A DNA stretch of 34,552 bases from Candidatus Methanomethylicota archaeon (GTDB lineage Archaea > Thermoproteota > Methanomethylicia > Culexarchaeales > Culexarchaeaceae), in assembly GCA_020833005.1 (NCBI GenBank), contig JAJHRD010000014.1, forward strand, positions 1 to 34,552, given 5' to 3'. Below, piece after piece: positions 1 to 34,552 of this stretch. The first letter of the stretch is position 1. Each line of letters opens with the position of its first letter. A model generated the notes under the pieces. That model made no database searches. It was given only the letters and a program-made list of their open reading frames with translations, and was not told where the DNA came from. The translations under genes were made by a program, and so were the position numbers.

Positions 1-109
1 CTTCAGCTTGCTTAACACCAACATCACTTAAAGGCACATCAACCCTACCCCTAAAAACACCCTTAACATTCCACTCAGTTTCACCATGCCTAATCAAGAA
101 GAGCCTCAA
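1..109 (-). CDS. Histidine phosphatase (phosphoglycerate mutase-like), N-terminal fragment
   Basis: The minus strand reads from a TTG codon at 109 to the left edge and begins RLFLIRHGETEWN. RHG is the catalytic motif of the histidine phosphatase superfamily, with the phospho-accepting His right after the first strand, and the following GRVDVPLSDVGVKQAE matches the usual continuation. Only 36 residues are in the window. An in-frame TAA directly upstream of the TTG makes this TTG the only reasonable start. There is no clear SD; a TATA-like AT-rich element near 139-150 is about 30 bp upstream, which suits a nearly leaderless transcript. Whether it is a phosphoglycerate mutase, an alpha-ribazole phosphatase or another family member cannot be told from this fragment. 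Confidence 0.85.
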   Translation of the reverse strand, partial: MRLFLIRHGETEWNVKGVFRGRVDVPLSDVGVKQAE

Positions 110-138
110 TTAAACCACAATATAGAGAGTTGAAGCTG

Positions 139-150
139 AAAATATTTATC
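139..150. promoter_or_regulatory. AT-rich shared promoter element between divergent genes
   Basis: AAAATATTTATC lies between the leftward histidine phosphatase (start 109) and the rightward membrane protein (start 185). On the minus strand it is placed like an archaeal TATA box for a short-leader transcript. The next bases (TATTTATCC) could serve the plus strand, where the SD at 173-177 requires a short leader. This is inferred from position and composition only. Confidence 0.4.
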
Positions 151-184
151 TATTTATCCATTGAAAAATAAGGGTGAAGACTTT

Positions 185-904
185 ATGTCATCCATAAAAC
201 CAACAAGAGAACTTGGATTAGAGGAGATATTTAGTTTAGCTTGGGATGTATACACTAAACATGCAAAGAATATTATTCCACCATACATAATACTTGGATT
301 ATTAACATTGATCGGTGAATACATCCCAGCATTAATACAATATCGAAGGACCTATGGCATGGTAAGATTGTATATTGGGATATATGAAATCGTAACGTCA
401 ATATTATGGTGGCTGATAATTGCCATCATCGGCCTAATAATTGCTGGAATTACAATTAAATATACTGGGGATGTAATTGAGGGGGTGAATCCAACATTGA
501 AATCTTCACTAAATTACACTGTAAGTAGACTTGGAGACATAATATTGTCAGCAATAATACTTGCAATCATACTAATAGTGGGATTCATCCTCCTAATAAT
601 TCCTGGAATAATATTTGGGATAATGTTCATATTAACCATGCATGTAGTTGTGCTTGAGGGGAGGGGTCCAATAGAAGCCCTTAAAAGGAGTAAACAACTC
701 ATCCATGGAAGGTGGATTACAACATTTGCAATATTGTTAATAATTTTCGTAATAATATTTGTAACCAGCTCAATACCATGGTGGATAGGCTTCATACTCA
801 CATTAATAGTACAACCATACATTGTCACCATATTGACATTCCTATACTACTCCATGAGGGCAAGGGAAAGTCAACCTCCACCACCAACAATTAGTTGGGT
901 GTGA
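185..904 (+). CDS. Polytopic membrane protein (GPDPase-membrane-domain / DUF975-like)
   Basis: About 239 residues with a short cytosolic start (SSIKPTRELGLEEIFSLAWDVYTKH) and roughly five to six hydrophobic segments. The segment VVLEGRGPIEALKRSKQLIHGRW matches the pattern seen in membrane domains of the glycerophosphodiester phosphodiesterase-membrane / DUF975 type, where a conserved ALkrS helix lies between membrane segments. The start is set at ATG 185, with GGTGA at 173-177 seven bases upstream; an in-frame TTG at 161 would place the SD inside the gene. The C-terminus is short and Pro-rich. Function is unknown. It ends just before the phosphatase gene at 931 and could be cotranscribed with it. 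Confidence 0.75.
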   Translation: MSSIKPTRELGLEEIFSLAWDVYTKHAKNIIPPYIILGLLTLIGEYIPALIQYRRTYGMVRLYIGIYEIVTSILWWLIIAIIGLIIAGITIKYTGDVIEGVNPTLKSSLNYTVSRLGDIILSAIILAIILIVGFILLIIPGIIFGIMFILTMHVVVLEGRGPIEALKRSKQLIHGRWITTFAILLIIFVIIFVTSSIPWWIGFILTLIVQPYIVTILTFLYYSMRARESQPPPPTISWV

Positions 905-930
905 AAGTATGCTGATGGGGGGTGAATGAT

Positions 931-1704
931 TTGGCTGGGAAACTTAAAATCATAGATTGTAGGGGTGCTAGTAGGATAATTGTTGTTGGAGATATACATG
1001 GAGATTATGAGGCATTTAGGGGGGTTGTGAAGCTATTCAATCCAGATAGGGATGTAATTGTATTCTTGGGGGATTATGCTGATAGAGGGGATATGGGCGT
1101 TGAAGTCATTGAGGGTGTTAATGATTTAATTGAGAATTATGGTGATAGGGTTGTGGCTTTGAAGGGGAATCATGAAGATTATAGGGATGGTGAACCATAC
1201 TTCCAACCATGCACACTAATATATGAAGCGGATGTTAAGAGGGGAGGGTGGAGCAACTACTACAATTCATTCCTAAAGAGGTTTATAGGTAGACTGCCAA
1301 TAGCTGCAATATATGATGGGATACTATTTGTTCATGGTGGAATATCATCTAAAATAAGAAGCCTAAAAGATCTTGAGGACCCAACGCCTGAAGTTGAGGA
1401 GGATGTTTTGTGGAGTGATCCATGGGGAGGGTTTGGGGAGCATCCAAACTTTAGGGGGGCTGGAATACTATTTGGGGTGGATGTGAGTGAGAGTGTTTGT
1501 AGAGCTTTAAATGTGAATTACATAGTTAGAAGTCATGAGCCGAGGAAAGCTTTGGATGGACCATATGTGGAGCATGATGGCAGGGTAGTAACTGTGAGCA
1601 CCACGAGGATTTATGGTGGTAGACCATTCATACTATCCATACCCACAGAAAACACGCCGAAAAATGGTTATGAATTAATGAATTATGTGGTAATGATTGA
1701 TTAG
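931..1704 (+). CDS. PPP-type serine/threonine protein phosphatase
   Basis: About 257 residues containing, in order, the PPP metallophosphatase motifs GDIHGDYEAF, GDYADRG, LKGNHED, LFVHGGIS, LWSDP and RSHEP. These give the Asp, His and Asn ligands of the two-metal centre and the phosphate-contacting His and Arg residues. The LWSDPWGG...RGAGILFG stretch is typical of PP1/PP2A-like enzymes rather than of general metallophosphoesterases, so a protein phosphatase is the best call. Length suits a catalytic domain alone with no regulatory extension. TTG at 931 follows GGTGA (921-925) by five bases; GTG at 922 in the same frame is the alternative start. It follows the membrane protein gene by 26 bp. 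Substrates are unknown. Confidence 0.88.
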   Translation: MAGKLKIIDCRGASRIIVVGDIHGDYEAFRGVVKLFNPDRDVIVFLGDYADRGDMGVEVIEGVNDLIENYGDRVVALKGNHEDYRDGEPYFQPCTLIYEADVKRGGWSNYYNSFLKRFIGRLPIAAIYDGILFVHGGISSKIRSLKDLEDPTPEVEEDVLWSDPWGGFGEHPNFRGAGILFGVDVSESVCRALNVNYIVRSHEPRKALDGPYVEHDGRVVTVSTTRIYGGRPFILSIPTENTPKNGYELMNYVVMID

Positions 1705-1708
1705 GGAT

Positions 1709-2629
1709 TCATTCTAGGGCTATGAATCTGGTTAAATGTAAATCCATAATCATCTTTCTAATTTTATCTTCAACTTCACCCTTCTCCATGGTTAACGGTG
1801 GCCTAACATAGGGTTTAACTGGTGAACCCATAAGCTTCATTAAAATCTTAACTGCAGATGGGAATGATGATGTGTAATCATAAACCTTAACGATTCTAAG
1901 CAGAGTTTTCCATGCATTGTAAGCCTTTTGGAAGTCACCCTCCCTCCAACCATCATAAATCTCCCTATGGAGTTTTGGGGTTGCATTAGCCAATGCCATT
2001 ATACCACCATCACCACCCATCATCAATGCGGGTAGGAACATATCATCTAAACCAGTGAATATTGAGAAATCACTCCTAACACTCTTCAAATCAATTATGA
2101 GATTTCTTAGGTATGTGAAACTATCAAAAGTTACCTTTGCCCCAACAATATTACTATATTCTGAGGCAAGCTCCAGATACATTTGAATTGGAATATTAAT
2201 TCCAGTGGTTGATGGAATATTGTAAACTATGACGGGGATATCAAGCTTCTCAGCAATTGTGGAGAAATGCTTCTTCAAACCTTCATATGTGGGTTTAAAG
2301 AAGAAGGGTGGAGTAACTATAACGCCATCCACACCAAAATCCTTAAAAACTTTACCCAACTCCAAACTATGGGCAGTGGAATTGGAGCTTATCCCAGGTA
2401 TAACCTTAACCAAGCCATGAGCCTCCTCCAAAACAATTTTAACCAAAAGCACACTTTCATCCCTACTCAAATGGACAAACTCACCAGTAGTGCTATTTGG
2501 GAATATACCATGAACGCCACCCTCAACCTGATACCTAACAAGCCACCTCACAACCTCCACATCAATGGATAAATCCTCCTTAAACGGTGTTATCATGGGA
2601 GTAATTACACCATGAAACTTAACAGGCAT
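1709..2629 (-). CDS. DapA / KDG-aldolase family lyase
   Basis: A class I (Schiff-base) aldolase of the dihydrodipicolinate synthase / N-acetylneuraminate lyase family, 306 residues, the normal length for the TIM-barrel. From the ATG at 2629 the residues include STTGE at 46-50 (carboxylate-binding loop), catalytic Tyr136 in VIVYNIPSTTG and Schiff-base Lys165 in GAKVTFDS. The spacing matches Escherichia coli DapA. The substrate cannot be fixed from sequence: lysine synthesis (DapA), 2-keto-3-deoxy sugar acid cleavage as in the archaeal Entner-Doudoroff route, or another pyruvate aldol reaction are all possible, and no dap or sugar-acid genes are nearby. ATG 2629 is preferred over TTG 2641 because GGTG lies six bases before it. 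It converges with the phosphatase gene, leaving only 4 bp. Confidence 0.88.
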   Translation of the reverse strand: MPVKFHGVITPMITPFKEDLSIDVEVVRWLVRYQVEGGVHGIFPNSTTGEFVHLSRDESVLLVKIVLEEAHGLVKVIPGISSNSTAHSLELGKVFKDFGVDGVIVTPPFFFKPTYEGLKKHFSTIAEKLDIPVIVYNIPSTTGINIPIQMYLELASEYSNIVGAKVTFDSFTYLRNLIIDLKSVRSDFSIFTGLDDMFLPALMMGGDGGIMALANATPKLHREIYDGWREGDFQKAYNAWKTLLRIVKVYDYTSSFPSAVKILMKLMGSPVKPYVRPPLTMEKGEVEDKIRKMIMDLHLTRFIALE

Positions 2630-2715
2630 AACAAACACCAAACACGATTAAATATTATCCACACAAAATGCTCATATACCTTACCATAACACAGTCTACT
2701 ATAGGGTGAAATGGA

Positions 2716-3195
2716 ATGGTGAAAATCCTAATAATATACGATTCAAAAACAGGCAATACAGAGCGAATGGCATATGCAGTAGCCGAGGGGGCAAAACAAG
2801 TGGAGGGGGTGGAAGTAACTGTAAAGAGGGTTAACGAAGTAAAACTGGAAGACCTATTAAACGCACATGGAATAATAATAGGCTCACCAACACGTTACGG
2901 TCAAATGTCAGCAAAAATAAAAGACCTAATAGAAAGAACAATTGAAATTCATGGGAAACTTGAGGGGAAGGTTGGCGCAGCCTTCACAAGCTCAGGGGGG
3001 ATTGGAACTGGAGCTGAAATGACACTACTATCAATAATTCAAGCCATGCTAGTACATGGAATGATAATTCAAGGAATAGCTGAAGATAAACATTATGGAG
3101 CCATGGCTGTGGAGAAGCCAGGCGAGAGAGAACTTAGGGAATGCCGTGAACTTGGGAGGAGGACTGCAGAGCTAGCGAAAAAGCTTTACAAATAA
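2716..3195 (+). CDS. Flavodoxin-fold NAD(P)H:quinone oxidoreductase, WrbA-like
   Basis: 159 residues. The N-terminal strand and FMN phosphate loop read ILIIYDSKTGNTERMA, and the second FMN-contact segment is GSPTRYGQMSAKIKDLIER. A third block (AAFTSSGGIGTGAEMTLLSIIQAMLVHGMII) is characteristic of the WrbA/flavodoxin_2 branch. Expected to be a cytosolic FMN protein reducing quinones or acting as an electron carrier. ATG 2716 has GGTGA at 2705-2709, six bases upstream; an ATG at 2711 is in another frame. It is followed 50 bp later by the UPF0173 hydrolase in the same direction, so they may share a transcript. WrbA assignment is by motif, and the exact electron acceptor is not knowable here. Confidence 0.88.
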   Translation: MVKILIIYDSKTGNTERMAYAVAEGAKQVEGVEVTVKRVNEVKLEDLLNAHGIIIGSPTRYGQMSAKIKDLIERTIEIHGKLEGKVGAAFTSSGGIGTGAEMTLLSIIQAMLVHGMIIQGIAEDKHYGAMAVEKPGERELRECRELGRRTAELAKKLYK

Positions 3196-3245
3196 TTAAT
3201 GTTTTAAATTGAGAAGGGCAAAATTCATTGTGGGGTGAATCCTTT

Positions 3246-3932
3246 ATGATTAGAATTAAATGGTTTGGGCATGCAGCATTCTCAGTAAATATAGATGGGA
3301 GAATATTCTATGTGGATCCATGGATTAAGAATCCACTAAACCCAAGTAAAGAGATACCAGAGGAAGCTCCAGACTACATAATAGTTACACATGATCATGG
3401 TGACCACACTGGGGAAACCATTGAGATAATGAAGAAGCATAGTAAATCTAAGTTGATAGCAATATATGAGATAGCATCCAGCATAGCTAAAGAGATAGGA
3501 GCTGAGGAGAGGGTTATTGGAGCAAACATAGGTGGACCCATAAACCTCGGAGATGGATATAAGGTAATATTAACCGTGGCGCACCACTCAAGCGGAAGAG
3601 GGAATGCCACTGGAGCAGTATTCGGTAAGGAGGGAAAGTACGTCTACCATGCTGGAGACACAGGATTAACATACGACATGAAATTGATAGGGGAATTATA
3701 CAAACCAGTGGTGGCATTGCTACCTATAGGGGGACACTTCACCATGGGACCTATGGAAGCAGCATGTGCAACTCAAATGATGAACCCAAAATACGTTATA
3801 CCAATGCACTACAAAACATTCCCAATAATAGCTGGAACCCCAGAGGAATTCAAGAAATACTTGGATGAAATGAATGTGAAGGTTGAATTGATAGTTCTAA
3901 AGCCAGGTGAAGAAGTTACATTAAAAGTCTAA
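3246..3932 (+). CDS. UPF0173 family metallo-hydrolase (beta-lactamase fold)
   Basis: About 228 residues starting IRIKWFGHAAFSV, the recognisable beginning of the UPF0173 branch of metallo-beta-lactamase-fold hydrolases. Metal ligands visible are THDHGDH (HxHxDH), His in the AHHSS segment, Asp in YHAGDTG and His in VIPMHYKTFP. YHAGDTGLTYDM and LPIGGHFTMGP are also family signatures. These proteins are cytosolic and mostly of unknown substrate. The start is ATG 3246 with GGTGA seven bases upstream (3234-3238); the in-frame TTG at 3228 would bury that SD. Confidence 0.9.
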   Translation: MIRIKWFGHAAFSVNIDGRIFYVDPWIKNPLNPSKEIPEEAPDYIIVTHDHGDHTGETIEIMKKHSKSKLIAIYEIASSIAKEIGAEERVIGANIGGPINLGDGYKVILTVAHHSSGRGNATGAVFGKEGKYVYHAGDTGLTYDMKLIGELYKPVVALLPIGGHFTMGPMEAACATQMMNPKYVIPMHYKTFPIIAGTPEEFKKYLDEMNVKVELIVLKPGEEVTLKV

Positions 3933-4229
3933 CGCGCACTAAACCACCATAATAAAATTTACATTAATTTAACAATATTTATTTAAAGGATTTTCAAAAA
4001 TGGGGGATAAGTTAATATATAACTATTGTAATATCTATATAAGGGGTTTCATGGTAGGCGATTTAACCTGCCCTGCAAATAAATAAAGAAACATGGACGT
4101 ATATTGATTTTAAAGGTAGAAATTATTCAGTTACAATAGCAAAGAATTATTCTCAAATTAAATGTTTGAAATTGAGTTTCCAAAAGGCCCCCATTATCGT
4201 AATATTGCGGGTATTGTGGAGGGATTTTA
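3933..4229. other. Gene-poor stretch upstream of the OPSS gene
   Basis: About 297 bp without a supported gene, the longest such stretch here. It holds TATA-like runs (near 4011-4020 and 4035-4041), a short hairpin with arms 4053-4058 and 4067-4072 (GGTAGG / CCTGCC, one G-U pair, 8-nt loop), and a 28-codon reading frame from ATG 4000 to TAA 4086 with no convincing SD. A 22-codon frame from ATG at about 4162 ends in the TAATG that overlaps the next start. None resembles a known RNA or peptide. It may be a leader or promoter region for the cysteine-synthesis gene. Confidence 0.4.
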
Positions 4230-5531
4230 ATGGCTGATAAAGTGACTTATTTGAGTATAGATAAGTTGAAGCAACCTGTAAAGGTTGATTTAAGGAATGT
4301 CATCTTAACTAAGTATAGTCAGCTATTGAGGGAGGGTGTTTTAAGGGAGCCTATTGTAATTGACAGGGATACTATGGTCGTCTTAAGGGGGTTTGAGTTG
4401 TTGGAGGCTTTGAAATTGCTTTCAGCTGAAATTGTCCCGGTAGTACATGTTGATCCATCGAAGGTGAAGGTTAGGCCGATTAAATTGGAGGATGTACTCA
4501 TTGCAGGTGTGAGGGATCCAAAGCTTGCATATGGAAGTTTTGAGGTGCATTTGGATGAAGATATTCCAATTATAGAGGTGAGTTTAAGTGAATTGGATGG
4601 TTGGAGGAAGTGTTATTGTGGTAAACTTAGAGTTTATAATGATACCCTAGAGTTGCTGTATAAGGATTGGCCAACACCACTCGTTAAATTGAAATCGCTC
4701 TCTTCTGGAAGGAGGAGTGTGTGGGCAAAACTTGAGGGGGCTAATCCATACAGTAATAGTGTTAAGGATAGGATTGGATGGTCTATGATAATGACCGCCA
4801 TTGAAGAGGGAAATATTGGGGACATGTTATATGAAGCTACATCAACTAATACGGGTATAGCCATAACAGCCATAGCGAATATGCTTGGGAAGAAAGCTAA
4901 ACTCTTCATACCAAAAACAATACAAAGAGTCAGTGACATATTCCTAGAAGTTCTCGGTGCAGAAGTTGTGAGGATGCCAGTAAGTTTAACTGTTGAAGCT
5001 ATTGGAGATGTTGATTTTAAAGCTAAAGTTGAGGGGGCAACACATTTAAATCAATTTGAGAACGATGCAAATTTCAAAGTTCACCTTAAATATACAGCAA
5101 GAGAATTAGATGAGCAATTGATGAGTGTTGGACTTAAACCAGATTATATAATAGGGGGTTTAGGGACTTCAGGCCATATGAGTGCAATCTCCATATACTT
5201 CAAAAATAAGTATGGAGGGGCTGTTGAAATTGTAGGAGTTCAGCCAGCTCCAAACGAAGTTATTCCAGGTATACGTAGAATAGAAACTGGGATGAAGTGG
5301 ATCCATTGGGTTGAATTCGATAGAATTGTAGATGTCAGTTTGAGGGAAGCTGTGGAGGGGGCTATAACCATTGCGAGGAGGGAGGGGCTTTTAATAGGGT
5401 TAAGTGCTGGAGCCGTCGTCAGTGCATTCAATAAAGTAGCGAGGGATGAAGGTGTCTACGTATTAATATTTCCAGATACAGGATATAAGTATGCAGAGCA
5501 ATTCGAAAAATATCTTTCAAATCAATTATGA
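4230..5531 (+). CDS. ParB/SerK-like domain fused to O-phosphoserine sulfhydrylase
   Basis: 433 residues in two parts. Residues about 1-85 resemble the ParB/sulfiredoxin fold used by the ADP-dependent serine kinase SerK (YLSIDKLKQ..., then PIVIDRDTMVVLRGFELLEALKLL), but the SerK/ParB DGHHR motif is replaced by LRGFE. Residues about 128-433 are a PLP fold-type II enzyme: PLP Lys179 in NPYSNSVKD, ATSTNTG at 203-209, NQFENDANF from 274, phosphate loop GTSGH at 312-316, IPGIRRIETG from 345 and FPDTGYKY. These blocks match A. pernix O-phosphoserine sulfhydrylase, including the Thr, Gln and Arg that read the substrate phosphate. Reaction: O-phosphoserine + sulfide to cysteine + phosphate. ATG 4230 has GGAGGGA five bases upstream. 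Catalytic call is strong; the role of the N-terminal domain is inference. Confidence 0.88.
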   Translation: MADKVTYLSIDKLKQPVKVDLRNVILTKYSQLLREGVLREPIVIDRDTMVVLRGFELLEALKLLSAEIVPVVHVDPSKVKVRPIKLEDVLIAGVRDPKLAYGSFEVHLDEDIPIIEVSLSELDGWRKCYCGKLRVYNDTLELLYKDWPTPLVKLKSLSSGRRSVWAKLEGANPYSNSVKDRIGWSMIMTAIEEGNIGDMLYEATSTNTGIAITAIANMLGKKAKLFIPKTIQRVSDIFLEVLGAEVVRMPVSLTVEAIGDVDFKAKVEGATHLNQFENDANFKVHLKYTARELDEQLMSVGLKPDYIIGGLGTSGHMSAISIYFKNKYGGAVEIVGVQPAPNEVIPGIRRIETGMKWIHWVEFDRIVDVSLREAVEGAITIARREGLLIGLSAGAVVSAFNKVARDEGVYVLIFPDTGYKYAEQFEKYLSNQL

Positions 5532-5542
5532 AATTGAATTGT

Positions 5543-6904
5543 TTATGGTACAGTAACATTCTTAGGCCAAGGTTCAGCTAGATACTTCTCCACAATACCA
5601 CATGGCACTAATAGTACGAAGGCCCAGCCACTCCAATTCCTAGCAAACATACCCTTCTCAGTCAATTCAATCCCCCAACTATGAATCTTTATGTTCCCAA
5701 GCAACCTATCAATGTATAAACTATATTTCAAACCAGTTTTACCAATTAGTGAATGGAAGTCTTCGTTAAACGTGTTTTTGAAGTCTTGGAATGATAGTTT
5801 TAGAGCACCCAATCTTTCTTGAACATATCTTATAGCCCTCTCCCTAACATCAACCATCCTTAAACCTGCAATTGGAAATCTACCACCATTAACGGTTTTA
5901 ATGTATTCTGCTGGGAAGCATGTATTCACATATTCACATCCACCAGTGAAACCCATTCCACCACTACCAAAAGCTATTAAAGGTCCAACCATTTCACGTT
6001 CAACTGTGGAGTACTCCTTGCTTGTCCTACTGAATGAGTAGTATCTTATTGGGAGGAACCCTCTTTCCCTCAAAATCTTCATAGCTTCAGCATACATTAC
6101 GTTGAACATCTTCTTCTCAGGCTGTTTAGGCATTTTACCACTCATCATTAATCTATACATAGGCCTATAATGTACGATCAATAGTGGGTATAGGGTTATC
6201 TGCATAACATTGAATTCAGTTGCCATTTTAACATCATTAATCCAATCATTGAGGCTTTGGTTTGGTAGGAAGTACATCATATCAATGTTTACGAGTTTGA
6301 AATCAACTTTCAAAGCATTTTCAATAGCCTTAACATTATCATTGGAATTATGAATTCTACCAAGCATTTTAAGATTGGAATCATTGAAGGATTGAACTCC
6401 AATGCTCAGCTTATTAACTCCAGCATCACGCAACTTAAACAAGTAATCTTCATTTATATCATTTGGATTGGCTTCAATACCATAATCGAGATCGCCCTTC
6501 AAATTGAAGAATTCACTTAGACAATTCAGTATCTCCTTATATTGTTGGGGGTTGAGTAAACTTGGAGTACCACCACCAACATGTATATCCGATATGTTAA
6601 TCCCCCTATCTTTGAGTAGTTTACCGTAGAGGGATATCTCCATTTTAATAGCTTCAACATACTTCTCCACAAGACTTCCATCATACAGATACCTCACATA
6701 AGGGCATGCTGGACATAAACTCCTACAAAATGGGAAGTGTATGTAGATGCTTACATCACCACTTTCAGGCAAAGTTTCTGAAATCGATTTCTCAATAACA
6801 TTTTGACTTTCAAGTTTGAAATTGGCTTTGAAAGCTCTCCTTATAATATACCCCCTAAAGCCAAAGGCATCCTTATCTAAAATAAAATGTAACACCAAAA
6901 ACAT
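5543..6904 (-). CDS. HemN/HemW-like radical SAM protein
   Basis: About 453 residues. The radical SAM cluster motif is IHFPFCRSLCPAC (CxxxCxxC) about 60 residues in, followed by DIHVGGGTPSLL (SAM-binding GGGTP), YGIEANPND and LSIGVQSFNDSNLKMLGR, all in HemN-family order. The fourth cysteine found in true coproporphyrinogen dehydrogenases (CxxCxC) is missing, so it is nearer the HemW / uncharacterised branch; a heme chaperone or another tetrapyrrole-related role is possible. The C-terminal part has a HemN-like winged-helix flavour (IELTEKGMFARNWSGW). The start is uncertain: ATG 6904 is given, but a TATA box at 6917-6924 predicts transcription from about 6896, which would favour leaderless TTG 6898 or GTG 6895. 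It begins about 50 bp after the rtcA stop. Confidence 0.82.
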   Translation of the reverse strand: MFLVLHFILDKDAFGFRGYIIRRAFKANFKLESQNVIEKSISETLPESGDVSIYIHFPFCRSLCPACPYVRYLYDGSLVEKYVEAIKMEISLYGKLLKDRGINISDIHVGGGTPSLLNPQQYKEILNCLSEFFNLKGDLDYGIEANPNDINEDYLFKLRDAGVNKLSIGVQSFNDSNLKMLGRIHNSNDNVKAIENALKVDFKLVNIDMMYFLPNQSLNDWINDVKMATEFNVMQITLYPLLIVHYRPMYRLMMSGKMPKQPEKKMFNVMYAEAMKILRERGFLPIRYYSFSRTSKEYSTVEREMVGPLIAFGSGGMGFTGGCEYVNTCFPAEYIKTVNGGRFPIAGLRMVDVRERAIRYVQERLGALKLSFQDFKNTFNEDFHSLIGKTGLKYSLYIDRLLGNIKIHSWGIELTEKGMFARNWSGWAFVLLVPCGIVEKYLAEPWPKNVTVP

Positions 6905-6916
6905 ATATTGTAACAC

Positions 6917-6924
6917 TATTTATA
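6917..6924 (-). promoter_or_regulatory. TATA box of the HemN-like gene
   Basis: The minus strand reads TATAAATA, a near-ideal archaeal BoxA. Counting about 25 nt downstream puts the transcription start near 6896, inside the first codons of the longest reading frame, suggesting a leaderless mRNA and a start at 6898 or 6895. It also means the gene can be transcribed independently of rtcA. Confidence 0.5.
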
Positions 6925-6951
6925 ACTTTAACTAAAATTGAGTTTGAAAAT

Positions 6952-8013
6952 TTATATTCTCTGGAACCCAACACTCCTACACTTTATTATTACTGGTTTC
7001 CCCTCGATCACTTCGAAGGAGACTTCTGGTAGGAATTTCTTGCTCAACTCTATGCATGTTAGGGTGTGCATGCTTAGATTGCTGGTTTTTATGATGGATT
7101 CCCCCTTGGCGAGCATCATGTATACTATCAATTGATCTGCTGCATGGGAATCCACAGTCCCTCCACCCCTAATTTCATCTAGAAGTTTCATTGCAGCTTC
7201 CTCCCCAACCTTTTCAGCTGGCTTCCCTATTTCACCTAAACTGTCTGAGCCAATAATGCATCCAGTGGATGTTTCAGCCCATAAAACTATTCCACATCCA
7301 GGGCTTAAAGCACATTTCGGGTGGTTTGATTGTAGGATTTCCAATTCTATATCGACATCGAATCCATGGGATTTTAGGATTTTAGATGCGGAGTTTGCCA
7401 TTCTATTTGCAATGTGTTCTGGGAGTCTAGAGCTATATGATATCCCCTTAATCAATTTTATTGAACCTTGATCTTCAAGTCTTATTGGTTTTAAACTTGT
7501 TACTGGCTCCATGTAAGCTCTAACAATACCTCCACCTCTGGGATAGAAGCCTCTCCTCAAAACTTGAATGTTGAAGTTGTATCCAGATTTGGATAGTATT
7601 GGCTTCAATACGTTTATTATGTAGTCTACTGGTGGTGCAAGTGGATTATCAGTTCCACCAATAATCTCCACATTAACCCTTGATTTAGCGAACATTGCTG
7701 CTGGTAGTAGGCTTTGAAGTACAAGGGTAGTTGAACCTGCAGTTCCAATATCAAATCTATAGCTTCCACCACCAATACTTTTAGGGTTAAACTTTATCTC
7801 CATAGATCCAAGCTTCAAACCCTCAACTTCAGCATTCACCAAGCTTGCCACAGCCTTAATTGCAGTTATATGTTGAGCTTTTAAACCTGGATCACTCCTC
7901 TTAGCCCTTATATTGAAAACCCTAACTGGAACCCCTAAAACAGCTGATAAAGCCACAGACATTCTAAGTATCTGCCCACCACCTTCAAGCATGCTACCAT
8001 CAACTTCAATCAT
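6952..8013 (-). CDS. rtcA: RNA 3'-terminal phosphate cyclase
   Basis: 353 residues, normal for RtcA. It starts MIEVDGSMLEGGGQILRMSVALSAVLG, the family N-terminus, and carries GTAGSTTLVLQSLLPA, RGFYPRGGG and the catalytic-His segment SHAADQLIVYM near the C-terminus (the His that becomes adenylylated). The enzyme uses ATP to convert RNA 3'-phosphate ends to 2',3'-cyclic phosphates. ATG 8013 is chosen over the upstream start at 8037 because the conserved N-terminus begins there and GGTGGA lies just before it. No RtcB ligase is in the window. It is followed by the HemN-like gene and preceded by NOG1 on the same strand, the latter about 80 bp upstream. Confidence 0.95.
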   Translation of the reverse strand: MIEVDGSMLEGGGQILRMSVALSAVLGVPVRVFNIRAKRSDPGLKAQHITAIKAVASLVNAEVEGLKLGSMEIKFNPKSIGGGSYRFDIGTAGSTTLVLQSLLPAAMFAKSRVNVEIIGGTDNPLAPPVDYIINVLKPILSKSGYNFNIQVLRRGFYPRGGGIVRAYMEPVTSLKPIRLEDQGSIKLIKGISYSSRLPEHIANRMANSASKILKSHGFDVDIELEILQSNHPKCALSPGCGIVLWAETSTGCIIGSDSLGEIGKPAEKVGEEAAMKLLDEIRGGGTVDSHAADQLIVYMMLAKGESIIKTSNLSMHTLTCIELSKKFLPEVSFEVIEGKPVIIKCRSVGFQRI

Positions 8014-8094
8014 ACCATCCACCCAGTAGCAATTCACAATTAAATGTGTAATTCTTCAAAAGAATATTCCCATATATCAATTTAAGATTTAACT

Positions 8095-9105
8095 TTAAGC
8101 TCCCATACTCCTCAAGATATATTCAACAATCTCCATAGTCCCAATACAGTTGAGGGAATTACAAACGTAAACCTTATCATAATTGATTAATTTAACGGCT
8201 TTGTCGATCTGGTCTTTTGAAGCTAAATCCATTTTCGTCAACCCAATCACAAGTATCCTGTCAGCGAAGAATTCTTTAACACTCTTGAAAACGTTCAATT
8301 GGTATTCTAGGGGGTATCCACAAGTCTCGGTTGGATCTATTAGGAATACCACTCCACCCTTAAGATTCTTTAAAGCAGCTATAGCTTGCAATTCAATCTT
8401 ATTCCTCTCATTTAGAGGTCTATCCAATAATCCTGGGGTATCAACAATTTGAGCTCTAACGCCATGTGAACCCATAATGTGACCTACACTAACATTCTTG
8501 GTTGTGAATGGGTATTCAGCAATTTCAGGTTCAGCTGTGGATACACATTTAACGAAAGATGATTTCCCAACGTTTGGTGCACCGCAAACCACTATTATGG
8601 GTATGTTGAAGTCTATTGATGGAAGCCTCCTAAGCCTCACCAAGTTGCTGAGGAATTTGAGATCCCCATCAATATCATCAATTATGGATGAAACTCTACC
8701 ATAAAATGCTCTACGAAGTTTAGCAGCTTCACGTGGATCCATCGCACCCCTAATTTCACGTACATACTTTTTTGATAATTTTAATATCATGGATGAAGCC
8801 CATGAAACATTCCTCAAAGATTTAACATATGAATCCCTATCAAACATTACACAGAACAAATCCCTATAGAATGGATGTATTGAATCTAGGTTGGGCATAC
8901 CATTAACAATGGATTTCAATCTATCTGAAATTATCGATGCAACAGTCTTTATACGCCTAATCTCCCTAAGCTTAGCCATTAATAGTGGATCCCTCTTACT
9001 TGGAAGCTCAATGGATATCTTAGAAGCTCTACCAAAAGCCATATCAATAAGCTGCTGGGAAGTTGGAACTACTGGGATGTTGCTGAATGGATTGAAACCC
9101 ACCAT
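8095..9105 (-). CDS. NOG1-type GTPase (ribosome biogenesis)
   Basis: 336 residues, typical of archaeal NOG1 (shorter than the eukaryotic nucleolar protein). An N-terminal helical domain (NPFSNIPVVPTSQQLIDMAFGRASK...) precedes the G domain: G1 GAPNVGKSS, G2 region with FTTKN, G3 DTPGLLDRP and G4 TKMD, with TKxD replacing the usual NKxD as often seen in Obg-family proteins. The sequence VGFNPFSNIPVVPTSQQLIDMAF is a recognisable NOG1 N-terminus. Expected to act in large-subunit ribosome assembly. ATG 9105 begins the conserved part; TTG 9114 is the alternative. No SD is evident. It lies 23 bp downstream of the macro-domain gene, so cotranscription is likely. Confidence 0.9.
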   Translation of the reverse strand: MVGFNPFSNIPVVPTSQQLIDMAFGRASKISIELPSKRDPLLMAKLREIRRIKTVASIISDRLKSIVNGMPNLDSIHPFYRDLFCVMFDRDSYVKSLRNVSWASSMILKLSKKYVREIRGAMDPREAAKLRRAFYGRVSSIIDDIDGDLKFLSNLVRLRRLPSIDFNIPIIVVCGAPNVGKSSFVKCVSTAEPEIAEYPFTTKNVSVGHIMGSHGVRAQIVDTPGLLDRPLNERNKIELQAIAALKNLKGGVVFLIDPTETCGYPLEYQLNVFKSVKEFFADRILVIGLTKMDLASKDQIDKAVKLINYDKVYVCNSLNCIGTMEIVEYILRSMGA

Positions 9106-9128
9106 AGAATCCAATTATTAGGGTGAAG

Positions 9129-9674
9129 CTAAACATTAAAAGCTTTATTAAATGCTTCTTTAAAGATGTTGTAGGCTTCAGATCCATATAAGCATACAAT
9201 AATCTTCCTCAAAGACTTCAAGTGTGGAATTTCTCTACGGAAAACTTCAGCCATAACCTTAGCCGCTAAATCATATGGATACCCATAAATGCCAGTGCTA
9301 ATGGCTGGGAAAGCTATACTCTTCAAATTAAGTTCATCAGCCTTTCTAAGGGCATTGGTTACTGCTTCATCAAGCTTAGATGGTGGATCCACATTCCATT
9401 TTGGGCCAACAGCATGAATAACATACTTTGCCTTAAGGGAACCTGCACATGTAACTGCAACACCACCCACAGGTATGGGGCCATGCTCCCTCACATACCT
9501 ACGACTCTCCTCCTGAATTATATCTCCACCCCTACGAACAATAGCTCTCGCAACACCCCCACCATGCTCAAGATATGGATTTGCAGCATTAACTATGGCA
9601 TCAGCCTCAATGAGAGTTATATCACCCTCCACAAGCTCCAAATCAACAGAACCAAACTTAAAAGTTAAAACCAT
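9129..9674 (-). CDS. Macro-domain protein (ADP-ribose binding/hydrolysing)
   Basis: 181 residues, a single macro domain of the MacroD type. Visible motifs are [32 protein letters not shown] (adenine-binding Asp and the catalytic-loop NAAN...GGGVA), VIHAVGPKW, and [15 protein letters not shown], the second ribose/phosphate loop. Members hydrolyse O-acetyl-ADP-ribose or remove ADP-ribose from proteins and nucleic acids. ATG 9674 is chosen because it starts the conserved MVLTFKFG and has GGTG a few bases upstream; TTG-type extension to 9695 adds only a Cys-rich stretch unlike the family. It is placed upstream of NOG1 and may be cotranscribed with it. Confidence 0.93.
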
Positions 9675-9766
9675 ACATACACACCCACAAAACATCCCAA
9701 TTACCCTTACAATAATAGGGAATACTTAAGCTAAACGCCCACCCAAAAACCCAAAAATTCAACACA

Positions 9767-9802
9767 CCCACATCACAAAAGAAATGTGGGAAAGCCCATT
9801 TC
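9767..9802. repeat. Two overlapping, mutually exclusive hairpins
   Basis: CCCACAT (9767-9773) pairs perfectly with ATGTGGG (9784-9790). The same GTGGG bases can instead join a second hairpin, GAAAT..GGG (9781-9790) with CCCATTTC (9795-9802), which has a 2-nt bulge. The site lies between the divergent macro-domain gene and the first tandem paralog, upstream of the paralog's TATA box. It could be part of a long macro-gene leader or a protein-binding site; chance is possible. Confidence 0.35.
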
Positions 9803-9821
9803 CTTGAATGAAAACCTTCAC

Positions 9822-9835
9822 CGATATATATATAT
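9822..9835 (+). promoter_or_regulatory. TATA box upstream of first paralog
   Basis: GATATATATATATT is a strong TATA-type element. Transcription about 25 nt downstream (near 9855) would give a leader of roughly 35-40 nt that contains the whole 9871-9902 hairpin. A second AT-rich run at about 9850-9858 (ATTTTATAA) is the alternative and would shorten the leader into the hairpin. Confidence 0.45.
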
Positions 9836-9870
9836 TGCTTTCCAAACAAAATTTTATAATGAGTTTGCTC

Positions 9871-9902
9871 ATTTCCTCATGAAGTGATAATCATGAGGAA
9901 AT
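9871..9902 (+). promoter_or_regulatory. Start-codon hairpin of first paralog (SD in loop)
   Basis: ATTTCCTCATG (9871-9881) and CATGAGGAAAT (9892-9902) are exact reverse complements: an 11-bp stem with the 10-nt loop AAGTGATAAT. The loop holds the SD-like GTGAT (9884-9888), and the right arm holds the start ATG 9893-9895 and the next codons. If transcribed, the start codon would be base-paired and the SD exposed. As DNA it is also a palindrome that a dimeric regulator could bind. Confidence 0.6.
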
Positions 9903-10534
9903 ATATAAACAAAAAATACATAACCATTCTTTCAATAATAATTGTAAGCATCATTTTGTTGTATAATTTTTTCACATGTCCAGACTATATTATTTCAGCT
10001 GGATTCGATCCATTCAATAGATCTTTGATTTGGTGTGAAAAAAGCCGCTTCAAATTTAATAGTACGATTGTTCATTATAGTGGTTTTCTTGGTGAGGCTG
10101 ATTTTGGGTTAATTGCATATTTCTATGCGCCAATACACATAACAAATCCACAAGAAATTCTCCATATAACCGTTTTAGTTGAGAAGATAAGTGAGAAAAC
10201 GTATAATCCATTGGTAAAGGGATTCGCCATAGATATTGAGGGGGTCACATTATTCGACTACTATAATGATACAAACATACACATATACGCCTATACTGGT
10301 TCCAAATCTAAGATATCTTTATTCAATAATTCAACATATTTTTATTATGATATTAAATACATACACGATTATCTTCCAAAAACTTTGTATGTACGTATTG
10401 ACTATGCAGTTCATGTAATTATAAATCCATATGCTAAGATATGGTATAGCGAATTCAAATACATAACCACTGGATTCCATGTAAAAGTCTATAGTGGAAG
10501 CATAACAATCCCAATAACAATAATACCAGAGTAA
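9893..10534 (+). CDS. Membrane-anchored protein, tandem paralog 1
   Basis: 213 residues of unknown family. Residues about 1-27 (MRKYINKKYITILSIIIVSI...) are a positively charged start and one hydrophobic segment, so it is a type II anchored or secreted protein with the rest outside the cell. The outer part is predicted beta-rich and carries several N-glycosylation sequons (NRS, NST, NDT). It is plainly homologous to the next gene over its full length, with identical blocks such as HYSGFLGEADFGL and TYNPLVKGF. Start ATG 9893 rather than GTG 9884, because GTGAT precedes it by a few bases and the paralog has the same arrangement. No catalytic motif is seen. Possibly a surface or pilin-like accessory protein, but that is a guess. 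Confidence 0.8.
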   Translation: MRKYINKKYITILSIIIVSIILLYNFFTCPDYIISAGFDPFNRSLIWCEKSRFKFNSTIVHYSGFLGEADFGLIAYFYAPIHITNPQEILHITVLVEKISEKTYNPLVKGFAIDIEGVTLFDYYNDTNIHIYAYTGSKSKISLFNNSTYFYYDIKYIHDYLPKTLYVRIDYAVHVIINPYAKIWYSEFKYITTGFHVKVYSGSITIPITIIPE

Positions 10535-10552
10535 TAACATTCATAGTCACAC

Positions 10553-10573
10553 CATGATACGGTGACCATCATG
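10553..10573 (+). promoter_or_regulatory. Start-codon hairpin of second paralog (SD in loop)
   Basis: CATGAT (10553-10558) and ATCATG (10568-10573) are reverse complements around the loop ACGGTGACC. The loop contains the full SD GGTGA (10561-10565), and the right arm ends with the start ATG 10571-10573. The stem is shorter than at the first paralog, and its bases differ, but the geometry is the same. Confidence 0.5.
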
Positions 10574-11194
10574 AAGAAATACATAAACAGAAAATACATA
10601 ACCATTTTTTCAATAATAATCTTAGCAATCATTTTGTTGGGTAACTATTTTACATGTCCATGTTACTTAACTCCGATTGGATTAGATTTGTTTAATAGAT
10701 CTTTAAGTTGGTTTGAAGATATTACGTTTAATAGTACGGTGATTCATTATAGTGGTTTCCTTGGGGAAGCTGATTTCGGATTGATTGTATACTTCTATGG
10801 AGCATTTCACCCAAAAAATTCACGAGAGATTACTAAGGTAATCGTTGTAGTTGAGAAGATAAGTGAAAGAACATATAATCCATTGGTAAAGGGGTTTATC
10901 ATAAACATTGAAGATGTTACCTTATTTGACCATTACAATGGCACCGATATGCATGTATATGCCTATACTCGTTTCTATTCAAAGAGATCTTCATACAATT
11001 TGTCGGAATCTTTCCATCACTTTTACCCCATGTACTATCACCTTCCAAAAACGCTATATGCACGTATTGATTATACAGTTCATGTAATCATAAATCCGTA
11101 TACTGAAATATGGCGTAGTGGTTACGAGTATATAGCTGTTGGGTTCCATATGAAAATCTATAGTGGGAGCGTAATAATTCCAATAAACTTATGA
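10571..11194 (+). CDS. Membrane-anchored protein, tandem paralog 2
   Basis: 207 residues and a full-length homologue of the preceding gene: same N-terminal anchor (MKKYINRKYITIFSIIILAIILL), same YFTCP just after it, then conserved HYSGFLGEADFGL, VEKISERTYNPLVKGF, VTLFDHYN, LPKTLYARIDY.VHVIINPY and a final beta-strand region. The region between VTLFD and LPKTLY is the most divergent, which suggests an exposed variable loop. Sequons NRS, NST and NGT are present. ATG 10571 has GGTGA five bases upstream. It lies 36 bp after paralog 1, so the pair is probably one transcript made by local duplication. It almost touches the convergent DHH gene (3 bp). Function is unknown. Confidence 0.8.
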   Translation: MKKYINRKYITIFSIIILAIILLGNYFTCPCYLTPIGLDLFNRSLSWFEDITFNSTVIHYSGFLGEADFGLIVYFYGAFHPKNSREITKVIVVVEKISERTYNPLVKGFIINIEDVTLFDHYNGTDMHVYAYTRFYSKRSSYNLSESFHHFYPMYYHLPKTLYARIDYTVHVIINPYTEIWRSGYEYIAVGFHMKIYSGSVIIPINL

Positions 11195-11196
11195 CA

Positions 11197-12165
11197 TTAA
11201 GGATTCTTAGGTTGAATGTTCATTGACGCCTTAACCTTCTCATTGATTCCATGTATGAAATCCATGAATTTGGATTTCTCAACTCTTGCACCGGCAGCAT
11301 CCCTATGGCCTCCACCAACCCCTCCCAAGTTTTCAGCCACCATTGATACGATTTCATTTAAATTCTTTAAGCCAATGGATCTAATGCTCATATCAATATA
11401 TTCCCCTCTACTTTCACCAGCAACGCCAATTATGGTTTCACCGTAAACTCTAGCGTAAATTGCTGATTTACCTAGAGACCATGCTACATCTAGGATGTAG
11501 GATACACAACCATGAACTTTAACGTTCCTTTTAACGTATAATCTCATTTCATCACTTCTGCTAGCTTCGTTTAAAGCATATTTTACTAATTCATCATTTA
11601 AGCTTGGTTTAATGTTATTTGATAGTTTAGAGGCTATGGCTCTCTTGAAATCGTAATTCCTCTTACCAGCACCTTCAATCCCCTCAATTAGGATTCCAGC
11701 ATCAAGGTATAATTCCCTCTTATCCCAGCAATTCAAAACAGTTTTTGAGAATTCAGTGTCATCACGGTAATCTCCGATACAACCGTAAAGCATAACTCTA
11801 CCCATATCATGATGGATGTCGCCAATGAAGTATCTGAAGACGAGTTCAGAGGCACATGCATACTCATCTCTAAAAACCACGTTAACAGGGATATTCATCT
11901 CATTTAAACCGGGTGGTAGTGGGTGATGATCGAAATACATAACCATGTTATTGGTGGAGATCCTCTTAAGTTCACCACAAATTTCATCTTTAAATCTAGA
12001 TGTTATAGCAATGTCCACTATAATTAAATCTTCATTGGATATGCTCTTCAAATCGTTTAGTAAACCGGCAGGGCTTGTGAAAAATAGTTTTGCATCCCTA
12101 AACTTGTGTAAGAGTATTGCAGCTGAACATATACCATCACAATCACCATGAGCAAAAATAATCAT
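11197..12165 (-). CDS. DHH-family phosphoesterase (RecJ/NrnA-like)
   Basis: 322 residues with the DHH order: motif I FAHGDCDGICSAAIL, motif II IIVDIAITS, motif III MYFDHHPLP, a GCIGDYRDD motif IV region, and a C-terminal DHHA1 domain ending GGVGGGHRDAAGARV. These ligate two metal ions for hydrolysis of phosphodiesters, typically short RNA or DNA strands, or cyclic dinucleotides. Archaeal members include RecJ-like nucleases that pair with the replisome, but motifs do not decide between those and nanoRNase types. Start ATG 12165 begins the conserved strand and has GGTGAT close upstream; the extension to 12183 is not conserved-looking. Divergent from the cyclophilin-like gene, whose promoter lies within 65 bp. 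Confidence 0.9.
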   Translation of the reverse strand: MIIFAHGDCDGICSAAILLHKFRDAKLFFTSPAGLLNDLKSISNEDLIIVDIAITSRFKDEICGELKRISTNNMVMYFDHHPLPPGLNEMNIPVNVVFRDEYACASELVFRYFIGDIHHDMGRVMLYGCIGDYRDDTEFSKTVLNCWDKRELYLDAGILIEGIEGAGKRNYDFKRAIASKLSNNIKPSLNDELVKYALNEASRSDEMRLYVKRNVKVHGCVSYILDVAWSLGKSAIYARVYGETIIGVAGESRGEYIDMSIRSIGLKNLNEIVSMVAENLGGVGGGHRDAAGARVEKSKFMDFIHGINEKVKASMNIQPKNP

Positions 12166-12200
12166 AAAATCACCATAAAACAATAAATTATTAATTTTAA

Positions 12201-12209
12201 TGTATAAAT
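12201..12209 (+). promoter_or_regulatory. TATA box of the cyclophilin-like gene
   Basis: TGTATAAATA ends about 20 bp before ATG 12229, so the predicted transcription start coincides with the start codon, and no SD is present. This indicates a leaderless mRNA. Confidence 0.55.
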
Positions 12210-12228
12210 AAACGTACCGTGGAAATTT

Positions 12229-12615
12229 ATGGGGAAAGCTAAGTTGATAATTGAATTTGAAGGGTTGGGTTGCGTTGAAGGTGAATTGTATAGTGAATTG
12301 AATCCAGAAACCTTTGAAGCATTAATTGGAAGTTTACCAATAGAGTCGACGGTTGAAACTTGGGGTAAGGAAGTATACTTTGAAGTGCCAGTATCGGTGG
12401 GGAGGGAGAATGCTAAGAGGGAGGTTTCCATTGGAGATATAGCATACTGGCCTGATGGTAGATGCCTATGCATATTCTTCGGACCAACACCAATAAGTGT
12501 AGATGAAAAGCCGATAGCGGCAAGTCCAGTGAATGTTGTTGGTAGGGTTATAAGTGGTTTGGATATTTTAAGTAGAGTTGAAGATGGCATTAAAGTTAAG
12601 GTGAAATTGGCTTAG
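12229..12615 (+). CDS. Cyclophilin-like fold protein (TM1367-type)
   Basis: 128 residues. The sequence KLIIEFEGLGCVEGELYSELNPETFEALIGSLPIES, followed by VYFEVPV and GDIAYWPDGRCLCIFFGPTPIS, fits the small cyclophilin-like family (TM1367 / DUF369 type) found in thermophilic bacteria and archaea. These share the cyclophilin barrel, but the classic peptidyl-prolyl isomerase residues are not clearly retained, so enzymatic activity is not claimed. The gene stands alone between two leftward genes and has its own leaderless promoter. Function is unknown; assignment rests on the pattern of conserved blocks. Confidence 0.75.
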   Translation: MGKAKLIIEFEGLGCVEGELYSELNPETFEALIGSLPIESTVETWGKEVYFEVPVSVGRENAKREVSIGDIAYWPDGRCLCIFFGPTPISVDEKPIAASPVNVVGRVISGLDILSRVEDGIKVKVKLA

Positions 12616-12759
12616 AAGTAGTATTGAAAAGTTTGAGGATAATTATGGAAGATTTAGTAGTCTCATGGGCGTAACTGTAGAGTGGTTTTAGCATAAATTT
12701 CAATTAATGAAGCTTCATCCCACAGCTAATTCAATTATCCAATTTTTCCTCTATTTTTA

Positions 12760-12775
12760 TTGGAGGATACTCCAA
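12760..12775. repeat. Short hairpin between cyclophilin-like and phosphoribosyltransferase genes
   Basis: TTGGAG (12760-12765) and CTCCAA (12770-12775) form a 6-bp stem with loop GATA. The surrounding 195-bp gap between two converging genes is T-rich on its left and A-rich on its right. It may mark transcript ends, but there is no clear T-run after the stem on either strand. Confidence 0.3.
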
Positions 12776-12810
12776 AAATTCTATAATTCATAGATGATTG
12801 AAGCGTAATT

Positions 12811-13536
12811 TTAGTGTAAATGTAAATTTCTCAAGATTTTCATAACATCATCTTCATTTAAATCCCTCCAAAACTTATATGCATCGGCAACTGCAAACCA
12901 TATGTCATCCCTTAAGTTTAGGCATAAGATTAAATCGACATACTGGGATAGCAGTTTCACAGATCTTGTGGAGCCTGTTGGAACTGCAATGTAAATTTTA
13001 TTGGCACCTCTCTTCCTACAGAATTTGATTGCAGAATTCATGGTGTATCCAGCTGCAATTCCATCATCAACTAGAATTACAGATTTACCTTCCAGATTTG
13101 GGTATGGTCTGCCACCTCGAAGCCTAACATTCCTCTTCTCAATTTCATTCAATTGTTCTTTGATGGCTGATTTCACATCAGATTCCGTTAATCCAAGCTC
13201 CATGGCAAATTCTAAATCAACATAAACATTTCCATCTGGATCTACAGCTCCAAACCCAGCTTCCCTATTCCATGGAATTAGAAGCTTCCTACATATAAGC
13301 AGATCAAATTCAGCATTCAAAGCTTTAGCAATTTCAACACCAATTGGAACTCCACCCATTGGAATTGCAAATACATAATCCACATGGTCAAAAACTTCTC
13401 TACATGCATTTGAAAGTTTAATTCCAGCATCAAATCTATCATTGAAAACACCATGCCTATTATATAAATCCAAATCATAAACAATATTACCATTAAATCT
13501 AAGCTTCAAAGCGGAAACCCATAAACTATTAAACAA
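12811..13536 (-). CDS. Phosphoribosyltransferase-fold protein
   Basis: Up to 241 residues. The PRPP-binding loop VILVDDGIAAGYTM is at about 153-166. The earlier YVFAIPMGGVPIGVEIAKAL segment is the pyrophosphate-loop region of type I phosphoribosyltransferases, and ICRKLLIPWNREAGFGAVDPDG matches the erythromycin-esterase/ComF-like uncharacterised PRT group often annotated as predicted phosphoribosyltransferase. The substrate base is unknown. The start is uncertain: TTG 13536 opens the frame, but an AT-rich TATA-like run around 13545-13560 would put transcription further in, so TTG 13506 is an alternative. It is downstream of the MNT gene on the same strand. Confidence 0.82.
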   Translation of the reverse strand: MFNSLWVSALKLRFNGNIVYDLDLYNRHGVFNDRFDAGIKLSNACREVFDHVDYVFAIPMGGVPIGVEIAKALNAEFDLLICRKLLIPWNREAGFGAVDPDGNVYVDLEFAMELGLTESDVKSAIKEQLNEIEKRNVRLRGGRPYPNLEGKSVILVDDGIAAGYTMNSAIKFCRKRGANKIYIAVPTGSTRSVKLLSQYVDLILCLNLRDDIWFAVADAYKFWRDLNEDDVMKILRNLHLH

Positions 13537-13592
13537 TTATGGAAATTAATTATTTACGCAGAGGAGCAAACAATTCTGCTTATACGGTGTGG

Positions 13593-13940
13593 TTAAATCT
13601 TTACTATGTCTCCCCCAATGAACTTTTTATACCATCCCTCAAATTCCATTCTCGATGCCACATGCAACTCTATTGGAGCATCCACCATCCTATAAACTTC
13701 AGCTTTAACCATATACTCCTCCTCTCTGCTAGGTTTATCATCCAAGACTATCAATATGTCTATGTCGCTTAAGGCAGTATACTCCCCCCTAACTGTGGAT
13801 CCAAAGAGGTATACTTCAGCCTTCGGCCAATACCTTAAAACCATATCCTTAACATCCCTAGCTATCTCCATATAATTCCCCATCTTCTTGAAGTATTCAT
13901 AGCATATCTTTATGAGTTTGTCAGATTCTTTCAATGACAT
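13593..13940 (-). CDS. MNT-type nucleotidyltransferase (HEPN partner)
   Basis: 115 residues, a minimal nucleotidyltransferase. The signature LFGSTVRGEYTALSDIDILIV gives GS at 47-48 and metal-binding Asp59 and Asp61; a third acidic residue is probably in PIELHVAS. Such proteins form two-gene systems with HEPN proteins, where the MNT member can AMPylate and neutralise the HEPN toxin. It overlaps the HEPN gene by 20 bp (13921-13940), which supports obligate cotranslation. Antitoxin function is inferred from the known HEPN-MNT modules. Confidence 0.9.
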   Translation of the reverse strand: MSLKESDKLIKICYEYFKKMGNYMEIARDVKDMVLRYWPKAEVYLFGSTVRGEYTALSDIDILIVLDDKPSREEEYMVKAEVYRMVDAPIELHVASRMEFEGWYKKFIGGDIVKI

Positions 13941-14304
13941 TCTTGAACACCTCCAACACGAATTTCAGCATTTCCTCAACCTCCCCCTTCTCATATCTTC
14001 TAGCTAGATATCTAGCTCCAATATATGCATCCTCAATTTTCGTTAACATTACAATGTTTCTACCCTCAAATAACATATCCAATCCACCTGAAATATTCGA
14101 TAATAATCTTAGGAGCTTAATTAATGAGCGTGTTCTCAGATATGCTCCAGTTTTCATAAGCAACTTATACTTCACAATCAATTGACAGTATTGCTCTATG
14201 TTAAAGGCTGCGAGATCATAAACTCCTTTAAGGAATAATTCTTCAGCATTCCTTAGGAAGGATTCTGCACGTTCCCTTAAAATTTCAGCTTCCTCAAAAC
14301 TCAC
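13921..14304 (-). CDS. HEPN-domain protein (partner of MNT)
   Basis: 127 residues, all-helical, with the HEPN pattern AESFLRNAEELFLKGVYDLAAFNIEQYCQLIVKYKLL in the first half. It sits immediately upstream of an MNT nucleotidyltransferase with a 20-bp overlap, the classical HEPN-MNT order. HEPN toxins normally cut RNA through an Rx4-6H motif, but this protein contains no histidine at all; the equivalent region is ARYLARRYEKGEVEEM. It may be a non-nuclease HEPN, or its Tyr may be the AMPylated residue. The start is GTG 14304, near-leaderless behind an AT-rich element at about 14334-14344. Confidence 0.85.
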   Translation of the reverse strand: MSFEEAEILRERAESFLRNAEELFLKGVYDLAAFNIEQYCQLIVKYKLLMKTGAYLRTRSLIKLLRLLSNISGGLDMLFEGRNIVMLTKIEDAYIGARYLARRYEKGEVEEMLKFVLEVFKNVIERI

Positions 14305-14370
14305 ATCAAATCAATAGAAAATCTTGAAGTCAAAATTAATAAATGCATTTCTGAATGCTATGGGGAAGGT

Positions 14371-15096
14371 TTATTGAGTTTTCCTCAGCATCCTCTTATA
14401 CCATACGAACCATGGGTTATCTATGAACCCTATAATGTTCTTGCTTACGATCTGCCCAATTATCAGTGGTATTATTGGCATTTCACCGTAAAATGCTAGT
14501 GTAACGAATATTACGCTATCGAGGGTTAAATCTACAATATCGCTTACGCTGGAGCGAAGCCATATGTATGGATTTATGGATGCATCATGCTTAAACTTAT
14601 TTTCCCTATCAATAAACATGTTCTTCAATGTTGAGAATACTATTGCATCTATGTTTGAGCATATTAGGAATGATATCCATGATGCTGCAGTTATCCTTAT
14701 GCTTAGGCTGAATATGGATTTCCATGCATCTTCATATTGGAAGAATGGTGCTGGCGTTAATGTGTTCACCATTGCTATGAATATTACCAGTAGAACTTGA
14801 GTTATGAAGGCTATTATTATTGCTATGTGTGTGCTCCTTCTACCATAAACTTCATTTATCATATCAATAACTTGAGCTATGAATGGATATATGAATACGG
14901 CTGCAGGAGCATAGAAGCCTGTGAATCCAAGATCGAAGTATATTGGTCTAGAAGCAAGGATCTGTGATGCTGCAAGGTATATGACGTAAAAGCTTGTTAA
15001 TGCTGAGAAGCCATGTTGGGGGTAGCGTTTAACAATCCATGTGGATGCATATGTAACTATAGTTAAACTAACAAACCAGTAGATCCAAACCAGCAT
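14371..15096 (-). CDS. YhhQ-family queuosine/archaeosine precursor transporter
   Basis: About 241 residues with around six to seven membrane segments. Family marks are FIYPFIAQVIDMINEVYGRR (the conserved D..NE.YG..), the Asp/Asn-containing SNIDAIVFSTLK, WLRSSVSDIVDLTLDSVIFVTLAF and a final GQIVSKNIIGFID. YhhQ (VUT/DUF165) imports 7-deazaguanine precursors in bacteria; in archaea the natural product would be archaeosine (or queuosine), so uptake of preQ0 or a related base is inferred. ATG 15096 has GGTGAT just upstream. It starts 14 bp after the stop of the RHH/zinc-ribbon gene, so the two are almost surely one operon. Confidence 0.85.
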   Translation of the reverse strand: MLVWIYWFVSLTIVTYASTWIVKRYPQHGFSALTSFYVIYLAASQILASRPIYFDLGFTGFYAPAAVFIYPFIAQVIDMINEVYGRRSTHIAIIIAFITQVLLVIFIAMVNTLTPAPFFQYEDAWKSIFSLSIRITAASWISFLICSNIDAIVFSTLKNMFIDRENKFKHDASINPYIWLRSSVSDIVDLTLDSVIFVTLAFYGEMPIIPLIIGQIVSKNIIGFIDNPWFVWYKRMLRKTQ

Positions 15097-15110
15097 GAAA
15101 ATCACCAAGG

Positions 15111-15428
15111 CTACTTAATCCTACCACCAAGTAAATCCTCGTAAATCCTCCTCATATGGAATACAGCCACAGCAGTCTCCTCACTCAAACCACACCTACA
15201 AGCCCCACAATGTGGGCATATCATCCAACCACACTTCGCACATACATCAGCATCCCTAGCCTTAAACTTCCCACCACACTTAAAACAGTAGAATTCAGGT
15301 TCAGAGAAGAATTTCAAAAAGTTCTCTATAACCCTAGACAATGGTATACCCCTCTCACGGGCAACATTCTTAGCATTAATTAAAACATCTCCATCAACAG
15401 TTATGGTCAACTTAACCTTACCAGACAT
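15111..15428 (-). CDS. Ribbon-helix-helix plus zinc-ribbon protein, putative autoregulator
   Basis: 105 residues. Residues about 5-45 (KVKLTITVDGDVLINAKNVARERGIPLSRVIENFLKFF) have the strand-helix-helix layout of CopG/Arc-type DNA-binding proteins. The rest holds many cysteines as CFKCGGKFKARDADVCAKCG and CPHCGACRCG, enough for one or two zinc sites. The ATG at 15428 is used, not the frame start at 15473, because a TATA-like TTTAAATA at 15452-15459 is placed for a leaderless mRNA. Two exact 10-bp operator-like repeats lie between that TATA and the ATG. It precedes the YhhQ transporter by 14 bp. A regulator of that transporter is the natural inference; an antitoxin role is less likely because no toxin is next to it. 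Confidence 0.75.
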   Translation of the reverse strand: MSGKVKLTITVDGDVLINAKNVARERGIPLSRVIENFLKFFSEPEFYCFKCGGKFKARDADVCAKCGWMICPHCGACRCGLSEETAVAVFHMRRIYEDLLGGRIK

Positions 15429-15434
15429 ACATAC

Positions 15435-15456
15435 AAATACGTATAAATACGTATTT
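15435..15456. promoter_or_regulatory. Tandem operator: two AAATACGTAT repeats
   Basis: AAATACGTAT occurs twice without a gap (15435-15444 and 15445-15454) and is followed by TT, so the second copy completes the perfect palindrome AAATACGTATTT. The TACGTA cores are exactly one helical turn apart, as expected for cooperative binding of ribbon-helix-helix dimers. It lies between the TATA element and start codon of the RHH/zinc-ribbon gene, where binding would block transcription. On the other side, the DUF362 gene starts 67 bp away. Confidence 0.65.
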
Positions 15457-15522
15457 AAATCTAACCAAGACACAAACTATGGGGAAAATTTAAAGTAAAT
15501 GGGGAGACTAATGTAATATGCC

Positions 15523-16320
15523 ATGAAATCGAGGGTTATCATAGTTGAGGGGGAGGACATAACAAATAGAACTTTAAATGCATTAAAGCATCTAAAACCG
15601 GAAATCCCAAAGAGTGAAGGTAGAATTCTAATAAAACCAAATCTAGTTGAACCCATGGGTAAAGATTCTGGAGCAGTAACTAGACCTGAAACTGTTGAGG
15701 GGGTAATAAGATTTCTCATGGAGATGGGGGATTATGAGATTATCGTGGGGGAGGGGTCTGCATACCCAGACACCATGCAATGCTTCAAAATAGCGGGATA
15801 CGAATACCTAACAGAGAAATATAATGTTAGACTTATGGATTTAAACCATGGGAATTACATTAAGGTTAATGGAGAATATTGGAGTTTTGAGGTAAATAAT
15901 GTTTTGAGTGAAGTGGATTACATAATTTCAGTGGCAGTTTTAAAGGAGCATGGATTCGCAGAAGTAACGTTGACACTTAAAAACATGATGGGCATACTTA
16001 AACCAGCACCAAAAATACCAGTAAAGGAGTACATACATGCAGAGGGAGATCCAGATATATGGGCATTAAGACTATGCGATCTAGTTAAAGCATTCAAACC
16101 AAACCTTGCAATAATAGATGGAACAACTGGAATGTTCGGCTCACATATACACGGGAAACTTAAGAAGTTAAACTTAACAATTGCAAGTGAAGATCCAGTA
16201 GCCTGCGACTCCATTGGAGCTAAAATATTGGGACATGAAGAAGTTAAACACATCAAGTTAGCATGTATGAAGGGGTTGGGGGATATAAATCCAGAAGTAT
16301 TAAAGATAAAGATAGATTAG
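15523..16320 (+). CDS. DUF362 family protein
   Basis: 265 residues. The conserved blocks are RILIKPNLVEP near the start, GAVTRPETVEGVIRFL, VGEGSAYPDTMQCFKIAGY, and especially ISVAVLKEHGFAEVTLTLKNMMGILKP, plus IIDGTTGMFGSHIHG and SEDPVACDSIGAKILG. This is the core DUF362 domain without the ferredoxin-like 4Fe-4S part that many homologues carry. The biochemical role is unknown; DUF362 proteins are often linked to redox or iron-sulfur processes. A TATA-like ATTTAAAGT at 15485-15493 suggests a very short leader. It diverges from the RHH/YhhQ unit. Confidence 0.88.
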   Translation: MKSRVIIVEGEDITNRTLNALKHLKPEIPKSEGRILIKPNLVEPMGKDSGAVTRPETVEGVIRFLMEMGDYEIIVGEGSAYPDTMQCFKIAGYEYLTEKYNVRLMDLNHGNYIKVNGEYWSFEVNNVLSEVDYIISVAVLKEHGFAEVTLTLKNMMGILKPAPKIPVKEYIHAEGDPDIWALRLCDLVKAFKPNLAIIDGTTGMFGSHIHGKLKKLNLTIASEDPVACDSIGAKILGHEEVKHIKLACMKGLGDINPEVLKIKID

Positions 16321-16414
16321 CTAAACACATGCAAAAACACAGATGTAATTGAATATTTAAGGATGCATAAAACATAATTGTTCGCAATATAGGTAGATTC
16401 TAGTGTGATTCTAA

Positions 16415-16873
16415 ATGAGGATTTGCGTGGGAAGCGATCATGCTGGATTAAGTTTGAAGAGGGAGTTATTGAAGTCTTTGAAGGGGGAATTTGAAGTTAT
16501 AGATGTGGGGACATATACTGAGGAGCCTGTGGATTACCCAGATATAGCAAGGGATGTTTGCATTAGGATAATTAATGGTGAAGCTGATTGTGGAATACTG
16601 ATATGTGGAACTGGTATAGGTATGAGTATAGCTGCAAACAAGTTTCCAGGGATAAGAGCTGCACTAGTATATTCAGATGAAACAGCCATACTGGCTAAGA
16701 GGCATAATAATGCCAATGTAATATGCTTAGGTGGTAGAACCATGAAGAGTGAAGATGCAATAAGATATGTGAAGCTTTGGTTGAAAGAGAATTTTGAAGG
16801 AGGGAGACATGAGAGGAGGATAAATAAGATAAGTAAATTTGAAGAGGAAGTAATTCGTGGTGTTAAACTATGA
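16415..16873 (+). CDS. rpiB: Ribose 5-phosphate isomerase B (RpiB/LacAB family)
   Basis: 152 residues, the usual length. Motifs: RICVGSDHAGLSLKREL (phosphate binding), VDYPDIA, the catalytic Cys segment LICGTGIGMSIAANK, and RHNNANVICLGGRT. It interconverts ribose 5-phosphate and ribulose 5-phosphate in pentose metabolism; LacAB galactose-6-phosphate isomerases are related but unlikely in this context. ATG 16415 has GTGAT about five bases upstream. The TGA stop overlaps the ATG of the next gene (ATGA at 16870-16873), so both are translated from one message. Confidence 0.93.
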   Translation: MRICVGSDHAGLSLKRELLKSLKGEFEVIDVGTYTEEPVDYPDIARDVCIRIINGEADCGILICGTGIGMSIAANKFPGIRAALVYSDETAILAKRHNNANVICLGGRTMKSEDAIRYVKLWLKENFEGGRHERRINKISKFEEEVIRGVKL

Positions 16874-17235
16874 AGATTAGTAAGTCAAATATCATTAGAG
16901 CAGTAGTGTTTCTGTTATTGGGATTGCTGATGATCATAGCTGGATACTACGATAAAAATTTTGTGAACATAATTATTGGAGGTCACATATCGATGGTGGG
17001 ATTCTACTATATAACAATATCATTTATACCAATTGAGGATAAGAGGAGGCTAATCGTGGATGTCTCAATAATAATGATGGTGGTTGTTTTGGATGTTTAT
17101 GGTTACATCCAAACTGGAAGCATAGTATTGCTATTTATAGCAGCATTAATTGTGGGATTATTTGCATTTGCATCCACAGTTTCAATGAAACGTGGAATTC
17201 GATGCCCAATTAAAATGGGAAAAAGTTTGGTTTAA
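16870..17235 (+). CDS. Small four-helix membrane protein
   Basis: 121 residues with about four hydrophobic segments (roughly 9-26, 32-52, 63-81 and 85-104) and a basic C-terminal tail (MKRGIRCPIKMGKS). No family is recognised. Its start overlaps the rpiB stop by ATGA, indicating translational coupling, though nothing links its role to pentose metabolism beyond that. Confidence 0.7.
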   Translation: MKISKSNIIRAVVFLLLGLLMIIAGYYDKNFVNIIIGGHISMVGFYYITISFIPIEDKRRLIVDVSIIMMVVVLDVYGYIQTGSIVLLFIAALIVGLFAFASTVSMKRGIRCPIKMGKSLV

Positions 17236-17240
17236 TTGAT

Positions 17241-19097
17241 TTAAGCTTTCAACTTCTCTTTCAACCATTGAATCTTCAATTGATACCTCTTCCTCCTATG
17301 TCTTGGTTCTGCTCTCATGCTATGACCATGACTACCTTTACTGAAAACTATGAGCTTTGATTCCTTCCCCCTCAATACTAATGATACGTGCATGGCTAGT
17401 GATTGATCTATGAAGCACCTGTAATCTTGTGCACTATGGATGAATAGCATTGGGGTTTTAACTGAATCCACGTGGAAGGCTGGACTCTTCTCCAAATAGT
17501 TCTTCAAGTTTTCCTGTGGAGTCCCAATTATTTGGTCTGGGTCAAACCAGTATCCAATATCGCTAGCCCAGTAATCGCATATCCAATCTGCAATTCCATT
17601 CTCACTTACAGCAGCCTTAAACCTATCAGTCTTAGTTACAATGACATTGGTCATGTATCCACCATAACTTATCCCAGTAACAGCCATCCTATTCCCATCC
17701 AATGGATACTTTGATAATGCATGATCAAGGAAGGCCATTATCTGCTTATAATCCACATCACCATACCTCCCCCTAATATCAGCGAACTCTTCACTATAAC
17801 CATCACTTCCACGTGGATTGGAGTAGACTACCGCAAACCCCTCTGAAACCATCAATTGCATTTCAGGTGAAAATGTGTATCCATACATCCCCTTAGGTCC
17901 ACCATGAATATATAGGATTACTGGATGGGGACCTGAACCTCCACTTGGAAGCATAATCCACCCCTCAACCATTTCACCATCCACTGAAATAGCCTCCCTA
18001 ATTGGATTGCTGAAATTCACTTCATTGAGGATCCACTCATTGAATCTTGAAATCTTCCTATGCTCACCATCTACATACAAGTATAATTCTTGTGGGATTG
18101 TTGGCGTTGAATATGTATATGCAATTGCATCAGCTTCGGCATAAGCTGAATGTACATATCCACCTTCACCAACAATCTTCTCAATACGTCCACCATCAAT
18201 AGTTGCAAGTATCGATGAACCTGAATCAGCATATATGAAAGCCAACTTACCATCAATTGAGCCAACAATGGAATATATGTTTCTATCGAGAATACCGCTT
18301 GTTAAGCATTTAGATTTACCATCTTCAATAACCCAAAGCTTATAGTGACTTGCAATTCCAATTTCATTACGATGCATGAGACCATACAGGCTTCCATCAA
18401 TGAATCTAATCGAGGATATTTGATATCCTTGTAGTATAGTCTTCTTAGAGCCACTCTTAATATCAACCTCCACAAGCCTACTGAAAATTGGATTCCTCCA
18501 ACTATCAACTGCCACATAATATATTACGCCATCACCAACTGCAAGATCAGTTATCCTCTCATCATCCTCAGCAATCTTCCTAGAATAACCTGAATCAACA
18601 TCTAAAACGTGAACCTCATACTTTAAACCAGCAACATAGCCAACACCATCAAACCATAGTGGAAGCCTATCAGTAGCATAGTAATCTTCATCAGAATCAT
18701 ATACGCCATCAATTGGGCTGGGCGTAACAATGGCAATTGATGAATCATCAATCCACTCTAAAGCTAAAACACCATACTTAAACCATGCAACCCTCCTAGC
18801 ATCACCAAAACCACTCCAAACGAAAACCCCAGCCCCCCTCTCACTTTCAGAAGCTCCACGCCTACTAACAAAAGCCAATAAACGTCCAGAAGGACTCCAC
18901 CTAGGTCTAGAATCACCCTCACCAACTAAGAAGCTCCTCAAACCATCACATCTAACAATGTGAACTTCACTCAAAACCTTATTCTTCTCCAAATCATTCC
19001 TCGAAACTGTGAAGGCTAAATCACGTTTACATGAAACCCTAACTTCACCAATAGAAACCAGCTTCAAAACATCATCCACAGAAAACTTCCTAACCAT
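17241..19097 (-). CDS. S9 family peptidase (acylaminoacyl-peptidase-like)
   Basis: 618 residues, the usual size for S9C enzymes: an N-terminal beta-propeller (WSPSGRLLAFVSRRG and similar blades, about 1-370) and a C-terminal alpha/beta-hydrolase domain. The nucleophile is Ser477 in GISYGGYM; Asp558 (HSAQDYRC) and His590 (KGSHGHSM) complete the triad. The oxyanion region VILYIHGGPKGMYGY is also present. No signal peptide, so cytosolic; it would trim acylated or short peptides. The ATG at 19097 follows AT-rich sequence without an obvious SD. It converges with the small membrane protein gene, 5 bp apart. Confidence 0.95.
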   Translation of the reverse strand: MVRKFSVDDVLKLVSIGEVRVSCKRDLAFTVSRNDLEKNKVLSEVHIVRCDGLRSFLVGEGDSRPRWSPSGRLLAFVSRRGASESERGAGVFVWSGFGDARRVAWFKYGVLALEWIDDSSIAIVTPSPIDGVYDSDEDYYATDRLPLWFDGVGYVAGLKYEVHVLDVDSGYSRKIAEDDERITDLAVGDGVIYYVAVDSWRNPIFSRLVEVDIKSGSKKTILQGYQISSIRFIDGSLYGLMHRNEIGIASHYKLWVIEDGKSKCLTSGILDRNIYSIVGSIDGKLAFIYADSGSSILATIDGGRIEKIVGEGGYVHSAYAEADAIAYTYSTPTIPQELYLYVDGEHRKISRFNEWILNEVNFSNPIREAISVDGEMVEGWIMLPSGGSGPHPVILYIHGGPKGMYGYTFSPEMQLMVSEGFAVVYSNPRGSDGYSEEFADIRGRYGDVDYKQIMAFLDHALSKYPLDGNRMAVTGISYGGYMTNVIVTKTDRFKAAVSENGIADWICDYWASDIGYWFDPDQIIGTPQENLKNYLEKSPAFHVDSVKTPMLFIHSAQDYRCFIDQSLAMHVSLVLRGKESKLIVFSKGSHGHSMRAEPRHRRKRYQLKIQWLKEKLKA

Positions 19098-19161
19098 AAC
19101 ACATCAAAATATAATGGATTGTAAGCAAAATAAAAAGTTAATTAATTACTGGGGATCCAGA

Positions 19162-20280
19162 TCAATGTACAAATTTTGAGAACCATTCAATCCACATCAA
19201 CCTAACAGTATGAATGAATACGATTAAACCCTCCAATACGAGTATAAGTATCGTTCCCACAAGCAGTACAAATGGATTTCCACCAGATAAATCAATGAAT
19301 ATCCCACTCAACAGTGAATGCACAAGTGCAAGGGCGAGAATCCTAAGATATGAAACTGTGTGGCTAAGGGATTCAATTGCAGTTTCAAATGTACCTATGA
19401 AACCATCAACAGGATCACCTGAAAGGAAACCGCCAACGCACATGATCATTAAAGGCAATACCACACCATAAGTTGTTAATGGATTATAAATCCAAGCTTG
19501 AATATCAAGCTTATTCATAAATATCGAAATTATAAATCCAATGTAAAACCATAATCTGGCAAATGAGAATGTGAATGCCTTCAAATACTCACCACTCCAA
19601 ACCTTATTCACAAAGTCAATAAACATCCCAGAAGATAGATGTATAGCGGCAATCAATATACACAGCTTAATCGCAGCCATAATATTATCCATAAAGGAGA
19701 AGGGCAAAGTAACATTAACCAATGGGATGGAGAGTTTGATTGGTAAGATATTAACGTGATAACCGAAGAATTCACCAAAAAGCATCCCCATTATGGTGGA
19801 GGATAAACCACATGTAAATAGGACTCCACCATTATCAACAATGTAGCTAAGCATACCATTAACCCTACCATTGAAAAGCATCATAAGTAAACCGAATTCC
19901 ATCAATATCAAACCATGACCTATATCCGCAAACATAATACCAAAAATTAGTGGCAAGAAGAATGTTAACATTGGAACTGGATTAAAACCATGATAACCAA
20001 AATTAAGATATGAAGATGTAAGTTTTAATGATGGAGTAATGATCCATGTACGGAAGAATGATGAAAACGTAGGAGCACTTGGGGGAGTATAGAATCTATG
20101 CTCATAAAGTTCAGTAGCACCATTACCATCATAGTAAGTGTAATGGGAATAGTGATTAACACACAATAACAATATATAGACTAGGAGAAGGGTGAACACT
20201 ATCAAGTAATAGTAAACTGCGAAACTGGGAGCTTCATACTCCAACAATGATAACGGGTTAACCAAGGGCTTTGCGAACAT
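19162..20280 (-). CDS. Free-standing membrane half of V-type ATPase subunit I/a
   Basis: About 372 residues against roughly 600-700 for a complete subunit I. What is present is the C-terminal proton-channel half: PVPMLTFFLPLIFGIMFADIGHGL, FGEFFGY, then SHTVSYLRILALALVHSLLS with the essential channel Arg, and a proper end LEGLIVFIHTVRLMWIEWFSKF. The cytosolic stalk-binding half is absent; in its place are about 50 residues with a single extra membrane segment (YYYLIVFTLLLVYILLL). No other ATPase subunit gene is in the window. Start ATG 20280 has GGTGA five bases upstream; GTG 20289 is in frame but would bury it. It diverges from an RHH regulator across a repeat-rich control region. It may be a specialised paralog rather than part of the housekeeping ATPase. 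Confidence 0.85.
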   Translation of the reverse strand: MFAKPLVNPLSLLEYEAPSFAVYYYLIVFTLLLVYILLLCVNHYSHYTYYDGNGATELYEHRFYTPPSAPTFSSFFRTWIITPSLKLTSSYLNFGYHGFNPVPMLTFFLPLIFGIMFADIGHGLILMEFGLLMMLFNGRVNGMLSYIVDNGGVLFTCGLSSTIMGMLFGEFFGYHVNILPIKLSIPLVNVTLPFSFMDNIMAAIKLCILIAAIHLSSGMFIDFVNKVWSGEYLKAFTFSFARLWFYIGFIISIFMNKLDIQAWIYNPLTTYGVVLPLMIMCVGGFLSGDPVDGFIGTFETAIESLSHTVSYLRILALALVHSLLSGIFIDLSGGNPFVLLVGTILILVLEGLIVFIHTVRLMWIEWFSKFVH

Positions 20281-20295
20281 AATATTCACCCATAA

Positions 20296-20350
20296 TATTC
20301 TGGAATATTTTGAATATATAAATCTTATTATTTCAGAATATTTCAGAATA
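20296..20350. promoter_or_regulatory. Divergent operator: 20-bp inverted repeat made of 10-bp units
   Basis: TTTCAGAATA is repeated exactly at 20331-20340 and 20341-20350. The left arm 20296-20315 matches the reverse complement of this 20-bp block at 17 of 20 positions, giving four half-sites around the spacer 20316-20330. The spacer carries ATATAAAT, readable as a TATA box in both directions. The layout would let a ribbon-helix-helix dimer pair bind each side and shut both divergent promoters. It lies six bases beyond the SD of the subunit I-like gene and 56 bp before the RHH start. Confidence 0.7.
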
Positions 20351-20405
20351 ATAATTCACAAAAATGTTAATATTGCAGATGAAATATAATCAATATAGGT
20401 GGATT

Positions 20406-20927
20406 ATGGGGAAATTAACAACTGTTGAATTAGATGATGATATAGTGGAATACATTAACTTATCGATTAAGAAGGGGAAATTCAGGCATTTGAAGGAATT
20501 CGTCAATTACTGTTTAAAATTAGCTACAGTTTACACGATTGATGAATGGGATGTTGATAAGGGGATGTTCTACATTCATCCATGCAGAGTCACATTAATA
20601 CCTTCAGATGCACTTTCATCACTAATGAAATATATACCTGAAAAATCTAGAAGTGAAGCTGTAGAAGCCATGAGTTCATGTTTAAAGCCTAGACTAAGAT
20701 TCTTCCGCCTCTCACCAAGGAATCCAGAACACATACCCAAAATACTTGAATTACTAACATTACATGGACTTGGAAGATTCACATTACATGATAATGAAAC
20801 CATAGAAGTTTCATATCCAGTTCTACCAGGTGAAATTGTGAAGGAACTTTTGGAATCATTACTTGAAGTTAAAATGGAAGTCTTGGAAGCAACAAAGGCT
20901 GCATGCATATTCAAAATATTGAAATAA
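20406..20927 (+). CDS. Ribbon-helix-helix regulator with unknown C-terminal domain
   Basis: 173 residues. Residues about 3-40 (KLTTVELDDDIVEYINLSIKKGKFRHLKEFVNYCLKLA) show the beta-strand and two helices of the RHH fold. Residues about 45-173 form a second domain I do not recognise; its end, GRFTLHDNETIEVSYPVLPGEIVKELLESLLEVKMEVLEATKAACIFKIL, has the look of a small-molecule or redox-sensing domain, but no metal motif such as that of NikR is present. ATG 20406 has GGTGG just upstream and starts the RHH exactly; the frame opens at 20364. It faces the short subunit I gene across the 20296-20350 operator, so it probably represses itself and that gene. The ligand is unknown. Confidence 0.75.
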   Translation: MGKLTTVELDDDIVEYINLSIKKGKFRHLKEFVNYCLKLATVYTIDEWDVDKGMFYIHPCRVTLIPSDALSSLMKYIPEKSRSEAVEAMSSCLKPRLRFFRLSPRNPEHIPKILELLTLHGLGRFTLHDNETIEVSYPVLPGEIVKELLESLLEVKMEVLEATKAACIFKILK

Positions 20928-21035
20928 TGAAAGGAGCTTTAAATGAATAATTACCATGTGAACTAATGATAAGTAAATAATGTGTTGGTGAAATTGAGTT
21001 GTTAATGAATGTGTATTGAATTTTTCATTATAAGT

Positions 21036-23501
21036 TTATAGCCTTACTTCACTAACTTTCGAAACTCCGCTGATTTTGTTAACTTGGTAAACTGTGTCAG
21101 CAACTTCTTCAAGCTCTCTATCATGGGTTATTATTATCATTTGCTGTGTTATTGCTGATTCCCTGAAGTTTTTGAATACATCTATCAATACTCTCCTCCT
21201 CTCCTCATCGAGGTGCACTGTGGGTTCGTCCATTATTACTGTTGAGAATCGTTCAGCCAATGCTCTAGCTAATGCAAGTCTCAAAGCTATTGCCACAGCA
21301 ACCTTCTCCCCTCCACTCAATAATTGTAGTGGCATGAAATCTCCACCCTTTGCAACTTTAATTTCCAAATCCTCATCCACAGATATACCAGTTATGTCTA
21401 AATTGAATTGATCAATATAATTGGTTGCCAACTGTGAGATTAATGGTGTAATCCTCTGCCTTATAAGCTTCTGAATTCCATCCTTCGAAAATACCCCACG
21501 TATAATTTCGATTACTTTTAATGCATATTCAATTCTCTCCAATTTCGCATTAATGTTTTCACGATCATTCCTCAACTTTTCAATTTCACTTTTCAAATCA
21601 TTTAGCTTTACGTTATAATTTTCTATGATATTCTCGATCCGAGCCGCTTCCCCTTTCAATCTACCACATTCACCAGTTAATTTTAGAAATTCTTGATTGA
21701 CTTCATCGTGCTTCTTGGCATCGTAACCTAAATTTTTAAGTTCACTTTCCACAGTACTATATTCACTTCTAAGTTTTTCCAGTTCTGAATTTAAATTGTC
21801 AATTTGCTTTGAATATTCATCATATCTCTCTGCTTTAACCATCAAATCATTGTATTCATCACGCTTAATTTTTAAGGATTCAAGTTCATTTTTTGGATCT
21901 TTTGGTTTATATCCAAGGCTTTTAACTATATTGTTTAATTCAGATTCATATGCATTTAACTTTAATTTGAGATTTTCCAGTTTGCTTGTGAGAATTGACT
22001 TTGCATCTTCAACCTTAAAGTTTGGGTTGCCTATTTCTGGAATTGAACGTGTAAGGTCACTTCTAACTTTACTTATTAATTTTTTAAGATTTTCAGTATA
22101 CCCAACTTCACTTGTAATGTCTGATAGAATTTTGATTTTGCTTCTAATTTCCTCAAGATTCTTTGATAGTGATTGTATTTGCTCTTCAAGTCCTTTTAAT
22201 TCAAGTTCGAACTTTTGAATCTCCATAGATATCTCTGTTTTAACACGCTCTTTATGTGTATGCGACAATTTTGTTTTACATACTGGGCATATGTCTAGTT
22301 CTTCTATGTGCTCAATATGTCCTTTCAACTCATTTATCTTGCCAATCCATTCACCCCTCTTACGTTGCTTTTCATTCATTTCATTTTGAATAATGTTCTC
22401 AGAGTTTTGGAGGGTTTCAATTTCCCTCCTCAAAACCTCCATGGATGGTTCTGGCAAATACTTTAACACTTTACTGAGCACTTCTGCCAATTGCTTCTCA
22501 TAATCCTCCAATTCCTTCAATTTGCTCATGTCCTCATTCAAATTTATCATATCAACATTCAACTTCTCCATTTCATGGTAGATCTCAATATACCTTTCCA
22601 GTAATGGTATTTTGGAAATTTCATATTTCAAGACTTCAATCCTATTCTTAGCATTTGCACATTCAGTTTGTTTATCCTTCAATTCTTTAATAGACTTCTC
22701 GATGAACCTCATATCCCCCTCGATTCTCTCCTTTCTTTTACATAGTTCATCGTACTTCTTCTGCATTCCATCCAGAATTTCCTTCTCTATTCGTATTGAA
22801 TTTAATTTCACCAGTTTAGAGCTAAGCTCCTCTTTAAGTTTCATAAGCTCATTTTGTTGAGCTACAATATCTTGTGACAATTTGTCCAATTGTTTTTTCG
22901 AAGCTTCTATTAATCCATTAATTTTGTTAACTTCATTTTGATAGCTACCCTTTATATCTTTAAGTTTACTTATTATTTCACGCATCTTTTCATATGCCTT
23001 CTCATATCTGTCCAACCCCAGTATTCTACCTATAACCTCCTTCCTCTTACTTGGCTCTTCCTCTATTAGATTTGTAATTTCACCTTGACGTATGAATACT
23101 GAGCTTAACAATGTATCCTTATCTATCCCAATTATCTTTAAGACTTCTTGAACTGTCTTTGTAGCTGAATCTGTTATTAGTCCAACGCCTTTACATTGGA
23201 GTCTAGCATTCACTTCACCACCCCTCTCCCTACGCCAATTCAAATTGTACTCCCTACCATCAGCTTCAAAGTTCAATTCCAATTCCATGGATTTAGCTCC
23301 AAATCTTATTAGATCGTCAACGCTACTGGCTCTACTCCTAACACCCCTAAATCCAAGTAGTGAATGCATTATTGCATCCATTATGGCAGTCTTCCCAGAA
23401 CCATTTGGGCCAACTAGAACTATTACCCCTAAGGGGAAGTTCATCTTCGTATTTTCATGTGATAGGAAGTTTTTGATGGTGATATCCTTTAAAATTATCA
23501 T
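21036..23501 (-). CDS. rad50: DNA double-strand break repair ATPase Rad50
   Basis: 821 residues, slightly short for archaeal Rad50. Walker A GPNGSGKTAIMDA is near the N-terminus, the zinc hook CPVC lies near residue 407 at the tip of two long coiled-coil stretches rich in K, E and L, and the C-terminal ATPase half has LSGGEKVAVAIALRLALARAL (signature) and TVIMDEPTVHLD (Walker B and D-loop). Rad50 dimers hold and regulate Mre11 at DNA ends. Its ATG overlaps the mre11 stop (ATGA, 23498-23501). It is the last gene of the nurA-herA-mre11-rad50 operon. Confidence 0.97.
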   Translation of the reverse strand: MIILKDITIKNFLSHENTKMNFPLGVIVLVGPNGSGKTAIMDAIMHSLLGFRGVRSRASSVDDLIRFGAKSMELELNFEADGREYNLNWRRERGGEVNARLQCKGVGLITDSATKTVQEVLKIIGIDKDTLLSSVFIRQGEITNLIEEEPSKRKEVIGRILGLDRYEKAYEKMREIISKLKDIKGSYQNEVNKINGLIEASKKQLDKLSQDIVAQQNELMKLKEELSSKLVKLNSIRIEKEILDGMQKKYDELCKRKERIEGDMRFIEKSIKELKDKQTECANAKNRIEVLKYEISKIPLLERYIEIYHEMEKLNVDMINLNEDMSKLKELEDYEKQLAEVLSKVLKYLPEPSMEVLRREIETLQNSENIIQNEMNEKQRKRGEWIGKINELKGHIEHIEELDICPVCKTKLSHTHKERVKTEISMEIQKFELELKGLEEQIQSLSKNLEEIRSKIKILSDITSEVGYTENLKKLISKVRSDLTRSIPEIGNPNFKVEDAKSILTSKLENLKLKLNAYESELNNIVKSLGYKPKDPKNELESLKIKRDEYNDLMVKAERYDEYSKQIDNLNSELEKLRSEYSTVESELKNLGYDAKKHDEVNQEFLKLTGECGRLKGEAARIENIIENYNVKLNDLKSEIEKLRNDRENINAKLERIEYALKVIEIIRGVFSKDGIQKLIRQRITPLISQLATNYIDQFNLDITGISVDEDLEIKVAKGGDFMPLQLLSGGEKVAVAIALRLALARALAERFSTVIMDEPTVHLDEERRRVLIDVFKNFRESAITQQMIIITHDRELEEVADTVYQVNKISGVSKVSEVRL

Positions 23502-24652
23502 TTTGCATCAACTCCAAAGAACTTCTTCACCATGTTTACAGCTTCATCTATTTCATCATTTACGAGGAGATCTTGAAGTTCTAAAGCTAAATTAATAAAC
23601 TTCTCATCACTTAAACCATACTTTTTCAAAATTTCACCTATAAGCCCCCTCTGATCAACACCACCCTTAATTGCAGTTATTGATGGGAGTGAAGTTTCCT
23701 CCACGAAACTTATCCTAGACGTTAAAATTCTACCCTTAATCGCATCGTTAATCTTATTCATAATACTCTGCCTCTCAACATCTCTACATTTAATGTTTAA
23801 GTGGATTATTGGAAGCTTCTTTGAAAGCTTTGATATGGAAGTCAAGTTTTCATTTAAAACTTTCAGTGCATTACTCAATTCACCCCTATCCATAACATTC
23901 AACTCTAAATCAATTTGTGGTCTAACATTCAAATCGACCTTCTGAACTTTCGGTTCATCACCATCCAAATCTACGAGGAAGAAGCCTTTACCATCCTTAC
24001 GCCAAGAGGGGATATCACTCCTACTATTAATCTCAGTTGAACCTGCATAAGCCAATATTCCCTTGCCAAACTTCGTTAAAATCCTTGAGTGTATATGTCC
24101 AAGAGCATAGTATGAAGCTGTTCTAGGAAGCTCATCTTCCCTAACTTCATAAGCCCCTTCGAAGGGGAGATATCTATCTATAGCTTGATGCATAATGAAT
24201 ATGGACTTCCTATATCCACTGGATATCTTATCGAACTTCTTTATCTCCTCCCTCAAAAGTTCAATGCTCCTCCCCCTCAAATTGGATATACCGGCTATCA
24301 GTAAACCATTAAAATCCATGTGCTCAAGGCAACCTAAACCCAAAACCTTAACATTATCGAAGAGGCTGTGTGGATATAGCCCACGCCTCCTAGGCATATC
24401 ATGATCTCCGAGAACAGATATGAATTTAGCCTTATCTGAAATCCTCTTCAAAGCATCCCTAAATGTTTTGAGGGCTTTTATTGGTGGTAGTGGGGAATCG
24501 AATAAGTCTCCTGAATGAATAACTATGTCAACATCCTCCTTGAGAATTGCATCAATAGCTTCATTAAATACCTCATAGAAGTCAGATTCCCTCTCATCAA
24601 GATTATACTGCCTATACCCTAAATGGGTATCAGAAATGTGCGCTATCCTAAA
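23498..24652 (-). CDS. mre11: DNA repair nuclease Mre11, no ordinary start codon
   Basis: About 384 residues. The frame begins RIAHISDTHLGYRQYNLDERE (Asp and His metal ligands), then HSGDLFDSP, VLGDHDMPRR (GNHD-equivalent with Asp in place of Asn), a His in FIMHQAIDR, and ALGHIHSRI: the full Mre11 nuclease set. A capping domain follows. In the frame, a TAA at 24656-24658 lies upstream, and between it and the conserved start there is no ATG, GTG or TTG. The SD GGTGA (24659-24663) sits six bases from TTT 24650-24652, exactly where a start is expected, so TTT (or a misread TTG) is taken as the start. The next standard start is 67 residues in (TTG 24451) and would remove the first motifs. Stop overlaps rad50. 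Confidence 0.88.
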   Translation of the reverse strand, partial: FRIAHISDTHLGYRQYNLDERESDFYEVFNEAIDAILKEDVDIVIHSGDLFDSPLPPIKALKTFRDALKRISDKAKFISVLGDHDMPRRRGLYPHSLFDNVKVLGLGCLEHMDFNGLLIAGISNLRGRSIELLREEIKKFDKISSGYRKSIFIMHQAIDRYLPFEGAYEVREDELPRTASYYALGHIHSRILTKFGKGILAYAGSTEINSRSDIPSWRKDGKGFFLVDLDGDEPKVQKVDLNVRPQIDLELNVMDRGELSNALKVLNENLTSISKLSKKLPIIHLNIKCRDVERQSIMNKINDAIKGRILTSRISFVEETSLPSITAIKGGVDQRGLIGEILKKYGLSDEKFINLALELQDLLVNDEIDEAVNMVKKFFGVDAK

Positions 24653-24658
24653 GGTTTA

Positions 24659-24663
24659 TCACC
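24659..24663 (-). promoter_or_regulatory. SD that locates the mre11 start
   Basis: GGTGA on the minus strand, placed between the herA stop (24668) and the first Mre11 residues. Its six-base distance to TTT 24650-24652 equals the distance seen at other genes here, which argues that translation starts at that codon rather than 200 bp inside the gene. Confidence 0.6.
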
Positions 24664-24667
24664 AAAA

Positions 24668-26266
24668 TTATCCTTCAACTAACTCCTTAATACGTTTACG
24701 CTCCTCATCCACCCTTTCCAGTAACCTCTTCTCACTCTCCTCAGCCTCCCTCGAAGCTTCAGCAAGTTTTGAGATAACATCTATATCTGCACCACCCTCC
24801 ATAGTCTCCCTAGGCCTAATCCTCACCATAACTGGAGCCTTAACAACCTCCCCAACTATCACCGCTTCACCAACATTTAATCCTGGGAGATCCCTAAGCA
24901 AATCTTCACTCATCCTCTCAGAGCTAACTCTAACAGCCTCCTGATCCCCAGGGTTCGTTATCCTCAAGATCATTTGACTATTACATTGACTTAAAACATC
25001 TGGATCTATCTTTGAAGGTCTCTGACTTATTATTATGAGGAACAAGCCGAACTTCCTACCTTCAGCAGCTATACGCTTAATTATACTCTTCGAAAGGGTG
25101 GACTCCTTATTTGGAACAAATCTATGAGCCTCTTCAATAACTATGAAAACTGGGTATGGATACTTCTGCAACCTAACGGCATTGAAGGTGTCGTTTAGAA
25201 TTCTATATGCAATGTAATCTGAAACCTCATCATCTAAACCAGATAAATCAATTATTGAAATATGCTTTGGCTTAAGAATGTTTAGTATATTTGTAGTTGC
25301 ATCGCCAAAAACCCTAATCCTCTGAAGCTTCCTAACATATTTCAACGCCCTCAAGTAATTTCTATCATCACTATTAGATTCTAGGATTTCAATTAAATCC
25401 TCCAATCCATATGAATCCCCCTTCAATTCTCTAACCTTCTTAAGAGCATCTCCAATGGCAGATATTATGTTTGTCCATTTATCTTCAATACCGCAAATTG
25501 TTTGTATCTCATCTAAACTAAGATCTGAAAACTTAACTTCATATGTGGAGATATAGCCTATATCAGTAGCATTATACCTCCCACTACTCTCAAGAGTTCT
25601 AAATACAGTAACCCTCTTAGAATAGAAGCCTCCACTCCTACTACGTGATAGGAAGACGTGGTCTGCATGTGGATCTAGAACTATTGCAGTAGCCCCCTTC
25701 TTCAACAATTCCTCCAATAAGACTCCTGCAGCATAACTCTTCCCAGCACCAGTTTGAGCCAATATTGCCAGATGCCTCCTAAACCCCCTAATGGATATGC
25801 TTACTGGAACATCAACCCTATTTATCAGTGAACCAATATGTAGGCTTTCCGAATCTGGGTATGAATAGAATTCCTTTAGTATGCTTGATGGTGCTCTATA
25901 AACTTCATTTCCAGGGTGAACAGCCCTCCTAGGCTGTAAAACTTCACCATTATAATTGAACCCTAAAACCCTGGCTTTAGCAATTATCCTCCTATCCACA
26001 AGTCCAGCTTTAACAATCCTCTCAACAGCTTCATGCCTAGGTTTGGAAGAGAGATCTAAGGCTAAACTTGAAGATAATACCTCACATATTTGAGCTACAA
26101 CCATAACTTCAACATCATTGCCATCAACATTCTCCAAAGATCTCACAACAACATACTCCCACCTTGGGGGATACTTACCCTCATCAACTATGAAGTAGAA
26201 GTATGTGGGGCTAGCTTCACCCACAACATATCCAAGTTTATCTAAACCTTCATGGATATCTGACAC
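24668..26266 (-). CDS. herA: Bipolar DNA helicase/translocase HerA
   Basis: 532 residues. An N-terminal HAS-barrel region (VVGEASPTYFYFIV...VVAQICEV) is followed by the FtsK-like motor: Walker A AQTGAGKSYAAGVL near residue 174, Walker B FIVIEEAHRFVP near 377, the sensor region ISQRPSKIDPDVLSQCNSQMILRI, and a C-terminal arginine-containing RIRPRETM. HerA forms a hexamer that drives 5'-strand resection with NurA at ends opened by Mre11-Rad50. The GTG at 26266 overlaps the nurA stop by 17 bp. The herA stop is only 15 bp before the mre11 start. Confidence 0.96.
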   Translation of the reverse strand: MSDIHEGLDKLGYVVGEASPTYFYFIVDEGKYPPRWEYVVVRSLENVDGNDVEVMVVAQICEVLSSSLALDLSSKPRHEAVERIVKAGLVDRRIIAKARVLGFNYNGEVLQPRRAVHPGNEVYRAPSSILKEFYSYPDSESLHIGSLINRVDVPVSISIRGFRRHLAILAQTGAGKSYAAGVLLEELLKKGATAIVLDPHADHVFLSRSRSGGFYSKRVTVFRTLESSGRYNATDIGYISTYEVKFSDLSLDEIQTICGIEDKWTNIISAIGDALKKVRELKGDSYGLEDLIEILESNSDDRNYLRALKYVRKLQRIRVFGDATTNILNILKPKHISIIDLSGLDDEVSDYIAYRILNDTFNAVRLQKYPYPVFIVIEEAHRFVPNKESTLSKSIIKRIAAEGRKFGLFLIIISQRPSKIDPDVLSQCNSQMILRITNPGDQEAVRVSSERMSEDLLRDLPGLNVGEAVIVGEVVKAPVMVRIRPRETMEGGADIDVISKLAEASREAEESEKRLLERVDEERKRIKELVEG

Positions 26267-27536
26267 GCCTATACCCCCTCGAAGTCACCTTAGCATTAAC
26301 AATTTCCTCAAATTTAGATAGATACATATCCTCAAAAACCCTCCTACCAAGCCTAACCATTCTATCAACACTTGTAAGCCAAACATTATAATTATCTAAA
26401 CCACAATAACCAGCAGATAAAATTTTGAGTATGGGGCTAACATCAACGTCAACAGCTTCAGGCCACCTAAAATCAATGAATTTCTCATCAACATCGAAAA
26501 ACCATGCGGGGACATCAACCCTCATTGGAGTATCCCCAATAGATGGAAGGACGTGGAAGGATATTATGGCTGGAAGATCGTGAAGCTTAGAAACTACCCC
26601 AGAAGCCCAATTAACAAAATCCTCTGAAATTGAGGAGTAGGGGAAAGCAGACTTCAAGAATTCAATTGGACTCAACTCAGCACGCTTGAATGCCCTAATA
26701 GTCCTTGGAGGGGGATTGAGTAGTAGCGGATACGTGTAGCCAGTGGACTTGGCATATCTAAGTATGAGTTGGAAATCCGGTTTCCTATGGATCAATTCCA
26801 TAAAAATCTTCTTCAAATCCTCTGGAAGCCCACTTAAAAGGTTTGCAGCATTCTTCCTATCATCAAAAACTTTGAAAATATAATTCTTAATTGAAAGGGC
26901 ATCAAAACCAAGCTTAACACCAACATCCACAGCCAACAATCCCAATAGGAAGTCTCTAAAGAAGTGGGATGCACTACCCTTACTAACACCAATCAATGGA
27001 ACTTTGAACCTCCTACATAAATCCATAAGCTTAATTAGATCATCAAAATATCTGATCATGAAATCCTTGTTACTGGTTAAATTGAATTCCAATGGTACAT
27101 GTGAAAGCCTACCATATATTGACCCATCAAGGAGAATAACACCCCTAAAACCAGAATTCAAAGCATCCATGATCGTTAGATGCTCCAACCACTCCATAAC
27201 CCTACCAACAAAATCACTACCATCACCAGTAAAACAGAAATCAAATCCACAATCAACCCTACGATATGTATCCCCAGATCCAGTTAAACCCAAAGCCCTA
27301 GCCACATAGAAAAGCCCTCCATTCTCAGTACTCAAATGCCTAGAACTACTATCCACAGCCAAAACATTGAAATCCACACTTGAATCCTTTGGAAAATTGA
27401 ATTCAACCCAATATCTACCAAAATAGTTGCCTAAAGCTTCACTTAAACCACGATCTCCATGAAGATTATAGAGACTTTTAAGATAGTTAGCCTTCAAACA
27501 TAAATCTTTAATATATATGTCTAGGAACTCAGGCAA
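26250..27536 (-). CDS. nurA: DNA end-resection nuclease NurA
   Basis: 428 residues, in the normal range. NurA features are the first catalytic Asp in LAVDSSSRHL, the second acidic motif in ILLDGSIYGRLSH, and a C-terminal acidic/His region around WFDVDEKFIDFRWPEAVDVDV. NurA is a 5'-3' nuclease working inside the HerA hexamer. The TTG at 27536 has GGTG seven bases upstream and is the first gene of the resection operon; a TATA-like run at about 27567-27580 is a plausible promoter. Its last 17 bp overlap herA, typical of tightly coupled subunits. Confidence 0.93.
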   Translation of the reverse strand: MPEFLDIYIKDLCLKANYLKSLYNLHGDRGLSEALGNYFGRYWVEFNFPKDSSVDFNVLAVDSSSRHLSTENGGLFYVARALGLTGSGDTYRRVDCGFDFCFTGDGSDFVGRVMEWLEHLTIMDALNSGFRGVILLDGSIYGRLSHVPLEFNLTSNKDFMIRYFDDLIKLMDLCRRFKVPLIGVSKGSASHFFRDFLLGLLAVDVGVKLGFDALSIKNYIFKVFDDRKNAANLLSGLPEDLKKIFMELIHRKPDFQLILRYAKSTGYTYPLLLNPPPRTIRAFKRAELSPIEFLKSAFPYSSISEDFVNWASGVVSKLHDLPAIISFHVLPSIGDTPMRVDVPAWFFDVDEKFIDFRWPEAVDVDVSPILKILSAGYCGLDNYNVWLTSVDRMVRLGRRVFEDMYLSKFEEIVNAKVTSRGYRRVRYP

Positions 27537-27661
27537 ACCTTCACACCACTAAAATATATCCAATACACACTGAATAAAATACCTTAATAAACCATACCCT
27601 ATACGAAAAGTATATGTTTAAATCTGGTGTAGACATATTGAATAAAACGTTGTGATGGATA

Positions 27662-29038
27662 ATGATTGAGCATGAGAGAAGCACGAGAATTCTAACTGCC
27701 ATAATACTTCTAAACATAATAGTATACCTAATAACCTCATATGAAAACTTCTTCATGGAGACAAGCAGTTACTGGGTTAACATGTTTGGATTTATACCAT
27801 CACTTATAGGGGATACGCAAAACATGTATAGAATTTTCACATCAATGTTCATACATGCAGACATATTCCACATATTCTTCAACATGTACTACCTATACTT
27901 ATTCGGTAAACCGATAACTAGGGTTATTGGTGGGAAGAAGCTACTTGCATTATATATATTCTCAGGAGTAGCAGCCTCAATATTTCATACAGCATTCAGT
28001 TATGTGGGTGGATTGATATCATACATAATACCAGCAGTTGGAGCTTCAGGAGCTATAAGTGGAGTTCTCGGAGCATACTTGATAATGTATCCGGGAACAT
28101 ATTTAACTATGTATTCGCCATACATATTCTTCCCATTCCCATTGAGATTCAGAGTTAGAGCAGAATACTACTTGATATTCTGGTTTGCAACGCAAGTATT
28201 ATATGGATATGCAAAGATTGCTGGAACTGTGGCAGTATTTGCACATGCAGGTGGATTTCTAGCTGGAATAGCCATACTACCAATAATACTATCAAATGTC
28301 ATTGGGAGGGGGGAGGAGTATGAATATAGATTTGACTATACATATACAATGCCACCACCCATTGAACCAAGAGTGAGAAGGGGGATTGGAACCACATCAA
28401 AAATAATTCTAACAATTCTGATAGCAATCCTACTTGCTGGAAACATATATGCAATGGCAAACCCTATAACTGGAGATATAAAAGCTATGATGATACAATA
28501 CACTATAGATGGAGATCAATACATAGATTACACTGCAGTTCAACTACCAAGAATAGAATCATACATTAGGGAAGTCAGCACAGATGAGACAAGGATACTT
28601 CTAAGCAGACTCACAAGCATGAACATACTATATGACCCATCAAAGAAGGGGGCTGAAATAAACATGAATAACATAGACTTAAATGTTCCAGTAAAGATAT
28701 CGCTGGGGGCAGCGTCAAGGACATATACTGTGAAAGTACACGTGGAGAAATTATATGCATTATACGATTATGATGGATTCATAAAGCACTGTGAAGGGAC
28801 ACTATCAACACAAATAATAGTAATACAAGGTTCTTTAATATACGTTACAAGTGACATGATAAACTACAATTTCAAAATAACATCACAAACAATAAACCTT
28901 GGAAACATAGATGAATACATGCAAATACCAGCATTCATAATATCCATAGCAGCATTAATTGTTATATTAAGGAAGAGCCAAGAGCTATCACTAACAGTGG
29001 GGCAACCCAGAGAGCCAAGACTGCCAATACCAATATGA
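27662..29038 (+). CDS. Rhomboid intramembrane protease with long C-terminal extension
   Basis: 458 residues. The N-terminal 210 residues are a rhomboid core: HADIFHIFFNMYYLYLFG (His and Asn of the oxyanion helix), catalytic Ser129 in GASGAISG, and His195 in FAHAGGFLAG. After it comes an extension: a membrane segment at about 237-256, a loop of about 170 residues predicted outside the membrane with beta-like character, and a last membrane segment near 430-448. Bacterial and archaeal rhomboids usually stop after the core, so the extension is unusual; it may dock substrates. ATG 27662 has GTGATGG just upstream. A TATA-like TTTAAAT at about 27617-27623 is in range. The MBL gene follows after 9 bp. 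Confidence 0.9.
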   Translation: MIEHERSTRILTAIILLNIIVYLITSYENFFMETSSYWVNMFGFIPSLIGDTQNMYRIFTSMFIHADIFHIFFNMYYLYLFGKPITRVIGGKKLLALYIFSGVAASIFHTAFSYVGGLISYIIPAVGASGAISGVLGAYLIMYPGTYLTMYSPYIFFPFPLRFRVRAEYYLIFWFATQVLYGYAKIAGTVAVFAHAGGFLAGIAILPIILSNVIGRGEEYEYRFDYTYTMPPPIEPRVRRGIGTTSKIILTILIAILLAGNIYAMANPITGDIKAMMIQYTIDGDQYIDYTAVQLPRIESYIREVSTDETRILLSRLTSMNILYDPSKKGAEINMNNIDLNVPVKISLGAASRTYTVKVHVEKLYALYDYDGFIKHCEGTLSTQIIVIQGSLIYVTSDMINYNFKITSQTINLGNIDEYMQIPAFIISIAALIVILRKSQELSLTVGQPREPRLPIPI

Positions 29039-29047
29039 ATTGTGATT

Positions 29048-29746
29048 ATGGAAAAGTTTTCAAATAGAAGTTCATATAACAATTTGCGATCACAAATGAT
29101 AATAACGAGACACATAGAATTAATTGATGGATCATTTTGCAACGTATATATCGTAAAAGATATTGATGGATACGTACTCATAGACGCTGGAAGTTCAGAC
29201 AATACAATGAAAGTATTGGACTACATTAGAGGAAGAGGGCTAGGGGAGAAGAATTGCAAAGGAATAATAGTTACACATCACCATCGCGACCACATAGGAT
29301 GCCTAGCGGAATTAAAGGAAACACTTAAAACAAAGGTTATAGCCCACAAATTGGAAACACCATACATAGATGGTAGAGTGAAAAGCCAGAGAACTGCAGG
29401 AGTTAAATATGTAAATGTAGACGTTGAAGTTGATGATGGAGACATCATATATGGAATGAGAGTCATACATACTCCAGGGCATACCCCTGGAAGCATATGC
29501 CTACATCACCAAGAGGATAAAGCTTTATTCGTGGGGGATTTAATAGTGAATGAAAATAACGTTTTAATGGAAATACCAACACATTACTCCATGAATCCAG
29601 ATCAAAATAGAGAATCAATAGAAAAGATATATAGGGAATTGGATTTTGAAATTGCATTACCAAGTCATGGACAACCAATAACATCAAAAGCTAGGGAAAG
29701 GATTGGGGAATTAATCAAAACGTTTAAGCAAACTACCTCCTACTAA
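29048..29746 (+). CDS. MBL-fold metallo-hydrolase
   Basis: About 232 residues. The metal-binding motif THHHRDHIG (HxHxDH), TPGHTPGSICLH, FVGDLIVNE and a late LPSHGQP are the classic metallo-beta-lactamase-fold ligands in order, most like the glyoxalase II/flavoprotein-associated group. The substrate is not determined. The start is unsettled: GTG 29042 and ATG 29048 both fit, and ATG 29096 would also preserve the domain; none has a clean SD. It follows the rhomboid gene by under 10 bp and probably shares its transcript, then ends 14 bp inside the converging S-component gene. Confidence 0.88.
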   Translation: MEKFSNRSSYNNLRSQMIITRHIELIDGSFCNVYIVKDIDGYVLIDAGSSDNTMKVLDYIRGRGLGEKNCKGIIVTHHHRDHIGCLAELKETLKTKVIAHKLETPYIDGRVKSQRTAGVKYVNVDVEVDDGDIIYGMRVIHTPGHTPGSICLHHQEDKALFVGDLIVNENNVLMEIPTHYSMNPDQNRESIEKIYRELDFEIALPSHGQPITSKARERIGELIKTFKQTTSY

Positions 29747-30572
29747 CAACATTCAAACTCAACACGCCCAAACCAAGCAATGAAAGAACAATTCCACATA
29801 GGTATAGGAGGAGCTGGAATAAACCCATAACCAGTGGTGGGAAGTAGCCTCTAAAAGTTGTGGATAAATAGATGCCCAATGGGGAGAAGGATATTAGTAT
29901 GCCAATGAATAATGCAAATACTCCAGAGGAAATTAATGCTATGCCAAAACTCCTCCTTGGAAGAGCACTTTTAAGGGAAGCCTCCCTAACATCCATGGGT
30001 ACTATACTTGGGAATGCTGTGGAAATTATTCGTATCAATGGAGGTGTGATTAGTAGAACGAATGGTAGCATGGTTATGAACCAGAAGAGGGTTAACCCAA
30101 GTGATAAGATTGTTAGAGATTCAAATGGCATTATAAGGGCTTGAGCGAAAAGAAACTTATATACAAATATGTATAGGAAAGCTGTAATTATGTTTCCAAT
30201 AATTAAGGCGACATTTGAAGCTAGAATAAACTTCTCCCAACTAAATTTTCTATGGGCAATATAGCCGAAAATTGAGAAACCTATAAAATTCCCGGGGACA
30301 GCTGCGATAAGACTACCCATATAAAGCGTGCCATGCTTAACGGAATCACATATAAGAGTACCTATAGCTGCACCCACACCTGCAACCCAAGGGCCGAAGA
30401 GAGTTGCAAACAATGCTGGTATTACAACTGCTGGGCGGAACTGCCCCATCCCCCATGGAGATTGAATATAAGCTGTGAAATAAGAGCCTATAGCGTAAAG
30501 TGCAGCACAAAGTGATGTTAAAACAATCTTCAATGAATATGGAATTCTTTGAGGGGCATCAATTGCAGACAT
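29733..30572 (-). CDS. ECF-type S component, substrate-binding membrane protein
   Basis: About 279 residues and six or more membrane segments. The first third, PYSLKIVLTSLCAALYAIGSYFTAYI...FRPAVVIPALFATLFGPWVAGVGAAIGTLICD, has the S-component hallmarks: a first helix with small residues, then a FRP..VIPALFA.LFGP..GG.aAaiG motif. The last third is an added pair of membrane segments. No EcfA ATPase or EcfT transmembrane gene is nearby, so it must use a shared energising unit or act alone. The substrate (a vitamin, metal or base) is unknown. ATG 30572 starts the conserved region; TTG 30581 is the alternative. Confidence 0.72.
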   Translation of the reverse strand: MSAIDAPQRIPYSLKIVLTSLCAALYAIGSYFTAYIQSPWGMGQFRPAVVIPALFATLFGPWVAGVGAAIGTLICDSVKHGTLYMGSLIAAVPGNFIGFSIFGYIAHRKFSWEKFILASNVALIIGNIITAFLYIFVYKFLFAQALIMPFESLTILSLGLTLFWFITMLPFVLLITPPLIRIISTAFPSIVPMDVREASLKSALPRRSFGIALISSGVFALFIGILISFSPLGIYLSTTFRGYFPPLVMGLFQLLLYLCGIVLSLLGLGVLSLNVVSRR

Positions 30573-30766
30573 AACCAACACTCAGCCCCCAGTCAATCCA
30601 ATTTAAAGAAGATGTCTATTTAAAAATTTCTCGATAAGTATACGTAAACTTACATCAACAATCATGATATATTATTTGTGGGTATTAAGTGACTTTAAAA
30701 AAATGAAAAAATGTAACTTAACTAATTTAAGATTTTATAATAAAGTATGTTTATTAAAAGTTAAAA

Positions 30767-30774
30767 TTTATATA
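30767..30774 (+). promoter_or_regulatory. TATA box of the small winged-helix gene
   Basis: TTTATATA preceded by an A-rich purine run (AAAGTTAAAA) that could be the BRE. The expected start of transcription is near 30798, leaving about 15 nt of leader that carries GGGTGA and leads to ATG 30813. Confidence 0.6.
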
Positions 30775-30812
30775 TCACATCATACACTAATCAAATATTG
30801 AGGGTGAACAAA

Positions 30813-30983
30813 ATGTCTGTAAAAGCAAAAATATTGGAAAGCTTAAAGACAGGTCCTAAGACTGTGGAGGAACTAGTGGCAGCCACAGGTGCAAAGCCCG
30901 GAATAGTTAAGGGGCAATTAACGAGACTAGTTAAAGCAGGAGTTGTTGAAAAGACTCCAGAGGGGAAGTTTAAGGCAAAGTAA
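30813..30983 (+). CDS. Small winged-helix DNA-binding protein
   Basis: 56 residues, rich in Lys (SVKAKILESLKTGPKTVEELVAATGAKPG then IVKGQLTRLVKAGVVEKTPEGKFKAK). The pattern is a minimal winged helix-turn-helix: helix 1, a helix-turn-helix (VEELVAATGAKPGIVKGQLTRLVKAG), and a short wing (VVEKTPEGKFK). ATG 30813 has GGTGA six bases upstream; the upstream in-frame start at 30798 is not used. A clean TATA promoter and a strong T-run terminator surround it, which suggests high expression as a single gene. Its small size, basic charge and abundance-type signals are compatible with a chromatin protein or a global regulator; neither is shown. Confidence 0.85.
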   Translation: MSVKAKILESLKTGPKTVEELVAATGAKPGIVKGQLTRLVKAGVVEKTPEGKFKAK

Positions 30984-30993
30984 ATAATTAAAA

Positions 30994-31020
30994 ATTTTTA
31001 ATTTTTTAATTTTTTATTTT
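30994..31020 (+). terminator. T-run terminator after the winged-helix gene
   Basis: Directly after the stop codon come runs of five, six, six and four T on the plus strand with only short A/T interruptions. Oligo-T tracts are the usual archaeal intrinsic terminators, and this one separates the winged-helix gene from the converging cupin gene. Confidence 0.75.
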
Positions 31021-31031
31021 GCTTCAAACAT

Positions 31032-31325
31032 TCAGCGTTTTACACTACAATCATAGACGTATATTAATATGTCATTGCCACAATTGATCACATTATGTTT
31101 GCAAGAGTTTATTTGTACAATTTCGCCTTCGCTGAACATCTTCTCAACATTACCAATTATTGCTTTACCATTACCCCTCAAAATATATAATTTCTCCTCA
31201 AAAGCTCCCTCACCATGAAAACCAACATCTTCACCAGGTTTAAGTAATACAATGCCAATCCTCCTATCATTGGAATTCAATAGCACTATGGATTTACCAT
31301 TGGAAAATAGTTTTTCAACCCCCAT
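31032..31325 (-). CDS. Cupin-domain protein
   Basis: 97 residues, a single small cupin barrel. The first cupin motif is degenerate (LKPGEDVGFHGEGAFEEKLYILRGNGKAIIG) with one His, one Glu and the central Y.L.G turn; the second motif is INSCKHNVINCG with His. A metal could be bound, but the ligand set is incomplete compared with standard cupins. Its ATG (31325) overlaps the end of the upstream ECF-type membrane gene by 11 bp, so it likely handles or senses the same small molecule. Confidence 0.82.
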   Translation of the reverse strand: MGVEKLFSNGKSIVLLNSNDRRIGIVLLKPGEDVGFHGEGAFEEKLYILRGNGKAIIGNVEKMFSEGEIVQINSCKHNVINCGNDILIYVYDCSVKR

Positions 31326-31890
31326 GAGGTCTCACTCCAGCCTTTTCAATAGCTTTCAAAACTAGGAAGACTGCTGGACCAGATATTATGCCGCCGATGG
31401 TGTGCATGCCAGTCCAGTATGATGTGAAGATCCATCCACCCATCTGAATAACCAATGGATTCCTAACACCTAAAGCTGGTTGAAGGAATGCCATTATCAA
31501 TCCAATAATGAACCCTGAAAACGCCGTGAAAACTATTGATAATCCCTCAACAACTATGAAAGCACGCTTAAATCCACCTAGCCCCTTAAACTTCAATACT
31601 AAGCTGAGTAGAAAGTCTATCAATAGTGTTCCTAGTACGAAGCCTAGGAAGTATATTCCGGATGCAAAGCCACGTTGAAACAGTGTTACTATTAGAACTA
31701 TTATGGCTGAGAGGGTTGCAATCCCAAATTCCATGGATGCATATGAAGTTGTGAAGACCATGATTGCATGTATAAAGTCGCATGCAAATGGCATGTTTGT
31801 CAATGAGAATATTATTGGAGCAACACTAACATTCAATGCAACCCAAAGGGCAGACATCACTGCACAGATGGCAATGGACTTAGCCTTCAA
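31315..31890 (-). CDS. ECF-type S component, overlapping a cupin gene
   Basis: 191 residues with about six membrane segments. The start KAKSIAICAVMSALWVALNVSVAPIIFSLTNMPFACDFIHAIMVF, a middle GFVLGTLLIDFLLSLV, and a final GMHTIGGIISGPAVFLVLKAIEKAGV resemble solitary substrate-capture subunits of ECF transporters (BioY/ThiW/cobalt-type shapes). No EcfA/T gene is nearby. TTG 31890 is set by GGTGA six bases upstream, and TTTATATAT further upstream is a likely TATA box. Its stop overlaps the cupin start by 11 bp. The substrate is unknown. Confidence 0.72.
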   Translation of the reverse strand: MKAKSIAICAVMSALWVALNVSVAPIIFSLTNMPFACDFIHAIMVFTTSYASMEFGIATLSAIIVLIVTLFQRGFASGIYFLGFVLGTLLIDFLLSLVLKFKGLGGFKRAFIVVEGLSIVFTAFSGFIIGLIMAFLQPALGVRNPLVIQMGGWIFTSYWTGMHTIGGIISGPAVFLVLKAIEKAGVRPHGG

Positions 31891-31940
31891 ATAAATTCAC
31901 CAAAAGAATGTGTCACAAAGATATATAAAAGTGTTACTAT

Positions 31941-34505
31941 TCACATTATGGGTTTAAATGCAGCATAATCCTCCCCGCGAACCCTAGTCTCAACACCACT
32001 CAAAATTAATTTAAAGATTTCAATGGCGCCAACCCTATTTAAAGGCTTATTATTATTTCCACATCTATATGAATATGTGCAGTTTGGGCATCCATCAACA
32101 CTATTACAATCACAACTTCTAAGGATCTCATAGGATTTGGAAAAGGCTTCTGCAAGGTTCTTGAAGAGTAGTAGTGATGCACCAGAACCCCCTAAAACAC
32201 CATCATAAACGAATATTACGCCGGAGGAGCCCATGGATATTCCACCAATCTCTCCAGAACCGCTACCAGTAAAAATGTCGCTACTTTCAATTAAAACATG
32301 TTCCACGGCATGGAATGATCCAGCTAAAAATTCTAAGTAATCTTTGTATGAATTTGAGTGGGTTGTGGGTTCAGGTGCTTTGAATACGAAGCCGTAAGTC
32401 TCATATGAGTATTCCAATGGCTCAATCAAACTATTTTCACTGATGATTTCACCACTGAAAATGTCTCTCAAATAGTATCCTTCAACCATCTCCCTAATCC
32501 TAAGTCTACAATACAATGCTTCAACACCATAAGCTCCACCCCTCTCAACAACTTCAATGATTTCTGGATATGCAGTTCGCTTAGCATCAGTTCTATATTG
32601 GAAGTCATCTGGGAGGCGTTCAACCTCCACATACCCATAATTACCACTAATCTTGAAATTCTTAGACCTAAATTTCAAACCAGCATGTAGATAGACGGCT
32701 CCTGGGAATAATTCACTTAAAGCTATTGGAAGCTCCCTCTCACCAATAAGTTTACCATTAAAGTATATTTCCACTCTACCACCAGCACCCCTAATATTAT
32801 ACTTCCTCAGAATCCTCCTACCCTCCATGGTTGCATGGTAACGTTTACCCCTAACACTTAGAAACCCTTCATCTGTAAGGGATTTCAAAACATCAGCCCA
32901 ACCTTTAAACTCATCGGAGGATAATGGTTTATCCATACATGCAGCTATGAGTTGATTTCTTGCAACCATCAAGTTTCTAGGTTCAACATATATTGGCTCA
33001 AGATATGTAAAGTACTTCTCAGGATTCCTCTTATAGTAAGCGCTTATGGGATCTCCACCTCTAAGCATGAGTATTGCAATAGCCTCCTGCCCCCTCCTAC
33101 CAGCCCTACCGATCCTATGCATAAATCTAGCTAAACCAATTGGGGAGGTTATGACGCAATCAACATCGCCAACATCTATTCCAAGCTCCAATGTTGGTGT
33201 TGCTGAAACAACCATTATCCTCCCACTCCTAAAATCCTCCTCAACCTTAACCCTATAACTCTTCGGTAAACCAGCCCTATGAACATAAGATTTAACATTC
33301 CTATCATCAAGAACCTGTTTAACAACCTCAGCCTCCACATGGCTATTGGAGAAGACAATGGTTTTATAACCATACTTCACAAGCTTTGAAACAACATCAC
33401 CAATTGCAGAGTAGAATGATCTAATTGATGGATACAACATTATGAAGTGGAATCCACCCCTCCTACCAGAACCCTCAACAACCCCAACACGCCTATCGAA
33501 AAGCATACTGGCAAACTCCCCAGGATTGGATATTGTTGCAGAGCAACCTATCATCTGCGTATAGCCGCAAACCCTCTGAAGCCTCTTCAAAATCCAATGA
33601 ACATTAGCTCCAAAAGCACCAACATAACTATGAAGTTCATCAACAACAATATACCTAACACTCTTAAAATGATTTGATAATGGAGTTCTATGGGAAAGGT
33701 GATGATGGATTATGTCGAAATTGGTCATCAATATGTCTGGAGGGTTATTGTATATCTCCTCCCTCTCAGAGGTTGATGTATCACCATCAAATATCCTAAC
33801 AGTAACACCCAATGGGGTTGCCAATCTCCTAATTTTGAGAAGTTGATCCCTACTCAAACTCTTAGTTGGATATATGAATAGAGCTCTAAGAACCCTTAAA
33901 CCCTCAGGGACTAATGGATAGAATCGCCTATCCCTACCAGATGCAATTAAATGTATTATTGGAATTGCGAAACACTCAGTTTTACCAGAACCTGTAGGTG
34001 CAACTATAACTATATCTTCACCATTCAATATTCGTTTAATAGCCTCTTCCTGAAACCTATACAACCTATTAATACCATAACTCTTCAAAACATTCTTCAA
34101 CCTATCATTAACATTCAATTCATCAACACTACAACCATACTCAACCTTTGGGGGTTCAATAAACCTATATAGAGCAACATAATCGCTAAGGGAGAAGAGG
34201 ATATCCCTAACAACCTCAGGAAGAGACTCAACACTTAAACCACATTTAGAAATCATACCCCTAATCTCATTCGGATCTCTAAGCAAACCTAGAGAGATTA
34301 GCTCGGGAATTAAACCCTTAAAATCAGAGATCTTCCCAGCCCTATAATTATCTAGGAAAGTGTAGTATGCAAGAATCTTATCCCTAAATCCCGCATCAAC
34401 CAAACCAGATAAACCGCAGGAAACACATGAAATAAAGTATTTTGTGGAAGATTCAATATTGTGGAATCTAAGTTTACCATTACAACGTGGACAAGTAAAT
34501 GACAT
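31941..34505 (-). CDS. MrfA/Hrq1-like DEAD-family helicase with DUF1998 and N-terminal zinc ribbon
   Basis: 854 residues. Residues 5-30 form a zinc ribbon (CPRC at 5-8, CVSC at 27-30). The helicase core follows: Walker A APTGSGKT at 169-176, DELH box in IVVDELHSYVG, SAT in GCSATISNP, then the second RecA lobe with IVFSNSHVEAE, SATPTLELGIDVG and RIGRAGRRG. The C-terminal part is the DUF1998/MZB region with GGSGASLLLF and the Cys cluster CDCNSVDGCPNCTYSYRC near 800. This order is that of MrfA (bacterial mitomycin repair) and Hrq1. A role in repairing crosslinked or bulky DNA lesions is inferred. ATG 34505 immediately precedes the ribbon. No SD is obvious. Confidence 0.92.
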   Translation of the reverse strand: MSFTCPRCNGKLRFHNIESSTKYFISCVSCGLSGLVDAGFRDKILAYYTFLDNYRAGKISDFKGLIPELISLGLLRDPNEIRGMISKCGLSVESLPEVVRDILFSLSDYVALYRFIEPPKVEYGCSVDELNVNDRLKNVLKSYGINRLYRFQEEAIKRILNGEDIVIVAPTGSGKTECFAIPIIHLIASGRDRRFYPLVPEGLRVLRALFIYPTKSLSRDQLLKIRRLATPLGVTVRIFDGDTSTSEREEIYNNPPDILMTNFDIIHHHLSHRTPLSNHFKSVRYIVVDELHSYVGAFGANVHWILKRLQRVCGYTQMIGCSATISNPGEFASMLFDRRVGVVEGSGRRGGFHFIMLYPSIRSFYSAIGDVVSKLVKYGYKTIVFSNSHVEAEVVKQVLDDRNVKSYVHRAGLPKSYRVKVEEDFRSGRIMVVSATPTLELGIDVGDVDCVITSPIGLARFMHRIGRAGRRGQEAIAILMLRGGDPISAYYKRNPEKYFTYLEPIYVEPRNLMVARNQLIAACMDKPLSSDEFKGWADVLKSLTDEGFLSVRGKRYHATMEGRRILRKYNIRGAGGRVEIYFNGKLIGERELPIALSELFPGAVYLHAGLKFRSKNFKISGNYGYVEVERLPDDFQYRTDAKRTAYPEIIEVVERGGAYGVEALYCRLRIREMVEGYYLRDIFSGEIISENSLIEPLEYSYETYGFVFKAPEPTTHSNSYKDYLEFLAGSFHAVEHVLIESSDIFTGSGSGEIGGISMGSSGVIFVYDGVLGGSGASLLLFKNLAEAFSKSYEILRSCDCNSVDGCPNCTYSYRCGNNNKPLNRVGAIEIFKLILSGVETRVRGEDYAAFKPIM

Positions 34506-34552
34506 CCAAGAAGAAAGATTAATCTAGACAAACATATTAACGTTTACCCATT
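34506..34552. other. Right-edge region with no gene seen
   Basis: Only 47 bp are available. They would hold the promoter of the helicase gene on the minus strand; a weak AT-rich element (TTAATAT) is the only candidate. No coding sequence can be supported. Confidence 0.4.

Follow-up and report, generated by a model that had tools for sequence, protein, structure and literature searches.

A divergently arranged RHH-V4R regulator and short-arm ATP-synthase subunit a paralogue in Culexarchaeales suggest a switchable part of the enzyme

The stretch of DNA analysed here, called the window throughout, comprises 34,552 nucleotides and is contig C14 of a 2.23-Mb genome that is 95% complete. Sequence comparison places the genome close to Ca. 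Culexarchaeum, and the window RHH protein shares 92% identity with the corresponding protein of Ca. Culexarchaeum nevadense. The locus of interest consists of two divergent genes, subI2 and an RHH-V4R regulator gene, with 116 bp between them that hold the predicted operators and promoter elements (Table 1). The genes for an S9 peptidase (assigned by Pfam), Rad50, Mre11, HerA and NurA in the neighbourhood are ordinary chromosomal genes, named mostly by inspection. Elsewhere in the window, two similar membrane-anchored proteins of about 210 aa, with function unassigned, are encoded in tandem (9884-10534 and 10562-11194). The genomes G001 and G002 used for comparison belong to the genus of the window, while G005 belongs to another family of the same order, Culexarchaeales.

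Table 1. Genes and predicted control elements of the divergent pair, in window coordinates
Feature	Position	Strand	Basis or remark
subI2, short-arm A/V-ATPase subunit a (subunit I) paralogue, 375 aa	19162..20289	-	PF01496, conserved residues, dN/dS, paralogue clade
RHH-V4R one-component regulator, 173 aa	20406..20927	+	start by genome comparison; family; hhalign; Foldseek; dN/dS
Left operator palindrome (predicted), AATATTCTGGAATATT	20294..20309		between subI2 TATA box and start
Right operator palindrome (predicted), window form TTATTATTTCAGAATATTTCAGAATAATAA	20325..20354		includes tandem TTTCAGAATA
Putative subI2 TATA box, TTTATATA on minus strand	20315..20322	-	identical in all three Culexarchaeum genomes
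Putative subI2 BRE, overlapped by right palindrome	20323..20328	-	proposed from position only
Candidate RHH-gene TATA box, TTAATATT	20367..20374	+	proposed; TTAATA core kept in three genomes
Shine-Dalgarno-like AGGTGG ahead of the RHH ATG	20397..20402	+	direct sequence; present in G002, weak in G001

The product of subI2 matches PF01496 with 59.1 bits against a curated cut-off of 30.7. It spans the membrane domain only, and a new N-terminal TM helix stands in place of the cytosolic peripheral-stalk arm. Loss of the arm is complete in Culexarchaeum and partial in G005 and in G053, a more distant archaeon, where the proximal lobe is retained. The preliminary description had read the gene as a half-size V-ATPase subunit a; the truncated membrane subunit stands, and comparison shows a paralogue beside a full-length subunit I. 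Because the arm is missing, subI2 was classed as a paralogue and not as the subunit a of the holoenzyme. Like subunit a of A/V-type ATPases (subunit I; PF01496; NtpI, yeast Vph1), subI2 has the homologous membrane domain with the two c-ring arginines and the conserved Glu and His positions. Unlike it, subI2 lacks the cytosolic arm in Culexarchaeum, has just its proximal lobe in G005 and G053, exists next to a full-length copy and, in Culexarchaeales, is divergent from a dedicated regulator. A literature search, limited in its coverage of subscription journals, found no previous description of an arm-less subunit a.

Two essential arginines of V-ATPase subunit a face the glutamate of the c-ring. 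R316 and R363 of subI2 align with arginine positions of the V-ATPase a subunits of solved structures, and these two residues and the other ion-path positions checked (E302, H324, E353 and H360) are kept in all five paralogues; residue roles in subunit a follow published work (PMC7367684). The dN/dS of subI2 was 0.09-0.11 in three comparisons with the reading frames intact, which indicates purifying selection, and a pseudogene was rejected on this ratio. A missing domain and an uneven distribution could point to a decaying duplicate without function. Ratios of about 0.1 throughout, intact frames and key residues preserved even in G053 make such decay extremely improbable.

The full-length subunit I gene lies within a joint complex-I/A-ATPase gene cluster in G001, G002 and G005; in the window genome it is interrupted by a contig end. 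The same cluster occurs in G004, where no RHH-subI2 pair was found. Complex-I-like and A-ATPase genes are interleaved in this one Culexarchaeales cluster (L018, L058-L061, L026), with full-length subunit I after NuoN and a 173-188-aa HTH-like/TM protein preceding subunit C in each case. A single c-subunit gene and a single gene for subunit C coexist with full-length subunit I and subI2, and the search for a subI2-specific c subunit found none.

The second gene had been described as encoding an RHH protein with an unrecognised C-terminal domain. Its start was corrected from 20364 to the ATG at 20406, because an indel in G002 breaks the upstream frame. The reading as a probable RHH regulator with a C-terminal sensor remains supported, and the domain is now recognised as V4R-like by hhalign and Foldseek. 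The modelled N-terminus has helices at residues 11-22 and 29-43, and the strand is absent from the monomer model. The RHH-V4R family occurs in 63 of 398 Thermoproteota genomes (E <= 1e-3) and has no Pfam or NCBIfam model except for weak matches to RHH_1, seen in 3 of the 27 family members; the window protein falls below the Pfam threshold. The dN/dS of the RHH gene is 0.07-0.16.

Pfam/NCBIfam and PDB sequence searches gave the C-terminal domain no name and no Pfam V4R match; among PDB sequences the V4R protein MJ1460 came closest, with an E of 0.31 that is not significant. Pairwise hhalign comparison of the C-terminal 125 residues with V4R domains gave 94.3% over 118 columns (E 1.1e-7), while 20 column-shuffled controls and one reversed control reached at most 5.5%. 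Structure prediction, a check proposed in the preliminary description, pointed to the same fold. A first AlphaFold model built on 11 sequences gave only weak TRAPP-Bet3, YslB and H-NOX fold matches. With the second AlphaFold2 model, built on 27 sequences (mean pLDDT 84.5), the best 16 PDB matches in Foldseek were all V4R-type domains of the PoxR/MopR/DmpR phenol sensors, at modest scores (best E 3.3e-3, TM-score near 0.4). Bet3 is a known homologue of V4R, for which hydrophobic ligands have been proposed (PMC2253512).

Profile and model comparison thus identify the C-terminal domain as V4R-like, with the PoxR/MopR/DmpR sensor fold. It is called V4R-like rather than V4R because the canonical Cys motif is missing: KCxxxGDxxC is absent from all members of set A3 and invariant in V4R set A2. 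Fold and linear order are shared with the V4R domains of PoxR, MopR and DmpR, as are the glycine motifs in most RHH-V4R family members; the first of these motifs is missing in the Culexarchaeales members. In contrast to PoxR/MopR/DmpR, the domain is fused here to an N-terminal RHH instead of AAA+/HTH. The RHH repressors MetArc, CopG and ParD compare with it in an N-terminal RTT/LTT strand, putative here, followed by two helices, and in palindromic sites beside their own gene; they differ in that the protein described here has a V4R-like C-terminal sensor and, as partner, a membrane subunit rather than a toxin or metal transporter. No described RHH-V4R fusion was found in the literature search, in which subscription journals were covered to a limited extent.

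Neighbours of the RHH-V4R genes vary. In f10, the most represented family, they often adjoin a PAC2-like protein and a membrane protein of about 80 aa (L071-L091), and those of family f32 have archaeal pilin-like neighbours. No subunit I neighbour was found beside the other RHH-V4R genes examined. The pairing with the short-arm paralogue is known here from Culexarchaeales only, where the divergent pair reported for the window proved to be recurrent: the search across genomes found it kept in four, G000, G001 and G002 of one genus and G005 of another family. It was not found in G003 (42% complete), G004 (45%) and G006 (76%), incomplete genomes in which absence is weak evidence.

Across the four genomes the pair sits at two unrelated genomic positions. 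In G005, a 463-aa subI2, divergent from the RHH gene, has its place in the complex-I/A-ATPase cluster between the genes for subunit C and NuoL. Nothing occupies this place in Culexarchaeum, whose pair adjoins the S9 peptidase gene instead. Since the G005 and Culexarchaeum loci differ, gene-order comparison indicates that the RHH gene and subI2 stayed together while their location changed. The G005 arrangement also bears on whether subI2 belongs to some other coupled ATPase or ion-translocating complex; a rotary ATPase with one stalk, or a partner of the surrounding complex-I-like machinery, would be examples. The retained proximal lobe in G005 and G053, the location of both genes within the complex I/A-ATPase cluster and the position of the G005 subI2 in line with subunit C are consistent with such a complex. 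Nevertheless, the Culexarchaeum subI2 is without even the proximal lobe and its gene lies outside the cluster, and membership of an alternative complex is considered unlikely.

The phylum search revealed one further short-arm copy with a full-length neighbour, that of G053. This 419-aa subunit a (L116:7983-9242) is encoded in an A-ATPase operon, with the B subunit gene on one side and that of the full-length subunit a on the other. No significant RHH-V4R match was obtained in the G053 genome (best E 0.1). In a tree built from membrane-domain columns only, the five short-arm proteins, G053 included, group together with support of 90/88, below the usual threshold. The short-arm paralogue is probably older than its pairing with RHH-V4R and tied to the ATP synthase, because the G053 copy lies in an ATP-synthase operon and its genome gave no significant RHH-V4R match.

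The intergenic region was analysed by comparison with the congeners. The exact tandem repeat of TTTCAGAATA at 20331-20340 and 20341-20350 was confirmed, as was the match at 17 of 20 positions between the left arm 20296-20315 and the reverse complement of 20331-20350. When mismatches are allowed, the longest inverted repeat of the region runs from 20296 to 20350, with 26 pairs and a 3-nt gap. Taken by itself it stands out only moderately, since 26 of 2000 dinucleotide shuffles reached its score. The right arm of G002 forms a perfect palindrome of 30 bp, TTATTATTTCAGAATATTCTGAAATAATAA, which none of 2000 shuffles equalled; the right arm of G001 is a near-perfect palindrome with light mismatches, equalled in 23 of 2000. 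On these sequences, the inverted-repeat signal is convincing through the comparison with congeners and not from the window alone. The symmetry of the proposed four-half-site operator is thereby upheld; its layout is better read as two palindromes flanking the subI2 TATA box TTTATATA, which we take to fit the archaeal promoter rules of consensus and spacing.

The left palindromic core nearer subI2, the 16-bp AATATTCYRGAATATT at 20294-20309, is the same in the window and G002, and G001 carries its exact reverse complement. Likewise, where G002 has TTCTGAAA, the distal right 8-mer of the window, TTTCAGAA, is its exact reverse complement. Relative to L016/L017, the left core and window positions 20341-20348 are thus micro-inversions, exact reverse complements between congeners. 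They would fit template switching inside palindromes, and the inverted palindromes would stay usable as sites for a symmetric dimer. From these flips, the tandem TTTCAGAATA is read as a variant of a palindrome, private to the window genome. A tandem half-site as the ancestral operator was rejected, the arrangement being inverted in both congeners. The 67 bp with the palindromes diverge by 13-15% between the three genomes; the approximately 50 bp on the RHH-gene side diverge by 16% between the window and G002 and by 45% between G001 and either of them.

The repeats are not widespread. In the four genomes searched, the 18-mer palindrome core matched nowhere else at fewer than 3 mismatches; allowing as many as 3 gave 5-8 matches per genome, compared with 1-4 for a reversed control pattern. 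A genome-wide regulon was rejected, as the 18-mer is without close matches elsewhere in these genomes. Palindromes beside homologous pairs, another proposed check, recur in G001 and G002, while the G005 intergenic palindrome differs, so that the operator sequence is common to the genus only. Of the three outcomes that the preliminary description had named as refuting, two did not arise inside the genus. In G005 another 28-bp palindrome, AATAGAGAGAAAAACTTTTCTCTCTATT, lies ahead of the RHH gene (L018:8557-8584). When the regions upstream of 16 distant RHH-V4R genes were searched for palindromes, no motif was common to them.

The palindromes might be bound by another factor, the RHH-V4R gene being a mere neighbour with an unrelated regulon, as could be expected from relatives without subI neighbours elsewhere and from an operator that is not conserved in G005. 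Against this, the two genes remained divergent neighbours at two unrelated loci, and the G005 RHH promoter also has a palindrome, which leaves an unrelated factor improbable. Regulation as such has good support from comparison. Repression of subI2 together with autoregulation is the favoured form, because the right palindrome overlaps the putative BRE and the left one lies between TATA box and start. RHH-V4R is predicted to bind the two operators as dimers or a tetramer. Once bound, it would block TBP/TFB and polymerase and presumably repress subI2, and the right operator, just upstream of the RHH promoter, would permit autoregulation. A ligand or other signal at the V4R-like domain may then release repression.

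The bioenergetic role of subI2 we infer from its residues and architecture. It would be an alternative A-ATPase subunit a in which the ion half-channels and both c-ring-facing arginines are kept and the stalk-docking arm is lost. When expressed, it may enter Vo, and full-length subunit a would then be its rival for the shared c-ring. In the Vo of Thermus, both EG peripheral stalks attach to the soluble arm of subunit a, and the contact that this arm makes with subunit d keeps proton leak in check; Vo on its own is normally inhibited (PMC7367684). A Vo containing subI2 would not be tied to the stator, and ATP synthesis could be lowered or uncoupled from the ion gradient. Loss of the arm need not create a leak, because yeast Vo is described as proton-impermeable even without the a-d contact (cited in PMC7367684). 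Depending on residual inhibition, the arm-less Vo may leak or may compete silently. Both would be costly if unregulated, which could account for a dedicated repressor with operators over the promoter.

Competition could also be the whole function. In that case subI2 would be no channel but a competitor or an assembly factor: by occupying c-rings or forming an arm-less Vo it would leave fewer complete ATP synthases, and the RHH-V4R switch would thereby store the enzyme or turn it down with no ion passage. The complete or partial loss of the arm, the co-occurrence of a single shared c gene and the inhibition of isolated Vo (PMC7367684) agree with this; a pure decoy should nevertheless have relaxed E302, H324 and E353, and the ion-path residues checked are all kept. 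We regard this as a somewhat unlikely but serious alternative. The best explanation, to which we give about even credence, is a ligand-responsive autorepressor gating an alternative, stator-uncoupled a-subunit. It is a doubtful extension that, in archaea, a dedicated arm-less subunit a under ligand control converts some c-rings into stator-free ion pores and so makes a transcriptionally gated uncoupling A-type ATP synthase.

RHH-V4R proteins form an uncharacterised class of archaeal one-component regulators, present in about one sixth of the sampled Thermoproteota genomes. Rotary ATPases are regarded as machines in which coupling is obligatory and each complex has a single subunit a. The sequences compared here suggest that the ATP synthase of hot-spring archaea like Culexarchaeum has a part that can be switched and may dissipate energy. 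A conserved paralogue that has the ion path, lacks the coupling arm and in some lineages has its own sensor-repressor would be a natural test of arm function, and may offer anaerobic thermophiles a route to dump or redirect the ion gradient.
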